Positions 1 through 64,000 of a DNA stretch of 64,000 nucleotides are shown here, piece after piece. The position numbers and the translations under genes were made by a program. The notes below the pieces were generated by a model that made no database searches, was not told the origin of the DNA, and saw only the letters and a list, made by a program, of their open reading frames with translations. Origin of the DNA: an uncultured Bacteroidales bacterium (GTDB taxonomy: Bacteria; Bacteroidota; Bacteroidia; Bacteroidales; Bacteroidaceae). The DNA is taken from NCBI GenBank assembly GCA_902789725.1, contig CADAPC010000001.1, positions 1 to 64,000 on the forward strand, read 5' to 3'. Positions within the stretch are counted from its first letter, which is position 1; each line of letters opens with the position of its first letter.

Positions 1-184
1 CATCGATGACCGCCTTAATCTTCTTCAGGTCATTTGCCTTTATCTTCTCCTTTACAAGCAATGTGAACTCACTTCCGTTCCATACGAACTTAGCCATGCT
101 ACCGTTCCCTTCAACGTGAACAGGCTCATGCTCCTTACTGTAAAAGAAGAAGGAGAATCCAAAGAATCTAAATACTTCTGGCAT
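1..184 (-). CDS. DUF4160 family protein, 3' end cut by window
   Basis: The first 61 residues can be read on the minus strand from an ATG at 184; the rest lies outside the window. The opening MPEVFRFFGFSFFFYSKEH followed by EPVHVEG resembles the start of DUF4160 proteins (a short aromatic segment, then a histidine/proline-rich HEPVHVEG-like stretch). DUF4160 proteins are small, often sit beside DUF2442 genes and are sometimes proposed to be toxin-antitoxin-like, but no function is established. The partner would be beyond the left edge. A weak promoter-like box (TATCATTG in reverse at 213-220) precedes the start. Confidence 0.7.
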   Translation of the reverse strand, partial: MPEVFRFFGFSFFFYSKEHEPVHVEGNGSMAKFVWNGSEFTLLVKEKIKANDLKKIKAVID

Positions 185-284
185 ATCTCTATCTCATTTT
201 ATAGTGACTGTGCAATGATAGGAATTATTTTCGATACCAACAACTTTTTTTGCCAAAAATATGTTGCATCTGGTAATTTTTAGC

Positions 285-292
285 TATCTTTG
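285..292 (+). promoter_or_regulatory. Bacteroidetes-type promoter with no following ORF
   Basis: TATCTTTG fits the TAnnTTTG -7 box and a TTG at 264-266 stands 18 bases upstream, close to the usual spacing. It fires rightward into 300-490, which has no open reading frame. This suggests a non-coding transcript. Confidence 0.5.
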
Positions 293-297
293 TACCG

Positions 298-490
298 CAT
301 ACGTGCAGAACAGATGATGATACTCTTCTGAGTGAAGAGCGAGTCCAGTGAAGACCTGCCGATGGGCTAAAGGGGCGAGAACCTCGCGAAATTCCATTTC
401 CCAAAGTTCATTTGTACGGTTTAAATCATAAATCGCAGTCAGTCAGCACCGTATGATTTCTGCGTGGGAAACTATCCGAATAGCAAGTAA
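298..490 (+). ncRNA. Possible structured non-coding RNA
   Basis: This 190-base stretch follows a good promoter and has no ORF. By eye it folds well. Bases 302-310 can pair with 458-466 to close the molecule. CTCTTC/GAAGAG forms a hairpin near 323-339 and GCGAG/CTCGC another near 375-387. AAATCATA near 423 can pair with TATGATTT near 452. The segment CCAGTGAAGACCTGCC (345-360) resembles the 3' half of cobalamin riboswitches, but the GCCACTG B12 box is missing and no gene follows on this strand. I cannot assign it to a known RNA family. It ends near the convergent mazG. Confidence 0.3.
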
Positions 491-507
491 CTTAGATTTT
501 TCACTTT

Positions 508-1347
508 TCACTCTTCGCTCTTCACTTTTTTCGCCTCCTCCCACCATGCGTCCATTTGTTCCAAGGACAAGTCTTTCAAGGCCAAACCTTTTTCTTTAGC
601 CTTCGCCTCCACATAGTTGAAGCGGAAGATAAACTTCTGGTTTGTGTACTCCAGCGCATTGTCCGGGTTAATCTTATAAAGCCGGGCAGCATTGATGAGC
701 GAGAACATCACATCGCCAAACTCCTCGGTGGCTTGCTGCTTGGCGGCAGCTTTCTCCGCTTGGGATGCCGTTTCATCCGCATGGAGAGCATCGTCAAGCG
801 CTTGGGCTTGTTCAAACTCCGAAATTTCCTCCTTCACCTTCTTCCACACATCGCGCCGTTCCTTCCAGTCGAAGCCTACGTTGCGAGCCTTGTCCTGGAT
901 GCGGTAAGCCTTAATGAGCGAGGGTAGGGCATCGGGTACGCCCGAGAGCACCGTCTTGTTCCCCCCCTTCTCCTTCGTCTTTATCTGCTCCCACGTCTGC
1001 ACCACCTCGCCAGCCGTGTTCGCCACCACGTCGCCATACACATGCGGATGGCGGAAGATGAGCTTATCGCAAAGTTTGTGGCACACGTCTGCCACATCAA
1101 AAGCTCCCTTCTCCTCGCCAATCTTCGAATAGAACACAATGTGCAGCAGCACGTCGCCTAATTCTTTGCAGATGTTCAGCTCATCGTTTTTCAGGAGCGC
1201 ATCGCACAATTCGTAAGTCTCCTCAATGGTATTGGGACGGAGCGACTCATTTGTCTGTTTTCTGTCCCACGGACACTTCTCGCGCAGGTCGTCCATCACG
1301 TCGAGCAAACGCCCAAACGCTTCCATCTTCTCTTGTCTTGTATGCAT
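508..1347 (-). CDS. mazG: Nucleoside triphosphate pyrophosphohydrolase MazG
   Basis: 279 aa, the usual full length for two-domain MazG. The N-terminal domain shows LREKCPWDRKQT, then EETYEL and ELGDVLLHIVFYSKIGEE, which carry the acidic residues (ExxE, then ExxD) that bind magnesium in the all-alpha NTP pyrophosphatase fold. A second MazG domain follows with KVKEEISEFEQA and EEFGDVMFSLINAARL. The enzyme hydrolyses (d)NTPs to the monophosphate and pyrophosphate and is thought to clean up non-canonical nucleotides or modulate ppGpp-type stress in the cytoplasm. It is preceded by its own promoter and faces the RNA-like region at its 3' end. Confidence 0.95.
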   Translation of the reverse strand: MHTRQEKMEAFGRLLDVMDDLREKCPWDRKQTNESLRPNTIEETYELCDALLKNDELNICKELGDVLLHIVFYSKIGEEKGAFDVADVCHKLCDKLIFRHPHVYGDVVANTAGEVVQTWEQIKTKEKGGNKTVLSGVPDALPSLIKAYRIQDKARNVGFDWKERRDVWKKVKEEISEFEQAQALDDALHADETASQAEKAAAKQQATEEFGDVMFSLINAARLYKINPDNALEYTNQKFIFRFNYVEAKAKEKGLALKDLSLEQMDAWWEEAKKVKSEE

Positions 1348-1369
1348 AGTTCTTCTATCTTTTATTGTG

Positions 1370-1377
1370 CAAAATTA
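1370..1377 (-). promoter_or_regulatory. mazG promoter -7 box
   Basis: In reverse this reads TAATTTTG, matching TAnnTTTG, 23 bases before the mazG ATG. Confidence 0.5.
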
Positions 1378-1522
1378 CACAAAAAACACTACATGGCATC
1401 CTTGTATCGTGAAAATACGCCGTTTTTTCATCCGTTTCTTGTCGTTTTCATATTTTTTTAACGAACTTTGTCGAAATTTTTATGGGCTATATATGATATA
1501 TGTAAAAACTATAAGTAAGTGA

Positions 1523-1639
1523 ACAAAAATAGTTTCACTTAAAGATGGCGGTACGCCATTGATGGTAGAAAAACTAAGCGGCAAGCCTACGCAGCGTGGC
1601 ATATATATCAATGATGGCAAGAAGGTTATAATTAAGTAG
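1523..1639 (+). pseudogene. Remnant of a secreted protein C-terminal tail
   Basis: Read on the plus strand, a 38-residue open stretch with no start codon ends in KPTQRGIYINDGKKVIIK and a TAG stop. This matches the very common C-terminal signature of Prevotella secreted proteins (a GxYIxxGKKVxxK ending after a short beta-rich domain). It has an in-frame TGA directly upstream and no start, so it looks like the last piece of a deleted gene. It sits in a 396-base gap between mazG and queH; the remainder of the gap shows no other gene. Confidence 0.5.
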
Positions 1640-1743
1640 CAGCGAAGCGTTGCAATTGCGTAGCATCCGAATGGGAGTTTTGCAAGACATCGTGCGTCAT
1701 GACAGAATGTTTCGTTCAGCATTGAGGATGGGGTGGAATGAAA

Positions 1744-2328
1744 TCACAAAGTAGGTTGAGGCATGCTAAACTCGCATCCGCAGTATTGCTGGTTGTAGAA
1801 GTGGTATTCGTGGAGGAGCTGGTTGCGACGTTCCTGTAGTCCGTCCTTGCGCCAATTTTGCGGCCAGAAGGAAGTGCCCTGCACGGCTTTCTGGGCTGCA
1901 AGTCCGGCCTGGTTGATTTGCTCCAGATTCTTCCAACGAGAGGAGGCGAGGGTGGTGGCGAAATGGGTGATACCCAGCTGCCGCGCCTGGAGGGCGGTGG
2001 CTGTGAGACGGATGCGGAAACATTGCAGGCAGCGAGATCCCCGCTCAGGCTCCTGTTCAAGCCCCCTGATTTGGGCGAGCCAAGCTGCGTGGTCGTAGTC
2101 GCCATCTATCCAACGGATGCCAAGTGTTTCAGCATGTCGTTTGCTTTCGTTCTTGCGGATGTCGTATTCTTCAAGCGGAAAGATGTTGGGGTTGAAATAG
2201 AAGATGGTGGGACGAATGTCGTGCTGGAGCATCCACTCAACAATGGCGGAGGAGCAAGGCGCACAGCAAGCGTGAAGGAGCACTTCGTGGAGGCCTGTGG
2301 GAACGAGAATGTGACTTTTTTGTTTCAT
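1744..2328 (-). CDS. queH: Epoxyqueuosine reductase QueH
   Basis: 194 aa. The N-terminus has LLHACCAPCS (Cys21, Cys22, Cys25), the centre has CLQCFRIRL and the end has YCGCEFS. This cysteine set is the QueH (DUF208) signature, used to bind an iron-sulfur cluster and a second metal. QueH reduces epoxyqueuosine to queuosine in tRNA anticodons and replaces QueG in organisms that lack it. It is a single gene with its own promoter, divergent from the transporter at 2437. A long opposite-strand ORF here is only its shadow. Confidence 0.93.
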   Translation of the reverse strand: MKQKSHILVPTGLHEVLLHACCAPCSSAIVEWMLQHDIRPTIFYFNPNIFPLEEYDIRKNESKRHAETLGIRWIDGDYDHAAWLAQIRGLEQEPERGSRCLQCFRIRLTATALQARQLGITHFATTLASSRWKNLEQINQAGLAAQKAVQGTSFWPQNWRKDGLQERRNQLLHEYHFYNQQYCGCEFSMPQPTL

Positions 2329-2347
2329 GCTCTTTTGTTTCTTTAGG

Positions 2348-2355
2348 CAAAGTTA
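2348..2355 (-). promoter_or_regulatory. queH promoter -7 box
   Basis: Reverse complement is TAACTTTG, 20 bases before the queH ATG. Confidence 0.5.
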
Positions 2356-2377
2356 CGACTTTTTCAGGAATAATGCG

Positions 2378-2385
2378 TAATTTTG
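2378..2385 (+). promoter_or_regulatory. Promoter -7 box for the BASS transporter
   Basis: TAATTTTG fits TAnnTTTG and lies 52 bases before the ATG at 2437, back to back with the queH promoter. Confidence 0.45.
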
Positions 2386-2436
2386 CAAGATTTTTGACGT
2401 TTTGGAACTCTTAACTCTTAATTCTTAATTCTCTCC

Positions 2437-3408
2437 ATGCGTGTCATTGCTTTTTTGAAAAATTGGATGTTGCCAATCTCTATGGCTGTGGGTGTGTTGG
2501 CTTATTTTGTTTATGTCAACATCCCCATGTTAGACGGAACGCATGCTTTGGTCAACAGGGTTGTCAGCTATGTTCAGCCAGCTTTGCTCTTTTGCATGTT
2601 GTTTGTGAGTTTTTGTCGGGTGCGGATGCGGGAACTGAAGCCCAGGGCTTGGATGCTGAAAATGCTGGCCATTCAAGCGTTGAGTTATGTGCTGATGGGG
2701 GCGGCGATTATTTTGCTTCCTGAGTTGCCAGGCAGGGTGGTGGTGGAGAGTGCCATGATTTGCATGATTTGCCCTACGGCTACGGCGGCTGCTGTGGTGA
2801 CCACCCGATTGCACGGCAATGCCAGTGCTGTGGTCAGCTACACGTGCCTCATCAATCTGGCAGTTTCGCTATTGGTGCCAGCTGTGGTATCGTTTCTGCA
2901 CGAAAGCCCCTTGCCGGGCATGGATTTTGAAACGTCCTTTCTCCTCATTCTTGGTAAGGTGTTTCCCTTGCTCATTATGCCGTTGGTGTCCGCTTGGTTG
3001 GTGCGCCATCTGTTTCCCAGCTTTCATGCGTTCATTTTGAGACAGCCCAATTTGGCTTTCAACCTGTGGGCTGTGTCGCTCTCGTTAGCCATTGCTGTGA
3101 CAGTGAAGGTGATTGTGCATAGTCATGAGGGGGTAGGCACAATAATAGGCATTGCCGTCGCTTCGCTTGTGTGCTGTCTGCTGCAGTTTGTTTTCGGCAG
3201 GTTGATTGGACGTAAACATGGGGAGGCTGTGGCTGGCACACAAAGCTTGGGGCAGAAAAACACGGTGTTTGCTATCTGGATGGGCTACACATTTATGAAT
3301 CCTGTGACAGCATTGGCAGGTGGTTTCTATTCCGTTTGGCACAACTTGGTGAACTCCTGGCAGTTGTGGAGAGAACGGAAACTCTCAACAATGAACTCTC
3401 AACAATAA
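2437..3408 (+). CDS. Bile acid:sodium symporter (BASS) family transporter
   Basis: 323 aa, almost entirely hydrophobic with about nine or ten predicted membrane segments, for example MLPISMAVGVLAYFVYV and AIQALSYVLMGAAIILL. The two half-domains, the conserved CPTATAAAVVTTRLHGNAS stretch near residue 110 and the late GQKNTVFAIWMGYTFMNP crossover-helix region match the BASS fold. The family moves organic anions with sodium; the substrate cannot be read from sequence. The gene stands alone between divergent queH and convergent ygiQ. Near its end the AACTCTCAAC motif is repeated, probably chance slippage. Confidence 0.82.
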   Translation: MRVIAFLKNWMLPISMAVGVLAYFVYVNIPMLDGTHALVNRVVSYVQPALLFCMLFVSFCRVRMRELKPRAWMLKMLAIQALSYVLMGAAIILLPELPGRVVVESAMICMICPTATAAAVVTTRLHGNASAVVSYTCLINLAVSLLVPAVVSFLHESPLPGMDFETSFLLILGKVFPLLIMPLVSAWLVRHLFPSFHAFILRQPNLAFNLWAVSLSLAIAVTVKVIVHSHEGVGTIIGIAVASLVCCLLQFVFGRLIGRKHGEAVAGTQSLGQKNTVFAIWMGYTFMNPVTALAGGFYSVWHNLVNSWQLWRERKLSTMNSQQ

Positions 3409-3416
3409 ACTCTCAA

Positions 3417-5258
3417 CTATCTTTTCCCTCCAAACAATTTGTTGATGAGGTCGGCTCGCTGCATCTTTCGCAGTTCGCGGATGATGTTTTGGCGCTCGCT
3501 CTGTTTGTACCAGAAGAAGAATTGTCGCTGGGCAAGTTTTTCGTGTGGAGTCTTGGCTGAGAAAATGGGTTCTAAGGTGTAAGGGTGAATGCCTGTGTAC
3601 CATGTCTCAGTAGAAACCGTCATGGGGGTAGGTGTGAAATCTTGCACCTGCTCAAGCTGGAAGTTCAGGTCTTTGGTCAGGACAGCCAGTTCAGCCATGT
3701 CTTCAGCGGTGCAGCCAGGGTGGGAACTGATGAAGTAGGGAATGATTTGCTGTCGCAGGTTCTTGCGTTGGTTGATGTTGTCGAAGATGCGCTTGAAATC
3801 GTAGAAGAGTTGGAACGAGGGTTTGCGCATAAGGTTGAGCACGCGGTCGGAGGTGTGTTCAGGAGCTACCTTCAAGCGACCGCTGACGTGTTTGACGATG
3901 AGTTCCTCTGTATATTTTTGGTTGGTGCGATTGATGCGTTGATCGCCTGTGTCGTGAAGCAGCAAATCGTAGCGCACACCCGAACCGATGAAACTCTTCT
4001 TGATGAGGGGTAGGGCATCGACTGCATGGTAGATGTCGAGAAGTTGGGAGTGGTCGGTGTTGAGGTTCTTGCAGATGTTGGGATGGATGCAAGACGGTCG
4101 CTTGCATTTGTGGCAAAGGTCGAGATCCTTCCCATGCATGGCATACATGTTGGCCGATGGCCCCCCGAGGTCGCTTAGGTAGCCCTTGAAATCAGGCAGC
4201 TGGGCAATGGCTTGCACTTCCTTCAGGATGCTCTCCTTGCTGCGCGAAGTGATGAATTTCCCTTGATGGGCTGAAATGGTGCAGAATGCGCAACCGCCAA
4301 AACAGCCACGGTGGAGGCAGACGGAGAACTTAATCATGTCGTAGGCGGGAATCCGTTTGCCTTTGTATTTAGGATGGGGAAGGCGGGTGTAGGGAAGGTC
4401 GAAGGAGTGGTCCAGCTCGTCCTGTGTGAGGGGTTGGTAGGGCGGATTGACCACAGCATAGTGTCCGTCCACCTCTTGAATGATGCGCTGGGCGGCATAT
4501 TTGTTGGACTCTTCCTCTATGTGACGGAAGTTTTCGGCTTGTGCTTTTTTGTTTCGAAGGCACTCTTCGTGGCTGTGCAGGAGAATGTCATCGGGACGTA
4601 TGCCTCCTGGAATTTCTTTTTTTTTCAGCAGGGAAACAGTCTGTTTTTGGGGAAACCTTGCCATGAGGTTTCTGAACAGTTTCACATCGATTTCGCAGTC
4701 TTGCTCCACCAAGAGTTGGGCCAGCGAGACCATAGGCTTCTCGCCCATGCCATAGATAAGGAGGTCGGCACCTGAGGGGATGAGAATGGTGGGCAAGAGG
4801 CGGTCTTGCCAGTAGTCGTAATGTGTGAGTCGGCGTAGGCTGGCCTCGATGCCTCCCAGCACGACGGGCACATCGGGATAGAGTTCCTTGAGAATGCGTG
4901 AATAGACGATGGTAGGGTACTCTGGACGGAGATCGTGACGTCCATCGGGCGAGTAGGCATCTTCAGAGCGCAGACGTTTGTTGGCGGTGTATTTATTCAC
5001 CATCGAATCCATTGCCCCAGGGGAAATGCCGAAGAAGAGACGTGGACGCCCCAACTTCTTGAAGTCGCGGTAGTCGCCGTGCCAGTCGGGTTGTGGAACG
5101 ATGGCTACATGAAGTCCCTCTGCCTCGAGTATGCGACCGATGACGGCCATTCCGAAAGAGGGGTGATCGACGTAGGCATCGGCTGCAAAGATGATGACAT
5201 CGAGATAATCCCAGCCGAGGCGTTCGACTTCTTTCTTAGTAGTTGGGAGCCAAGTCAT
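3417..5258 (-). CDS. YgiQ family radical SAM protein
   Basis: 613 aa, typical for YgiQ. The radical SAM cluster motif CFGGCAFC supplies Cys319, Cys323 and Cys326 for the 4Fe-4S cluster that cleaves S-adenosylmethionine. The N-terminal half has the UPF0313 domain (DVIIFAADAYVDHPSFGMA, PVVLGGIEASLRR). The reaction of YgiQ is unknown; it is a widespread cytoplasmic enzyme. It is the last gene of the minus-strand run that begins with the GH3 gene, 21 bases after the small unknown gene. The start chosen is the only ATG upstream of the conserved N-terminus. Confidence 0.93.
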   Translation of the reverse strand: MTWLPTTKKEVERLGWDYLDVIIFAADAYVDHPSFGMAVIGRILEAEGLHVAIVPQPDWHGDYRDFKKLGRPRLFFGISPGAMDSMVNKYTANKRLRSEDAYSPDGRHDLRPEYPTIVYSRILKELYPDVPVVLGGIEASLRRLTHYDYWQDRLLPTILIPSGADLLIYGMGEKPMVSLAQLLVEQDCEIDVKLFRNLMARFPQKQTVSLLKKKEIPGGIRPDDILLHSHEECLRNKKAQAENFRHIEEESNKYAAQRIIQEVDGHYAVVNPPYQPLTQDELDHSFDLPYTRLPHPKYKGKRIPAYDMIKFSVCLHRGCFGGCAFCTISAHQGKFITSRSKESILKEVQAIAQLPDFKGYLSDLGGPSANMYAMHGKDLDLCHKCKRPSCIHPNICKNLNTDHSQLLDIYHAVDALPLIKKSFIGSGVRYDLLLHDTGDQRINRTNQKYTEELIVKHVSGRLKVAPEHTSDRVLNLMRKPSFQLFYDFKRIFDNINQRKNLRQQIIPYFISSHPGCTAEDMAELAVLTKDLNFQLEQVQDFTPTPMTVSTETWYTGIHPYTLEPIFSAKTPHEKLAQRQFFFWYKQSERQNIIRELRKMQRADLINKLFGGKR

Positions 5259-5279
5259 GGAAGATGAAGAATTAAAAGT

Positions 5280-5603
5280 TTAAAGAGTTGCTGATTGAGG
5301 TTCCTTTTGGTTGTCTTGCCATCCAATGTAGAGCATGATGAGTTCTTTGAGGGCAAAGACTTTCATGTTGTTGTGGTAAAGGACATTGAAGCAGAGGTCG
5401 CAGAGGTCTCTGTTGTCGTCGATGGCATTGTTGAGAATGATGGACTTGACATTGTGCTTGAGGGTTTCGAGCGTGGTTTCGGTGACAATGCCATTGGAGG
5501 GAACTAACCCTGTAAACAGGGCGTATTTGTGGATGGTTTGGAGGTGGGTTTCAGATACGTCGATGAAGCGAGTGCCTGAGTGGTTGGCTTGGATTTGATA
5601 CAT
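5280..5603 (-). CDS. Hypothetical protein, 107 aa
   Basis: An ORF could open at 5696 inside the upstream gene, but the likely start is the ATG at 5603, giving MYQIQANHSGTRFIDVSET. No signal peptide or membrane segment is seen; the protein is mainly helical with a KALFTGL-like and an ALKELIMLYIGWQDN segment. I do not recognise a domain. It lies between the amidase gene and ygiQ on the same strand with short gaps, so it is probably co-transcribed. Confidence 0.65.
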   Translation of the reverse strand: MYQIQANHSGTRFIDVSETHLQTIHKYALFTGLVPSNGIVTETTLETLKHNVKSIILNNAIDDNRDLCDLCFNVLYHNNMKVFALKELIMLYIGWQDNQKEPQSATL

Positions 5604-5658
5604 AGTTTTTGTTGTTTGGGGTGGCGATGCCACTGGTTGTGGGTGGTTGATGTGGCTT

Positions 5659-8478
5659 TTATTCGAGGAACGTGAGGAATGCACGTGTGAGTGCATTGAG
5701 TTTATGCCGATCGGTAATGCTTTCGAGTGGGAATCCTAAGCGGACGAACCGCTGGGGTTGTGCTATGGCTGCGTAGGTGCCGTCGGCGTAGGTGAGGATG
5801 GCGAAAGCGTTGCCTGAAGGTGAGAGAATGGAAGGTGAGGGCACGCAATAGCTGTCAGGGTTCATCTCGCGATAGATGTCGAAGGTGAGGCCGCAGCCGT
5901 TTAGCGTTTTCAAGGATTTTGAGAATACATTTCCTGTCACGCTTCCACCAATGGCCGGGCAGCCAGCATTGGCGGCACTCAGCAGCACTTTCCCTCCTTG
6001 GTTGAAATATTGCTCCACCATACTGTTGGTGCGGCTGTTGAACCGTGTTTGCACGCCATAGATGAAATCGGCAATGGGATAGTCGGAGAGTTGGAGTTTG
6101 CCGTTCAGCAGAGCTCCTTCGCTGCAGGAGGTGAAGGAGTGGGTGCCGCTGAGCATGATGGCTCGGCCGTGAATGGCGGTATAATCGAAGGTGTTGCCCA
6201 TCACGATTTGTCCTTCCAGCTCGTCTCCGCTCATGCCTAATCCATCGCTGGCTTCGCTGCCAGCCTTTGCGCGGTCGAAGTATCGTTGTCTTCCGCAGAA
6301 ACCAGCGTAGGCTCCGTAAGGTACACCAGGGTCAGCATCGAGGTCGAAGCCTGCCTGCGTTGCCGTGTCAATGACTTTAGGCCCTTCCAGGCGGGTGAAG
6401 GCGTTGACAATGAGCACGGTGCCCTTGTTTCGGGAGGAAATGCCACAGGAGAGCACTTCGGAGGGGAAACTCTCTCCACCTTCGTTCAGTGCCGCTATTT
6501 TGAAAGAATAGACTTCGTCGGGGTTCAGCTCAAGTGTGTGGCTTGTGCTTTTGACTACGATGCCGTTGTCGAAGCCTTGGTGTCCACGACGGGTGTAGAT
6601 GATGTATTCTTTGGGTTTGGCCGTAGGCTCAAGCGGGTCGTTGACGGGTGTCCATGTAAGGGTGGCGGTGTGCTTTTTCTCGTTCAACGTAATGGCGAAG
6701 TTCTCGACGGGGAGTGGTTGGATGACATAGTCGCGCTGATAAAGTGTGGCAATGTACTTCACGATGGTTTTGTAAATGGAGCGTGAGAGGTCGAACTTGA
6801 AGTGGGGGTCGTAGGCCATGCGCATGTCGGCAAAGTTCTGGTGAGAGAGCATTTCGAGGATGCAGGCGGGCACTAAGGGTGCGCGTGCTTCGCCGTAGTT
6901 GCGGTTCCAGAGTTGGCGCACTTGCCAATGGTATTTGCGCAGGTCGGTGTAGAGATTGGTCAGGAACATGCTGGAGAGGTCGCGCGAGACGTAGCGGTCC
7001 AGTCCTGCTCCTGTCTCTCCATTGTTGTGGTCGGTCATGTAGATGCTGAGCGACCCCACGAAAGCATCGTCGGTTTTCACTCCAGCATCGGTGTGGAAGG
7101 CTACGGAGAGGTCGAGCGGCACTCCCAAGCCTGTGGTGCGCGTGCTATTGGTGGCTGAACCTCCAGAGAGGTGGTTTACCGCTGCGGAACGAGCGTTGAT
7201 GTCGTTGTTGTAGTCGTTCTCGCCAAAGGGTTCGGTGTGGAGGCGATAGGGGAATCCGTACCACTGCACACTGTATTTTGCAGCCTCTGCCCAACGTGGA
7301 AGGCCTGAAGGATGTACGCTGCCGTGATGTCCTTCGGGCACGATGTTACCCATGCCTCCTCCAAAGCGGACGGCATCGGCGGTGATGATGCCTTTGTGGT
7401 GGCTGTAGTTGGAAAGTGCCACCATACCGAAGTCGTGTTCTCCTTTCTCGAACTCGTAGGTGCCAAGATACACCCATGTGCCGCCTCCGATTTGCTGATT
7501 CACTTTCAGCTCGGTCATGCCTCCCTTGTGGTAAACGGTATAGGTGGCATCGGGCACAGAATTGGGGTATGATTGGTAGGCCACATACACGGCATAGTGT
7601 CCGTCGGCTGGAATGTTGGGCATCCATTTGGCCAGTCCTTCGTCCTTGAGCGACGAGACGGTGGGTACATAGCGTGCGCTACCATCGGTGAAGGGTGAAT
7701 CGCACGATTCGTAGATTTGCTTGTAGTGTGCGAACCCTGGTCGTTCTGTGGTTTGCCATTTCAGACTTTTCTGTTTGCGACGGAAAGATTCGAGGTAGGT
7801 GCCGTTGCGATGTGGCATGTCGTTATCGACAATCACTTCGTGGAACTGATAGTCGCGCTCGCGGGGGGTGAACACCACTGCGCCCGCATGTTCCAACATG
7901 GGGATGATGAAGGGCACGACGAAGGTTTGGGAGAAGAGGTCTTCGGTGGTGCAGAACAGGCGTGGACGTTGCCAGTACCAGCCGTCCTTGTCTGCCTTGT
8001 AGTAGCGTCCATGACTCTGCCAAAGGGCGATGTGGTGTCCTTCCAACCCCTCTTTGGCTGTGTAAGGACGTGAGATGTTTTTCACCCATGGTTCTGTCTT
8101 CTCCATGTTGCCCAACAGGCGCATGCGGTCTTTCTTGTCTTTGCGGAAGAAATTGGGCACCAGCTCTTCGATGGGACGTCCGTCGGCCTCAATGCTGAGG
8201 TCGTAGTTGCGTTGAGAGGCGGGAACGAACTGCCGCACGTCGTGATAGATTTTGTCCACAACCTCTGGAGTGAAGTGCTGTTCGGGGAATCCGCCTCCCA
8301 GGACGATGCGGATGCTTTGGTTCTCGCTGTCGATGTCGCACGACACCACCGTGGAGGGTTTGATGTTGGCATCGCTGCGGCTATAGTTGGCTACCCAATC
8401 GGTGAGTCGGCTTTGCAGGCTTTGCGAGTTGCCGTAGCAGGGTAGTGCGAAGAGTAAGATGAAAAGCAATTGTTTCAT
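5659..8478 (-). CDS. Secreted N-acetylmuramoyl-L-alanine amidase-like protein with golvesin-type and FnIII domains
   Basis: 939 aa with signal peptide MKQLLFILLFALPCYGNSQS. Pieces of the amidase_3 fold can be followed: ALWQSHGRYY (first zinc histidine), VVFTPRERD, LSVAFHTDAG (second histidine) and LVPACILEMLSHQNFADM (catalytic glutamate). Between the first two and the later motifs, roughly residues 240-375, lies a beta-rich domain with VNQQIGGGTWVYLGTYEF and ITADAVRFGGG, the golvesin C-terminal-like domain often labelled xanthan lyase. A fibronectin III domain follows at about 640-710. Role inferred: cutting peptidoglycan or a related polymer in the periplasm or outside. Its ATG overlaps the stop of the plug-protein gene by four bases. 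Confidence 0.82.
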   Translation of the reverse strand: MKQLLFILLFALPCYGNSQSLQSRLTDWVANYSRSDANIKPSTVVSCDIDSENQSIRIVLGGGFPEQHFTPEVVDKIYHDVRQFVPASQRNYDLSIEADGRPIEELVPNFFRKDKKDRMRLLGNMEKTEPWVKNISRPYTAKEGLEGHHIALWQSHGRYYKADKDGWYWQRPRLFCTTEDLFSQTFVVPFIIPMLEHAGAVVFTPRERDYQFHEVIVDNDMPHRNGTYLESFRRKQKSLKWQTTERPGFAHYKQIYESCDSPFTDGSARYVPTVSSLKDEGLAKWMPNIPADGHYAVYVAYQSYPNSVPDATYTVYHKGGMTELKVNQQIGGGTWVYLGTYEFEKGEHDFGMVALSNYSHHKGIITADAVRFGGGMGNIVPEGHHGSVHPSGLPRWAEAAKYSVQWYGFPYRLHTEPFGENDYNNDINARSAAVNHLSGGSATNSTRTTGLGVPLDLSVAFHTDAGVKTDDAFVGSLSIYMTDHNNGETGAGLDRYVSRDLSSMFLTNLYTDLRKYHWQVRQLWNRNYGEARAPLVPACILEMLSHQNFADMRMAYDPHFKFDLSRSIYKTIVKYIATLYQRDYVIQPLPVENFAITLNEKKHTATLTWTPVNDPLEPTAKPKEYIIYTRRGHQGFDNGIVVKSTSHTLELNPDEVYSFKIAALNEGGESFPSEVLSCGISSRNKGTVLIVNAFTRLEGPKVIDTATQAGFDLDADPGVPYGAYAGFCGRQRYFDRAKAGSEASDGLGMSGDELEGQIVMGNTFDYTAIHGRAIMLSGTHSFTSCSEGALLNGKLQLSDYPIADFIYGVQTRFNSRTNSMVEQYFNQGGKVLLSAANAGCPAIGGSVTGNVFSKSLKTLNGCGLTFDIYREMNPDSYCVPSPSILSPSGNAFAILTYADGTYAAIAQPQRFVRLGFPLESITDRHKLNALTRAFLTFLE

Positions 8479-9719
8479 TCTGGATAGTTATATTTTTGAA
8501 AGCCAATTAACTTATCGTACCTTGTTCCGAAGGGACGATGATATACATACACTTCATACTCGTTCTCCGTCTGATGGAAATCTCCTTCGCAGGGTTCGGT
8601 CACCCCGATGGTCTCTCCCTCTCTCTGGAACAGGTACATGTAGTTGTATGAACCTTGTTTCAGAGGGGTGATGAGTTCGTACTGGTGGTCAATCAAGTTG
8701 TACTCCATTTTGTATGCTTCGTCCACTCGGTTGTTGGTCAGGTCGCCAAACAGATACACTTCTCCTCCTGGCACTTTGGGCATTTGGAGGGTGAAGTGTG
8801 TGAGGAAATAGTCGCTCTCTGTGTCGTTGTCCTCGTTGTCGGCATTGCGCACATAGAAGCGTCCATTCTGGTCCTTGTCGAAAAGGTACATGGTACGCTG
8901 CTCGTCAGTCATGATGGTGGCATGATAGTATTCATCCACATATTCCATACTTTCTACATGCATGGTGGGCACATACTCATCCAGAATTTCCATGCGTCGA
9001 TATTCGTTGCCAGCTGGGAAAATAAGTGAACGGTTGTGGTTGAAGATGAGCTTATTCACTTGCATTTGTGTGGGGCTGAGATTCTCTACATGGGTGTCCC
9101 AACGGCGATTTTGCTTGACGATGTACTTGAAGTCGCTCACAGGGTTGCTCACTTTGTAGCCGCTGTAGTTGACCGAGAAGCTTACTTGCTGGTGGCGGTC
9201 GTAGGTGTCGATGTCGGTATTGGTGGTCACTTCCATATTCACTCCTACACGCGGCTCGATGATGGAGAAGCAAGCCTGGGCAATGGGTTCTTCTTCGTTG
9301 TCTTTGAAGATGTTGATGCGGTAGTTGCCCGACACTAAAAGCTGGGTGTCTTCATTAGGCAGCAACAACTTGTAGTGCTGGTAGTGCATCTCTGTGCCGA
9401 TGGCAGGTTCGTAATCGTCTATCCGCTGCCGGCTGAAGCCTGTCATGTATTCGTTCACCAACAGGTCGCTTTGGCTCCAGTCGGCATTGCAATGGGTGAT
9501 GGTGTAGGTGTAGCGTTGATAGCTGGCCTGCAAATCGTCAAAACTGATTTCCACGTAATGTCCAGCACTGAGCAGCATGACGGAGGGTGTGCCCCATTCG
9601 CCATTCACTTTCACTTGCATGGTTTTGATGCGTGGGGAGAAACAGATGTTCTCTTGTGCGAAGCCTGTGAATGAAAGACAGAGGAAGAGGGTCAATATGG
9701 AAAGTGTTTTGTTCATCAA
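8475..9719 (-). CDS. Type IX secretion system plug protein (DUF5103)
   Basis: 414 aa with signal peptide ending SFTGFAQ. The body matches DUF5103: FSPRIKTMQVKVNGEW at the mature start, YTITHCNADW near residue 72 and a C-terminal region with VYLFGDLTNNRVDEAYKM and GSYNYMYLFQREG. This family includes the Plug subunit that closes the SprA translocon pore of the type IX secretion system in the outer membrane. Four-base overlaps with both neighbours indicate translational coupling in one operon. No other secretion-system gene is in view. Confidence 0.85.
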   Translation of the reverse strand: MMNKTLSILTLFLCLSFTGFAQENICFSPRIKTMQVKVNGEWGTPSVMLLSAGHYVEISFDDLQASYQRYTYTITHCNADWSQSDLLVNEYMTGFSRQRIDDYEPAIGTEMHYQHYKLLLPNEDTQLLVSGNYRINIFKDNEEEPIAQACFSIIEPRVGVNMEVTTNTDIDTYDRHQQVSFSVNYSGYKVSNPVSDFKYIVKQNRRWDTHVENLSPTQMQVNKLIFNHNRSLIFPAGNEYRRMEILDEYVPTMHVESMEYVDEYYHATIMTDEQRTMYLFDKDQNGRFYVRNADNEDNDTESDYFLTHFTLQMPKVPGGEVYLFGDLTNNRVDEAYKMEYNLIDHQYELITPLKQGSYNYMYLFQREGETIGVTEPCEGDFHQTENEYEVYVYHRPFGTRYDKLIGFQKYNYPE

Positions 9720-11905
9720 TTTTCAATGGTGAGATTGGCTTTGCCACGTATGTCGTTCACATTGGCTCCCACATGGAAGGTGTAGGCACCAGTGGCGAGT
9801 TGCCATGTGTGGGTGGATTCGTTGTAGTATTTAAGCTCGTCCCGAGGGATGACGATGTTGAGCGTTTCGCTCTCTCCGGGTTGGAGCAGCCGGGTCTTTG
9901 CAAACCCTTTGAGTTCTTTGTCGGGACGTGGAAGATGGCTCTGAGGAGCTGTACTATAAATCTGCACCACTTCTTTCCCAGCCACTTTGCCTGTGTTGGT
10001 GACAGAAAGGTTAATCATCACCTCCTTGCCGTTGGATGAGATGGAGGGCTTGCCATAGGCGAAAGTGGTGTAGCTGAGACCAAAGCCGAAGGGGAAGAGC
10101 GGTTTTACGTGGTTTGTGGAGAAATGGCGGTAGCCCACAAAAATGTCCTCCTTGTAATAGACCTGTTTGTTCACGCCTGGATAGGCTTCGGCTCCAAATT
10201 TCACGTATGGATAATCTTCATATTTGGCTGCGAAAGTGACTGGCAGCTTTCCGCTGGGGTTCACCTTTCCGCTGAGCACGTTCACAAGTGCTGTGCCTGC
10301 TTCGCTGCCCAAATACCAGCAATGTGCAAGTGCTTGCACTTGACTGAGCCAAGGCATGGAGTAGGGGTTGCCACCAAACATCACCACGATGGTGTTTTTC
10401 TGCACTTTAGTCAGTTCGGCAATCAGCTCGTTTTGTCCAAAGGAGAGGTCGTAACTTTCACGGTCGCCGTTTTCGCAATCCTGCCGGCGGTTTTTGTTCA
10501 ATCCGCCCACAAAAATGATGAGGTCGGCTGTTTTGGCCTTTTCCAGTGCTTCGGCTTTCAGGCTCGCCTGCTTTGCAGGGTCAATCGTGTCCACCTGGTC
10601 GTAGATGGCACGCCCGGAGTAGTAGCCTTGGGCATAGACAATCTTGTCACCGTATGCGGCTTGGAGTGCTTCGAGTGGCGACGTGTCTCTGAGTGCCTTC
10701 AGTTCGGAAGATCCACCACCTTTAGTGAGTGAGCGAGTGGCATTTTCTCCCACCACGAGGATGCGCCCATATTTGTTGGCATCGAGGGGGAGAATGTTCT
10801 TCTCATTCTTCAAGAGCACAATGCCTTCTTCGCCAATCTGTCGGCACACGTCGTAGTGAGCTTCGGAACATTGTGAACCTATGACTTTATTCGGATTCAT
10901 AGCTGTGCGGAAGATGACACGCAACACACGGCTGGCTTTCTCGTCCAGCACCGACATAGGAATCACACCTTCTTCAATCAGCTTTTCGAAGGGTTTGGCC
11001 AAATAGTAGTCATCGTAGCCGAATTCACTTTCCTTCAGTTTTCCATCGGTATAGGTGCCCATTTCAATGTCCAATCCTCCATTGGCTGCTTCCATCGTGT
11101 TGGTGGTGCCACCCCAGTCGCTGATGAGGGCTCCGTCCCACTTCCAGCCGCGTTTCAGAATGCCGTTGAGCAGTTCGTCGTTATGGCAGCAATGGACTCC
11201 TTTCCACATATTGTAGGACCCCATGATGGTATAGACGTGTGCCTGTTCCACGGCTTTCTTGAAAGGGGCAAGATAAATCTCGTGCATGGCTCGCTCCGAC
11301 ACGTTGACATTGACGGCAAAACGGTCGGTCTCTTGGTCGTTCAACACAAAGTGTTTCAGGCAGCAAGCCACCCCATTCGCTTGTGCGGCTTTGATGTAGG
11401 GCACCACCATTTCTCCGGCTAAGAAGGGGTCTTCACCCATGTACTCAAAGGCACGTCCGTTCAGAGGTGTGCGCTGGATGTTGACGCCAGGCCCAAGCAT
11501 GATGTCTTTGCCACGAAAGGCAAACTCTTCGCTAACTGCATCGCCATAGGCAGTGGAGAGGGTGCGGTTCCATGTGGAAGCAAGACAGGTGAGGGAAGGG
11601 AAGGCAACGATGTAGTCGTTTGTCCATCGGGCAGGACTCCACGTGTTCCACTCCAGTTCCTCGCGCACTCCGTGGGGACCATCATCCATGTTGAGCTGGC
11701 GGATGCCCAAACGGGGCACCCCTGCGCTGGTGAACTTGCTTTGAGCGTGGAGCAACTGAATCTTTTCGTGGGTTGTCATTCGACTAATGGCATCCTTGAT
11801 TCTCTCCTCGATGGGAGCTTGTGGATCGAGATAGACTTGTGCTGTTGCTGTTGTTGCTGTGAGGGCGAGCAGCAATGTCATGCAGAGGTTTTTTTTCAGA
11901 TTCAT
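9716..11905 (-). CDS. Glycoside hydrolase family 3 beta-glucosidase-like enzyme
   Basis: 729 aa from the ATG at 11905, which opens a signal peptide (MNLKKNLCMTLLLALTATTA, cleavage after TAQ); an earlier ATG at 11932 would add nine unlikely residues. The GH3 N-terminal barrel has LNMDDGPHGVR, CLKHFVLNDQE (KH motif) and ALISDWGGT, whose aspartate is the nucleophile. The GH3 C-terminal domain (ILLVKNE-like LLKNEKNILPL, ENGDRESYDL) and a C-terminal fibronectin III-like domain follow. It would release glucose or xylose residues from oligosaccharides in the periplasm. It is the first gene of the run down to ygiQ. Confidence 0.93.
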   Translation of the reverse strand: MNLKKNLCMTLLLALTATTATAQVYLDPQAPIEERIKDAISRMTTHEKIQLLHAQSKFTSAGVPRLGIRQLNMDDGPHGVREELEWNTWSPARWTNDYIVAFPSLTCLASTWNRTLSTAYGDAVSEEFAFRGKDIMLGPGVNIQRTPLNGRAFEYMGEDPFLAGEMVVPYIKAAQANGVACCLKHFVLNDQETDRFAVNVNVSERAMHEIYLAPFKKAVEQAHVYTIMGSYNMWKGVHCCHNDELLNGILKRGWKWDGALISDWGGTTNTMEAANGGLDIEMGTYTDGKLKESEFGYDDYYLAKPFEKLIEEGVIPMSVLDEKASRVLRVIFRTAMNPNKVIGSQCSEAHYDVCRQIGEEGIVLLKNEKNILPLDANKYGRILVVGENATRSLTKGGGSSELKALRDTSPLEALQAAYGDKIVYAQGYYSGRAIYDQVDTIDPAKQASLKAEALEKAKTADLIIFVGGLNKNRRQDCENGDRESYDLSFGQNELIAELTKVQKNTIVVMFGGNPYSMPWLSQVQALAHCWYLGSEAGTALVNVLSGKVNPSGKLPVTFAAKYEDYPYVKFGAEAYPGVNKQVYYKEDIFVGYRHFSTNHVKPLFPFGFGLSYTTFAYGKPSISSNGKEVMINLSVTNTGKVAGKEVVQIYSTAPQSHLPRPDKELKGFAKTRLLQPGESETLNIVIPRDELKYYNESTHTWQLATGAYTFHVGANVNDIRGKANLTIEN

Positions 11906-11931
11906 GTGTTGATGGTTTTGGTTTTTGGTCA

Positions 11932-11939
11932 CAAAGTTA
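11932..11939 (-). promoter_or_regulatory. Promoter -7 box for the GH3 gene run
   Basis: Reverse complement is TAACTTTG, 26 bases before the GH3 ATG at 11905. It would drive the GH3, plug, amidase, small protein and ygiQ series. It overlaps the rejected upstream ATG at 11932, which also argues for the later start. Confidence 0.5.
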
Positions 11940-12057
11940 ATGCATTTCTTGGAATAAAGGGTGCCACTTTTGTTGTTTTTTGAGGATAGAGTTGTTTCAA
12001 AGGAAGTAAAACGGCCATTTTGACCCTATTTATTGCTGTTCTCTCCATATTTTCTCG

Positions 12058-12065
12058 TAACTTTG
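12058..12065 (+). promoter_or_regulatory. Promoter -7 box for the tandem ABC gene
   Basis: TAACTTTG with a TTG about 22 bases upstream, 23 bases before the ATG at 12089. Confidence 0.5.
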
Positions 12066-12088
12066 CAAAATGAAAAGGGATTATTATT

Positions 12089-13684
12089 ATGCAAAAAATT
12101 ATTGAAATAAAAGGTGGAGTGGTGCGCCATCCTCTCTACAAAATGAATGCTCCCATTGACTTTGAGCTTCTCGCTGGCGAGCAATTGGCCATTGTGGGTG
12201 ACAATGGGAGTGGAAAGAGCCGTCTTGTGGATGTCTTGACGGGCAAGTGCGCCTTAATGCCTATGCATGAGGTGAGGTACGACTTCTCTCCCAGTAAGGC
12301 ACGCATGGTGAGCGACAACCTGAAATACCTCACCTTCCGCGACTCGTACGGCACTACTGAGGGTGTGTATTACTATCAGCAGCGGTGGAACCAGAACGAT
12401 ATAGAGGAAACTCCCTTGGTGAAAGACCTTTTGGCTGAGTCGTTCCGTATTGCGGAGGAGGGACTTACTCGTCAAACCTGTTATGACAAGTTTCGTGTTC
12501 GTGAGGAGACACCAGAGCAAGAGCAAGCTCGATTGGCACAAGAAGCTGCTGACAAAGCCGCTATGCATGCAGAATTGGAGAAAGTGAGAAAGCATCTGTT
12601 TGAAATCTTTCATCTGGAGCAGCTTCTGGACAAGCACATCATCTTACTGAGCAGTGGCGAATTAAGAAAATTTCAACTCACCAAAGCTCTCATGACTAAT
12701 CCGCGGGTGCTCATCATGGATAATCCTTTCATTGGTCTCGACGTTAACGCACGCCAGCAATTGAACGAGTTTCTTACCTTATTGGCTAAAGAAACCAATG
12801 TGGCTGTGGTGCTCGTGCTCTCAAAGACAGACGATATTCCAGATTTCATCACTCATGTGGTGCCTGTGAAAGACTTGAAGGTGGGGAAGAAGATGACGCT
12901 GCAGGAATGGAAAGCGACCCAAGTGCCAGTACCCTCGCGCATGCTTTCCGAAGCGAAAGAAAAAGCTATCCTTGACTTGCCATATACGGCCGATGTCAAC
13001 ACAAGTGTTGCTCCAGGAACAGAACAAGTCATTGATTTCCGAAAGGTGAACATCCGTTATGGCGAACGCACCATTCTGAAGGATTTGAGCTTCACCGTGA
13101 TGAATGGTGAACATTGGGCATTGAGTGGTGAGAACGGGGCAGGAAAATCTACGCTCCTGAGCATTGTGTGTGCCGACAATCCGCAGAGTTATGCTAACGA
13201 CATTGTCCTTTTTGGCCATCAACGGGGCAAGGGCGAAAGCATCTGGGACATCAAAAAACATATTGGCTACATCTCGCCAGAAATGCACAGAGCATACATG
13301 AGGGACGTTCCTGCCATAGAGATTGTGGCCAGCGGACTGAACAGTACGTCAGGATTGTACAAGAAAGCCACACCTGAACAGCGGGCGGTTTGTGAGTTCT
13401 GGATGGATGTGTTTGGCATTCGGCAATATGCCGACACGACTTTTCTGAAACTGAGCAGCGGAGAGCAACGACTTGTTTTGCTGGCACGTGCATTTGTCAA
13501 AGACCCTTCGCTCCTCATCCTCGACGAACCTCTGCATGGGCTTGACCTGAAGAACCGTCGGTTGGTGAAAGATGTAATCGAAGTCTTCTGTAAGCGAAAG
13601 AACAAGACCATGATTATGGTGACTCATTACAAAGAGGAACTTCCACGAAATATTGACCACGAAATATATCTGAAGAAGAATTAA
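12089..13684 (+). CDS. Tandem-domain ABC ATPase, ModF-like
   Basis: 531 aa with two nucleotide-binding domains and no membrane segment. Domain 1 has Walker A GDNGSGKS (37-44), signature LSSGELRK and Walker B LIMDNPFIGLD, in which the catalytic glutamate is replaced by asparagine. Domain 2 has GENGAGKST, LSSGEQRL and an intact LLILDEPLHGLD. The layout matches ModF/PhrA-type soluble double ATPases rather than ribosome-bound ABC-F proteins, since the typical ABC-F linker is lacking. Its role is unknown; ModF has been tied to molybdate loci, but none is here. The esterase gene follows 71 bases downstream. Confidence 0.85.
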   Translation: MQKIIEIKGGVVRHPLYKMNAPIDFELLAGEQLAIVGDNGSGKSRLVDVLTGKCALMPMHEVRYDFSPSKARMVSDNLKYLTFRDSYGTTEGVYYYQQRWNQNDIEETPLVKDLLAESFRIAEEGLTRQTCYDKFRVREETPEQEQARLAQEAADKAAMHAELEKVRKHLFEIFHLEQLLDKHIILLSSGELRKFQLTKALMTNPRVLIMDNPFIGLDVNARQQLNEFLTLLAKETNVAVVLVLSKTDDIPDFITHVVPVKDLKVGKKMTLQEWKATQVPVPSRMLSEAKEKAILDLPYTADVNTSVAPGTEQVIDFRKVNIRYGERTILKDLSFTVMNGEHWALSGENGAGKSTLLSIVCADNPQSYANDIVLFGHQRGKGESIWDIKKHIGYISPEMHRAYMRDVPAIEIVASGLNSTSGLYKKATPEQRAVCEFWMDVFGIRQYADTTFLKLSSGEQRLVLLARAFVKDPSLLILDEPLHGLDLKNRRLVKDVIEVFCKRKNKTMIMVTHYKEELPRNIDHEIYLKKN

Positions 13685-13755
13685 TTCGCTCATTTCCTGC
13701 GGATTACTCTCTGTTTTTCAAACTCTCAAACAACAGTCGAAAAAATAATACTACG

Positions 13756-14346
13756 ATGAAGATTATTTATTTCCACGGATTTGGTTCCTCTCATGCAAGT
13801 GGAACCGTGCAGATACTACAAAGAGAATTGTCGGCCGATCAGGTCATTGCACCCGACATACCCATCGACCCAGTGGAGGCACTCCCTTACCTGACAGAAC
13901 TTTGCCAAACAGAACAGCCCGACCTCATCATTGGCACCAGCATGGGCGGAATGTATGCTCAGCAGATGCGCGACTATCGGCGCATTTTGGTGAACCCTGC
14001 TTTCACCATGTCCACGATGTCCAAAGTGCTGAAGACGGGTGAGCACCCCTTCTTCAATGGTCGTTATGACGGAGCCAAAACCTTCCGAATTACAAAAGAA
14101 ATCATTCAGCACCATAACCAGATGGAGCGTCAGCAGTTCAAGAACATCACTCCTGCACAGAAAGAGACTTGCTGGTGTCTCGTAGGATTGCACGACACAT
14201 CGGTCACCAATGCTGAGTCGCTATTCAAGAAGAATTACCTTGCCGACCACCTCACTCGCTTTGATGGTGAACACCAACTGAACGATAAGGTCATCAAGAA
14301 AGTTCTGATTCCCCTTATTGAACAAATTCGTGCTTCGCTTGTGTAG
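13756..14346 (+). CDS. YqiA/UPF0227-like alpha/beta hydrolase
   Basis: 196 aa. IYFHGFGSS near the N-terminus gives the oxyanion-hole loop, GTSMGG the nucleophile elbow with Ser62, and FDGEHQLND a candidate catalytic histidine near the end. This is the pattern of the small YqiA/YcfP esterases, cytoplasmic enzymes that cleave short acyl or CoA esters in tests, with no clear natural substrate. It follows the ABC gene on the same strand and may share its transcript. Confidence 0.85.
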   Translation: MKIIYFHGFGSSHASGTVQILQRELSADQVIAPDIPIDPVEALPYLTELCQTEQPDLIIGTSMGGMYAQQMRDYRRILVNPAFTMSTMSKVLKTGEHPFFNGRYDGAKTFRITKEIIQHHNQMERQQFKNITPAQKETCWCLVGLHDTSVTNAESLFKKNYLADHLTRFDGEHQLNDKVIKKVLIPLIEQIRASLV

Positions 14347-14479
14347 AACGCTCCATGAGTAGGAAACAACTGTCTAAGCCGCCAGCACTTCAAGAGCTGA
14401 AGCAAGGTTTACTGACTTGAGTTGTGTTTCTAAAAATCCCTTGTTCCTAACGCAATTGCAAAGGTTAGTTGGTAATTCC

Positions 14480-15838
14480 TTAGTGGAAACTTGTGTAGAT
14501 GATTTCCAGTTGGATGGGATTGCCTGTGCCGCCCACAAGACGGGCACTGCTCATGCTAAAGTCGTGGTTGAGCTTCACAATGTTGCCATTGGTGTCTTTA
14601 GTGCATTCCACAGGAATGAAGAGTATTTTGTTCCAGTTGGGGGAGAGGTTCCCTTGGCTCTTCTCTTTCCTCATGCGAGTGAGCAGACGGGCTATGTTGT
14701 TGAAAACGTAGCAGTTTTTACTGCTGTCGAAAGTGGCAAGGTAGGACTCCTTGCTGTCGTTGACCTTGTAGTTCTCAAAGAAACCATTCAGATAGTCATC
14801 CAGACGAACCAACAGAATAGTTTCAGGAATGTTGAGCTTGAAGGAGTTCTGCACCTGGTCGTTATAGCGTGTCAGCGTAAGCTTGGCGGAGTTAATCGTA
14901 TCATTCTCGTCAATCTGATTGGCTGGGATGGTGGCTAAGGTGAAAATGCCAGCAGGACTTTTCAAGTAAGTGCTGTGAGTGTCATCGAGCAATTTCTGAA
15001 GATTGGAGTTCTCAAAGTGTGTGGCTTCCACCACTGCATCGGTGGCAGCAAGGGAACTGACTCCGATGGTGTCTTTAGCGTAATCCTCATCGTAATAGCG
15101 GAAAAGGAAGTTCAGCTGAATGAGGTTGATATAGGCCATTGCTCCATCTCCGTGTTCCAGTTTGAAATACAATCCTTTGCTGCAAGGATTGCCGCTGTGC
15201 AGCCAGGTGGAGGTATTCAGGAAATGTTCGGGGTGCTGGCGGTAGTCTTGAATAATGCGTGTGCCTAAGCTTGGGGGCAGGCTGACACGAATGTTGTTGT
15301 TGTAGTTTTTAGACCATCGGGTTGTGTCGCTGATGGTGCGGTCGCTGATGGTGAACCATTTTGTGGCAATTGGCTCAGCACTGGGGTCGTAATACTTCTC
15401 TGGGTCGATGTTGGTGTAGTAGTCGGAATTAGGATCGAGTTGTTCGTTCAACTCATAGACACTCAGTTTGAAGGAAGTGAGGGAGTCGCCCACGAAGTTT
15501 TCGATGAAGAGGCGCAGGTCGAACTGAATGCAGGAATCCCCTTCGATGGAGTCGGGCAGGGAATAGCCTTCATCGCAGTGGAACTGTGCAAGAAAGTCGC
15601 TCTTGATGGTGGTGCCAGTTTCGGGATCGGTGAAACGTCCAAAATAGGACCGGCTGGTACGGGCCAGAACCGAGTCGCCAACGGCGTAAGATTCAGTCGC
15701 CACGTCATATTGCTTGTAAGTCTTGACAAGAAGGTCGGCGGTGGGCATCATGTTGACACCCAGTGTAGCTGTATCATCATCGCATGATGCGAGCGCTACG
15801 AGTGCTACGACCAATGCTAATAGATGTTTTAGCTTCAT
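14480..15838 (-). CDS. DUF4270 family lipoprotein
   Basis: 452 aa with a lipoprotein signal peptide: MKLKHLLALVVALVALASC, the cysteine being the lipidation site, followed by DDDT, an acidic stretch seen in Bacteroidetes surface lipoproteins. The rest (LGVNMMPTADLLV, SYFGRFTDPETGT, DSCIQFDLRL) fits DUF4270, a beta-rich family of unknown function common in this phylum. The start overlaps the end of the glycogen synthase gene by four bases, so the two are probably one transcription unit. Confidence 0.88.
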   Translation of the reverse strand: MKLKHLLALVVALVALASCDDDTATLGVNMMPTADLLVKTYKQYDVATESYAVGDSVLARTSRSYFGRFTDPETGTTIKSDFLAQFHCDEGYSLPDSIEGDSCIQFDLRLFIENFVGDSLTSFKLSVYELNEQLDPNSDYYTNIDPEKYYDPSAEPIATKWFTISDRTISDTTRWSKNYNNNIRVSLPPSLGTRIIQDYRQHPEHFLNTSTWLHSGNPCSKGLYFKLEHGDGAMAYINLIQLNFLFRYYDEDYAKDTIGVSSLAATDAVVEATHFENSNLQKLLDDTHSTYLKSPAGIFTLATIPANQIDENDTINSAKLTLTRYNDQVQNSFKLNIPETILLVRLDDYLNGFFENYKVNDSKESYLATFDSSKNCYVFNNIARLLTRMRKEKSQGNLSPNWNKILFIPVECTKDTNGNIVKLNHDFSMSSARLVGGTGNPIQLEIIYTSFH

Positions 15839-16656
15839 GATTTTTCGGGGAATAGGGTATCGTAGAATTGGCTGTAGGCCTCCTTGAACGAGTCTCCTTC
15901 AATGGGACCGAGTATTGGGCGACCTAAAGATTGGGCATATTGGATGATGGAGGGATCTACGTCCTTGCTTTCAAGGATGACTCCATCGGCAAATTTCACA
16001 CCAAGCTTTTCAAGTTCGGTGTGTCCGTATTTCTTTTCACAAATATCCAGGAGGTCGGTGTAGTGGGCATCTTTATATTCTGCTAACTTGATGTTTTCAG
16101 GTCCGAGGTCGCGCTCAAACTCTTTGGGCGAAACTTCCATCACCACTTTCGAGTTGCGGAAGGAGGGTTCGTCGTAGTAGGCTTGCTTGATGTAGAAAGG
16201 TGCCAAGGCTGCTGCCCACCCATAGCAGTGGATGACATCGGGGGTCCAGCCAAGTTTCTTCACGGTTTCGAGCACGCCGCGTGCGTAGAAAATGGCGCGC
16301 TCGTTGTTGTCGGTGTATTCTTCGCCATCTTTGTCGAGCAAGATTCCACGCTTCATGAAGTAGTCATCATTGTCGATGAAATAGATTTGCATTTTTGCGG
16401 AGGACAGGGAAGCCACCTTGATGATGAGGGGATGGTCGGTTTCGTCGATAATCAGGTTCATGCCCGAAAGACGAATCACCTCATGCAGTTGATTGCGGCG
16501 TTCGTTGATGCTGCCCCATTTGGGAGAGAATGTTCTAATTTCGTGCCCGAGTTCCTGAATGGACTGCGGCAGAATGCGCCCCTTCAGTGAGTGTGGGTTT
16601 TCTGTCACAAAGGGCTCAATTTCTGTTGTGATAAATAGTACTTTCTTTGCTTTCAT
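15835..16656 (-). CDS. Glycogen/starch synthase, catalytic N-terminal domain only
   Basis: 273 aa. KKVLFITTEIEPFVTE near the start and TPDVIHCYGWAAALAPFYIK near residue 146 are hallmarks of the N-terminal GT5 domain that binds the glucan acceptor and ADP-glucose. Ordinary glycogen synthases have about 480 aa; the C-terminal Rossmann domain with the nucleotide-binding ExGGL-like motif is missing. Such one-domain proteins are common in Bacteroidales, so this is not a fresh truncation, but the normal catalytic function is doubtful. Confidence 0.85.
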   Translation of the reverse strand: MKAKKVLFITTEIEPFVTENPHSLKGRILPQSIQELGHEIRTFSPKWGSINERRNQLHEVIRLSGMNLIIDETDHPLIIKVASLSSAKMQIYFIDNDDYFMKRGILLDKDGEEYTDNNERAIFYARGVLETVKKLGWTPDVIHCYGWAAALAPFYIKQAYYDEPSFRNSKVVMEVSPKEFERDLGPENIKLAEYKDAHYTDLLDICEKKYGHTELEKLGVKFADGVILESKDVDPSIIQYAQSLGRPILGPIEGDSFKEAYSQFYDTLFPEKS

Positions 16657-16761
16657 GTTTTGCGATTTTGATGTGGCTTGGCCTAACCTGTGGGGTTGCC
16701 TTACCCCTCGCTACTTCAAAAGGTCGAATTACGCCTTCCCGATCGTGTAGGAGAATTTATG

Positions 16762-16769
16762 CAAAGTTA
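16762..16769 (-). promoter_or_regulatory. Promoter -7 box for the glycogen synthase/DUF4270 pair
   Basis: Reverse complement TAACTTTG, 105 bases before the ATG at 16656, so the leader is about 95 bases. The leader includes a GGGG/CCCC-type short inverted repeat near 16690-16708. Confidence 0.4.
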
Positions 16770-16837
16770 CGAATTTTTTCTTGAAAATCCGTCATCAAAT
16801 TTGTTTTTATTAAGAAATGAAGGCTCAGAGGAGGGTG

Positions 16838-17665
16838 TTAATCTTCCATTTTGTCACTTTCTTGCAGCAAGAATGGGCCTGTTGGAATCTTGCGCCGCAG
16901 CACATCGAGTGTGAAATCAACCCCTGCCACAATGCCGTAGCTGCGAAGGACGGTCTCGAAAGTTTTCCTTGCCAATTCGGGGTGGTTGTTTTCTTCGCTC
17001 AGGTGGCAGAGCCATACGTTTCTGAGTCCTTCGCAGAAGTTCTCTGCCAGCGCTATGGCCGACTTTTTGTTTGAGAGGTGACCGTGTCCGCTGCTGATTC
17101 TTTCTTTCAGCATTTGGGGGTAGCGGCCATGCCAGAGCATCTCTTCGTCGTAGTTCGCTTCGAGAATGAGGTGAGTGCTTTTGCTGATGTAAGTCTTCAC
17201 CTCTTCGGTCACCTCTCCCACATCGGTCATGATGGAGAGGCGGTAGTTGCCCACTTCGATGTAGTAGCCCACATTTTCTGTAGCGTCATGAGGAATGGGG
17301 AATGCCGTGATGCGGAAACTGCCAACCTGGAAAGGTTCGTTCAAGCCGACGTTGTGGCGATTTTCCACAGGAATCTTCACCGATGCTTGCCAGTTTTTGT
17401 CCATGCCTTCGTGCACTTGGTGGGTGGCATAGACGGGCAGGGAGTACTCATTGCTGATTTTCCCTGCTGCCTTGATGTGGTCGGCGTGGTCGTGGGTGAT
17501 GAGAACTGCTTTCACTTTGCCTGTCTTCATTCCGTATTCAAGCATGTATTTCTTGAAACGGCGCAGACTGACGCCACAATCGATGATGATGGCGTCAGAC
17601 TCTGTCGCAAGGTAATAGCAGTTTCCGCAACTTCCGCTGCCGAGACTGAAAAATGTTAATGGCAT
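16838..17665 (-). CDS. MBL-fold metallo-hydrolase, YycJ/WalJ-like
   Basis: 275 aa from the ATG at 17665 (MPLTFFSLGSGSCGNCYY); the ORF stays open further upstream but that would overlap aspS. LITHDHADH gives the metal-binding HxHxDH motif; DCGVSLRR and LSNKKSAIALAENF fit the YycJ/WalJ group, which includes proteins tied to cell-wall signalling and an exonuclease-like fold. It lies 16 bases after aspS on the same strand. The exact substrate cannot be told. Confidence 0.88.
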   Translation of the reverse strand: MPLTFFSLGSGSCGNCYYLATESDAIIIDCGVSLRRFKKYMLEYGMKTGKVKAVLITHDHADHIKAAGKISNEYSLPVYATHQVHEGMDKNWQASVKIPVENRHNVGLNEPFQVGSFRITAFPIPHDATENVGYYIEVGNYRLSIMTDVGEVTEEVKTYISKSTHLILEANYDEEMLWHGRYPQMLKERISSGHGHLSNKKSAIALAENFCEGLRNVWLCHLSEENNHPELARKTFETVLRSYGIVAGVDFTLDVLRRKIPTGPFLLQESDKMED

Positions 17666-17681
17666 AATGTCAACGAAAAAA

Positions 17682-19454
17682 TCAACTCTGCTGTTCTGTG
17701 GTTGGCAAATTGATGGAGATGAAATCTTCGTCGAGTTGTTTCTGATCCACAAACGAGGGTGCGTCGAGCATCACGTCGCGTCCGCTATTGTTCTTGGGGA
17801 AGGCGATGCAGTCGCGGATGGAGTCGAGACCGGCAAATATGCTCACCCAGCGGTCGAGTCCGTAGGCAAGACCTCCGTGGGGGGGGGCTCCATACTTGAA
17901 GGCGTTCATCAGGAAGCCAAACTGCTCCTGTGCTTTTTCTGGTGTGAAGCCCAAAATCTCAAACATCTTGGCTTGCAGCTTGGGGTCGTGAATACGGATG
18001 GAACCGCCGCCCACTTCGATGCCGTTGCACACCATATCGTAAGCATCGGCACGCACGGCTGCGGGGTCTGTGTCGAGCAAGTGGATGTCTTCGTCCATAG
18101 GGTGGGTGAAAGGGTGGTGCATGGCCATGAGGCGCTGCTCTTCATCGCTCCACTCGAACATGGGAAATTCTGTCACCCACAGCAGGGCGAACTTGTTCTT
18201 GTCTCTCAGTCCAAGACGCTCGCCCATCTCCAAACGCAACTCGCAGAGTTGCTTGCGGGTCTTCATGGCGTCGTCGCCGCTCAGGATGAGGATGAGGTCG
18301 CCTGGATTGGCCTGCATCTTTTCTTTGAGGACCAGCAAATCGTCTTGCGTGTAGAATTTATCTACCGACGATTTCACGCTGCCGTCTTCCTGCACGCGGG
18401 CATATACCATGCCTTTGGCTCCAATTTGTGGGCGCTTCACCCATTCGGTGAGTTTATCAATATCTTTCCTTGTGTAAGATGCACAGCCAGGAGCGCAAAT
18501 GCCGCCTATGTAGGCCGCTTGGTCGAACACGGCAAAGGTGCCTTTCTTCAGCACGTCGTCCAGTTCCACAAATTCCATACCGAAGCGCATGTCGGGCTTG
18601 TCGCTGCCGAAACGCTTCATGCATTCTATCCAGGGCAGACGGAGGAAAGGACCGTTCAGATCCACACCTCGCAGCTCCTTGAAGAGGTGCTTGGCCATTC
18701 CCTCAAAAGTCTGAATAATGTCCTCCTGAGTGACAAACGACATTTCGCAGTCAATCTGAGTGAACTCTGGCTGGCGGTCGGCACGCAGGTCTTCATCGCG
18801 GAAGCACTTTACAATTTGGAAGTAGCGGTCGAAGCCTGCCACCATGAGCAGTTGCTTTAGGGTTTGAGGCGACTGTGGCAAAGCGTAGAATTGACCTGGG
18901 TTCATGCGCGATGGCACGATGAAGTCGCGTGCTCCTTCGGGTGTGGAGCCTATGAGCATGGGGGTCTCCACCTCCAAGAATCCAAGGTTAGAGAGGTAGT
19001 TCCTGACAGCAATGCAGAACTTGTGGCGAAGTTCCAGGTTTTTCCTTACGGCATTGCGGCGCAAGTCCAAATAGCGGTATTTCATGCGCAGGTCATCACC
19101 GCCGTCCGACTGGTCCTCGATGGTGAATGGAGGGGTTACAGACTCGTTCAGTACCTTCAGTTCGCTCACTTCAATTTCAATGTCGCCCGTTGGAAGGTTC
19201 TTGTTCTTACTGTAGCGTTCTGCCACCGTACCTGTTGCCTGAATAACAAATTCTCTTCCTAACTTGTTCGCCCGCTCGCACAACTCTGCATTAGTTTCTT
19301 CGTTAAACACCAACTGTGTGATGCCGTATCGGTCGCGCAAATCAACAAACGTCAGCGCCCCCATCTTTCTTGTGCGCTGCACCCATCCGGCAAGCGTCAC
19401 CTGCTTGCCTTCATCGGAGAGTCTCAATTCTCCATTTGTATGTGTCCTGTACAT
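17682..19454 (-). CDS. aspS: Aspartyl-tRNA synthetase
   Basis: 590 aa, the standard bacterial length. It has an N-terminal OB-fold anticodon-binding domain ([21 protein letters not shown]), class II catalytic motifs including [25 protein letters not shown] and [19 protein letters not shown], and motif 3 [11 protein letters not shown]. The bacterial GAD insertion lies between. It attaches aspartate to tRNA(Asp) in the cytoplasm. A 397-aa ORF on the opposite strand is a shadow of this gene. Confidence 0.98.
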
Positions 19455-19485
19455 AATAAAAGTATGTGTTACATGATTTCTTTTG

Positions 19486-19493
19486 CAAAGTTA
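19486..19493 (-). promoter_or_regulatory. aspS promoter -7 box
   Basis: Reverse complement TAACTTTG, 32 bases before the aspS ATG. Confidence 0.5.
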
Positions 19494-19570
19494 GCACATT
19501 TTTTTTGATTAGTTGCAAAAGAAACTGGAAAACTTCTGTGTAGGCTTTGTTTTTGAGAGGAAGCCTCTGG

Positions 19571-21871
19571 TTAGAAAGGCAAACCTACGGCGAAATGGAA
19601 GGCGAAATCGCGGTCGAAACTGTGGTGGGTGATGGGGTAGTGGTCGCGTCCTGTGTAGGCGGGGTCGATGGCTTTCATGCCAGCGTCGAAACGGACGATG
19701 AAAAAGTTGGCATCCATGCGCAGGCCTATGCCGTAAGCTACGGCAATTTGCTTGAAGAATTTGTTGAAACGAAATTCGCCCCCAGGCTGGTCTTTGTATT
19801 TGCGGATGGTCCATATGTTTCCGGCATCGACAAAGGCGGCTGCGCTGAACTTCCAGAAGAGTTGGGTGCGGTATTCGAGGCTGAGGTCGAGTTTGATGTC
19901 GCCCGACTGATTGAGGAAGTTGATGCCTTTATCCTTGCCGTTGTAGGCTCCAGGACCTAATGAGCGCACCGACCATCCCCTCACACTATTGGCACCTCCG
20001 GCGAAGTATCGCTTTTCGAAGGGTAGTTGGTTGGAGTTACCGTAGGGGTAGGCGATGCCCACTGTGCCGTGGAAGGCTACAGAGTTGTTCTTGTCGATGC
20101 GGATGCTCTTTGAATAGTCAAAGTCGCCTCGAATATATTGTGCGAAGGCGATGTTGCAGAAAGTATATTGCCCCTCGCTGTTCTTTTCGCCATTGGTGAA
20201 GCGGGTGAAGGCATTGAGCACATTGCCTGAGGTTTCGATGTTGAATCGGATGGTGTAAGCATTCTTCCCATAAGTTTGTTCGCGAGCACCTAAAGAGTTG
20301 TAGGAGTAGGTGTAGCCCATCTTGGTGATGAGCAGGTTCTCGTAGTTATATTTCAGGATGGCATTTGTCTTGCCCAAGGAGTCGAGGTACTGTTCCCTGA
20401 AAGTGCGGGAAATCCAGGGCATATAGACGTAGTTCACCTCGAGCAGGTCGTAGCGGTGCTGCACATGCTGGTTGAGGCTGCTCCAGCGGTAGCGCCATGC
20501 GGCAGTGAGTACGCGGCGTTGGAACTCTGGGCGGTTCTGCATGTTGTATTGGAGGGAAATTTCTGACGATGCGTTGTGCTGGGTGCCCCACTCGCGCTTG
20601 ACGTAGGGTAGCAGGAAGGCTGGAAAGCCCAACGTGGTTTCGGCTCCTAACTCCACATAGTTGTTGCCGTCGTAGCCTTCCAGTCCGGTGATGGCTTCGT
20701 AGGCGCCGCGTATTTTGAACATGAAGGACTCTGAACCCCGGAAAAGGTTCTTGTTCTGATAGGAGGTGGAGAGGGCTGCACCCAAGTCGCCGGCCGAGTT
20801 GGTGGCTTCGACATCGAACCCGAACGAGTGGGGCTTGGCGTGGTTGACAATGATGTTGCAGTCGAGTGTGTCGGTTCCAGGGCGTTCAACCAGATTGATG
20901 TTGGAAAAGGATATGGCCGAGAGGCGGGTGTAGTTGGTGTAGGTGCGACGAAAATAGATGTCGTTGAACAGTTCACCGGGCCTGACCATTGAGTGGCTGA
21001 TAAGCAGCCGTTTACGGAAGTGTGGCTTGTCTTGCGATAGAAAACTGTAGCCTTTGTAATGGACGCTGTCTGTTGTCTGGTTGCCGTTCTTCACATCCAT
21101 CAGGAATTTAACCTTTCCGATGGAGTATTGCTTGTGTTCTGTGGCTTCTGTCCGTCCATCTTCTTGGTGAAGTTTCACGCTCATCACCACGTCCACCTCT
21201 GTCGAATTGCGCGCTGTGTCGGCACTGAACCGCACATCTTCCTTGGTGAACTTGTAGTATCCGTTGTTTCTCAAGTTGGAGGCTATTCGGTTACGCTCCC
21301 CATTCAGAGCAGTCACTTCGAAGGGGTAACCTTTCTTCAGCAGGGAGTTGGCCGTGTCTTCCACTGTGAGCAGATGGCGCAGTCCATTGTCTTCCACCAG
21401 GCGGTAGATGTTACGGATGGTGTATCGCTCCTTAGGGTGCACGCGGTAGAGGAGTTTTAGTTTCTTCCCTTTTTCCAGCCTGAACTCTTCCACCTCTGCT
21501 TTCATGTAGCCAGCGTTGTTCAGCACCTTCTCGATGTCGCTCATGGTGCGTTCCGATTTCACGCTGTCGTACAGCACAGGTGCCTCGCCCAGTTTTCGCC
21601 AGAATCGGCATGAGCGCTTGGTGGTGTCTGTGCCAGAGAGCATGTATATTTTCAGCGGCACTCTGGCTCCGAACCACTTCGAATTGGTCTGCTGGGTCAC
21701 ATAGTCTCCCAGCATGTAGGTCTTCATCACTTCTTCGTCATCGCAGGTCACTGCCACTCCTGTCAGCATGTGTTTACCATCGGGAATGTAGCGGTCCACA
21801 GAGCATGATGCCACTCCTATGCAGAGAGTGATGAAGAGTAGAAGGATGATATGTGTGGGGCTGAACTTCAT
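19571..21871 (-). CDS. BamA/TamA family outer membrane protein with lipoprotein signal
   Basis: 766 aa from the ATG at 21871; the ORF runs on to 22135 but that part covers the divergent methyltransferase start. The signal peptide ends in a lipobox (LCIGVASC). POTRA-like repeats follow (RYTIRNIYRLVEDNG, LLKKGYPFEVTALNGERNRIASNLRNNG), then a C-terminal beta-barrel with FAGGANSVRGWSVRSLGPG, the RGx loop typical of Omp85 proteins, and a final aromatic strand ending FHFAVGLPF. Role inferred: inserting or translocating outer-membrane proteins or surface lipoproteins. A lipidated N-terminus is unusual in model BamA proteins but common for TamA-like members of Bacteroidetes. Confidence 0.9.
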   Translation of the reverse strand: MKFSPTHIILLLFITLCIGVASCSVDRYIPDGKHMLTGVAVTCDDEEVMKTYMLGDYVTQQTNSKWFGARVPLKIYMLSGTDTTKRSCRFWRKLGEAPVLYDSVKSERTMSDIEKVLNNAGYMKAEVEEFRLEKGKKLKLLYRVHPKERYTIRNIYRLVEDNGLRHLLTVEDTANSLLKKGYPFEVTALNGERNRIASNLRNNGYYKFTKEDVRFSADTARNSTEVDVVMSVKLHQEDGRTEATEHKQYSIGKVKFLMDVKNGNQTTDSVHYKGYSFLSQDKPHFRKRLLISHSMVRPGELFNDIYFRRTYTNYTRLSAISFSNINLVERPGTDTLDCNIIVNHAKPHSFGFDVEATNSAGDLGAALSTSYQNKNLFRGSESFMFKIRGAYEAITGLEGYDGNNYVELGAETTLGFPAFLLPYVKREWGTQHNASSEISLQYNMQNRPEFQRRVLTAAWRYRWSSLNQHVQHRYDLLEVNYVYMPWISRTFREQYLDSLGKTNAILKYNYENLLITKMGYTYSYNSLGAREQTYGKNAYTIRFNIETSGNVLNAFTRFTNGEKNSEGQYTFCNIAFAQYIRGDFDYSKSIRIDKNNSVAFHGTVGIAYPYGNSNQLPFEKRYFAGGANSVRGWSVRSLGPGAYNGKDKGINFLNQSGDIKLDLSLEYRTQLFWKFSAAAFVDAGNIWTIRKYKDQPGGEFRFNKFFKQIAVAYGIGLRMDANFFIVRFDAGMKAIDPAYTGRDHYPITHHSFDRDFAFHFAVGLPF

Positions 21872-21893
21872 CAGAAAGTGTACAATTTGGCTG

Positions 21894-21901
21894 CAAAGGT
21901 A
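21894..21901 (-). promoter_or_regulatory. Promoter -7 box for the BamA/TamA-like gene
   Basis: Reverse complement TACCTTTG, 22 bases before the ATG at 21871. It supports the choice of the later start. Confidence 0.5.
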
Positions 21902-21944
21902 CGAAAAAATCTCCATTTCTTGTGTCCCATACTTCTTTTCTTTG

Positions 21945-21952
21945 TAACTTTG
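21945..21952 (+). promoter_or_regulatory. Promoter -7 box for the SpoU methyltransferase gene
   Basis: TAACTTTG, 18 bases before the ATG at 21971, back to back with the box at 21894. Confidence 0.5.
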
Positions 21953-21970
21953 CCTCGAAATTAGCCAATT

Positions 21971-22738
21971 ATGATTAGCAAGAATAAGATAAAGTATGTG
22001 CGTTCCTTGGAGATGAAGAAATTTCGCAGGGCAGAAGGTGTCTTTGTGGCAGAGGGGCATAAACTGGTGGGCGACTTGATGGGTGTGTTTGAATGCACCT
22101 ATCTGGCGGCTACTGCTGAATGGCTCTCGGCTCATGCATCATGGCTTGGGGTGAAGAGGCAAAGTGTGGAGGTGGACCAGGTGACGGAGGATGAACTGCG
22201 GCGAGTAAGTTTTCAGGATAATCCGCAGCAGGTGCTGGCGGTGTTCAAGCAGCCGGTGTATGAGGTGGATGTGAATGAGGTGGCCGAACGGCAATTGTGT
22301 TTGGCTTTGGACGATGTGCAGAATCCGGGCAATTTGGGCACGATTGTTCGTTTGGCGGATTGGTTTGGCATTGAGCATGTTTTTTGTTCCAAAAGCTGTG
22401 CCGACATCTACAATCCCAAAACGGTGCAGGCCACCATGGGGGGAATTGCGCACGTGCAGGTTCACTATGTGGATTTGCCCCAACTTTTGCATGGGTTGCA
22501 ACAAAGCACTCCTGTGTATGGCACTTTCTTGGACGGGGAAAACATCTATGAGAAGGATTTGGAGAATCGGGGGGTGATTGTGATGGGGAATGAGGGAAAA
22601 GGTGTGTCGAAAGATGTGGAGGCTTTTGTGACTGAAAGGCTCTACATTCCCAACTATCCTCAAGGTCGCCAAACGTCAGAGTCGCTCAATGTAGCCATAG
22701 CCACAGCCATCGTCTGTGCTGAGTTCCGCAGACGATAA
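21971..22738 (+). CDS. TrmH/SpoU family RNA 2'-O-methyltransferase
   Basis: 255 aa. The three SPOUT motifs are clear: NPGNLGTIVRLADWFG, VIVMGNEGKGVS and IPNYPQGRQTSESLNVAIATA, which form the knotted S-adenosylmethionine site. A short N-terminal substrate-binding domain (residues 1-90) precedes them. It methylates a ribose in rRNA or tRNA; the target cannot be chosen from sequence. The last 63 bases overlap the convergent small gene at 22676. Confidence 0.94.
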   Translation: MISKNKIKYVRSLEMKKFRRAEGVFVAEGHKLVGDLMGVFECTYLAATAEWLSAHASWLGVKRQSVEVDQVTEDELRRVSFQDNPQQVLAVFKQPVYEVDVNEVAERQLCLALDDVQNPGNLGTIVRLADWFGIEHVFCSKSCADIYNPKTVQATMGGIAHVQVHYVDLPQLLHGLQQSTPVYGTFLDGENIYEKDLENRGVIVMGNEGKGVSKDVEAFVTERLYIPNYPQGRQTSESLNVAIATAIVCAEFRRR

Positions 22739-22921
22739 GACTTTGCGGCTGTGAAAAGCTTCTTGCTCGTGCACAATAATGGTGCCACCCAGCCACTCTG
22801 TCATGGGCTGCTCACCTTCTAACGGATAGTGGTTGGTCACTTGATGATTCAAGAGTTCTACGACATGATTGTGGAACTCTTTTTCATTGATGTAAACGAT
22901 GGATGCTGCTACTCGCCTCAT
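22676..22921 (-). CDS. Small conserved-looking protein downstream of DUF4296
   Basis: 81 aa from the ATG at 22921 (MRRVAASIVYINEKEFHNHV); an ATG at 22936 would add five residues and touch the stop of DUF4296. It has VVELLNHQVTNHYPLEGEQP and MTEWLGGTIIVHE; the TEWLGGTI phrase resembles the start of amidohydrolase-associated small proteins found beside lspA in Bacteroides, but I cannot name a family with certainty. It overlaps the methyltransferase gene tail-to-tail, which is unusual but seen for compact genomes. Confidence 0.6.
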   Translation of the reverse strand: MRRVAASIVYINEKEFHNHVVELLNHQVTNHYPLEGEQPMTEWLGGTIIVHEQEAFHSRKVLSSAELSTDDGCGYGYIERL

Positions 22922-22935
22922 GAATAACCTTTTCA

Positions 22936-23895
22936 CTATTTTCTTTTTCTCCTTCGCGGCCCAATGCTGTTAGGGGTGCGAACAGAAGGAGCTGCCTGAA
23001 TCTGAATTTGTTGGCCTGATTTGTTCATTTGGCGAAGTTCCTCAGGCGTCAGGCGTTTCTCAACAGGCACAGGGAGCGTGTCTGTCTTGATGGAGTCTGT
23101 GTCCACGCTGTCTTTTTTCTCCACCACTTCAGGTTCTTTCTCGTGCATTCTCACCAGGGAAATATCGTCGATGATGCAGATGTTGTGTGTGGTCTTTTTT
23201 CCATGATAGTAGAAAAAGCCTCTGATGCTCTTGATGTCCTCGTCGTCTTCAGCCTTGAGCGTGAATTGTTGAATGCCGTTTGTGTTGACGACACGATGAA
23301 TGCCTATTTGCTTGCCGTTGGCATAGGTGATGCTCAAGCCAATGTTGAGGCTGATGTCGAAGTTGTCATGCGACTCTCGCATGAAGAGCGGCGTGAGGGT
23401 CAAGATGAACAGGTCGTGATGTCGGAAGGAGGTGTCGGCATGAATGGTGAAGCTTTCGGTGTTGAGCAAGCCCTTGTTGCGCAACACTAATAATTTGGCA
23501 GAATTCCATAAGTTAGTCGTGTCGCCGCCCGTTGAGAATACAGCCAACATATCGTTATTGCCGTTTATCAACTGCAGCTCTTCGTTCATTGCTGTGTAGC
23601 GGCTTTTGAGGTTCTCATACATTTTGTGCAAATCTTTGGCATGACGGTTGTAATACACAACAGATGAGTCGAATTCTGCTTGGGTGATGCCGTGTTTCTC
23701 AAACACAGCATTGATGTAGTCCTCCCCCTTTTCTATGCGCTCATCGCTTGGCAACTGGTCAATCATGCCCTGCACGAGGTGATAGTCATACAGGACATCT
23801 TCCATCTTGCCACTCGACATCACCCCTTGGGGGCGTTTCTCGCAAGCTACGATGGATAATATGAGTAAAATGATGAGGGGTGAGAATCTCTTCAT
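22936..23895 (-). CDS. DUF4296 domain lipoprotein
   Basis: 319 aa from the ATG at 23895, which opens a lipoprotein signal peptide (MKRFSPLIILLILSIVAC). The segment KMEDVLYDYHLVQGMIDQ and YNRHAKDLHKMYENLKSRY matches DUF4296, a helical domain. A longer C-terminal region follows and ends in a basic GPRRRKRK tail. Function unknown. DUF4296 genes are regularly placed beside lspA in Bacteroidales, as here (31 bases after lspA), which fits because the protein itself needs LspA for lipoprotein maturation. Confidence 0.85.
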   Translation of the reverse strand: MKRFSPLIILLILSIVACEKRPQGVMSSGKMEDVLYDYHLVQGMIDQLPSDERIEKGEDYINAVFEKHGITQAEFDSSVVYYNRHAKDLHKMYENLKSRYTAMNEELQLINGNNDMLAVFSTGGDTTNLWNSAKLLVLRNKGLLNTESFTIHADTSFRHHDLFILTLTPLFMRESHDNFDISLNIGLSITYANGKQIGIHRVVNTNGIQQFTLKAEDDEDIKSIRGFFYYHGKKTTHNICIIDDISLVRMHEKEPEVVEKKDSVDTDSIKTDTLPVPVEKRLTPEELRQMNKSGQQIQIQAAPSVRTPNSIGPRRRKRK

Positions 23896-23926
23896 GAACA
23901 ATGTTCCGACTTTTTGTGATTTCTTT

Positions 23927-24640
23927 TTACGACCGTTCACTGCTTACGTTTTCGGCCTCTTTGCTTTGGCCTCCATCGTTTCCGCTGTCTTCTTTTTGAG
24001 TTGCCGTTTTTGCACCCACGCTCTTCAGCTGATATTGGTTGATGATTTTACGATAGAATAGCAGTAGCGCAATAATGCCGCACGAAATGGCTGCATCGGC
24101 AAAGTTGAAGATGGGGGAGAAGAAGATGCAATGTTCTCCCGGGTAGAAAGGCATCCAGGTGGGCATGTCCCACTCAATCAAGGGGAAGTAGAACATGTCA
24201 ACCACTCTTCCATACAGGAACTCGCCATAACCCGCCCCCCAGGGCTGTAGTTCGGCCACTTGTGGGTAGGGGGGATTGTTGAAGATGAGTCCGTAGAACA
24301 GGCAGTCGATAATGTTGCCAGCCGCACCTGCTGCAATGAGTGTTAGGCAAACGATGTAACCTGTTGGCCTCCTTTTATTTATCTCGCTGTAGATAAACCA
24401 TCCGATGAAGCCTACGGCTATCAAGCGGAAGAGGGTGAGCAGGAGCTTTCCCCCCCACAGTTCCCAGCCGAAGGCCATGCCGTTGTTTTCAACAAACACA
24501 AGGCTGAACCATGAGGTGATTTCGATGCGTTCGCCAAGATACATGCCCGTCTTGACATTGACCTTGATGATTTGGTCAATGACAAGAACGGTCATGAAAA
24601 GGATGATGGAAAGGATGTATTTGTTTTTTCTGGACATCAT
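23927..24640 (-). CDS. lspA: Lipoprotein signal peptidase (signal peptidase II)
   Basis: 237 aa with four membrane helices. The two catalytic aspartates are in AAGNIIDCLFYG and FNFADAAISCG. The enzyme removes the signal peptide from lipidated prolipoproteins in the inner membrane. It is longer than the roughly 160-200 aa typical elsewhere: insertions between helices 3 and 4 and a C-terminal charged tail (ATQKEDSGNDGGQSKEAEN) explain this and are usual in this phylum. It starts three bases after ileS ends. Confidence 0.95.
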   Translation of the reverse strand: MMSRKNKYILSIILFMTVLVIDQIIKVNVKTGMYLGERIEITSWFSLVFVENNGMAFGWELWGGKLLLTLFRLIAVGFIGWFIYSEINKRRPTGYIVCLTLIAAGAAGNIIDCLFYGLIFNNPPYPQVAELQPWGAGYGEFLYGRVVDMFYFPLIEWDMPTWMPFYPGEHCIFFSPIFNFADAAISCGIIALLLFYRKIINQYQLKSVGAKTATQKEDSGNDGGQSKEAENVSSERS

Positions 24641-24643
24641 GCG

Positions 24644-27600
24644 TCAGTCTTTCTCTACGGTGATGACAGCTTTGAAGGTGTCGAAATCAATCGCTGTGCC
24701 TTCAGGGTTGCCCAATTCGATGGAGTTGGCCAGCACCTGAGCGGCAATGTTGTCTTTGAAGGAATCAAACACCGCTTGGGTTTCGGGCGTCTTGGTGATG
24801 ACCACACGGATGCGGTCGGTAATCTCAAAGCCTTGCGACTTGCGGAGACCCTGGATCTGCTTGATGATTTTGCGGCTGTTGCCCTCGTTCGTCAAAGCAG
24901 GGGTGATGGTGATGTCGAGAGCCACCGTGGTGGTGCCTTCGTTTGCTACGCTCCATCCGGGGATGTCCTGCGACATGATGTCCACATCTGCCAGTTCTAT
25001 CACGGCATCCTGTCCATCGGCTTGCAGTGTCACCTGCCCGTTAGCTTCGAGCTCGGCAATCTGAGCTTGCGTCATTTCGGCCACAGCACCACTCACGGCC
25101 TTCATCATCTTGCCAAACTTCTTGCCCATCACGCGGAAGTTGCACTTCACGTTCTTCACCAGCATTTTGCCGTCCATCAGCTGCAGCTCCTTCACATTCA
25201 CCTCTTTCATGATGATGTCCTTCATGCGCTCAATGTGTGCGCTGAACTGGGCGTCGGTGTCGGGAATGGCGATGGCTTGCAGAGCCTGAATCACAGGAAT
25301 CTTCACTTTCTTGCGGATAGAAAGCCCCATGGAAGTCACTTTCATGGCATCCTCCATAGCGGCTTCCAGTTCGGAGTCGATGAATGCTTCGTTGCAGGTG
25401 GGGAACTGGGCGAGGTGTACGCTCGCATTCTTGTCCTTGCCCGTCACTGCATTCAGGTCGCGGAAGAGCTGGTCGGCATAGAATGGTGCCACGGGAGCAA
25501 TCAGGCGGCTCAACGTGTCGAGGCAGGTGTAGAGTGTCTGATAAGCTGAGAGTTTGTCGGCTGTCATTTTGCCGCCCCAGAAGCGTGGCTTGTTCAGACG
25601 AATGTACCAGTTGGAGAGGTTGTCGATGACGAACGACTGGATGAGTCGGCCTGCGGGGGTGGGGTCGTAGTCATCAAGGTATGTCTTCACGTTCTTCACC
25701 AGCGTGTTCAGTTCAGAGAGCAGCCAGCGGTCAAAGTCAGGACGTTCGTCGTAAGCCAGGTCAGCTTCCTTGTAGTCGAAGCCATCTACGTTGGCATACA
25801 TGGTGAAGAACGAGTAGGCTTGCTGCAGTTTGATGAAGAATTGGCTGGTCACTTCCTTCACGCCTTCGGGGTCGAAGGCAAGGTTGTCCCAAGGCGATGA
25901 GTTTGTAATCATGTACCAACGCACAGCGTCTGCTCCGTATGTGCCGATGCAGTCGAAGGGGTTGATGACATTTCCCAAACGTTTCGACATCTTGATGCCG
26001 TTCTTGTCGAGCACAAGGCCGTTGGAAATCACAGCCTTGTAAGCCACCGAGTCGAACACCATGGTGGCGATGGCATGCAGGGTGAAGAACCAGCCGCGTG
26101 TTTGGTCCACACCTTCAGCAATGAAGTCGGCGGGGTAGGCTATGCCCTTGTCAATCAAGTCTTTGTTCTCGAAGGGGTAGTGCACCTGAGCGTAAGGCAT
26201 GGCTCCGGAGTCGAACCACACGTCGATGAGGTCGAGTTCGCGGGTGAGCACATTGCCTTGGGCCGACACCAACTTGATGTCGTCCACGTAGGGGCGGTGC
26301 AAATCAATCTTGTCGTAGTTCTCCTGACTCATGTCGCCAGGCACAAAGCCTTTGTCCTTCAGTGGGTTGGATGTCATCACACCTGCGGCAACAGCCTTCT
26401 CTATCTCGTTGTAGAGTTCTTCCACGCTGCCTAAGCACACCTCTTCGCGTGTGTCGCGATTGCGCCAGATGGGTAGCGGAGTGCCCCAGTAGCGTGAGCG
26501 CGAAAGGTTCCAGTCGTTCAAGTTCTCCAGCCATTTGCCGAAACGTCCCGTCCCGGTGCTTTCTGGTTTCCACTGAATGGTTTTGTTCAGTTCAAACATG
26601 CGGTCTTTCTTCGCTGTTGATTTGATGAACCACGAGTCGAGAGGGTAGTAGAGGACAGGTTTGTCCGTGCGCCAGCAATGGGGGTAGTTGTGTACGTGCT
26701 TCTCAATTTTGAATGCCGTTCCCGCCTCCTTCATCTCCACACACAGCACCACATTCAAGTCCATGTCCTTGTTGGCGGCTTTCTCGTCGTACTTGCCTCC
26801 CTGATTGTATTTGGGGTCGTAAGCGTTCTTTACATAGTCGCCACTGTGTTTCCAGTAACTATCATTTACACAAATGTTTACGAACTCGTCGTTCATGTCA
26901 TCCTTTAAGAAGTATTTGCCGGTGAAGTCCACCATCGGACGGGTGTCGCCCGCCTTGTCGATGACAAAGAGTGAAGGGATGCCTGCGTCCTTTGCCACTT
27001 TGGCATCGTCGGCACCAAAGGTGGGTGCAATGTGTACGATGCCCGTACCGTCCTCGGTGGTTACATAGTCGCCGGGGATGACGCGGAAAGCCTCGTCTGC
27101 CTTCACCACAATCTGGTCGTTCTCTACAGCGCAAGGTTTCACCCAAGGCATCAGCTGCTCGTAGTGCAAGCCTACGAGGTCAGTGCCCTTGCCTCGCCAG
27201 ATGATTTCGGGCGTTTTCTCCTTGCCGTCCTCTTCCTTCTCAGCAGGGAAATAGGCTGGCACACGCGCCTCGGCCATGATGTAGATGGCTTCTTCGCCGC
27301 TGTAGGGGTTTTTGCCTTTCAGCGCCACGTAGTCAATCTTGGGGCCCACGCAGAGGGCTGTGTTGGATGGGAGTGTCCAGGGAGTGGTTGTCCATGCAAG
27401 GATATAGACAGGGGTGGATGCGGGGAAGCCGAACTTTGCATATTCGGCTGGCGTGTTCACACGGAACTGAGCCGTAACCGTTGTGTCCTTCACATCGCGG
27501 TAGCAACCTGGCTGGTTCAGTTCGTGCGACGAAAGGCCTGTGCCGGCTGCGGGCGAGTAGGGCTGAATGGTGTAGCCCTTGTAGAGCAATCCCTTCTGGT

Positions 27601-28099
27601 AGAGCTGCTTCAGCAGGTACCAGAGCGATTCTATATACTTGTTGTCGTAGGTGATGTAGGGGTGTTCCAAATCTACCCAATAACCCATTTTGTCGGTCAG
27701 TTCCGTCCACTCGTTGGTGTACATCATCACGTTCTTGCGACATGCGTTGTTGTAGTCATCCACGCTGATTTTCTTGCCGATGTCCTCCTTCGTGATGCCG
27801 AGCGATTTCTCCACCGAAAGCTCCACGGGCAGTCCGTGCGTGTCCCAGCCAGCCTTGCGCTTCACCTGGAAGCCCTGCATGGTTTTGTATCGGAGGAAAA
27901 TGTCCTTGATGGTGCGTCCCATCACATGGTGTATGCCAGGATGCCCATTGGCTGATGGGGGTCCTTCAAAAAAGATGAATTGAGGACAGCCTTCGCGCTC
28001 CTCAATGCTTTTGTGGAACAAATCTTCTGCTTTCCACTCTTCCAGAACCTCCTTGTTCACGTCGGCGAGGTTCAGCTTTGCTCGTTCTGTAAATTTCAT
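24644..28099 (-). CDS. ileS: Isoleucyl-tRNA synthetase, IleS2 type
   Basis: 1151 aa from the ATG at 28099, which overlaps the pyrI stop by four bases; the ORF opens 16 codons earlier. It contains the editing-domain region (TAQFRVNTPAEYAKFGF) and KMSKRLGN, the KMSKS loop. The HIGH motif region reads PSANGHPGIHHVMGR, i.e. GIHH instead of HxGH. Length, this variant and the lack of a C-terminal zinc motif place it in the IleS2 (eukaryote-like) group. It charges tRNA(Ile) and edits mischarged valine. The swapped motif has been linked in the family to very high mupirocin resistance. Confidence 0.97.
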   Translation of the reverse strand: MKFTERAKLNLADVNKEVLEEWKAEDLFHKSIEEREGCPQFIFFEGPPSANGHPGIHHVMGRTIKDIFLRYKTMQGFQVKRKAGWDTHGLPVELSVEKSLGITKEDIGKKISVDDYNNACRKNVMMYTNEWTELTDKMGYWVDLEHPYITYDNKYIESLWYLLKQLYQKGLLYKGYTIQPYSPAAGTGLSSHELNQPGCYRDVKDTTVTAQFRVNTPAEYAKFGFPASTPVYILAWTTTPWTLPSNTALCVGPKIDYVALKGKNPYSGEEAIYIMAEARVPAYFPAEKEEDGKEKTPEIIWRGKGTDLVGLHYEQLMPWVKPCAVENDQIVVKADEAFRVIPGDYVTTEDGTGIVHIAPTFGADDAKVAKDAGIPSLFVIDKAGDTRPMVDFTGKYFLKDDMNDEFVNICVNDSYWKHSGDYVKNAYDPKYNQGGKYDEKAANKDMDLNVVLCVEMKEAGTAFKIEKHVHNYPHCWRTDKPVLYYPLDSWFIKSTAKKDRMFELNKTIQWKPESTGTGRFGKWLENLNDWNLSRSRYWGTPLPIWRNRDTREEVCLGSVEELYNEIEKAVAAGVMTSNPLKDKGFVPGDMSQENYDKIDLHRPYVDDIKLVSAQGNVLTRELDLIDVWFDSGAMPYAQVHYPFENKDLIDKGIAYPADFIAEGVDQTRGWFFTLHAIATMVFDSVAYKAVISNGLVLDKNGIKMSKRLGNVINPFDCIGTYGADAVRWYMITNSSPWDNLAFDPEGVKEVTSQFFIKLQQAYSFFTMYANVDGFDYKEADLAYDERPDFDRWLLSELNTLVKNVKTYLDDYDPTPAGRLIQSFVIDNLSNWYIRLNKPRFWGGKMTADKLSAYQTLYTCLDTLSRLIAPVAPFYADQLFRDLNAVTGKDKNASVHLAQFPTCNEAFIDSELEAAMEDAMKVTSMGLSIRKKVKIPVIQALQAIAIPDTDAQFSAHIERMKDIIMKEVNVKELQLMDGKMLVKNVKCNFRVMGKKFGKMMKAVSGAVAEMTQAQIAELEANGQVTLQADGQDAVIELADVDIMSQDIPGWSVANEGTTTVALDITITPALTNEGNSRKIIKQIQGLRKSQGFEITDRIRVVITKTPETQAVFDSFKDNIAAQVLANSIELGNPEGTAIDFDTFKAVITVEKD

Positions 28100-28545
28100 T
28101 TTAGTTTGATGTCTTTCAGTTTCTGTTCCTTTCCGCAGTAGCGGCATTTCAGTGTCTCCATGTCTTTGCGATAGAAGACGGTCTTCATGGGCTCGTTATT
28201 GGTAATGCACACAGGGTTGGCGCACTTGACAATGTTGGTCAGTTCTTCGGGCAGAGTCACTTCGCGTTTCTCCGCCACTTCATAATTGCGAATGACGGTC
28301 AGGCGGATGTTGGGGCAGAGGACGGCCAGCTTGCTGATTTCTGCTTCCGTGAAGAACTTGCCGGCAATTTTGATGATGCCCTTTTTGCCCATCACCTGGC
28401 TCTCCAGATTGTTGCCAATGAGCACAGGCTCGGTGCAGAGTTCCAGTTGCAAAAGTTGAGCCACGGCGAAAAGTTTGTCTGTGGGTATGTGGTCGATCAC
28501 TGAGCCGTTTTCAAGTGCAGCGACCAGTTTTTGTTGCTTTTCCAT
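28096..28545 (-). CDS. pyrI: Aspartate carbamoyltransferase regulatory chain
   Basis: 149 aa. The N-terminal nucleotide-binding domain has ALENGSVIDHIPTDK and GKKGIIKIAG; the C-terminal zinc domain has CANPVCITNNE and CRYCGKEQ, the four cysteines that bind zinc and contact PyrB. It confers allosteric control by CTP/ATP on the catalytic chain. It lies two bases after pyrB and overlaps ileS by four bases. Confidence 0.97.
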   Translation of the reverse strand: MEKQQKLVAALENGSVIDHIPTDKLFAVAQLLQLELCTEPVLIGNNLESQVMGKKGIIKIAGKFFTEAEISKLAVLCPNIRLTVIRNYEVAEKREVTLPEELTNIVKCANPVCITNNEPMKTVFYRKDMETLKCRYCGKEQKLKDIKLK

Positions 28546-28547
28546 GT

Positions 28548-29495
28548 TCAGTCAATCATTGTTTTGTCGTTCTTGATGTCCTCAAGTGTAATGCCCAGCA
28601 CGTCGCAGATGAGTGCTTGGCGAGCGTATAAGCCGTTTTGAGCCTGTTCGAAATAGTAGGCGTGTTTCGATTCGTCCACGTCATATTCTATCTCGTTCAC
28701 TCTTGGCAGCGGGTGAAGTATCTTCATGTTCTCCTTGCACTTTCCCAGCATGTTGGCCTTCAGTATGTAGGCATCCTTCACACGCTCATACTCCATCAGG
28801 TCGGTGAACCGTTCGCGCTGCACGCGGGTCATGTACAGGATGTCGGCATCGGCAATGGTGTCTTCGGTAAAGTCCTGCTGCTCAATGTACCTGATGGCGT
28901 TTTGCTGGCAGTAGAGCTTGTACTCCTCGGGCATTTCCAATTCTTTGGGGGCGATGAAATGGAAGGTGGGGTTGTATTTGCGCATCGACATGAGCAGAGA
29001 GTGCACGGTGCGCCCATACTTCAAGTCGCCCACCATGTAGATGCTCAGGTTCTCCAGCGTGCCTTGGGTTTTGTAGATGGAGTAGAGGTCGAGCATGGTC
29101 TGCGAAGGGTGTAGGTTAGAGCCGTCGCCGGCATTGATGATGGGCACGTTGGTCACCTCGCTGGCATAGAGCGCCGCTCCTTCCAGCTTGTGGCGCATCA
29201 CAATCACGTCGGCATAGTTGCTCACCATTTTTATGGTGTCTTTCAGCGTCTCGCCTTTCGACGAGCTGGTCACCTTGGGGTCGGTGAAGCCAATCACACG
29301 TGCCCCCAGACGGTTGGCGGCTGTTTCAAAAGACAGTCTTGTCCTTGTGCTGGGCTCGAAAAAGAGGGTGGCGACCACCTTCCCCTTGAGCAACTGACGG
29401 TTGGGATGCGCCTCAAATTCAGCGGCCATGTTTAGCAGATACTGAATTTTCTCCCTCCCATAATCCGCAATCGATACAATACTCCTATTTTCCAT
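28548..29495 (-). CDS. pyrB: Aspartate carbamoyltransferase catalytic chain
   Basis: 315 aa from the ATG at 29495 ([20 protein letters not shown]); the ORF opens upstream without a supported start. [13 protein letters not shown] is the carbamoyl-phosphate site, and [12 protein letters not shown] and MTRVQRERF are further conserved parts. It joins carbamoyl phosphate and aspartate in pyrimidine synthesis, forming the holoenzyme with PyrI. It opens the run pyrB-pyrI-ileS-lspA-DUF4296. Confidence 0.97.
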
Positions 29496-29528
29496 ATTGT
29501 CTATTTGTTGTTTGTCAAAAAAATCATG

Positions 29529-29536
29529 CAAAGGTA
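29529..29536 (-). promoter_or_regulatory. pyrB promoter -7 box
   Basis: Reverse complement TACCTTTG, 33 bases before the pyrB ATG; it probably drives the whole series to 22676. Confidence 0.5.
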
Positions 29537-29691
29537 CGAAAAATTCGGCTAAGTGAGAGAAAAGAACGCTTGTTTTCTTTTCCGAATGTGAGATTTTATG
29601 CAATTTCGGGGGGATTCGGCTCTTAACATGAAAGTAAATGCAGAGTTAATACGTATTTGCGGATTGTTTTTCTTGCGAATTTTTTTTCGAC

Positions 29692-29847
29692 CACGAATCT
29701 CACGAATCTCACGAATCTCTCGAATCTCTTCATGCTATTTTTTCGACCACGAACCTTTAGCTCGACGTAGTCAATCTCACGAATCTCACGAACCTTCAGC
29801 TCGACGTAGTCAATCTCACGAACCTTTGAGCTCGACGTAGTCAATCT
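29692..29847. repeat. Tandem and clustered short repeats
   Basis: A 9-base unit CACGAATCT is repeated four times with variation at about 29698-29728. Then three copies of a unit of about 30 bases (CACGAACCTTTAGCTCGACG, then TAGTCAATCT) stand at 29748-29777, 29787-29816 and 29817-29847, differing by a base or two. The lead CGACCACGAA occurs twice. No ORF crosses it with support. This fills the 414-base gap between pyrB and the HU-like gene, at the left edge of the accessory region. Unit size and lack of unique spacers exclude a CRISPR. Confidence 0.85.
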
Positions 29848-29909
29848 AACAAAACAGATGGTGGAGAAAGTCGATGCTTTCCCCACCATCCTGTGTTCGC
29901 CCTCCGCTT

Positions 29910-30509
29910 TTAAGGCTCAGAGGGCTCGTTGCCGCCCGTTGGCAATCCGCCGCCGCTGTTGCCGCCCGTGCCAGAGCTGCTCTGAGTGTCAGAGCCGCCC
30001 GACGTGCTGCCTCCCTTGGCTGCTGCAATTTCGGCCTTGGTCTTGTCCGTCCAGCTCAGCTTCACGTCCTTCTTCAGCTCTTCGCGCGTGAAGTCGCCCG
30101 TGCTCTGAGCCAGGAGCTTGATCACCTTCACCGCAGGGCCAGTCTTCTCGCCAGCCTTCAGCGTGCCGATGGAGGCAGTGGCCGTCTTGTCGGTAGCGGC
30201 ATCGTAGAGCGTCTCCAAGCCGTTGGCTTCGACCGTCGCCTTGAAGATGGCGAGGTTGTCCAGCTTGACGGTGTTGCCCCTGAGCACCATTTCGCGCACG
30301 CACTTCACGAAGTCGGTGATGACGCCCAAAATGCTGCCCTCGGAAAAGATGGTGTTGTGCTCGGCCATGTGGTGCGCCATGTCCTGGATGTTCATAGCCT
30401 GTTTGTAACTCACTCGGGCATAGAGTTTGCCCGCCTGTTCGGTGTCCGAAGTTTCGTTCACCTTGGAAAGATAAAGTTCAATCATACCTGTCAAGAATGT
30501 GTTTTTCAT
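29910..30509 (-). CDS. HU-like DNA-binding protein with low-complexity tail
   Basis: 199 aa from the ATG at 30509; the ORF opens nine codons earlier. Residues 1-120 look like the HU-like domain common in Bacteroidetes accessory regions (YARVSYKQAMNIQDMAHHMAEH, ILGVITDFVKCVREMVLRG, VKLDNLAIFKATVEANG). The C-terminus is a Gly/Ser-rich tail (KGGSTSGGSDTQSSSGTGG) that is probably disordered. Such proteins bind and bend DNA. It stands just left of the primase/helicase block and has its own promoter. Confidence 0.8.
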   Translation of the reverse strand: MKNTFLTGMIELYLSKVNETSDTEQAGKLYARVSYKQAMNIQDMAHHMAEHNTIFSEGSILGVITDFVKCVREMVLRGNTVKLDNLAIFKATVEANGLETLYDAATDKTATASIGTLKAGEKTGPAVKVIKLLAQSTGDFTREELKKDVKLSWTDKTKAEIAAAKGGSTSGGSDTQSSSGTGGNSGGGLPTGGNEPSEP

Positions 30510-30573
30510 GGTATCAGATTGTGGGGTCAACTGCATCGGGTGACTCCGTTCCCGCTTGTTCTTATTTACAGTA

Positions 30574-30581
30574 CAAATGTA
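30574..30581 (-). promoter_or_regulatory. Promoter -7 box for the HU-like gene
   Basis: Reverse complement TACATTTG, 64 bases before the ATG at 30509. Confidence 0.4.
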
Positions 30582-30764
30582 CGACTTTTTTCTGAAACTA
30601 CCAAATGTTTTTCAAATTATTTTTCAGAAATTTGAACTTATTTTGTTAAAGTGATGATTAAATAGTTTTCAGCTGATAAAAGAGAAGGCGAGAGAGCCAT
30701 CGATTGACTGCTCCCTCCCCTCTCTATCTTTTCTATGATGAAGTGTTTATGCGAAAAAAACAAA

Positions 30765-30786
30765 TGCAATGCAATAATGCAATATT
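30765..30786 (+). repeat. TGCAAT repeat, left copy bounding the accessory block
   Basis: A row of TGCAAT units. Its core ATGCAATAATGCAATAT (30769-30785) is repeated exactly at 35737-35753 in the same orientation, and a close copy lies inverted at 35577-35600. It abuts the stop codon of the DUF3987 gene. Possible element end, attachment-like site or protein-binding site. Confidence 0.7.
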
Positions 30787-32782
30787 ACATCAACTTGCGG
30801 TACTTGCCTTTGTCTTCGCCCCTGTTTATTTTCTGCACGAGACCTTGGTCTTGCAAACGTTTCAAGCGGCTGCAGATGCTGCCAATTTTTCCCTCGTAAC
30901 CAAAGCAACGATCCACGTCGTCGGAGGTGAAGGGGTTGGGCAGACGGTGATACCCCAGCCATGTCTTCTTCTGATGGCGCACATTTGAAGACTGCTCAGC
31001 TGCTTGGTTGTCGTAGTGCTTTTCAAGGATGGCCTTGCAGAAATGCTCCTGGAATGCGAGTTGAGCATTGGCAATGAGAATGGCAAGACGCACGTCCTTA
31101 TGGTCCACCTTAAAGTCGGGGCCGCACTTCCACCTGCCGTCCGTGTCCTGCACCATTTTATCCCAATGGCGAGTCAAAACGAAGGGTAAAGCATTATTCG
31201 CAGAAACCCAGCAGGGACGCTTTATTAAATCCTCCTGGGCCAGATCGTGGTCCTCGCGGGCATCGTCCATGTGGTGCTTGGTCCATAGCTGCAATGCCTT
31301 GGAGATGAGTTGGCAGGGTATCTCTCCCTTGCAGTCGTTCAGCTTGTAGCACCATTCGCGCAGTTCTGCGTCACGCTTGCGGGCAGCTTCGTCGTAAGGC
31401 AGGGGTTCCAGCATTTCGAAATTGGAGTCCGCGTTGGGCACTATCGAAAAGCGCGACATAAGTCCGTTGACTATTGTCTTCTCCGAGATGATGGCTTTGG
31501 CTGCGTCCTCCGTGCCTGTATAGCAGGCATTGAAGTGCACGGGTGTCTCGCCTACTGGCGCATTTGATGTCTTGAGGTACGCTCCATGCTTCTCAGAGTG
31601 AAAAGATTTGAGCCAATAAGTCTGGAGAGCATCGAAATAGCTTTTTTTAAGCTGCGACAAGGTGTTCTGCAACTCGCTGTCGAAGATGCTGACATGGAGG
31701 TAGTACTCCTCGCCGTCAATGGTTTCGTGGGCATTGGCTTCGGCCTCGCGTAGGGCTGCTGTACTGGTCTCTGGCGGGAGTGCCCGATAGATGCCCGTCG
31801 GCCGGGGGTTCTTGCTCTTCGCACCGCCATTGTTCTGCTCGCGCTCGGCATTGCTGGCGTTCAGGGCAGCTATTTGAGGAGCATCGGACTTGTGGATGGG
31901 TTCCATCATGATTTCCTCCAGATCGACCGCCATCGACTTCATTCCACCCATGCGACCGATGAGCATCACCAAGCTGTTGAGCCTGTTCTTCTTGCCGGGT
32001 TTGGGCCAAAATTGGTAGTAGCAGCGGGTCATCAAAGTCATGGCGAAGGAGCCGCCGACGAAGAATGCGGCAGGGAAGTACTTTGGCTTGATACGGAAGC
32101 AGAGCAGCTTCAGCAGGGGGAAGTAGGGGATGAGTTTGCCGAACTCAGCCCCGATGTTCTCCAGTGTCCGCAGAATTTCCGTTTGGGCATCCGCAGCCTG
32201 TGCGAAATCGATGCCGTTTTGCTGGCGCTTCAGGGCAGAATAGTCCCGTCCCGTCACCTCCTTGATGGCTTTCCGCATGGCCTTCGAGGGCTGTGGGGCG
32301 TTAAAATTTTCACTCTCACGTTTCTGGAAAAGTTTGCGGCCACCCTCTACGAGTCGCTCAATCTCGCTCATCCCACGCTCTGCAATGAGGTCTTTCACCC
32401 ACTGGATGGTCAGCAGCTTGTTGCGCGCAAGGTCCCAGTTGCCGTCGTACAGAACGATGAGGTTGTTGAACACGTCGCGGGCAGCGTCGTGGCGGCAGTT
32501 GGGGCCGTTAGGATACATGACATTCACAAAGTCTGTGGTGTCGTAGCCACAAAACAGATACTTCTCATTGTCCTCATCCTTCGTCGGCAACAGCGCTGCC
32601 GAGTTTGGGGCAATGTCGCCGTTGGCAGCGGCTTCAGGGGTTGATGGCAGACCACCCTCTAACGAGGCCGGGGCATTGCTGGGCAGTTGGTGGTCGGAGT
32701 TGGTGGCGTGACTATCGCCTTCACGGTACGAATCGCCGAACAGACGGTCGAATACGTTCTCTGAATTTGCTTGTATAGGCAT
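30785..32782 (-). CDS. DUF3987 helicase-like protein
   Basis: 665 aa. The centre has FWPKPGKKNRLNSLVMLIGR followed by MGGMKS: residues 276-283 (GRMGGMKS) stand where DUF3987 proteins have a Walker A loop, with Met in place of the usual Gly before Lys282. A histidine/aspartate-rich region follows (EYYLHVSIFDSELQNTLSQL). DUF3987 proteins are predicted P-loop helicases found fused or next to primases in mobile elements of Bacteroidetes. The N-terminus (1-110) is Ala/Asp-rich linker. It follows the primase-like gene by 14 bases on the same strand. Confidence 0.8.
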   Translation of the reverse strand: MPIQANSENVFDRLFGDSYREGDSHATNSDHQLPSNAPASLEGGLPSTPEAAANGDIAPNSAALLPTKDEDNEKYLFCGYDTTDFVNVMYPNGPNCRHDAARDVFNNLIVLYDGNWDLARNKLLTIQWVKDLIAERGMSEIERLVEGGRKLFQKRESENFNAPQPSKAMRKAIKEVTGRDYSALKRQQNGIDFAQAADAQTEILRTLENIGAEFGKLIPYFPLLKLLCFRIKPKYFPAAFFVGGSFAMTLMTRCYYQFWPKPGKKNRLNSLVMLIGRMGGMKSMAVDLEEIMMEPIHKSDAPQIAALNASNAEREQNNGGAKSKNPRPTGIYRALPPETSTAALREAEANAHETIDGEEYYLHVSIFDSELQNTLSQLKKSYFDALQTYWLKSFHSEKHGAYLKTSNAPVGETPVHFNACYTGTEDAAKAIISEKTIVNGLMSRFSIVPNADSNFEMLEPLPYDEAARKRDAELREWCYKLNDCKGEIPCQLISKALQLWTKHHMDDAREDHDLAQEDLIKRPCWVSANNALPFVLTRHWDKMVQDTDGRWKCGPDFKVDHKDVRLAILIANAQLAFQEHFCKAILEKHYDNQAAEQSSNVRHQKKTWLGYHRLPNPFTSDDVDRCFGYEGKIGSICSRLKRLQDQGLVQKINRGEDKGKYRKLM

Positions 32783-32796
32783 TTTGCTGAAAATAT

Positions 32797-33570
32797 TTAA
32801 ACGTTAAACAATTTGTCTTCGTCGATGAAGAGAATGTCATCCAGCTGAGGGCAGAAGGAGAACTTGTCGCAGTTGATGCATGAATTGTCGGTCACATGCT
32901 TGCCCGTGGTGCCCATCACATTGAGCATTCCGAGTTCCTGAGCCTGCAGGTACTGCTGGTCGGCGATGTTGCCGCCAATTTCAGGATTCCATTCACTCAC
33001 CAACCGCAGTCCCTCGCCCGACGAGGTGATGTGAGCCAGCCTGGTCTTCCAAGGGTAGTTGGGGAGTTGAGTCTTTGAGAAGAGTTCCTTAGGGTCGAAG
33101 GGCAGATGGTCGTAGTCGCTCATGAACAGACCGCTCAGATGCTTCATGTTCTGCTGAAGGCGGCGGCGATACATGATTGGATTGCCCTGTTCGTCGAGGC
33201 GAGGGTTGCCGTCTTTGTCCATCCGAGGCACCAGTCCAAATTCATTTACTCCGAAGATGAACCCCGGCAGGGAGGCCTTCAGCTCATCGGCCCACTGCAA
33301 CAGCCTCAGTGCCGTGGGTTTCGCCTCAAAATCCTTGCCAGCGCGTGGCTTGGCCAACTGCTTGGTGCACCATCGCTGATAGTCGTCGCGGCGTGTCCAC
33401 TCGTCGAGGGGCAACCCTTCGCGCACAGCCTTCCTGATGGCACGTCTTGTGTTGATTTTCCAATGCACATGGGCGCTGCGCACTAAGGGGTGGAAAACGT
33501 CAGCTGTGCATGGCTCGCAGGATGCCCAGTAGAGGTTCTCCTGCCAAACAAATCTCCAATTCTTTCCCAT
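32797..33570 (-). CDS. BT4734-type primase-like protein
   Basis: 257 aa. HLSGLFMSDYDHLPFDPKEL carries Asp152 and Asp154 as an hhhDhD motif and TSSGEGLRLV (about 182-191) stands where archaeo-eukaryotic primases have the SxGxH/R motif. The end has CINCDKFSFCPQLDDILFID. This matches the BT4734 (VirE N-terminal) family, classed with AEP primases. In many genomes the domain is fused to DUF3987; here the two are separate neighbouring genes. The N-terminal 110 residues, with WRFVWQENLYWASCEPC, are not typical of the family. Role inferred: priming replication of an element. Confidence 0.78.
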   Translation of the reverse strand: MGKNWRFVWQENLYWASCEPCTADVFHPLVRSAHVHWKINTRRAIRKAVREGLPLDEWTRRDDYQRWCTKQLAKPRAGKDFEAKPTALRLLQWADELKASLPGFIFGVNEFGLVPRMDKDGNPRLDEQGNPIMYRRRLQQNMKHLSGLFMSDYDHLPFDPKELFSKTQLPNYPWKTRLAHITSSGEGLRLVSEWNPEIGGNIADQQYLQAQELGMLNVMGTTGKHVTDNSCINCDKFSFCPQLDDILFIDEDKLFNV

Positions 33571-33578
33571 AACGTATT

Positions 33579-33595
33579 ATTATTAGAACATACCT
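33579..33595. repeat. 17-base match to the oadB MITE terminus
   Basis: ATTATTAGAACATACCT is identical, in reverse, to 49230-49246, the left inverted-repeat end of the element in oadB. No second end is seen nearby, so it may be a remnant or a chance match. Confidence 0.5.
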
Positions 33596-34104
33596 TTAAC
33601 TTGATGGTTACTATTAATAATTGTTTCTCGGTTTTTGCCTATGCACACGCTCATCAGGCTCTGTGCCTGCAGAAGTTGACGCTCAATGCTGCTGTTGCAG
33701 TCCAGTTCGGTCAGGATGCTCACCTTGCCTCGCTCGCTGTCAAGCCAAATTTTCACATTTTGGCCATTGTCCAGCAGCATGCGCCCATCACTGCCTTCGG
33801 GTAGTTTCGGCATTTGCTTGCGCTGCGCCTCCGTCAGGTGGAGAAACTGAGCGAGGAGCTCAGCCACGGGGTCTTCTGTCTTGCCGTCGCAGTTGAGGTG
33901 TACGCTCCAACTCGACTGCTTCTCCCCCTCGGTACGATAGAAGGATGAGTCGCCGAGTTGTCTGAGCATGGTGCGGTTACTGGGCTTTGTGCCCACGGGA
34001 ATGAACTCGCGGTATCCGTTGGACCATTCGTTGAGTTTTCCCTTTGTCGTCATGTCCGGCTTTGTCTTCGGTCGGGTGACGTAAGTGATTGTGTCTGTTG
34101 TCAT
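33583..34104 (-). CDS. Unknown protein, 173 aa, of the accessory block
   Basis: I do not recognise a family. The protein starts MTTDTITYVTRPKTKPDM, is polar, has no signal peptide or membrane segment, and contains EDPVAELLAQFLHLTEAQRK and VSILTELDCNSSIERQLLQA, both likely helices. Its last codons and stop (GGT ATG TTC TAA) lie in a 17-base stretch identical to the end of the MITE in oadB. It precedes the primase-like gene by 12 bases and follows the TTCTCACA cluster; promoter at 34163. Confidence 0.65.
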   Translation of the reverse strand: MTTDTITYVTRPKTKPDMTTKGKLNEWSNGYREFIPVGTKPSNRTMLRQLGDSSFYRTEGEKQSSWSVHLNCDGKTEDPVAELLAQFLHLTEAQRKQMPKLPEGSDGRMLLDNGQNVKIWLDSERGKVSILTELDCNSSIERQLLQAQSLMSVCIGKNRETIINSNHQVKGMF

Positions 34105-34162
34105 ATTTAAATACAGTAATAAATAATAAAAAAAAGGTGGAAATCATTTCTGAAATCCACCG

Positions 34163-34170
34163 CAAAGGTA
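34163..34170 (-). promoter_or_regulatory. Promoter -7 box for the 173-aa gene and primase/helicase genes
   Basis: Reverse complement TACCTTTG, 58 bases before the ATG at 34104. The TTCTCACA cluster lies 35-85 bases upstream of it, a place suited to an operator. Confidence 0.5.
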
Positions 34171-34204
34171 CAGGTAATATTTGATATTATGATAAGATTT
34201 TTGT

Positions 34205-34256
34205 TTCTCACAACTTCTCACAGGGTTGTGAGAAATTTCTCACAGGGTTTCTCACA
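34205..34256. repeat. Iteron-like TTCTCACA cluster with a perfect palindrome
   Basis: TTCTCACA occurs in direct orientation at 34205, 34215, 34237 and 34249 and in reverse within TGTGAGAAATTTCTCACA at 34227-34244, a perfect 18-base palindrome. Spacings of 10, 22 and 12 are near whole turns of the helix. It sits between the stop of the 418-aa gene and the promoter of the 173-aa gene. It could be a replication-initiator iteron array, a repressor operator or, less well, a terminator, as no T run follows. Confidence 0.75.
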
Positions 34257-34258
34257 AC

Positions 34259-35515
34259 CTAAAGCCTCATTTTCATTCCTAAAGTCTCCAATTTAGTATT
34301 CAATTCTTTGATATCTGTTTTGTGCGATTCGCGGTTCAGGTCAAGTTGGCTGCAATAATTTTCGCATACCTTATGTGTGATGCCCGTAATGGCTTGCAGC
34401 ACTTCTGCTGCCCTGGCCTTATTGCCTCTTTTCTCCAGGTCGGCGCCGTTTATCGTCATCATTTTGAGCACAAATGCCATGCGCACCTTGTTGCTGTAAC
34501 CGCTCGCCCCCTTCTCCATGCCTTCCAGCTTCTCGTCCAGGGCGGCGCTGAGATGGGCGATTTCTTGCTCTTTCTCCTCGATGGTGAGCTGCAGCTGCTG
34601 GATTTCCTCCTTCTGCTGCTCGATGGTGGGCTGTGCCTGCTGCAAGTCCTCGTGATGGTCCTTGTGGGCTTGGAGTTGGCGGATTTCACTCATCAGTTTC
34701 TTGTTCAACTGCTCCAGCTCTTTGATGCGCTGTTCAGCAGCTGTACTGGTGCTGGCTTCCTCTTCTTTTGTATCTTTTTCTTCTGAAATCCGCTCTAAAT
34801 ATTCAACACCCTGCTGTAGAACGTCTGCATAGGAATTATAGGTGGTTCCTCCATTCGTTAATCTATGTATGATGGGTTTCACTCTTTCTATTAACAGGAG
34901 TTCTTTTCCTTCTATTTTCGACCGGCTAATTAGATACCCTAACCCTCCTGCTATGGTTGAATCTGCGATGGCATCGTTGCAGATGTCAGACAACTCGCGG
35001 GGTTTGAAGTCAATGGCACAAAAGTTGGAAATTTGCGGTGAGGGTATGATTATCAGTCCGTAAAAATCCCTTTTCCCCCCAGCTAATCCTTTTTTATCCC
35101 AATCTGCAAATTTGTCATAAATTTTTTTCTTCAATATGGCTGATTCAGGGTTAGCAGAAAGAGCATCAATATGATTCAACCAATTATACACAAGTGCCAT
35201 CGTGGCCGGGAACATGTGGTAGCTCCAGAGGGGGCTCCCAAAGTTGTGCGATGTAATTTCGTAATACGGTCTCAAATATTGGACAGGATGTTCCGCCAGG
35301 CAAATGAGCGTGACGATATAGGCTGCGTTATTAAATATGTGCGGAATTAGGGAGTCCGCGTAGAGGTTTTCGACATTTTCATATAAAAATGGTCGGGCAA
35401 CCAAGCGTGTGTAAAACTCATGTTCCAGTGTGCCTTGATTAGAGATGCCGAAGTCATTAATGTCATTTTTTCTCTTGTAGATCAGTACTTCTGATATTTT
35501 TGTATAATCCATCAT
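34259..35515 (-). CDS. Unknown protein with coiled coil, 418 aa
   Basis: The ATG at 35515 (MMDYTKISEVLIYKRKNDIN) is the likely start, as the ORF upstream is AT-rich and overlaps the promoter. Residues 1-240 are a globular part I cannot assign. Residues 250-335 are a long coiled coil (EQRIKELEQLNKKLMSEIRQ and further heptads). The C-terminal 80 residues, with AFVLKMMTINGADLEKRGNK and ARAAEVLQAITGITHKV, look like a small helical domain that I have seen no name for. No signal peptide. Codon use is more AT-rich than in neighbouring housekeeping genes. A replication or partition role is possible from context only. Confidence 0.7.
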   Translation of the reverse strand: MMDYTKISEVLIYKRKNDINDFGISNQGTLEHEFYTRLVARPFLYENVENLYADSLIPHIFNNAAYIVTLICLAEHPVQYLRPYYEITSHNFGSPLWSYHMFPATMALVYNWLNHIDALSANPESAILKKKIYDKFADWDKKGLAGGKRDFYGLIIIPSPQISNFCAIDFKPRELSDICNDAIADSTIAGGLGYLISRSKIEGKELLLIERVKPIIHRLTNGGTTYNSYADVLQQGVEYLERISEEKDTKEEEASTSTAAEQRIKELEQLNKKLMSEIRQLQAHKDHHEDLQQAQPTIEQQKEEIQQLQLTIEEKEQEIAHLSAALDEKLEGMEKGASGYSNKVRMAFVLKMMTINGADLEKRGNKARAAEVLQAITGITHKVCENYCSQLDLNRESHKTDIKELNTKLETLGMKMRL

Positions 35516-35539
35516 TTTGTTTTTTTTATAATTCATTGG

Positions 35540-35547
35540 CAAAATTA
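35540..35547 (-). promoter_or_regulatory. Promoter -7 box for the 418-aa gene
   Basis: Reverse complement TAATTTTG, 25 bases before the ATG at 35515. The inverted TGCAAT repeat (35577-35600) lies some 30-60 bases upstream. Confidence 0.45.
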
Positions 35548-35576
35548 CAACTTTTTTTTTATCAGCACAAACCTTT

Positions 35577-35600
35577 ATATTGCAATATTGCATTGCATTT
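35577..35600 (-). repeat. Inverted TGCAAT repeat
   Basis: In reverse this reads AAATGCAATGCAATATTGCA and on, matching 30762-30785 at all but two positions. It is in opposite orientation to the left copy, upstream of the promoter at 35540. Confidence 0.7.
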
Positions 35601-35736
35601 CATTTTTTTAGTTTTGAAGGAAAAATTAAAGTGTTAAAAAAGTATAAAATATTTATATAATATATTAAAATATAATTACTTATAATAATTATACCTACAT
35701 TTCTTCCAATCCACCAGTTCCAGAAAAAAAAAGAAA

Positions 35737-35753
35737 ATGCAATAATGCAATAT
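35737..35753 (+). repeat. TGCAAT direct repeat, right copy
   Basis: ATGCAATAATGCAATAT, identical to 30769-30785. Together they bound 4,985 bases. The stretch from here back to 35600 is very AT-rich and has no gene. Confidence 0.7.
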
Positions 35754-35824
35754 AGAGTAGCGCAACATCTCTGTAGGTCGAAGGGAAAAAGGTGGGGGCA
35801 GACCCCCTCCCCGCAATAACCGGG

Positions 35825-35866
35825 CCTTATTCCGCAATAAGCGAACCTTATTCCATAATAAGCGAG
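35825..35866. repeat. Two tandem 21-base palindromic units
   Basis: CCTTATTCCGCAATAAGCGA and CCTTATTCCATAATAAGCGA, each plus one base, are tandem copies; each contains CTTATTCC..AATAAG that can form a small hairpin. A weaker third piece precedes them. The MITE at 35867 is inserted at the end of the second unit. Confidence 0.7.
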
Positions 35867-36050
35867 TTCAAGTTTCGCAAGCTCATCATACCATTGGTTT
35901 CCAGGTCGCTGCGCTCAAAATTATACAAAAATTTATTCAAAAAATTAGATGAACTGCCCGGATGGCGTAGCCTTTTGATAATTTTCTTATTCAATTTTCT
36001 TATCATTTTGAGGCCGCAGGCCGACCCATGTAGAACAACCGAAACTTGTG
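35867..36050 (-). mobile_element. MITE-like element A, left copy (184 bp)
   Basis: Non-coding. It is flanked by the 8-base direct repeat TAAGCGAG (35859-35866 and 36051-36058) and has imperfect terminal inverted repeats with the common core CAAGTTTCG. It matches, in inverted orientation, the copy at 38531-38690 almost base for base apart from a 24-base stretch present only here near 35920-35955. It contains the small hairpin GGCCGCAGGCC. No transposase: it would depend on one elsewhere in the genome. It lies upstream of the glnN promoter. Confidence 0.85.
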
Positions 36051-36222
36051 TAAGCGAGCCTTTTTCCATGATAAGGAGGGCCTTATTAGAAAGAATCAAC
36101 ATCGTCTTGCTGGAGAATACTGCTCATGAATGAATCATTCATATTCTATTTTTTTGCCTACTTAAATGAATGATGTTTACATTTTTTTGTCCTGACTGAC
36201 TTAAAAATACAAGATTTTTATC

Positions 36223-36230
36223 TACCTTTG
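36223..36230 (+). promoter_or_regulatory. glnN promoter -7 box
   Basis: TACCTTTG, 29 bases before the glnN ATG. Confidence 0.5.
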
Positions 36231-36259
36231 CAGCCGAAAAAGTAAAAGAGAAGAATATT

Positions 36260-38449
36260 ATGGCTGCAAGACTCAGATTCAAGGTTGTGGACGAGGCGTT
36301 TAAGCGTGCCCCTGTGTATGTGGAACAACCGAAGGAACGCCCCAGTGAATATTTTGGCAAATATGTTTTCAACAAGCAGAAGATGTACAAATATCTGCCT
36401 GCTAAAGTATATAATAAGATGTGTGATGTCATCGACAATGGTGCACCTTTCGATCGTGCCATTGCTGATGCTGTGGCGCAAGGTATAAAAACCTGGGCCA
36501 TAGAGAATGGCGTGACCCATTACACCCATTGGTTCCAGCCACTCACCGAGGGCACGGCTCAGAAGCATGACGGATTTGTGGAGCACGATTGGAAAGGCGG
36601 CATGGTGGAGGAGTTTGAAGGAAAGCTTCTGGTGCAGCAAGAACCCGACGCCAGCTCGTTCCCCTCGGGAGGCATCCGTTCCACGTTTGAAGCGCGTGGC
36701 TATTCAGCTTGGGACCCCACATCGCCCGTCTTCATCATTGGCGACACGCTCATGATTCCCACCATTTTCATCTCCTACACAGGTGAAGCGCTCGACTACA
36801 AGGTGCCTCTGAAAAAATCGCTCCATGCAGTTGATAAGGCGGCTACGGCTGTGGCACAGTATTTCTACCCCGATGTGAAGAAAGTCATTTCCAATCTTGG
36901 TTGGGAACAGGAGTATTTCCTGGTGGACGAGTCGCTCTTTGCTGCGCGGCCTGACCTCGTGATGACTGGCCGCACATTGATGGGGCACGACTCTGCCAAG
37001 AATCAGCAGATGGACGACCACTACTTCGGTTCCATCCCGGCACGTGTGGAAGAGTTCATGAAGGACATTGAGATACAAGCGCTCATGCTGGGCATTCCGT
37101 GTAAAACTCGCCACAACGAAGTGGCACCCAATCAGTTTGAATTGGCTCCCATTTTTGAAGAGACCAATCTGGCCGTTGACCACAACATGCTGATGATGGC
37201 CATTATGAAGCGGGTGGCGCGCAAGCATGGGTTCCGTTGCCTCTTGCACGAGAAGCCCTTCAAGGGTGTGAACGGTTCGGGCAAACACAACAACTGGTCG
37301 CTCTCCACCGACACGGGCATTTTGCTGCATGCACCAGGAAAAACCACGATGGACAACCTTCGCTTTGTCACGTTCACTGTCGAAACGCTCAAAGCCGTGT
37401 ATGACCACAACGGGTTGCTGAAGGCTTCCATCATGAGTGCCACCAATGCCCATCGCCTGGGAGCTAACGAGGCACCACCAGCCATCATCTCTTCCTTCTT
37501 GGGAAAGACCGTCACCGACTTGCTCGAGCATGTGGAGCAGGCTGATGACAACAACCTCTCAATGGCCGACAAGAAGGCTTTCAAGTTGGACCTGCCCTCC
37601 ATTCCTGAACTGCTCATCGACAACACTGACCGCAACCGCACTTCGCCCTTCGCCTTCACGGGCAACCGCTTCGAGTTCCGTGCTGTGGGCAGCGAAGCCA
37701 ATTGCGCTTCTGCTATGCTCTTGCTGAATGCAGCCGTTGCCGAAGCACTCATGGATTTCAAAGTACGAGTGGATGAACTTATCGAGGAAGGCGAAACCAA
37801 AGAGACGGCCATTCTGAAGGTGCTGCGCAAAGACATCAAGCACATTAAACCCATCATCTTCAATGGCAATGGCTACAGCGATGAATGGAAAGCAGAAGCT
37901 GCCCGCCGGGGACTTGACTGCGAAACGTCTGCTCCGATTGTCTTTGACAACTATCTGAAAGATAGCTCAGTGAAGATGTTTGAGAAAACCCACGTGATGA
38001 CCCGTGTGGAATTGGAAGCTCGCAACGAAATAAAGTGGGAAACCTACACGAAGAAGATTCAGATAGAGTCGCGCATTTTTGGCGACCTCTGTCTCAACCA
38101 CATCATTCCTGTGGTTACAAAATATCAGTCCATGCTCATCGACAATGTTCACAAGGTGCAGGATATTTTCCCCGCAGACAAAGCGCAGAAGATTTCGCGC
38201 GAAAATCTGCACTTGATAGAAAAGATTTCGGACCACGAAAGTTTCATCATAGAGAATGTGGAGAAAATGGTGGAGGCTCGTAAGGTGGCCAACCGCATCG
38301 AATCTGAGCGTGAGAAAGCCATTGCCTATCACGACACGGTGGCTCCGCTGTTGGAGGAAATCCGTTACCATGTTGACAAGCTCGAAACCATTGTTGATGA
38401 CGAAGCTTGGCCGCTGCCCAAGTATCGGGAGCTTCTTTTCATCCGATAG
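36260..38449 (+). CDS. glnN: Glutamine synthetase type III
   Basis: 729 aa, the length of GSIII, with an N-terminal domain of about 190 aa absent from GSI. EPDASSFPSGGIRSTFEARG, the ATP/glutamate site KPFKGVNGSGKHNNWSLST and NRTSPFAFTGNRFEFRAVG are GSIII signatures. It makes glutamine from glutamate, ammonia and ATP in the cytoplasm and is the usual ammonia-assimilating enzyme in Bacteroidales. It is a single-gene unit. MITE copies flank it 210 bases upstream and 82 bases downstream. Confidence 0.97.
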   Translation: MAARLRFKVVDEAFKRAPVYVEQPKERPSEYFGKYVFNKQKMYKYLPAKVYNKMCDVIDNGAPFDRAIADAVAQGIKTWAIENGVTHYTHWFQPLTEGTAQKHDGFVEHDWKGGMVEEFEGKLLVQQEPDASSFPSGGIRSTFEARGYSAWDPTSPVFIIGDTLMIPTIFISYTGEALDYKVPLKKSLHAVDKAATAVAQYFYPDVKKVISNLGWEQEYFLVDESLFAARPDLVMTGRTLMGHDSAKNQQMDDHYFGSIPARVEEFMKDIEIQALMLGIPCKTRHNEVAPNQFELAPIFEETNLAVDHNMLMMAIMKRVARKHGFRCLLHEKPFKGVNGSGKHNNWSLSTDTGILLHAPGKTTMDNLRFVTFTVETLKAVYDHNGLLKASIMSATNAHRLGANEAPPAIISSFLGKTVTDLLEHVEQADDNNLSMADKKAFKLDLPSIPELLIDNTDRNRTSPFAFTGNRFEFRAVGSEANCASAMLLLNAAVAEALMDFKVRVDELIEEGETKETAILKVLRKDIKHIKPIIFNGNGYSDEWKAEAARRGLDCETSAPIVFDNYLKDSSVKMFEKTHVMTRVELEARNEIKWETYTKKIQIESRIFGDLCLNHIIPVVTKYQSMLIDNVHKVQDIFPADKAQKISRENLHLIEKISDHESFIIENVEKMVEARKVANRIESEREKAIAYHDTVAPLLEEIRYHVDKLETIVDDEAWPLPKYRELLFIR

Positions 38450-38505
38450 TTTCACGTTTTTTGAACAAAACAGGCAAAGTGCTTGCAAACTTTTTCAGAA
38501 TGCCG

Positions 38506-38513
38506 TAACTTTG
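38506..38513 (+). promoter_or_regulatory. Promoter for DUF4494/yggS/crp, upstream of MITE
   Basis: TAACTTTG with TTG at 38483-38485, 20 bases apart, an excellent match to the Bacteroidetes promoter. The MITE at 38531 lies between this box and the gene at 38723, so the element is in the leader. Confidence 0.6.
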
Positions 38514-38530
38514 CATGATAAATTAGTAAA

Positions 38531-38690
38531 CACAAGTTTCGGTTGTTCTACATGGGTCGGCCTGCGGCCTCAAAATGATAAGAAAATTGAATAAGAAAAT
38601 TATCAAAAGGCTACGCCATCCCGGCATTTTTGATAATTTTGAGCGAAGCGACCTAGAAGCCAATGGTATGATGAGCTTGCGATACTTGAA
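38531..38690 (+). mobile_element. MITE-like element A, right copy (160 bp)
   Basis: Inverted relative to the copy at 35867. It begins CACAAGTTTCGG and ends in CTTGAA, with imperfect terminal inverted repeats. The flanks TTAGTAAA (38523-38530) and TTTGTAAA (38691-38698) look like an 8-base target duplication with one change. Inside, AAAATTATCAAAA (38596-38608) pairs with 38628-38640 around a 19-base loop, a strong hairpin. It is placed within the leader of the DUF4494 gene. Confidence 0.85.
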
Positions 38691-38722
38691 TTTGTAAACG
38701 ATATTAAAAGAAAAAAATAAAA

Positions 38723-39208
38723 ATGGAAATCAACAGTTGGTTTGAATGTAAAGTGAAAATGGACGTCATGAAGGACGATGGCACAACGAAAGCAGAACCG
38801 TTCACCTATCTGGTGGATGCGCTGAACTTTACGGAGGCTGAGTCGAGAATCATTGAAGAGGTGAAGGCCTACACAAGTGGAAACTTGGACGTGACGGACA
38901 TCAAACGAGTGAAGTTCGCAGAAATTTTCCCATCCGACAGCGACACGGCCGACAAATGGTACAAAGTGCGCTGTTTGTTTATTACCATTGATGAGAAAAC
39001 ACAAACCGAGAAAGAAATTGCCAATAACATGCTGGTGCAGGCAGGCTCTTTCCACGAGGCGGTGGAGAACTTTGACAAGGGCATGAAAGGCTCGCTGATG
39101 GATTATCGCATTGCTTCGCTGGCAGAAACGAAAATCATGGATGTAATCCGCTATGCTGTTCACACAAAAAAGGAGGGTGAGGCTGAGAAGCCTGAATACG
39201 AAGTATGA
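38723..39208 (+). CDS. DUF4494 domain protein
   Basis: 161 aa. The opening NSWFECKVKMDVMKDDGTT and the segment PFTYLVDALNFTEAESRIIE are typical of DUF4494, a cytoplasmic protein family confined to Bacteroidetes and without known function. The stop overlaps the next start by four bases. The transcript leader carries the MITE. Confidence 0.88.
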   Translation: MEINSWFECKVKMDVMKDDGTTKAEPFTYLVDALNFTEAESRIIEEVKAYTSGNLDVTDIKRVKFAEIFPSDSDTADKWYKVRCLFITIDEKTQTEKEIANNMLVQAGSFHEAVENFDKGMKGSLMDYRIASLAETKIMDVIRYAVHTKKEGEAEKPEYEV

Positions 39209-39885
39209 TGATAGCTGAGAATCTGAAAAAGGTGAAGGCAACCCTGAACCCAGGCGTGAAACTGGTTGCCGTGTCGAAATTCCATCCCATCGCCGCCCTT
39301 AGGCAAGCTTACGATGAAGGTCAGCGCATGTTTGGCGAAAGTCATGTGCAGGAAGTGTTGATAAAGCAGCAAGCGCTGCCCGAGGATGTGGAGTGGCATT
39401 TCATTGGGCACTTGCAAACAAATAAGGTGAAGCAGCTGGTGCCTTTCGTGAGCTTGATTCACTCTGTCGATTCCATGAAGTTGCTACGTGAAATAGACAA
39501 ACAGGCTCAGAAGTGTGGAAGGGTGGTGGATGTGCTTCTGCAAATTCATGTGGCAGCAGAAGAGACAAAATTTGGTTTCGCTCCCGAAGAAGCCATGCAA
39601 TTGTTGCAACAGGACGAATGGCGCGAACTGAAGCACGTGCACATTACAGGCCTGATGGCGATGGCTACCAACACAGAGGACGAAAGGCAGGTGGAGTGCG
39701 AGTTTGAACAGGTGCATCAGCTGTTTGAAACGATGAAGAACCGTTTCTTTGCCAACGATGCAACATTTAATCAACTCTCCATGGGCATGAGTGGTGACTA
39801 CCTCTTGGCTCAAAAGCATGGAAGCACAATGGTGAGGGTGGGAAGCCTGATTTTTGGAGAACGGAACTATGGGTCTGAACGATAA
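39205..39885 (+). CDS. YggS/PLPBP family pyridoxal phosphate homeostasis protein
   Basis: 226 aa. LVAVSKFHP has Lys25, the residue that forms the Schiff base with pyridoxal phosphate; WHFIGHLQTNKVK and LSMGMSGDY are further family hallmarks of this alanine-racemase-like barrel without enzyme activity. The protein buffers PLP and affects amino-acid pools. It is coupled by four-base overlap to DUF4494, and the Crp/Fnr gene starts within its last codons. Confidence 0.95.
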   Translation: MMIAENLKKVKATLNPGVKLVAVSKFHPIAALRQAYDEGQRMFGESHVQEVLIKQQALPEDVEWHFIGHLQTNKVKQLVPFVSLIHSVDSMKLLREIDKQAQKCGRVVDVLLQIHVAAEETKFGFAPEEAMQLLQQDEWRELKHVHITGLMAMATNTEDERQVECEFEQVHQLFETMKNRFFANDATFNQLSMGMSGDYLLAQKHGSTMVRVGSLIFGERNYGSER

Positions 39886-40471
39886 GAAGAAAGACTTGGC
39901 AAGGGAAATATGCCGAAGCTACGGGACGTCACTCAGTGTGGAGGTCCTGCGTGCTTTTTCCGACATTCTTGTGCCCTACAAAGTGCTGCGAGGGCACAAA
40001 CTGGTGGACGAAGGCGAAGTGTGCAACCACATGTACTATATAGAGAAAGGGATGGTGTTGCAACACTACACGAAAAATGGGGTGAATGTGACAGAGCACA
40101 TCAGTCATGAGGGCGATATGGTCATTTGCATTGAGAGTTTCTTCCTGCACGAGCCATCTAAAATCATCGCTTCGATGATTGAGCCTGGAGTGGTGTGGGG
40201 TATTCCGTATGACGAAATGCATCAGTTGGCCAGCCACTCCTTCGAAATATGTCAACTCATTTTCAAGATTTATCAGCGTTCGCTCATCATTTCGCAAAAA
40301 AAAGCGGATGTGCTCCGCTTTGAAACAGCCAAAGAGCGTTACATCCGCACAATGAAGGAGAATCCCGAGATTATTCGTCGTGCCCCCTTGCACAATGTGG
40401 CCTCGTTCCTTCAGATGACTCCCGAAACACTGAGTCGGGTGAGGGCACAGGTGTCGGAGGAAAACAATTAA
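39869..40471 (+). CDS. Crp/Fnr family transcription regulator
   Basis: 200 aa from the ATG at 39869; an ATG five codons earlier is possible. The N-terminal part is a cyclic-nucleotide-binding-type beta roll (VDEGEVCNHMYYIEKGMVLQ), followed by a dimerisation helix and a C-terminal helix-turn-helix (APLHNVASFLQMTPETLSRVR). Clear cAMP-contact residues are not visible, so the ligand is unknown. It overlaps yggS by 17 bases, so the three genes form one transcription unit. Confidence 0.9.
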   Translation: MGLNDKKKDLAREICRSYGTSLSVEVLRAFSDILVPYKVLRGHKLVDEGEVCNHMYYIEKGMVLQHYTKNGVNVTEHISHEGDMVICIESFFLHEPSKIIASMIEPGVVWGIPYDEMHQLASHSFEICQLIFKIYQRSLIISQKKADVLRFETAKERYIRTMKENPEIIRRAPLHNVASFLQMTPETLSRVRAQVSEENN

Positions 40472-40537
40472 TTTCCCAATTTTTTAATCTTTTCTCTTTT
40501 ATTTTCAATCTTTTACTCTTTTAACCTTTTAGTTCTC

Positions 40538-41494
40538 TCAAAGGTTTACCTGATTGATAGGGTCGCCTTCCAAATAGGCTCTGACATTTTCGGTGCAGAT
40601 GTTGATGAGGCGCAGCCTTGCTTCGCGAGTGGCCCACGCGATGTGGGGGGTGAGGAAGGAGTTCTTGGCAGTGAGCAGTGGATTGTCGGCCGGAGCAGGT
40701 TCTGTGGTGAGCACGTCGGCTCCGAATGCTGCCAGCTGGTCGTTGTTGAGTGCCTCTGCCACAGCGTTGTCATCCACCAGAGGACCTCTGCCGGTGTTGA
40801 TGAGGATGGCTGAAGATTTCATCATGTCGAGTCGCTCAGCGTTGACGAGGTGGTAAGTGTCTTCGTTCAGGGGGCAGTGGAGTGAGACAATGTCGCATTG
40901 CTGGAAGATGGTGTCGAGATCGGCCTTCATGATGTCGTAGGGCAAGTTTTCTTCATCTTTCGATGTGTAGGCAAGCACTTGCATTCCGAATCCGGAAGCA
41001 ATTCGGGCTGTAGCCATGCCCGTGTTGCCCAGCCCTACGATGCCCATCTTCTTTCCGTAAAGCTCGAACAGGTTGTGGTCGAGATAGCAGAAATCGGCCG
41101 AGGCGGTCCATTTCCCTTTGCGGTTGGCACGGGCATAGTGGTCGGTGCGCCCAACGATGTTGAGCAGGTGGCAGAACACCATTTGCGCCACACTTTCGGT
41201 GGAATAGGCGGGAATGTTGGTCACCACGATGTTTTGGCGGCTGGCCACTTCAAGATCGACCACGTTGTAGCCAGTGGCGAGCACGCCGATGTATTGCAGG
41301 CGTGGCAGCATGTTGAGCACTTCGGCATTGAGCACCACCTTGTTGGTCAACACAATTTCTGCCCCCTTGCATCGGTTCACAACCTCTTCAGGGGTTGTTC
41401 GTTCGTAGGCTTCGACTGAGCCTAATCCGTTCAATCCTTCCCAAGACAATTCGCCCTGATCAACGGTATATGCGTCAAGTATTACAATTTTCAT
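40538..41494 (-). CDS. D-2-hydroxyacid dehydrogenase
   Basis: 318 aa. MGIVGLGNTGMATARIA is the NAD-binding motif; TGRGPLVDDNAVAEAL holds the catalytic Arg environment, and DVLTTEPAPADNP with HIAWATREAR gives the His/Glu pair. It fits glycerate/hydroxypyruvate or lactate dehydrogenases of this superfamily; the substrate is not certain. It faces the Crp/Fnr gene tail to tail and has its own promoter. Confidence 0.93.
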   Translation of the reverse strand: MKIVILDAYTVDQGELSWEGLNGLGSVEAYERTTPEEVVNRCKGAEIVLTNKVVLNAEVLNMLPRLQYIGVLATGYNVVDLEVASRQNIVVTNIPAYSTESVAQMVFCHLLNIVGRTDHYARANRKGKWTASADFCYLDHNLFELYGKKMGIVGLGNTGMATARIASGFGMQVLAYTSKDEENLPYDIMKADLDTIFQQCDIVSLHCPLNEDTYHLVNAERLDMMKSSAILINTGRGPLVDDNAVAEALNNDQLAAFGADVLTTEPAPADNPLLTAKNSFLTPHIAWATREARLRLINICTENVRAYLEGDPINQVNL

Positions 41495-41525
41495 TCTATG
41501 TTTCCCTTTGTGGCTTTGTGAAATG

Positions 41526-41533
41526 CAAAATTA
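41526..41533 (-). promoter_or_regulatory. Promoter -7 box for the hydroxyacid dehydrogenase
   Basis: Reverse complement TAATTTTG, 31 bases before the ATG at 41494. Confidence 0.5.
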
Positions 41534-41591
41534 CAGAATTTGCTGGAAATAATCGTTCATTTGAGTGGAAAAAATACCGAAAGGTGGTATT

Positions 41592-42578
41592 TTAATCTTT
41601 TAATCCTTTCATCTTTCTCAGTCTTCGGTACCATTTCATGCTGGTTTTTGCTGCCCAAAGGACGACGCGTGGGCGAGGACTGAAACAGAGTTTGCGGAAA
41701 AGGCGATGGTGGAAGGACGTGCATGCAGCTTCGCTGAGGTAAGGCTGGCAAAGTGTACCAAATTGGGTGGCAAATAGCTCGGCCTCCTCCTTGTCCTGCT
41801 GATAAAGAAGCAACGATTCAATGCACCAGTTGAAGTAGCATTGGCGGAACTTTTTTCTGAGCAAGTGGTTTCTGGTCAGCAGATAAGCATCTTGGATGAG
41901 CTTCAAACTGGTTCGCAGGGCATTCTCCTCGTTGTAGATTTTGGACGAGGCGGGAGTGTAATAGAGGTAGCCAGCCGCAGCGGTGGTGTAGGCCGATTGG
42001 CAGTGTGTCAGATAGCGCAACACAAAATCCACGTCTTCGCACACAGCAATTCTTTCATCAAAACGCAGTTGGTGCTGTTGGATGAGGTTGTGGCGGAATC
42101 GGCTGGTGCAAGCGGAGATGGGGATGTCTTTACGGTTGATGTCTAATATCATCTGTGCCATGCGGTCAGCCCCCTCATGCGCTTCCTCATTCAGTTCTAT
42201 TTTCTCTGGTGAGGAACCTCCGTCTGTCTGCCAAATGCTTTGGATGAAGAGGTCGTAGCCTGCCTCGCCCTGTGCAAAAGTCTCCAAAAAGTGTGGATAG
42301 ACTTCATCGTCAGCATCGGTGAAGGTGAGGTAGTATCCTTGCGCCACAGCCATCCCGGCGTTTCGGGCAGAGCTTACCCCTCCGTTTGACTTGTTCACTA
42401 CGTGGATGAAGGGGTGCTGCTCGGCATATTCCATGCAGATGCTGAGCGAGCCGTCTGTGCTGCCATCGTTCACCAAGATGAGTTCGAAGTCCTTAAACGT
42501 CTGGTGAAGAAAGCTTTCGATGCAGCGCCGGATGGTTTGCTCGGCATTATATATAGGAATGATGATGGATATCTTCAT
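41592..42578 (-). CDS. Glycosyltransferase family 2
   Basis: 328 aa from the ATG at 42578 (MKISIIIPIYNAEQTIRRC). SIIIPIYNAE and LVNDGSTDGS are the GT2 nucleotide-sugar motifs, and FTDADDE holds the metal-binding DxD. A C-terminal helical part with two histidine-rich segments follows. It would add a sugar to a lipid-linked surface glycan at the cytoplasmic face of the inner membrane. It is the last of the glycan genes, 8 bases after the next GT2. Confidence 0.93.
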   Translation of the reverse strand: MKISIIIPIYNAEQTIRRCIESFLHQTFKDFELILVNDGSTDGSLSICMEYAEQHPFIHVVNKSNGGVSSARNAGMAVAQGYYLTFTDADDEVYPHFLETFAQGEAGYDLFIQSIWQTDGGSSPEKIELNEEAHEGADRMAQMILDINRKDIPISACTSRFRHNLIQQHQLRFDERIAVCEDVDFVLRYLTHCQSAYTTAAAGYLYYTPASSKIYNEENALRTSLKLIQDAYLLTRNHLLRKKFRQCYFNWCIESLLLYQQDKEEAELFATQFGTLCQPYLSEAACTSFHHRLFRKLCFSPRPRVVLWAAKTSMKWYRRLRKMKGLKD

Positions 42579-42586
42579 AGTCGTTG

Positions 42587-43591
42587 TCAAGGTGTTTGTT
42601 CAAAAGGGGTGTGCCTGAGTTTTCTGACTATGTACAGTGCCCATTCCTGCCACTTAAACAGGTTCCAAAACGGGTGGAGGGGCATGTAGCCAGGTTTCAG
42701 TTTTATCTTTGCGGGCAAACAGGTGGATGTGTCAATGCTTTCCCATGCCCGACGGAGGCTTTGCAGGGAAAAACTTCTTTGCTCTGCCGTGAATGCCGCG
42801 CGATTGCGGTAGTAGAACCAGAAGCAGTCGATGAGCACATACCATCGATTCTCCTCATAAAGGTCAATCACCTCGTGCGGCATGTTCCATTCCACCAGCT
42901 GGCGGTGCATGCTCTCGTTGGCCCGCAGCCAGTCGAAGCGGCGAGTTGTGGCTTGGTGGGTGCTGGAGGAGGCGCGCTGCACGAAGTAGTATTTGCCGGC
43001 ACAACAACGCACCTCTCGGGCATGCAAGTAATGCGCCATCGTTGTGTTGTCGTCGCTATAGCTGTGGCAGGTGTCGTCGTAAGGAAATTGCTGGTACAGG
43101 CTTGTGCGTGCCACATACCATCCGTGCACGTCCCATTTCAGGGCTTTCAGAAAAGCATCGTAACCTTTCATGCATTGGAAGGGTGGGGTTCGGTATCCAT
43201 GCTCTCTACCATCAGGATAGAGGTAACGCACGTCGAAGAGCACGCAGTCGGTAGCAGGATGCGACTGGAAGGTCAGCAGCACTTGCTCCAAAGCGTCGGG
43301 TGCCAAATAATCGTCGCTGTCGAGAAAAGCCGTGAGGGGGGCTTTCACAAGGGGGATGCCTTGGTTGCGTGCATATCCTTGTCCATGATTGTCTGGTAGC
43401 GCGACAATGTCTATGAGGTCTGGGTGCTCCCGCTGGTAGCGCTGTAGCAGCTGCAGTGACGTGTCGGTTGAAGCGTCGTCAATGCAGATGATTTGCAGCT
43501 CCTTCATGGTTTGATGCAGCAGCGAATCAAGGCATTGCGGCAAGGTGTCCACCGCATTATAGACAGAGACAAGAACACTAATTTGGGGCAT
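42587..43591 (-). CDS. Glycosyltransferase family 2
   Basis: 334 aa from the ATG at 43591 (MPQISVLVSVYNAVDTLPQC), which overlaps the flippase stop by 14 bases; the ORF opens further upstream inside wzx. VLVSVYNAVD, IDDASTDTS and FLDSDDYL are the GT-A motifs with DxD. Sugar donor unknown. It is part of the same glycan operon. Confidence 0.93.
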   Translation of the reverse strand: MPQISVLVSVYNAVDTLPQCLDSLLHQTMKELQIICIDDASTDTSLQLLQRYQREHPDLIDIVALPDNHGQGYARNQGIPLVKAPLTAFLDSDDYLAPDALEQVLLTFQSHPATDCVLFDVRYLYPDGREHGYRTPPFQCMKGYDAFLKALKWDVHGWYVARTSLYQQFPYDDTCHSYSDDNTTMAHYLHAREVRCCAGKYYFVQRASSSTHQATTRRFDWLRANESMHRQLVEWNMPHEVIDLYEENRWYVLIDCFWFYYRNRAAFTAEQRSFSLQSLRRAWESIDTSTCLPAKIKLKPGYMPLHPFWNLFKWQEWALYIVRKLRHTPFEQTP

Positions 43592-45062
43592 GGAATTTCT
43601 GTTGGATAAGGTTGCGGATACCGATGCGTTTGTCCATTTCGCAATAGGCATAGCACACAGCGAATATAGTGGTGAGAACCATTAGCGAATAGGCCAGGAG
43701 GGGGGATTGGATGAACGAGAAAGCGTAGCAGCAAAGGAGGGCTGTGGTGAGGATGGCTCCCTGTTGATAAAAACTGGTTGAATATGTGATTTTGTAACGC
43801 CACCAGTTGAAGAAAATGCTGACAGCGATTTCAATGGCCGCCCCTACTAAAAGTGCGATACCAATGCCGTCAAGACCTCCCTTCGTGTACCCAATGACAA
43901 TGAGTACCACCGTTTTCACGTTGGCCCAGATTCCTTCCATCAGGAGGAAATAGGTGTTGTCGCCTTTGGCAATGCAGATGTAATCCAAGGGGAAGCAGAC
44001 AGCACGTGCAATCAGACACACACTCATGGAGCGGAGCAAGAAAATGGTGCTATCAAACTCGCTGGTAAGCAAGATGCGGATGATGAGCGGCGCGGTGGTG
44101 ATGAGAAGGAGGGCGATGGGGACAATGAGCAGCATGACGATTTCTCCTTCCTGACAGACCAAATTTTGCGCTTGTCTCCGTTGGTGAACCAAGGAGGAAA
44201 GGTGGGGGAAGAAGTCGGTGCCCATAGCGGCAAACACCATTCCTGTGCTTTGCAGCGTGATGTTGTAGGCTGCTTGGTAAAGGCCGATGTCGCTTTCTGA
44301 GCCGTGATTGCCGATGTAGGTGTTGATGAGGTAGGTGGAGAGTGATCCCAAAACGCTGCTTGTCATGATGGATGCCCCCAAGGTGAGCATTCCCCTGCTT
44401 TGCTGCCAGGTGTTTTTCCAAGAGAGTTGCACAGAAGGGATGGGAATACCTTGAGTGAAGTAACGGGCCACGCACCAGGCTACGAGCCCCACTGCGGCAA
44501 TGCTGGGAGCAATGCCCTCATAAGTCCAAAACCAATAACAAGGTACTGTTACAAACAATCCTGCCAAAGGGGAAACGAGGTTGCAAAAAGCTAATTCGCG
44601 CAACTTTCTGTAACTTTGCAAGATGGTGGTTTCGGCCGATGCTAAAATCAGGAAGAAGATGGCCACAGCCAGCAGAACAAACCAATCCCAATGTACGGGG
44701 GTGTGAAAGGTGAGCTGACTCAACCACCAAGAGCTTGCCATTGTGCTAATCATTGCCATGAGTGCCAGCACCAGCATGAGGCGGCGGAAACTCTTCACAT
44801 AATGGCTGCGTTCCACTTCGTCGGTAATGGACGAAAGGGTTTGTACGGCCGACGTGTTCAGCCCAAAAGTGAAGAAGCCCTGTATGGGCATCAAGGTGGA
44901 CATGAGGTGGGAAGAGATGCCCATGCCGTAAGCCCCAATGATGTGAGCCGACAACTTTCCTTTGGCCAGATTGCTCAACATGGACACAATCTGTGTGCCT
45001 CCAAAGATGGCGGTTCCTTTGGCTATGCTGCGGTAGGATGTTTCTGTGTTCTTCTCTGACAT
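43578..45062 (-). CDS. wzx: Wzx-type polysaccharide flippase
   Basis: 494 aa with about fourteen predicted membrane helices and a MATE/polysaccharide-transporter profile: IAKGTAIFGGTQIVSMLSNLA at the start, VSPLAGLFVTVPCYWFW in the middle. It would flip the undecaprenyl-linked repeat unit across the inner membrane. No Wzy polymerase is in view. It stands between the GT2 genes and the fucosyltransferase-like gene, 18 bases after the latter. Confidence 0.9.
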   Translation of the reverse strand: MSEKNTETSYRSIAKGTAIFGGTQIVSMLSNLAKGKLSAHIIGAYGMGISSHLMSTLMPIQGFFTFGLNTSAVQTLSSITDEVERSHYVKSFRRLMLVLALMAMISTMASSWWLSQLTFHTPVHWDWFVLLAVAIFFLILASAETTILQSYRKLRELAFCNLVSPLAGLFVTVPCYWFWTYEGIAPSIAAVGLVAWCVARYFTQGIPIPSVQLSWKNTWQQSRGMLTLGASIMTSSVLGSLSTYLINTYIGNHGSESDIGLYQAAYNITLQSTGMVFAAMGTDFFPHLSSLVHQRRQAQNLVCQEGEIVMLLIVPIALLLITTAPLIIRILLTSEFDSTIFLLRSMSVCLIARAVCFPLDYICIAKGDNTYFLLMEGIWANVKTVVLIVIGYTKGGLDGIGIALLVGAAIEIAVSIFFNWWRYKITYSTSFYQQGAILTTALLCCYAFSFIQSPLLAYSLMVLTTIFAVCYAYCEMDKRIGIRNLIQQKFHAPN

Positions 45063-45080
45063 ATCGTGTATCGGACGTTT

Positions 45081-46157
45081 TTATAAGGTGAAGGCGATGG
45101 CATGAAAAGGTTTGCCCCCGACAAGCGATGCTGCGTAGGGAAATCCAGAAGGGCGCATCCAGGGGCCTTCCAATCGGTAGATGCATTCAGCATGGGCGAT
45201 GAGGAAGAAGTCGAGCAAAGTCTTCTCGTAAGTCTGGTACAAAGTCTCTTCTGATGTTTCGACTCCTGTCGCAGAAGTGTCTAAATGACAAATAGTGCCA
45301 GGAACGGTGTGGACGTAAGGTTGCTGGCTCGCCACAGACAGGAAAGTGGTGCTGTCGGAATTGACCAGTACTTTCTTTGTGGGGTGGGTCTTATGAATCT
45401 TTCTGATTTGTTCCATGCATGCGTTCAGGAGTTGCTCCTTCTGCTTGGGCGGCAAGGCACTCACCACAACGGTGTCCGCAAAGTCGCCTAACACGCCCAT
45501 GAAACGGGTTGAAACACTTACGTAGTTTGTGCTTAAAATTTCGGATTGTTCATTGATAGCTGTCTGCAGGCGTACCGTAGGTCGGAACAACGCATGGAAA
45601 GCTTCTCTAAACAGTTCGTGATAAGCAAAGAGGGCATTGGTGTAAATGTGGATTTGTTCGCCTTGCGCTTGCTCAATGGCTTTGTGCAAGTATTCCTTTT
45701 GTTTCTTCACCTGCCACACACTTTCGCTGCCAATCTCCAAACAGACAGGCGTGGCTTGTGGCTGAGTGTAGTATAAGTCATCGGGGTCAATGCGCCAATC
45801 GTAGGTGTTAGGCTCTAAAAAGAGGGTGAGAGGAAAGGGGTGAGTGAAATGGATGCGGAAGTCATAACCCATTTCCTTGCTGAGAAGATAGGCCGACACG
45901 ATGCCTCTCAAACGGTCGGCCCAACCTCCGCTTTCTGTCCAACCGTTGTGCATCGCCACCACGGTCTTCTTGTCCGAAGGAGCGTTCTTCCTGAAAAATG
46001 AAGAGGAAGTAGTAGGGTAGTGGGGCTCAATCTTTTCTCTCAACGTATCAGTCAACCGCCGGCTAAACACATACCAATTATAGTATCTGTTTGCCAACAG
46101 GGCTTTGGTCACTTCTTGAGTGCCTCTCTTCCAAACTTTTTCCAGCAGCATCGCCAT
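45081..46157 (-). CDS. Fucosyltransferase-like glycan protein
   Basis: 358 aa. NGWTESGGWADRLRGIVSA resembles the GxGDRLxG donor site of alpha-1,6/NodZ-type and O-fucosyltransferases; VLVNSDSTTFLSVASQQPYV and YPGGxP-like PWMRPSGFPYAASLVGG add weaker similarity. No signal peptide or membrane segment. The setting between a flippase and GT genes supports a glycosyltransferase role; the sugar and linkage are not certain. Confidence 0.65.
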   Translation of the reverse strand: MAMLLEKVWKRGTQEVTKALLANRYYNWYVFSRRLTDTLREKIEPHYPTTSSSFFRKNAPSDKKTVVAMHNGWTESGGWADRLRGIVSAYLLSKEMGYDFRIHFTHPFPLTLFLEPNTYDWRIDPDDLYYTQPQATPVCLEIGSESVWQVKKQKEYLHKAIEQAQGEQIHIYTNALFAYHELFREAFHALFRPTVRLQTAINEQSEILSTNYVSVSTRFMGVLGDFADTVVVSALPPKQKEQLLNACMEQIRKIHKTHPTKKVLVNSDSTTFLSVASQQPYVHTVPGTICHLDTSATGVETSEETLYQTYEKTLLDFFLIAHAECIYRLEGPWMRPSGFPYAASLVGGKPFHAIAFTL

Positions 46158-46232
46158 GAATCGTTATTTTAACTTTATATAACGTTTCTCTCCCCTCTTT
46201 ATTGTGCTGCTGTGGCAATATGATTCTTCACC

Positions 46233-46421
46233 TCACATTTCCCAGTTCATTCCACAATCGTGACAATAGCACACTCGTTTGCGGCTGCCAATCCATCCTA
46301 ACAGCAAACCTAAAATGTTGAGGAATAGGAAACCTAAGCAACCTAAGCCCCAGTTGAACCCTTTCCTGTGGCTGCTGCAATTGGTGCCGCCACACTTTGG
46401 ACAATGAATTTTTCGTGCCAT
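46233..46421 (-). CDS. Small zinc-ribbon membrane protein
   Basis: 62 aa. HCPKCGGTNC at the N-terminus and CYCHDCGMNWEM at the C-terminus form a zinc ribbon, with one or two hydrophobic stretches (LGCLGFLFLNILGLLLGWIG) between. This split ribbon with a membrane hairpin recalls LITAF-like and DUF-type small proteins. The role is unknown. It starts the minus-strand run of glycan genes, 75 bases before the fucosyltransferase-like gene. Confidence 0.75.
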   Translation of the reverse strand: MARKIHCPKCGGTNCSSHRKGFNWGLGCLGFLFLNILGLLLGWIGSRKRVCYCHDCGMNWEM

Positions 46422-46463
46422 ACTTTTTTGGTTTATTAGAATGACTATTTACTTTTCTTTTTG

Positions 46464-46471
46464 CAAACTTA
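46464..46471 (-). promoter_or_regulatory. Promoter -7 box for the small zinc-ribbon/glycan gene run
   Basis: Reverse complement TAAGTTTG, 43 bases before the ATG at 46421. Confidence 0.45.
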
Positions 46472-46567
46472 CGAAAAAAATATGAGATTCGTTCCTTTTC
46501 TCAGGGGAAAAACGAAAAAATATTACAATTTGTCTGTTTTGTACAACGTTGCTATGGGTGAAGTTGT

Positions 46568-46575
46568 TAACTTTG
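46568..46575 (+). promoter_or_regulatory. Promoter -7 box for the GH51 gene
   Basis: TAACTTTG, 51 bases before the ATG at 46626, with a TTG 16 bases upstream. Confidence 0.5.
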
Positions 46576-46625
46576 CAAAAGTTTGCTATTTTCTTTAATT
46601 ATCTAACAAAACCTATTTTATCTTT

Positions 46626-49154
46626 ATGAAGAAAATTTTTATTTCGGCCATTGCCGCACTTTCAACTTTGGGCAGTATGGCGCAAACACAACCCATCACG
46701 ATTGATTTGGGTAAGAAGGGGGCAGACGTGTCGCCCAATCTGTTTGGTATCTTTTTCGAGGAAATCAGTCATGCTGGCGATGGTGGTCTTTATGCTGAGC
46801 TTGTGGAAAACCGAGGCTTTGAGGAGCATGTGTTGCCATCGAGCATGACTTATGTGAACGGACGTGCTGTGGCTGTGGATAGTCCTAATTATGAACACCG
46901 CAACAACCGCAAATGGAGCATTCCGTGGAATTTAGAGCAGAAGAAGTTCCAGGGATGGAAGGTGGAGAACACGAACTGCGATGTGACTCGCGACGTGGTG
47001 GAACTTCAAGCACCCCTGCATAAAAACAGCCCCAATGCTATGCAGATGGTCATTTCTAAGATGCAGAAGGGGGGCAAGGCTGCGCTCATCAACACGGGCT
47101 ATTGGGGCATGGGACTCAAGGCTGGTGAAAAGTATGATTTACGGTTCTACGTGAAGAGCAGCGACTACAAGGGCCGTATTACAGCTCGCATCAGCGACAG
47201 CCAGAGTGGGGCAAGCTTTGGTAGCATCTCATTCCAAGCCAAGAACCTGAAGGACTGGACAGAATATACAGGTGTGCTCACTTCGACAGGAACATCCGGT
47301 AAAGGACAGCTTTCGCTTGAGTTTGAAACAAATGGAACTGTGCAGGTGGATTATGTTTCGCTCTTTCCACAGAAGACATTCAAAGGACGCAAGAATGGGC
47401 AACGGGATGATGTGGCTCAGATGCTGGTCAATATGCATCCGAAGTTCATGCGTTGGCCTGGTGGCTGTATTGTGGAAGGTGCAACGTATGAAAATCGCGT
47501 GAAATGGAAAGAAACGCTTGGCGACCCAATGACGCGTCGTGGTGAATGGGATTTGTGGGGTTATCGTGCCACTTGGGGTATGGGCTATCATGAGTTCCTT
47601 CAGTTCTGCGAAGATCTGGGTATGGACGGTATGTTTGTTAACAATGCAGGTATGTCCTGCTCTGTGCGCAATGGCGATTATGTGGATTCGGATGCTGATC
47701 TTGATGCTGTGATTCAGGACTTCCGCGATGCTATCGATTATGCACTTGCCGATCCTGCCACCAACCCTTGGGCGAAACGGCGTGCTGAAGCTGGGCACCC
47801 GGCACCTTTCCCCTTGAAATATGTGGAAATTGGCAATGAGAACGTAGGGTCTGAGTATGTGAAGCATTTCAACTACATCTTCAAGAAATTGAAGGCTGAG
47901 TACCCCAACATCATCTTCATCAACACCCTTGGGCATACCGACCCCCTGTTGGCTCAGATTCCAGGCGAATACATGGTGGACCCTCACTGGTATCGTGATC
48001 CCAACTTCTTCTTCAACAACAACCATCTTTTTGACGAAGCGCCTCGCACACATGATATTTACGTAGGTGAGTATGCCTGCAATGCTGGTGTTGGTGCAGG
48101 TAACCTTTTGGCTGCCATCAGCGAAGCGGCTTTCATCATGGGTATGGAACGCAACAGCGATGTGGTGAAAATGACCTCATACGCTCCTCTTTTTGAAAAT
48201 GAGAATCGTCGGGATTGGCCTACCAACCTCATCCACATTAACAGTAGCCAGGTATATGGACGCGCTTCATACTATGTGCAGCAGATGTCGGCTGAGAATC
48301 GTCCTACTTACAATGTGTTTGTCAGCGAAACTTCCACGCCTGGCAAGAGCACTCCATTTGCTGCGGGAACTATAGGTTTGGGCAGTTATGCCACACAGTG
48401 TCAGTATAAGAACATCAAGGTGACGTCAGATGGTAAGACAACATCCTACATGCCTTCACAATTCCAGTCTCAGCGTGGAGAATGGAAGGTGGAAGGTGAT
48501 GCCTTGTCACAAACGTCCAATCAGCAGCTTACCTTGTCTCTGCTTCCTGCCTTCAGCAGTAATAACTACACGCTCGAACTGCAGGCTAAGAAAACAAGTG
48601 GGGCGGAAGGCTTCTTTATTTATTATGGCATGGACGAACGCGGACGTAGTGGGTATGCTGTGAACATTGGTGGATGGAACAATCGCACTACTGCTATCCA
48701 ACCCATTCAGCGCGGCAGAACTGCTGATGTGTTGGGTCGTCAGGTTCCACAAACTCTCGATACGGACAAGTGGTACGACATCAAGATTGTGGTGACGCCT
48801 GAACTTGCCACTCTCTTTGTTGATGGCAAAGAAATTCTCTCTGCTAAACCTGCTTCCCAAACTCGCCATTTTTGTCAGACAGGCTATGACGAAACGACGG
48901 GTGAACTGATTATTAAAGTGGTGAATGGTACAGAGCAGCCTTATGCTCGCAATTTCAGCATTGCTGGTGCTCAGGCAGTAGCTCAGCAAGGCAAGGTGAT
49001 TACTCTCTCGGGTGACCCACAAGATGAGAACACTTTTGAGCAGCCTACAAAACTCTCACCTAAGACAACGGATTATCATCAGTTTGGCAAGACGTTCTCC
49101 TACAATTTTGCTCCTATGTCTTACACCATCATGCGTGTAAAAGTAACCAAATAG
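46626..49154 (+). CDS. Alpha-L-arabinofuranosidase, GH51
   Basis: 842 aa with signal peptide MKKIFISAIAALSTLGSMAQ. The opening PNLFGIFFEEISHAGDGGLY is typical of GH51. A carbohydrate-binding module of the CBM4_9 type occupies roughly residues 95-245. VEIGNEN contains the acid/base Glu405, and DIYVGEYACNAG the likely nucleophile. A C-terminal beta-sandwich and a laminin-G-like part (about 600-740) follow. It cuts arabinose side chains from plant arabinoxylan or arabinan in the periplasm. No SusC/SusD pair is in the window. A hairpin terminator follows. Confidence 0.95.
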   Translation: MKKIFISAIAALSTLGSMAQTQPITIDLGKKGADVSPNLFGIFFEEISHAGDGGLYAELVENRGFEEHVLPSSMTYVNGRAVAVDSPNYEHRNNRKWSIPWNLEQKKFQGWKVENTNCDVTRDVVELQAPLHKNSPNAMQMVISKMQKGGKAALINTGYWGMGLKAGEKYDLRFYVKSSDYKGRITARISDSQSGASFGSISFQAKNLKDWTEYTGVLTSTGTSGKGQLSLEFETNGTVQVDYVSLFPQKTFKGRKNGQRDDVAQMLVNMHPKFMRWPGGCIVEGATYENRVKWKETLGDPMTRRGEWDLWGYRATWGMGYHEFLQFCEDLGMDGMFVNNAGMSCSVRNGDYVDSDADLDAVIQDFRDAIDYALADPATNPWAKRRAEAGHPAPFPLKYVEIGNENVGSEYVKHFNYIFKKLKAEYPNIIFINTLGHTDPLLAQIPGEYMVDPHWYRDPNFFFNNNHLFDEAPRTHDIYVGEYACNAGVGAGNLLAAISEAAFIMGMERNSDVVKMTSYAPLFENENRRDWPTNLIHINSSQVYGRASYYVQQMSAENRPTYNVFVSETSTPGKSTPFAAGTIGLGSYATQCQYKNIKVTSDGKTTSYMPSQFQSQRGEWKVEGDALSQTSNQQLTLSLLPAFSSNNYTLELQAKKTSGAEGFFIYYGMDERGRSGYAVNIGGWNNRTTAIQPIQRGRTADVLGRQVPQTLDTDKWYDIKIVVTPELATLFVDGKEILSAKPASQTRHFCQTGYDETTGELIIKVVNGTEQPYARNFSIAGAQAVAQQGKVITLSGDPQDENTFEQPTKLSPKTTDYHQFGKTFSYNFAPMSYTIMRVKVTK

Positions 49155-49176
49155 ACGGTGTGGATTGATAATAACT

Positions 49177-49220
49177 AAAAAAGATGTGCAACTGCTTTTA
49201 ACTAGTAGCACATCTTTTTT
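49177..49220. terminator. Bidirectional hairpin terminator between GH51 and oadB
   Basis: AAAAAAGATGTGC (49177-49189) pairs with 49208-49220 in a perfect 13-base stem; T runs follow on either strand. It would end the GH51 and oad transcripts. Confidence 0.85.
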
Positions 49221-49226
49221 TTGATG

Positions 49227-49410
49227 TATAGGTATGTTCTAATAATTACTAAATCTGAGATGATTATCTTCCATTGTTTTTGTTGCTTTTGGGCATCTTT
49301 TGGCTTAATCTCTTGGGCCATAGCTCGCTATGCCCCTGCGGTCTTGCACCCAAATCTACTCCAAAATCAACTAAAAACAATTGAAAGCTAATTTTTAGAA
49401 CATACCTATA
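49227..49410. mobile_element. MITE-like element B in the 3' end of oadB
   Basis: Perfect 16-base terminal inverted repeats TATAGGTATGTTCTAA (49227-49242) and its complement (49395-49410), extended imperfectly to about 22 bases, bound 184 bases with no transposase. A GGGCCATAGC/GCTATGCCC hairpin lies inside. The target duplication is TA, or ATG if the ends are drawn differently. Removing the element restores an oadB stop codon. The stop of the present oadB (49264) lies within it. Confidence 0.85.
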
Positions 49411-50646
49411 AATGAGCACACCTGCTGCAACGGCTGAACCAATGACACCTGATACATTAGAAGACATGCAGTAGTTGAGCACGTGATTCTTGGGGTCGTA
49501 CTTGGTGGAAATCTCGTTGCAAACACGACTGGCCATTGGAACGGCTGAAAGACCTGTTGCGCCAATGAGCGGGTTAATCTTCTTTTTAGAGAAAAGATTG
49601 GTGATTTTCACCATGATGATGCCGGAAGCGATGGAGAGACCGAAGGCGAAGAAGCCGCCAACGACGATGCCGATAGTTGTCCAGTTGAGGAAAGCCTGAA
49701 CGGTCATTGTCGCACCTACACAAAGCCCCAAGAACACGGTGGCTGTGTTCATGATGGAATTGGAGATGGTGTCGAACAAACGGCTGGTGTCTGAACCAAT
49801 TTCCTTGAGCAGGTTACCAAACATGAGCATGCCAATGAGGCTGACTGCCGACGGAACGAGCAAAGCAACAATAGTGGTTACTGCGATGGGGAAGATGATT
49901 TTGATGATCTTTTCGTTTTTCATCTTCTGTCCTGATGGATAGAGCTTGTCTTGTTCCTTCATGTTAATCTTCAGCTCCTTTTCAGAGCAGAGCATCTTCA
50001 CTACCAGAGGGATGATGACTGGCACGAGTGCCATGTAGCTATAGGCTGCAATGGCGATAGGAGCCAAGAGGTGAGGGGCTAACTTGATGGTTGTGAAGAT
50101 GGCGGTAGGTCCATCAGCTCCACCAATGATGCCCAGTGATGCTGCTTCCTTGATATTGAACTGTCCTGAAGCCACAGCGATGATGAGTACAGCGAAAATG
50201 CCCATCTGTGCAGCTGCACCAAAGATGGAGAGGCGCAGGTTGCGAAGCATGGGACCAAAATCGGTAAGTGCACCTACGCCCATGAAAATTACAGGTGGGA
50301 GGAATCCTGTCTTGATGAGCATGTAGTAGAGGAAGTTCATCAGTCCGAGGTCGTGAGCAATCTGGGGGAGCGACATTTCCCAGATGTTCTCTGCCAGCAC
50401 TTTGCCTGAAGCATCGACAATTCGGCCTGCCTCGTCTGCCTGATACACTCCCATGTCGCCACCGGGGAAGTTGGCGATGAGTACGCCAAAGGCGATGGGA
50501 ATGAGCAGCAGAGGCTCGAAGTGCTTGACAATGCCGAGGTATAGCAGTACGAAGGCCAGCAAGTACATGATAAGATAGGTACCATTTGACGCGATAATGT
50601 CGCTGAACGCAGTCATTTGGTAAACGTTATTAAGTATTTCTTCCAT
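49264..50646 (-). CDS. oadB: Sodium-pumping decarboxylase beta subunit, C-terminus changed by insertion
   Basis: 460 aa. The conserved membrane protein has SLGIIGGADGPTAIFTTIKL (the sodium and decarboxylation site with its Asp), NPLIGATGLSAVPMASRV and MSSNVSGVIGSAVAAGVLI. The family usually ends shortly after the last phrase. Here 47 extra residues, starting RYVLKISFQLF, are read from MITE B. Joining the flanks of the element would give VLIYIKKKMCY and a TAG. The subunit decarboxylates carboxybiotin and exports sodium. Third gene of the oad operon. Confidence 0.93.
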   Translation of the reverse strand: MEEILNNVYQMTAFSDIIASNGTYLIMYLLAFVLLYLGIVKHFEPLLLIPIAFGVLIANFPGGDMGVYQADEAGRIVDASGKVLAENIWEMSLPQIAHDLGLMNFLYYMLIKTGFLPPVIFMGVGALTDFGPMLRNLRLSIFGAAAQMGIFAVLIIAVASGQFNIKEAASLGIIGGADGPTAIFTTIKLAPHLLAPIAIAAYSYMALVPVIIPLVVKMLCSEKELKINMKEQDKLYPSGQKMKNEKIIKIIFPIAVTTIVALLVPSAVSLIGMLMFGNLLKEIGSDTSRLFDTISNSIMNTATVFLGLCVGATMTVQAFLNWTTIGIVVGGFFAFGLSIASGIIMVKITNLFSKKKINPLIGATGLSAVPMASRVCNEISTKYDPKNHVLNYCMSSNVSGVIGSAVAAGVLIYRYVLKISFQLFLVDFGVDLGARPQGHSELWPKRLSQKMPKSNKNNGR

Positions 50647-50687
50647 AATTGTTGAGTGAAAAATGAAAAATGAAATGCGAAGTTGGC

Positions 50688-52535
50688 TTAAGCCATTTTC
50701 ATGATTGGATCATCTTCTTCCACAGAGTCGCCAGAGTTGACAAGAATAGCTGTGATTGTGCCAGCTTTGTCAGCACGGATGGCGTTGAAGGTCTTCATGG
50801 CCTCAATATAGCCCAGCGTGTCGCCTGCTTGAACGGCATCGCCCACCTTCTTGGGTGTCTCTGAATTGTCTTTCACAAGGTAGAATTTACCTTCCAGTGG
50901 AGCGAGGATGTCTTCACCTTCACCAACTGGAGCGGCAGCAGGTGCTGCATTACCAGCGGCTTGAGTGGCTGCGGGCACAGCATCGCCATAAGCAATTTCT
51001 ACCTTGTAGTTCACGCCATTCACCTGTACGGTTACGCTCTTGGGAGCTTCAGCACCGGCTGCAGGGGCGTTCTTGGCTGCTTTACGCTTGGCGAGGTCTG
51101 CTTCGAAATCAGCCTTTGCCTTTCCGCTCTTGTAAGCGCGATACTGCTCGGGGTGCATGGCAAGTTCGAAGAGTTCTTCATCATCTTCGCCCAGTTCCCA
51201 ACCGTTCTGCTTCATCTCTTCGCGGAACTCGTCAAGTTTGTCGGGGAAGTAAGATTGTGGGTCTTGAGTTTCAAACTCACGTCCTTGTTCTTTAGCCATC
51301 TGAACGAGTTCTGGTGCAACAGGGCCAGGCAGCTGGCCTGCTTTGCCCAAAATCATGTCCCAAATGGTGTCGGCAATCATGCTCCAGCGCTGTTTGCCTT
51401 TCTCCATCTGCATTACGTTCATCAAGGCGAGGTTCTTTACATACTGCGAGAATGGAGTCACCAAGCAGGGATAACCTACCTTTGGCCACACGTATGCCAC
51501 TTCGTCAAAGAGTTTGATGAGCAAATCATCGGTGGTCAGTTCTGGCTGACCGTTCTTTACCTTCCACTTGTTCAACGACTTGAGATTGTCCTCCAAGTCG
51601 GTCATCAGCGAACCCATCATGCCGCCTGGAAGTCCTGGCTTCACAAGCAGAGAGTTGTTGATGTGATTGAGGTCTGGGATATAGTAGCCAAGGAAGTCAT
51701 CGCACATCTCCTGAATTTGGGTGCGAACCTCCATGTAGGCTGCCATATTGATTTCTTTCACCTTGAAGCCAGCGTCTTTCAACATTTCCTGCACGGCAAT
51801 GATGTCGGCATGCCCCGTTCCCCATGAGAGTGGCGACATACCTGTGTCAACATAATCGCAGCCAGCTTTGCAAACTTCAAGGATAGAAGCCATGTTGAAA
51901 CCTGGGCCAGCGTGAGAGTGATATTGGATGATGATGTCTTTCTTGATGTTTTTGATGCCCTCCACAATTTTTCCGAGCGATACAGGACGTCCAATGCCGG
52001 CCATATCTTTCAGGCAGATTTCATCGGCACCTGCCTCAATGAACTGCTTGGCAAGATTAACGTAGTATTCTACTGTATGAATGGGGGAATAAGTGATGCA
52101 GAGAGATGCTTGAGCTATCATTCCTGCCTCCTTGGCGTATTGAATGGATGGAATTACGTTGCGTGGGTCGTTCAATCCACAAAAAATGCGGGTGATGTCT
52201 GTGCCTTGTGCTTTTTTTACTTTATAGAAAAGCTTGCGCACATCTTTGGGCACTGGGCTCATGCGGAGACCGTTCAGAGCACGATCCAACATGTGTGTCT
52301 GAATGCCAGCCTCATGGAAGGGTTTAGTCCAAGCGCGGACAGATTTGTTGGGGTTTTCTCCGTAGAGAAGGTTTACCTGTTCAAAACCACCACCATTGGT
52401 CTCTACGCGGTCGAAACATCCCATTTTAATGATGGCGGGAGCCACCTTGACAAGCTGATCCACACGAGGCTGATATTTACCAGCACTCTGCCACATGTCG
52501 CGGAAGACCAGCGAAAACTTTACTTCTTTTGTCAT
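50688..52535 (-). CDS. oadA: Sodium-pumping decarboxylase alpha subunit with biotin domain
   Basis: 615 aa. The N-terminal carboxyltransferase domain has FRDMWQSAGK and QYHSHAGPGFNMASIL with the metal-binding HxH; a C-terminal Ala/Pro hinge (about 495-545) leads to a biotinyl domain in which EAMKTF supplies Lys581. It moves CO2 from oxaloacetate, or methylmalonyl-CoA-related substrate, to biotin. Spacings of 41 bases to oadB and 36 bases to oadG show an operon. Confidence 0.95.
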   Translation of the reverse strand: MTKEVKFSLVFRDMWQSAGKYQPRVDQLVKVAPAIIKMGCFDRVETNGGGFEQVNLLYGENPNKSVRAWTKPFHEAGIQTHMLDRALNGLRMSPVPKDVRKLFYKVKKAQGTDITRIFCGLNDPRNVIPSIQYAKEAGMIAQASLCITYSPIHTVEYYVNLAKQFIEAGADEICLKDMAGIGRPVSLGKIVEGIKNIKKDIIIQYHSHAGPGFNMASILEVCKAGCDYVDTGMSPLSWGTGHADIIAVQEMLKDAGFKVKEINMAAYMEVRTQIQEMCDDFLGYYIPDLNHINNSLLVKPGLPGGMMGSLMTDLEDNLKSLNKWKVKNGQPELTTDDLLIKLFDEVAYVWPKVGYPCLVTPFSQYVKNLALMNVMQMEKGKQRWSMIADTIWDMILGKAGQLPGPVAPELVQMAKEQGREFETQDPQSYFPDKLDEFREEMKQNGWELGEDDEELFELAMHPEQYRAYKSGKAKADFEADLAKRKAAKNAPAAGAEAPKSVTVQVNGVNYKVEIAYGDAVPAATQAAGNAAPAAAPVGEGEDILAPLEGKFYLVKDNSETPKKVGDAVQAGDTLGYIEAMKTFNAIRADKAGTITAILVNSGDSVEEDDPIMKMA

Positions 52536-52571
52536 ATCTTTTTATCCTTAAATTACTTCTACTCTTTCAGT

Positions 52572-52841
52572 TTACAATTTGGTGATTTTACTTGCGCGGC
52601 CTTTTCCGCCTGTGAGTTGGCTGATGGCTGCGTCAATGATAGCCTTTGTGTTTGCGTCAATCGACTCAATGGCTTTTGCTACAGGAACCGACTTCTTTGC
52701 TACGGTTTCTTCATGTGCCCACTTGTTGACTGCCCAGATGAGCAACTTGCCGAGATAAATCACAATGAGCAGAACCAGGAACACTGTGACCATACCAACA
52801 ATAAGGAGCTGCAAAGCTCCAAAAATGTCATTTGTAATCAT
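52572..52841 (-). CDS. oadG: Sodium-pumping decarboxylase gamma subunit
   Basis: 89 aa. A single N-terminal membrane helix (LQLLIVGMVTVFLVLLIVIY) is followed by a short charged cytoplasmic tail, as usual for OadG, which anchors and assembles the alpha and beta subunits. First gene of the operon. Confidence 0.85.
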   Translation of the reverse strand: MITNDIFGALQLLIVGMVTVFLVLLIVIYLGKLLIWAVNKWAHEETVAKKSVPVAKAIESIDANTKAIIDAAISQLTGGKGRASKITKL

Positions 52842-52881
52842 ATTAAGAAAATTTTAAATCTTTCTACGTTAAAAAACGATG

Positions 52882-52889
52882 CAAAGATA
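52882..52889 (-). promoter_or_regulatory. oad operon promoter -7 box
   Basis: Reverse complement TATCTTTG, 40 bases before the oadG ATG. Confidence 0.5.
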
Positions 52890-53017
52890 CGTTTTTTTCT
52901 TTACATATTTAATATTATAGGAGCCCTTTTTTACGAAAAGAAAGAAAAAGAACCTTTTTCCTATGAAAAAGTTCATGTTTGTTTGTAGTCTATGCCCTTT
53001 GTTTGAGAAAAAATCTG

Positions 53018-53025
53018 TAACTTTG
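53018..53025 (+). promoter_or_regulatory. Promoter -7 box for the PTS IIC/kduI pair
   Basis: TAACTTTG, 26 bases before the ATG at 53052, with TTTG about 18 bases upstream. Confidence 0.5.
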
Positions 53026-53051
53026 CCATAAAATCCAACTAACTAACATTT

Positions 53052-54434
53052 ATGGAACAGGTATTTGCTTACATTATTGGCCTTGGGGCCGCTGTGATGA
53101 TGCCAATCATCTTCACCATTTTGGGTGTGTGCATAGGCATCAAGTTTTCTAAAGCGTTGAAAAGTGGACTCTATGTGGGAGTCGGCTTTGTAGGACTTGG
53201 CGTGATTACGGGGCTGCTGACCTCCAGCTTGGGTCCGGCGCTGAGTAAGGTCGTAGAAATTTACGGTCTTGAACTTAACGTGTTCGATATGGGATGGCCT
53301 GCTGCTGCATCGGTAGCTTACAACACCACCGTTGGTGCATTTATCATTCCTGTCTGTTTGGCTGTTAACCTTGTGCTGCTGATTATTGGTTGCACTCGAA
53401 CTGTCAACATCGACTTATGGAACTACTGGCACTTTGCTTTTATTGGTGCTGTCATCTATTTCCTGACGGATAGCATAGCGTGGGGGTTCTTTGCCGCCAT
53501 CATCTGCTACATCATTACGTTGGTGCTCGCCGACATGACCGCCAAGAAATTCCAGTCGTTCTACCCTGGGATGGAGGGCATTTCTATTCCTCAGCCCTTC
53601 TGTCAGGGCTTCACCCCATTTGCCATCGTCATTGGTAAGACTCTCGACCTTATACCAGGTTTTGACAAGCTGAATATAGATGCTGAGGGCATGAAGAAAA
53701 AGTTTGGTTTGTTTGGCGAACCTCTGTTCTTGGGTGTTATCATTGGCATTGTCATTGGCGGTTTTGCATGCGAAAGTTGGGATGCTCTTGTTGACGGCAT
53801 CCCAGGTATTTTGGGCTTAGGCATTAAGATGGGTGCAGTGATGGAGCTGATTCCTCGCATCACCAGTCTCTTCATCGAAGGTTTGAAACCTATTAGTGAA
53901 GCTACTCGCGAACTGATTGCCAAAAAATTTGGCGAGAAGAAAGAATTTTATATTGGCATGTCGCCAGCGCTTGTTATTGGACATCCTACTACGTTGATAG
54001 TCAGCTTGCTCCTCATTCCTGTCACCTTGATTCTTGCTGTAATGCTACCAGGCAACCAGTTCCTTCCGCTGGCATCGTTGGCTGGCATGTTCTACGTGTT
54101 TGTGATGGTGTTGCCTTACACGAAAGGCAATGTGGTCAAGTCCTTTATTGTGGGGCTTGTTGTAATGGCCATAGGACTGTATTTTGTCACCCTCATGAGT
54201 GAGAATTTCACCTCTGCCGCAGCTATGGTGAGTGCTGCTCATCCAGACGATGCTGCCGTCAAAGTGCCAGAAGGCTTCAGTGCTGGAGCACTCGACTTTG
54301 CTTCGTCGCCCATCGCTTTTGCCATCTATGCCTGCATGAAGTACCTCTTCTCTTGGCTGGGGGCTGGCATCCTCACAGTCCTCACTGTGGGATTAGTGGT
54401 GTGGAACAGAATCCGCATTAACAAAAAAGATTGA
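53052..54434 (+). CDS. Galactitol-type PTS IIC-like transporter
   Basis: 460 aa, about ten to twelve membrane segments. GLYVGVGFVGLGVITGLL near residue 42 and the GMEGISIPQPFCQGFTPF stretch fit the GatC/SgcC (galactitol IIC) family. There is no IIA, IIB, HPr or enzyme I gene nearby, and Bacteroidales generally lack a PTS, so it probably works as a secondary transporter. The neighbour kduI, 36 bases downstream, suggests a uronate or its breakdown product as substrate. Confidence 0.88.
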   Translation: MEQVFAYIIGLGAAVMMPIIFTILGVCIGIKFSKALKSGLYVGVGFVGLGVITGLLTSSLGPALSKVVEIYGLELNVFDMGWPAAASVAYNTTVGAFIIPVCLAVNLVLLIIGCTRTVNIDLWNYWHFAFIGAVIYFLTDSIAWGFFAAIICYIITLVLADMTAKKFQSFYPGMEGISIPQPFCQGFTPFAIVIGKTLDLIPGFDKLNIDAEGMKKKFGLFGEPLFLGVIIGIVIGGFACESWDALVDGIPGILGLGIKMGAVMELIPRITSLFIEGLKPISEATRELIAKKFGEKKEFYIGMSPALVIGHPTTLIVSLLLIPVTLILAVMLPGNQFLPLASLAGMFYVFVMVLPYTKGNVVKSFIVGLVVMAIGLYFVTLMSENFTSAAAMVSAAHPDDAAVKVPEGFSAGALDFASSPIAFAIYACMKYLFSWLGAGILTVLTVGLVVWNRIRINKKD

Positions 54435-54470
54435 AAAGTTGAATTTAATATTAACTAACTTATAACTAAC

Positions 54471-55445
54471 ATGAAGAAATTTCTTTTTCTTGCAGCTTTG
54501 GCTGCATCGCTGACTGTGTCTGCTCAACAGCACGTCAGTTTTCAGGTGGCTTGTCACCCAGACGATGTGAAGCATTATGACACTAAAACCCTTCGCGACC
54601 GTTTTGTGATGGAGAAGGTGATGGCTGCCGACGAGATTAATCTCACTTACTCTATGTATGACCGCTTCATCTTTGGTGGGGCAATGCCTGTCAACAAAGA
54701 ACTCAAGCTGGAGGCTTTCCCAGAACTTCGTGCTCCATACTTCCTCCACAACCGCGAATTGGGCATCATTAACTGCGGCCAGGGCGATGGTGTTGTGAGT
54801 GTTGATGGTACAGAGTATAAGCTTGGTCCTAAGGAGGCTCTCTACGTGGGTCGTGGTAACTTGGGAAAAGACAAGAACGGGAAAGGTATTGAATCGAACC
54901 AAAATGTTACTTTCCGTTCACTTGATCCGGCCAAGCCGGCTAAGTTTTACATCAATTCCGCTACAGCTCACCAGCACTACAAAACTCAATGGATAACTCT
55001 TGATGGGCGCAAGAACGGCAAACTCCAGTCGCTCAAAGCCACAGTTCTTGGTCCTCTTGGCACCTTGGCTGAATCAAACCAGCGCACCATCTATCAGCTC
55101 ATCGTCAATACGTCTCTGGAAGAAGGCCCTTGCCAACTCCAGATGGGTTTGACTCAGTTGCAAGAGGGTAGTGTATGGAACACGATGCCTCCCCATACAC
55201 ACGGTCGCCGCATTGAGGCTTATTACTATTTCAATCTGCCAGAAGGACAGACCATTAGTCATGTGATGGGCGAACCCCAAGAGAGCCGTATTGTTTGGCT
55301 TCATAACGAGCAGGCCATCATGTCGCCCGAATGGTCTATTCACGCTGCTTCTGCCACCTACTATTACACATTCATTTGGGGAATGGCTGGTGAGAACCTC
55401 GACTACAACGACAAGGATGTTATCAAAGTAAGTGACCTCCAGTAA
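54471..55445 (+). CDS. kduI: 5-dehydro-4-deoxy-D-glucuronate isomerase with signal peptide
   Basis: 324 aa. The family usually has about 280 aa. Here [20 protein letters not shown] is a classic signal peptide in front of the normal start. [19 protein letters not shown] holds the zinc ligands (two His and a Glu) and [19 protein letters not shown] the fourth. It interconverts 5-keto-4-deoxyuronate and 2,5-diketo-3-deoxygluconate in pectin or glycosaminoglycan breakdown. The signal indicates a periplasmic form, linked with the IIC-like transporter. Confidence 0.93.
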
Positions 55446-55470
55446 AGATTCTGCACATGTTTTTATAGGG

Positions 55471-55508
55471 AAAGGGTCTGTACCACAAGGTGTATGACCC
55501 TTTCTTTT
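55471..55508 (+). terminator. kduI terminator
   Basis: AAAGGGTC (55471-55478) pairs with GACCCTTT (55496-55503), followed by CTTTTTG. Confidence 0.75.
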
Positions 55509-55725
55509 TGTTTTCCCCTTTTTCAGCCTATTAGATCTCAGCGATGAGTATTTTCTCTGGAAAATGATTTCATACAGGATTCTTCTTGAGAAATGCTGAA
55601 AGATTTGTAGTAAGAAATGTGGCATAAAAGAAAAAATGCTATTGTAAGCTTTGCCGAAGGTGCTCACGTTCGATAATAAAAATGAAAAAGTTGATTTTTC
55701 ATTTTGTATTCTGCTCACTTATTCG

Positions 55726-55733
55726 TACCTTTG
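55726..55733 (+). promoter_or_regulatory. ispE promoter -7 box
   Basis: TACCTTTG, 26 bases before the ispE ATG, with TTTTG about 20 bases upstream. Confidence 0.5.
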
Positions 55734-55759
55734 TCCCATTAACTAAAATTAAAAAGCGT

Positions 55760-56590
55760 ATGATAGTATATCCAAATGCGAAAATTAATATTGGTTTGAA
55801 TGTTGTGGAAAAGCGTCCGGATGGTTACCACAATTTGGAAACAGTATTTTATCCTATAGGGCTGCAAGACATTCTGGAGATTCAAGAGATTGAGACGGAT
55901 GTGCCTGCTTGTGGTTATCGGCTGAAAGTGACAGGCACAGTGTTGGATGGTTCGCCTGAGGACAATCTTGTTGTGCGTGCTGTGAAATTACTGAAAAGGG
56001 ATTTTGACCTGCCGCCAGTTAGCATCCGTTTGTATAAGCATATTCCTACAGGCGCTGGACTTGGAGGTGGATCAGCTGATGCCGCTTTTACTGTGAAGAC
56101 GCTGAATGAACGTTTCAAACTAGGACTCTCTGCCGAAGCAATGGAGAGTTATTGTGCACAGTTAGGAGCTGATTGCCCGTTCTTCATCCAGAATAGGCCT
56201 GTGTTTGCAACAGGTATCGGCAATGTATTTCATCCTATCGAAATAGACTTGAAATATAAGCAGATAGTGCTGGTGAAACCTGATATTTTTGTTTCGACCA
56301 AGGATGCCTACTCCAAAGTGAAAGTGCAACATCCAACCCAGCAACTGCCAGAGTTGTTGGCTCAGCCCATTGAAATGTGGAAAGACACCATTGTGAATGA
56401 TTTCGAAGCGAGCGTTTTTGCTAAATATCCAGAAATAGCTGCTATCAAGGACAAGATGTACGATTTGGGTGCCCTCTATGCCAGTATGTCAGGTAGCGGG
56501 TCGAGTGTCTTCGGCATTTTTGATGATCCTGTCGAAAATGTGGATGAGGAGTTTAGCGGAATGTTCTGTCGTCAAAGGGAAATGGTTTAG
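55760..56590 (+). CDS. ispE: 4-diphosphocytidyl-2-C-methyl-D-erythritol kinase
   Basis: 276 aa from the ATG at 55760 ([20 protein letters not shown]); the ORF opens upstream across the promoter. PNAKINIGL is the GHMP substrate motif, [14 protein letters not shown] the ATP loop and [11 protein letters not shown] the third GHMP motif. It phosphorylates CDP-methylerythritol in the MEP isoprenoid pathway. Its stop overlaps that of the convergent porin gene by four bases. Confidence 0.96.
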
Positions 56591-58647
56591 TCATAGAAGT
56601 TCCAACTGAGACCAAAGCGGATGCTAGCTGGGTTCATGGGATAACCTGGCCCCCAGAAATAGTGCCCATCAGACTGGTTGGCGTGGTGGTACATCACATA
56701 AAAACGAGTCCGTTTCAGGTCGAAATTTGCATAGACAGAAAACATGGGGTAGTTGCCAATCTTCACCTTCTTGAGTGAATTTTGGTTCATGAACATGCCA
56801 ATCACAGGAGAATAGTCTGGGGCATAGTATCGTGTGAAATATTTCATGTCAGCTCCAAATTCTGTCTTGAGCACCTTGGCTATTTTGAATTGCAAATAGA
56901 GATTGGTGTAGAGAGATACCGTCGGGAGAGGAAGCACGTCTGTGTGGCTGCAAGTTTGGTAGGTGACATCGTTCTCCCAATGCAGAATGCCCAGTTTGAA
57001 GTTTTGGCGCAGGTTGGCACTTACGATTTGGATGTTGTCGCCACATTGCATGGATGAAACGTTGTTGCTGACAATGGGGTTACTTGTGTTGGCATTGAGC
57101 GTAATACCCGTGTTTTGGAAATAACTGAAATTCTTGATGTTTTCCACACCCACAGTGATGGTTGTTTGAGTGTGAGGAATGTCAATCACTCCTTCAATGC
57201 GTTGCCTCAGTTCGTTGTCGAAACCATTGTCCCACCAAGCGTGCTTTCCGTGGTAGTGATCAAAGTAAAAGCTGGGACCAATATTTTTGACGTAAGCATT
57301 CAGTGCCACTTGAGCTGTGTCGCGTAAAATAGGAATGTTCACTTCGGCATGGCCATCAATTTCGAATTGTCCAATATCTGTACCAGCCACAGTAAATTCA
57401 GCGTCAAGATTGTAGTGGACTGTGTTTCCTTGGCTGCGGATGATTTGTCCACCCACCACCACATTGTGTTCGGTGAAATATTGTTTGCCTATTTTGCCCG
57501 TGGTGTTGGTGTAGTAACCACCGTATTGAGTGGAATCTGGCAGCATGATACGGTTGTAATCAAATCCTACGTATGCATTCACCCCAAAGACAGCCCATTT
57601 GTTGAATCCCTCGCAAAGGGAAAGTCCGACCAAATTGCGAATGTAAAATTGCTTCAGGCGGTCTTCTGTTGAGTCACCAGGCAGATATGTGTAGGAATGG
57701 TAGTTTGGTGTTTCTTGGTGGGCACGGTTGTTGCGCATCATGTTTTGCAGCTTCAACGTGTGGAATATCTTGCTTACAGGCACAAAAACTTCTTTGGTAG
57801 TAGTTGAGTCCAACTCCTCCTCGCGGTAAAATCCTATGTTGTAGTGGTGATTGAAGAAGACAATGTCATGCTCTTGGCGGTTCCATGTTTTTGTCAGATT
57901 GGTGGGAATATCGTTCGATGTAAATTCCCTTGACATGTTTTCTGGATTGGTGATGTAGCCTTCGTCTTCGATGCCGCCATTTTCTGCGGTTTTCATGAAG
58001 TTGTGCTGGTAGTAGAAATGGAAATCGTACTTGTCAGCAATAAAGGAAGCCCAAGCTGAGGCATTCATGTAGGATGTTGACTGGCTGTCATAGTAGCCTT
58101 GTCCATATATGTAGTCAAAGATGCCTCCAAAGTTGAATTTCTTTCCTGCGTTGTTGGTGAAAGTTGCCTTTACGTGATCAGAGCCAGTGTTTTTGGAACC
58201 GTTCCAGTTGTAGGTCACGTTCATGAAGGGCGACTTAGTGTTGTAGAATCGGAAATTATCTGTGTCAATAAAAAACATGTCGAAAGGTTCCACAAACATG
58301 AAATCGGGCGTGATGGAACGCTCCATAAAGATTCGCGACAAACGAGGAGACCCCACATTTCCTAATGAATTGTAGTGTCCCCTAATGCCTTCAGGCAAAT
58401 CTGTGTTCATGAACATGTGGTGCAATGTATCTACATAAGTGTCAGATATGTTGCCATAAGTCTCATCTACCGTCCAAGCCCTGATGTCTGTAGGCACGAA
58501 TTTCTTTTTCTTAGTGGAAGTGGAGTCAGGACGTGAGTCCATCGAAAGGTCTGAGTTGGTCTCCAACTCAGTAACCAGCCGTTGTGCCTGACTACTTGTA
58601 GCGAAAAAAGTAAAGAGGATGAGTAGAACTAAAAATTTGTTTTCCAA
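56587..58647 (-). CDS. Putative outer-membrane porin (Porin_10 family)
   Basis: 686 aa with signal peptide [20 protein letters not shown]. After a short charged part ([20 protein letters not shown]) comes a long beta-barrel of alternating aromatic strands ending [12 protein letters not shown] with a terminal aromatic. This matches the putative porin family of Bacteroidetes. Solute unknown. It follows a small membrane-protein gene and the DUF4468 gene on the same strand. Confidence 0.85.
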
Positions 58648-58673
58648 TGCCTTGTATTTCTACATATTGTGAT

Positions 58674-58940
58674 TTAGAACATGAATCTCAGATAGAACTC
58701 AACCAATTTGAGTGCTACAGCTCCAAACCCTACGCTGAAAAACAGCACACGCTGTTCGGGCAGAGCAAAATAGATAATGACGGCTGCGATGAATCCCACC
58801 ATAAATGTCCAGTTGAGCATCTTGCGTGCAGTTTCGATATGGTGTGAGGAGGATTTGCTTTTATGCCATTTCTTCTTGCTTTCCTTCTTGTTTTCCGCTA
58901 TAGCTTCCGCAATGATTTTGTCAACGTCTTCCTGATTCAT
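58674..58940 (-). CDS. Small membrane protein, 88 aa
   Basis: Charged N-terminus (AEAIAENKKESKKKWHKSK), then two hydrophobic segments near 43-60 and 66-82. I do not recognise a family. Its ATG overlaps the stop of DUF4468 by one base and the porin gene starts 26 bases downstream, so it is likely co-expressed. Confidence 0.7.
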   Translation of the reverse strand: MNQEDVDKIIAEAIAENKKESKKKWHKSKSSSHHIETARKMLNWTFMVGFIAAVIIYFALPEQRVLFFSVGFGAVALKLVEFYLRFMF

Positions 58941-59590
58941 TATTTATTGATAGTTTCTGTAATCTCTTTTTTAAGTTCTGCCACCAAGTCTATTGTCTTC
59001 ACCCGATAGTTGCGTGGAATACGCATCATCTTGCCTTTCTTGTTGAGGCATTCTTTGTCTGTAATCCAGTTTTCAGCAAGAACACGGGTGAAGTTGTTTT
59101 CCCCCATATCGATATTGTAGGAAATGTCGTGTAGATTGAATTCTATTTTTCCATCGCTCACTTTTAGGTCGAGAATATAGAATGCTTGTGTGAAATTTTT
59201 GGCTAAGGGTTTTGATGAGAAAACCATTTCCTCAGCCCCTTGGCAACGAATGCTTCCGCTTGCTTTGTCGGCTGTCTTTACGATGGAGTATTCCAGGTTC
59301 TTAAAGAAATTAGGATCAGTATAAAGACCCATTGTGCTGTTGGGTTCAAAGCGGAAACTGGCCCACTGTGCAACTTTTGCGAAAATATCTTCTTTTGTTT
59401 TGCCTGGAGCGGAAATGACATCCTTGAAAACAACTTTTCCGTCCACTTCGGGAATAGCTCCTTTGGCTGCATAAGCAGAAAGGTCTGCTTTTGCTCCTTG
59501 GAGTGGTTTGCGACTAAAAAGTCCTTCACTCTGTGCGTGTATCATCATAGGAAATGCCACTGCTACGAGGGCAATCATGATTTTCTTCAT
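58940..59590 (-). CDS. DUF4468 domain protein
   Basis: 216 aa with signal peptide MKKIMIALVAVAFPMMIHAQ. The segments GKVVFKDVISAPGKTKEDIF, WASFRFEPN and EFNLHDISYNIDM match DUF4468 (a TBP-like fold), periplasmic or surface proteins of Bacteroidetes with unknown role. First gene of the run down to the porin. Confidence 0.82.
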   Translation of the reverse strand: MKKIMIALVAVAFPMMIHAQSEGLFSRKPLQGAKADLSAYAAKGAIPEVDGKVVFKDVISAPGKTKEDIFAKVAQWASFRFEPNSTMGLYTDPNFFKNLEYSIVKTADKASGSIRCQGAEEMVFSSKPLAKNFTQAFYILDLKVSDGKIEFNLHDISYNIDMGENNFTRVLAENWITDKECLNKKGKMMRIPRNYRVKTIDLVAELKKEITETINK

Positions 59591-59660
59591 ATTTTATTCG
59601 TTTGTTTAGGTTTATTATTACGTTGTTTGCATGTGGGCAATGCTTTGCCCTAATTGCTTG

Positions 59661-59668
59661 CAAAGTTA
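59661..59668 (-). promoter_or_regulatory. Promoter -7 box for DUF4468/porin run
   Basis: Reverse complement TAACTTTG, 71 bases before the ATG at 59590. Confidence 0.45.
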
Positions 59669-59731
59669 CGGCTTTTACTTCTTATGGTCAAATTATTCAT
59701 TTTAAATATTCTAAAAAAAGTGGAAACACGC

Positions 59732-59766
59732 AAAAAGGAGACACCCGTTTTGTGGTATCTCCCTTC
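59732..59766 (-). terminator. Terminator of the ECF sigma operon
   Basis: GGAGACACC and GTGGTATCTCC pair in an imperfect hairpin; a T run follows on the minus strand. It lies 47 bases after the stop of the periplasmic protein at 59813. Confidence 0.65.
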
Positions 59767-59812
59767 TTTTCCATCTTTTTTTATGGAGCACTCGGTTCAC
59801 TTTGTTTCATTC

Positions 59813-60358
59813 TTATCTGTTAACATTGTTTTGCGATCCGTTCCATCTGTTCCATCCATTCCATCTGGGCGCATTGTTGAAGTTTTTGTTGTTACCCCTT
59901 CCTGGCTGGAAATGATTTAGGGCTTCCATTTGGAAACGAGACAGTGCCATTCTGACTGCAAAGACCTTTTTCCAAGGTAACACGGTGTGGAATTTTTTGT
60001 AGTAAGTTTGCTCCACTTTTTTGCTCTCCACTTCAATGCTTGCCAACTTGGTGACGATGTTCTCATATTCAGCTTCACTGAGATTGGCATTTTTCCAAGT
60101 TTTCATCATAAGGTCTCTTTGTTCTCCTCTGAGCTTATACTGCTTATCAAACATTTCGTTGAGCAGAGGAATGAACTTGTTGGCCTCGGATTCAGTCAGT
60201 CTTGCTTCGCGAGTCACAAAATCATGCAGGGTCTTCATGTACAGCTCTGGGCTAAATTCTTTTCGTCCATTTGTGTTCCTCCCTCTATTGTCTTGGTTCT
60301 GTGCCTGAAGGCAAAGGCAAGTGAGTGTAATGAATATGAATGTGATGATTCTCTTCAT
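59813..60358 (-). CDS. Periplasmic Spy/CpxP-like protein of the ECF operon
   Basis: 181 aa with signal peptide ending CLCLQAQ. The mature part is helical and highly charged (LTESEANKFIPLLNEMFDKQYKLR, then a MMKTWKNANLSEAEYENIVTKL phrase) like the LTxxQ-containing Spy/CpxP stress proteins, and ends in an Asn/Arg/Gly-rich tail. It lies 32 bases after the anti-sigma-like gene. Role inferred: a sensor or chaperone of envelope stress. Confidence 0.65.
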   Translation of the reverse strand: MKRIITFIFITLTCLCLQAQNQDNRGRNTNGRKEFSPELYMKTLHDFVTREARLTESEANKFIPLLNEMFDKQYKLRGEQRDLMMKTWKNANLSEAEYENIVTKLASIEVESKKVEQTYYKKFHTVLPWKKVFAVRMALSRFQMEALNHFQPGRGNNKNFNNAPRWNGWNRWNGSQNNVNR

Positions 60359-60390
60359 AAGCTTTTAATATTTTTTGGAGGAAGTGATGC

Positions 60391-60792
60391 TTATTCGCTC
60401 ATGCTGCTGGTGGACAAGTAGTAGTACACGTCCATGTTATCGACCATAGCGTACTGCATCAGGTCCTCATTGTAGTTTTCAGTAGTGTATTCAGCCTTCA
60501 TGTCTTCTGCCTGTTCAGGCGACGTATTAGGCTTAGGAGTGAATTTTAGTGCGAAGGTCGCAATGAGAATGAGCGATGCAGCAACAGAAATGGTGCTGAT
60601 CCACAGGTTGCGTCGGCGGTTACGGTGAATGTCGATAAGCTTTGTGTTCTTTTCCGAAACTTCTTCCTCAGGTGTGTCCTCTGGAATTTGTTCCATGATA
60701 CGAGCAGTCAGATTGTCGAAATATTCGTCAGTTGCCCTGAAGGGGTATCTGCCGCCGTTGGGATTAAATATTCGGTTATCTTTTGTACTCAT
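60391..60792 (-). CDS. Anti-sigma-like single-span membrane protein
   Basis: 133 aa. A cytoplasmic N-terminus (YFDNLTARIMEQIPEDTPEE) is followed by one membrane segment (NLWISTISVAASLILIATFAL) and a periplasmic tail. Position 69 bases after the ECF sigma factor points to an anti-sigma factor, but the ZAS zinc motif (HxxxCxxC) is lacking. Confidence 0.7.
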   Translation of the reverse strand: MSTKDNRIFNPNGGRYPFRATDEYFDNLTARIMEQIPEDTPEEEVSEKNTKLIDIHRNRRRNLWISTISVAASLILIATFALKFTPKPNTSPEQAEDMKAEYTTENYNEDLMQYAMVDNMDVYYYLSTSSMSE

Positions 60793-60861
60793 ATTATTAT
60801 TTGTTTTTTGTTACTTATTTGACTTCCTTATTGTGATAAGGTTTAAAACACTATTTGTTTT

Positions 60862-61413
60862 TTATTCTTTTGATTTGAAAAAGTTAGTAATTTTCTCTAC
60901 TGCGATGTGATATGATGCTTTGAGTGCTCCGACGCTGGTACCTACGATGTCTGAAATTTCTTCGTACTTCTTGTCCTCAAAGTATTTCATGCAGAATACT
61001 CTTCTCTGTTTTGGTGGCAGGGTGGAAACTGCTTGCATCAGCAACTCTTGTGTTTCATCTCCATCAAAATATTCATCTGCCACAAAGTTGGGTGCCATCT
61101 GCTCAGTAAAGTCTTCATCGTCTATTGAAGCCATCTGCCTGCGTTGTTTCAGGAAGGTGAGTGATTCGTTGTAGGCTATCCTGTACAACCAGGTGAAGAG
61201 TGCTGAATCGCCCTTGAAGTTTTCTATTCCCTTCCATGCTTTAATGAAAGTATTTTGCAGCACATCATCGGTGTCTTCGTGATTCTGCACCAGATAGTGT
61301 ATCTGCCAATAGAGCTGACGCGAATAGACATTGACTATCTGTTCGAAAGCTTGGCGTCTTGTGCGAGGCTCTTGAATCCTCTTCAGTATGTCTTGCTCAT
61401 CAATCTTAGCCAT
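60862..61413 (-). CDS. ECF-type RNA polymerase sigma factor
   Basis: 183 aa from the ATG at 61413 (MAKIDEQDILKRIQEPRTRR). Region 2 shows NHEDTDDVLQNTFIKAWKGI and FTWLYRIAYNESLTFLKQRR; region 4 shows LPPKQRRVFCMKYFEDKKYE with a helix-turn-helix after it. It directs transcription of an envelope-stress-type regulon and heads the operon with the anti-sigma-like and Spy-like genes. Confidence 0.93.
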   Translation of the reverse strand: MAKIDEQDILKRIQEPRTRRQAFEQIVNVYSRQLYWQIHYLVQNHEDTDDVLQNTFIKAWKGIENFKGDSALFTWLYRIAYNESLTFLKQRRQMASIDDEDFTEQMAPNFVADEYFDGDETQELLMQAVSTLPPKQRRVFCMKYFEDKKYEEISDIVGTSVGALKASYHIAVEKITNFFKSKE

Positions 61414-61476
61414 TGAGTTGTCTATCACTCCATTTGATGCGGTAGTGCAGAAATGGTTTAATGGGTGTTCACAATA

Positions 61477-61526
61477 AAAGTGAAAGTCGTTTTGGTCCGT
61501 AGTGGAGAAAGACGCACTTTCACTTT
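61477..61526 (-). terminator. Hairpin between ECF sigma and CTD protein genes
   Basis: AAAGTGAAAGT (61477-61487) pairs exactly with 61516-61526 around a 28-base loop; TTTTATTG follows on the minus strand. It probably ends the transcript of the small secreted protein at 61579. Confidence 0.5.
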
Positions 61527-61578
61527 CAAAAATTTATCTCGAGCAACTTGGGGGTGGAAGTTGGTCTTTGTTGTTTGA

Positions 61579-61899
61579 TTAGCGCAGGTAAATTTTGCGA
61601 GTGAACTTGCCAATCTTGACAATATAGTAACCTCGTTGTAACTGACCCAAATCTACTGATTTGGAAGTTCCCTCAATCCGTGAAGTATAGACTTTCTCGC
61701 CTGTCAGACTGAACACTTCAACCACCAGTCCATCTGCATTCTTTATACGCAAGTTCGAACCACTTACTGATATGCTGATTTGGTTCTGCTCCATCTCGAT
61801 TTGGCTTTGCTGAACGTCCTGTGCCATCATAACAATGGGCATAGACATGCTCACCATCAAAAGAAGGACTTTTAGTGTGTTATGTAAAGATTTTGCCAT
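61579..61899 (-). CDS. Small secreted protein made almost only of a T9SS-type sorting domain
   Basis: 106 aa from the ATG at 61899, which opens a signal peptide (MAKSLHNTLKVLLLMVSMSM, cleavage after MAQ). After about 20 residues the rest is LRIKNADGLVVEVFSLTGEK and SVDLGQLQRGYYIVKIGK, the beta-sandwich signature of type A sorting domains in Bacteroidetes, ending KFTRKIYLR. Usually this domain is the last 80 residues of a larger cargo protein; here there is no cargo. Single gene with its own promoter. Confidence 0.8.
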   Translation of the reverse strand: MAKSLHNTLKVLLLMVSMSMPIVMMAQDVQQSQIEMEQNQISISVSGSNLRIKNADGLVVEVFSLTGEKVYTSRIEGTSKSVDLGQLQRGYYIVKIGKFTRKIYLR

Positions 61900-61919
61900 A
61901 TACAATACATTTTGTTGTG

Positions 61920-61927
61920 CAAAAATA
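61920..61927 (-). promoter_or_regulatory. Promoter -7 box for the small sorting-domain protein
   Basis: Reverse complement TATTTTTG, 20 bases before the ATG at 61899, which supports that start. Confidence 0.45.
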
Positions 61928-61993
61928 GTGATTTTAGGAATATGTTCCAAGTATTTTTTCAAAAAATTGCAGTTTTTTGAAAAATAATCATTA

Positions 61994-62030
61994 AATAGAG
62001 GTGGTTTGTGAACAACAAACCACCTCTATT
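61994..62030 (-). terminator. Strong hairpin terminator of the foldase gene
   Basis: A perfect 16-base stem (AATAGAGGTGGTTTGT, 61994-62009, with 62015-62030) and a five-base loop, 32 bases after the stop at 62063. AT-rich sequence follows on the minus strand. Confidence 0.85.
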
Positions 62031-62062
62031 ATATAAATAATGTGTATATACCTGTTGTAATT

Positions 62063-64000
62063 TTAGAAGAACTTATAGCGGCGATCCTGTACGTTCGCCT
62101 TTAAGTAGAGTGTGTTGATGATAGAGTTATATGCATTACGGAAATTGCTCATGGCCAGTGAAGACTGCTCTGTCTTGGCATCAAACTTTTCAGCTGTCTT
62201 AGTTTTGTTGAGCACCTGGAAGAGATACACACCGTTGTTGCCCTTTACTGCACCGGAAAAAACACCTTTAGCTGTTTTGGCTGCAGCCGCGCTGATGATA
62301 GGTTCAGATGCACCTGTTGCTGCAATGAATGTAGGAGCGGAGAAAGATACGTGTTTCACGGTGTCCACCACAACATTCTTCAATTTCTGCGCCTCGGCCA
62401 TACTCTTCACGCTCTTGGCTGTTTCGAAGAGTTTCTCAATCTTTTTCTCTGTCTTAATCTCATTGGTCAAGTCCTCTTTCAGTTTCTCCACCGAACGATA
62501 ACCTTCCTTGTTGATGCCTGTCAGGGCTACTAACAAAAGGTGGTCGTTGCTGCCACATTCGTAGAGTTGAGAGATGTTGCCCACCTTTGCTTCGTCAAAC
62601 ACCCATTTCAGAGCTTCGCGAGTGGCGCGGATGTTAGCGATACCGTGAGCGGAAGCAGTCACGTCGTTGATGGGACGAACCGTATAGCCTTCCTTGGCTG
62701 CATTTGCCTCAATTTGCTCCAAAGTTGTGTTGGCTGCCACAAACGAAGAGAACTTATTGTATTCCTTATTGTAGGTTTCATCAGAGAATTTCAGTTCTTT
62801 CACCACCGAAGCCACATTGTACTTTGTTACGGGGTTGGCAGTCTTCATCACTTGCAGGATGACAGTAGCCCCATTCTCTAATGTCAACTTCTTCGATTCG
62901 TTGACTGACATGCCATAAAGTGTGTTGATGAAGTTAGCGTTGTCTGCATCAATCTGCGCATTTTCAAATTGCGAAGTGGAAATCCAAGTTGAGTCGCCTG
63001 TTTGGTTATATTTCTTTGCGATGTCCTTGAACTTAGCTCCAGCACTCAGTGCTGTCATAATGCTGTCAGCCTTCTTGGCCACATCAGCCTCGTCCTTGCC
63101 AATCACACCAATTTGGCGGAAGAGTACAGAGTCAGGCATAGTGGTCTTGCCCAGCAGCTTATAAGTATAATATGTATTGGTCATGGGGTCGAAAGCTGCG
63201 GGCTTTACACTACCAACGACCATAGAGTCGAGCGTGGAAGAAATCATATTGGGGAACGCATTCTTTGTCTTATAAACATCAGAATAGGGGAGTACAGAAA
63301 GCATTTGGCGAACCACGTTCCCTGCGGCAGTGTTTGTGGCTGCAGCATTTAATTTTGTTGTGGCATCGGCCATTTCCGTAGCCGCAGCTGTTTTGTCAGC
63401 CTCGCTGGCAACCACCTGCACATCCACAATCTTGATGTCGCGGGTTTCAATCACTTGCTTATACTTTTCAATGTCCTCTTTGTACTTAGCTTGGATGTCC
63501 TCGTCACTTACTTTTACGTCCTCGTCCTTTATTGATGAAGCTGGAAGAGCGGCCAAGAGAAGGTCTGATTCGTCCGCACGGCTGTCGAAAGCCAATTTTG
63601 CCTCCACGGGGTTGGAGAGGAAACTTTGTGAGAGAAGCGTTTGATACTTCTGAGTGAGCAACTGGTCGCGAATTTGGCGCTGAGCGAACAAGTAGTACTT
63701 GTAAATCTTTTCGTACGTGTCAGGAATCTGAGTGCCAGCATCTTTCATCTTCTTGTACTCAGTCAAGAATCCGTTCAATGTGGCATAATCGTAACGACCT
63801 GTTTGCTGGTTCATGAAGATGGGCACCTGCAACATCGGGCTGAAACCACTTTTCACCATGTCCGACACCTCCTCATCGCTTACGGCAAGTCCCAATTCTT
63901 CGCACTCTTGACGGATGAGCTGCTGCTGCACGTAGGTCTGCCAAGCTTCATCCTTAATGCGGTTTAGTTCGTCTTCGCTGAAGGAACTCTTCTGCTGAAC
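62063..64000 (-). CDS. SurA/PpiD-like peptidyl-prolyl isomerase, 5' end cut by window
   Basis: The reading frame stays open to the right window edge, so the N-terminal part, with the expected membrane anchor, is missing. The visible 645 residues start VQQKSSFSEDELNRIKDEAW, a SurA_N-type chaperone domain, with YDYATLNGFLTEYKKMKDAG. A central parvulin-like domain (RQIGVIGKDEADVAKKADSI; GAKFKDIAKKYNQTGD) follows. It assists folding of outer-membrane and secreted proteins from the inner-membrane face. Ends YKFF. Confidence 0.88.
   Translation of the reverse strand, partial: VQQKSSFSEDELNRIKDEAWQTYVQQQLIRQECEELGLAVSDEEVSDMVKSGFSPMLQVPIFMNQQTGRYDYATLNGFLTEYKKMKDAGTQIPDTYEKIYKYYLFAQRQIRDQLLTQKYQTLLSQSFLSNPVEAKLAFDSRADESDLLLAALPASSIKDEDVKVSDEDIQAKYKEDIEKYKQVIETRDIKIVDVQVVASEADKTAAATEMADATTKLNAAATNTAAGNVVRQMLSVLPYSDVYKTKNAFPNMISSTLDSMVVGSVKPAAFDPMTNTYYTYKLLGKTTMPDSVLFRQIGVIGKDEADVAKKADSIMTALSAGAKFKDIAKKYNQTGDSTWISTSQFENAQIDADNANFINTLYGMSVNESKKLTLENGATVILQVMKTANPVTKYNVASVVKELKFSDETYNKEYNKFSSFVAANTTLEQIEANAAKEGYTVRPINDVTASAHGIANIRATREALKWVFDEAKVGNISQLYECGSNDHLLLVALTGINKEGYRSVEKLKEDLTNEIKTEKKIEKLFETAKSVKSMAEAQKLKNVVVDTVKHVSFSAPTFIAATGASEPIISAAAAKTAKGVFSGAVKGNNGVYLFQVLNKTKTAEKFDAKTEQSSLAMSNFRNAYNSIINTLYLKANVQDRRYKFF

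Follow-up and report, generated by a model that had tools for sequence, protein, structure and literature searches.

Within the 64,000-nucleotide stretch of Bacteroidaceae DNA analysed here (the window), the block at 30754-35753 belongs to a group of at least 22 loci that share one layout, and we propose that it is probably an integrative primase-helicase replicon located upstream of HU genes, with an origin between two repeat sites called A and B, termini at sites A and C, and no recombinase of its own. The preliminary description of this DNA had seen the replication core of a mobile-type element ending at its repeats, a view which the comparison of loci supports; it had also considered a fixed lone remnant, which the existence of the other loci contradicts. 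These loci appear to form a family of small rumen-Prevotella elements that is apparently undescribed so far, and no description of their three-site plan was found in a limited search of open papers.

In the window, exact copies of the 17-mer ATGCAATAATGCAATAT at 30769-30785 and 35737-35753 bound four minus-strand ORFs (665, 257, 173 and 418-444 aa), and an inverted copy with one mismatch lies at 35577-35593, which confirms the first observation. The whole 3.2-Mb genome contains three copies at two or fewer mismatches, those of sites A, B and C, so that the repeats do not occur all over the genome; at three or fewer mismatches, four were counted in the window against a mean of 0.22 over 100 shuffled versions of it. 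The left and inner-right copies are parts of a longer, 32-nt inverted repeat (30754-30785 / 35577-35608, 91% complementary). We named the sites C (after the last gene, starting directly 3' of the hel stop codon), B (inverted, inner) and A (outer). The simple direct repeats of the earlier reading are therefore real copies, but they belong to a three-site system in which A and B enclose an origin-like module and C marks the far end. The features are as follows.

30754-35753: whole block (element), C through A
30754-30785, unstranded: site C, right boundary of the element, with three TTGCA-type units and a T-tract
30785-32782, minus strand: hel, 665-aa DUF3987-like AAA+ protein (predicted helicase)
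32797-33570, minus strand: pri, 257-aa archaeo-eukaryotic-type primase (BT4734_N)
33583-34104, minus strand: u173, conserved ~170-aa protein (173 aa)
34205-34256, unstranded: five TTCTCACA repeats, 5' of u173 (pattern search and shuffles)
34259-35515, minus strand: u418, coiled-coil protein in the variable slot
35540-35547, minus strand: TAATTTTG, Bacteroidota-type -7 promoter box of the operon, picked out by eye
35577-35608, unstranded: site B, in inverted orientation, bounding the origin-like module on its inner side
35609-35723, unstranded: A-B spacer, putative origin, with an AT-rich core kept across elements
35724-35753, unstranded: site A, outer (left) boundary, a copy of C in the same orientation
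29910-30485 (end approximate), minus strand: HU-HIG gene, outside C, 5' end toward the element

The core common to all 22 loci consists of the AEP primase and the DUF3987-like helicase, nearly always preceded by a ~170-aa u173-type protein, and the gene order u173-pri-hel is retained in most full-length close relatives; no u173 match was obtained by tblastn in L043, L046 and the more distant L052-L057. Of the four-gene core initially proposed, hel and pri (and nearly always u173) are thus kept, while the 418-aa gene sits in a variable slot. As had been recognised from the letters, pri is a BT4734-type AEP primase: it matches BT4734_N (E 1.3e-6) and the D152/D154 pair of its catalytic hDhD motif is an invariant DxD among relatives. 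In structural comparison of its AF2 model (pLDDT 92.7), AEP structures hold most top ranks (best AEP Z 6.3, rmsd 4.6, 135 aligned), a moderate support for the fold since the best AEP Z is below 8. The DUF3987 assignment of hel is more indirect, as 2 of 20 hel relatives reach this family (best E 1.8e-4) but the window protein has no Pfam match; hel is, judging by its relatives, probably a distant relative of the DUF3987 group and a predicted helicase. Its Walker A lysine is invariant and the glutamate of FDSEL is retained; GK[S/T] is altered in many members, residues 276-283 reading GRMGGMKS in the window clade and GRMGSGK[H/Q] in many members. This degenerate Walker A, in which the usual S/T or G is lost, counts against the replicon reading. 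The C-terminal segment of hel is winged-helix-like, with weak PadR/TrmB matches. No family match was found for u173, and the structure prediction suggested for it at the outset was unproductive: its AF2 model is unreliable (pTM 0.37) and neither Foldseek nor VIA found a usable match (best Z 4.0, confined to the C-terminal part).

The family comparison covered 22 distinct loci of rumen Prevotellaceae, most of them from metagenome-assembled genomes with short flanks. For each locus, the 130 bp 3' of hel were searched against the upstream region, with shuffled controls. Site C is present after hel in all 22 loci and site B in 22/22, with 21-26 of 26 matches (shuffled maximum 17-21); site A was found by script in 20 of the 21 testable loci and by eye in L149, L050 being excluded from this test because a contig end cuts the locus. 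Wherever A is present, the A-B distance is 136-169 bp. The repeats are made of about three short units, usually TTGCA, and the odd units of L051 (TTGG), L146 (TTGA) and L148 (GTGCA) are each shared by A, B and C of their locus. One genome (G869) carries two elements, L147 (equal to L042) and L148, with different repeat units, so the repeat belongs to the element and not to the host. What recurs in relatives is the core and the three-site layout, and not the same four genes with the same repeats, for which the preliminary description had proposed to look: the repeat sequence and the u418 slot differ. Setting repeat specificity against residues of hel, pri and u173 at the three odd loci gave no conclusive residue assignment. 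Pairwise DNA homology between elements spans pri-hel and usually stops ~25-50 bp past hel, at the outer edge of C (it reaches up to 113 bp past hel in L038, where extra repeats precede C), then picks up again at A on the other side, as expected from defined ends.

REP-like intergenic sequences (GCTCGGCATA...CTCTGC type) adjoin the edges of the three sites in some loci. They lie both outside A and before C in L038 and L143, after B in L034, and outside A in L035 and L036. In L038 and L143, the REP-like sequence apparently lies within the repeat, with part of the repeat duplicated. This arrangement looks as if the A/B/C sites were prone to nicking.

The A-B module contains no gene and is alignable over 20 elements, in the order A units, purine-rich tract, AT core (TATTATATAAGTATTTATATATTAATATATTATATA type), pyrimidine-rich tract, AAAAATGAA and inverted B units, with a middle that is 69-82% AT. 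As a single strand it folds better than shuffled sequences in every case (z -2.7 to -10.2), a signal of which the A/B inverted repeat itself supplies much, and a Bacteroidota-type promoter box is found 3' of B in most loci. By this layout, head-to-head sites around an AT-rich dyad, the module looks like a bidirectional origin and we consider it as a putative one.

The HU-like gene noticed outside the left end of the block is confirmed and is indeed outside, but across loci it is a near-constant neighbour on either side. An HU-HIG gene lies just outside one end, its 5' end facing the element, in 16 of the 18 informative loci, equally frequently on the C side (window, L035, L036, L038, L042, L043, L146, L151) and on the A side (L039, L040, L041, L047, L049, L148, L149, L150), mostly at less than 0.5 kb (1.7-1.9 kb in L041 and L150). 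L046 has a weak HU match in the other orientation, HU is absent from the flanking DNA available for L048, and the count omits L034, L050, L051, L143 and L144, whose flanks are truncated. With 13 HU-type matches in the 3.2 Mb of the window's own genome, adjacency by chance would be rare. Members of one HU subfamily adjoin C in the window, L035 and L151 but A in L049 (the hel proteins of L151 and L049 are ~48-50% identical to that of the window), and conservation of the promoter region of this subfamily begins at the same position whether or not the copy bears an element. Since the same HU subfamily and promoter accompany divergent elements in opposite orientations, the region 5' of HU resembles a landing site that is used repeatedly; a functional link between element and HU is conceivable as well. 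Two other views were rejected: HU-upstream DNA as a general hot spot, because the other twelve HU-type loci of the own genome are mostly without such a module alongside, and HU as part of the A..C unit, because it lies outside the ends and on either side. Separately, multi-copy HU-HIG genes of the window subfamily were seen to follow CHC2-type primase genes in L118, L119 and L121 (genomes G406 and G388), frequently where a contig ends, and in L120 a RAYT gene resembling the L048 cargo adjoins HU.

The slot between B and the core, 5' of u173, varies between loci and includes restriction-modification systems: MmeI-type enzymes in L039 (by Pfam) and in L050, L144, L146 and L148 (by clear resemblance), and an MvaI/BcnI endonuclease with a methylase in L051. 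Elsewhere the cargo is a TnpB/Cas12f-like RuvC protein (L040, -5194 to -3788 relative to hel), a RAYT-like protein (L048, by eye) or unrecognised genes. L048 further carries a GmrSD-type protein and an EcoRI-type methylase outside A, yet inside a further inverted repeat copy. Two alternative accessory types were distinguished by eye 5' of u173, either a u418-like coiled-coil protein (window, L036, L046, L051 and others, L036, L046 and L051 being distant relatives) or a two-gene type (L035, L038-L041, L043, L143, L148). The first reading of the window had noted the lack of integrase, transfer and capsid genes. In agreement with it, none of the ORFs listed between A and C, whatever the slot, could be recognised as an integrase, serine recombinase, relaxase or capsid gene; the conserved gene set includes no transposase, and no recombinase was detected when the core and ten cargo genes were scanned with Pfam. 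At L145, a cluster of Dcm-type and EcoRI-type methylases was observed to the left of A and directly outside it, an arrangement also seen in L048; restriction-modification genes may thus have arrived more than once beside element ends.

The five TTCTCACA copies of the window all lie inside 34205-34256 (52 bp) at 10-12-bp spacing, an arrangement seen in 0/200 shuffles. The cluster pointed out in the preliminary description is present, but it is a second, element-specific repeat set whose sequence was not found in relatives. Clusters of other 7-mers occupy the equivalent place in L051 (GACACCC), L039 (TAGTAAA), L146 (ATACAAA) and L042 (CGAATTA), with P 0.000-0.005, uncorrected for 20 loci. Such a cluster is a possible element-specific operator or second initiator/iteron site.

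Relatives of hel occur in 49 of 399 host-family genomes at E <= 1e-5, many of them distant, and 12 loci were retrieved from genome contigs. Within the family, u173 was detected in another genus (15 of 139 genomes), and in no other genome among 393 sampled from the order; so far it has been seen only in the host family. None of the searched proteins had a relative among 50,697 phage and 72,556 plasmid records (tblastn and pattern scans of hel or u173), and viral contigs gave one distant hel relative only, for which reason a phage, plasmid or viral origin was rejected. Presence is patchy and at different places instead of the same place in all relatives: the window element lies at pyrB/GS3, others at atpG, uvrA, clpB or thiL (gene names by eye). 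In two same-genus genomes (G155 and G197) the GS3 protein is 94-96% identical, yet hel is ~60% and 78% identical; in a third (G250) hel is 54% identical. In two congeners the interval from pyrB to GS3 measures ~220 bp and contains neither HU nor the block; this empty interval is one between species, and HU and the surrounding repeats differ there too. The divergence of hel against the near-identity of GS3, together with this gap, fits independent acquisition. No base-precise empty site was found through the flanks of L046, L047 and L048, which are unconserved or cut by contig ends, and neither an excised form nor a strain-level empty site nor a target duplication was seen, which counts against the replicon reading. 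As in integrative elements generally, the ends are defined and bear repeats and presence is patchy at unrelated sites; an integrase-bearing element would have its own tyrosine or serine recombinase, which is not seen between A and C, and nothing recognised here (no integrase, packaging or helper-exploitation gene, no phage relatives) places the block among phage satellites.

We suggest that hel, perhaps also u173, would bind the head-to-head repeat arrays A and B and melt the AT-rich dyad between them, where the primase could begin copying. A and C, in the same orientation, would mark the two ends of the element and, being equally oriented, their joining would yield a circle with a complete origin. 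Insertion may take place just 5' of HU-HIG genes, in either orientation, by an enzyme or repair route encoded outside the element, the candidates for excision and insertion being a helper recombinase acting in trans and a replication-coupled route. Restriction-modification and other cargo would help the element to persist. A stronger version, which we regard as rather unlikely, would make these elements a class whose mobility is replication-driven, of a single-strand type, and needs no classical recombinase or transposase. Insertion beside HU-HIG genes would then rely on the primase-helicase of the element, on u173 and on terminal repeat arrays that co-evolve with them, the A-B dyad serving as origin and C as terminus.

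In an alternative reading, a satellite-type element with the same core would leave its excision, integration and transfer to a recombinase (e.g. tyrosine) of a co-resident phage, conjugative element or host, which acts in trans on the A/C repeats. This is possible, if somewhat doubtful: a conserved gene set without recombinase, direct repeats at both ends and a pairing of AEP primase and DUF3987-type helicase typical of integrated mobile elements (PMC5862659) all speak for it, but a fixed helper should impose one recognition sequence, whereas the repeats differ even within one genome, and the phage and plasmid records searched held no relative, with a single distant viral contig besides. A different view would treat the primase-helicase-cargo cassette as a passenger of HU-HIG hot spots, exchanged solely by homologous recombination between conserved stretches of HU and adjacent DNA, with A, B and C as regulatory or replication relics. 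The HU promoter region is indeed conserved beside different elements, and beside a CHC2-type primase and RAYT at element-free copies; against this, HU occurs on either side and belongs to different paralogues, homology stops sharply at C instead of running through the flanks, and A, B and C remain matched within every locus, which makes the passenger view improbable. It is very unlikely, finally, that the repeats merely serve transcription, as operators or terminators of an ordinary operon of the chromosome. Although B lies just 5' of the operon promoter and C at the operon end, ahead of a hairpin terminator, no operon promoter adjoins A or C, the A-B spacing and AT-rich core are conserved, most relatives are without the operon, and homology stops at the sites.

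Integrated elements that pair PrimPol-PV1 primases with DUF3987/VirE/DUF927 helicases have been described (Kazlauskas et al. 2018, PMC5862659) and are bounded by att repeats, the product of tyrosine or serine integrases. The block family shares with them an AEP primase, a predicted helicase that is putatively of DUF3987 type, integration and direct-repeat bounds, but has no integrase and carries three-site element-specific repeats beside HU genes. The fused BT4734/DUF3987 loci of Bacteroidales (L052, L054, L055, L056) encode a homologous primase-helicase as one polypeptide; unlike in the block family, conserved A/B/C sites and u173 were not found there. P4-like satellites, PICI and PICMI encode an integrase and use phage packaging. 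They resemble the block family in being small and integrated, with a primase-helicase core and variable defence cargo, but neither integrase nor phage packaging is seen in the latter. Tn7-like transposons (PMC8649781) likewise combine defence cargo with preferred landing beside a conserved gene type, whereas the block family is without TnsA/B/C-like genes, has another end structure and is found in either orientation.

If our reading is true, a whole family of defence-carrying rumen Prevotella elements has been overlooked because searches depend on integrases, relaxases or phage genes. The question whether an AEP primase-helicase replicon can integrate without its own recombinase would become directly testable; element-specific repeats matched at three sites offer a handle for finding the DNA-binding initiator, and the HU-HIG link suggests that these HU paralogues, abundant but little studied, act as landing sites or as partners.

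Other repeats were noted around the block. PINSR, a 188-bp Prevotella repeat (PMC4755523), was rejected as a match, being a different repeat and high-copy. Just outside A, window positions 35853-36053 hold a dispersed ~200-bp repeat with 87-98% identical copies at several further places in the own genome, and the pyrB-HU interval (29682-29856) contains short tandem repeats (CACGAATCT; CGACGTAGTCAATCT), some copies of which occur elsewhere in the genome.
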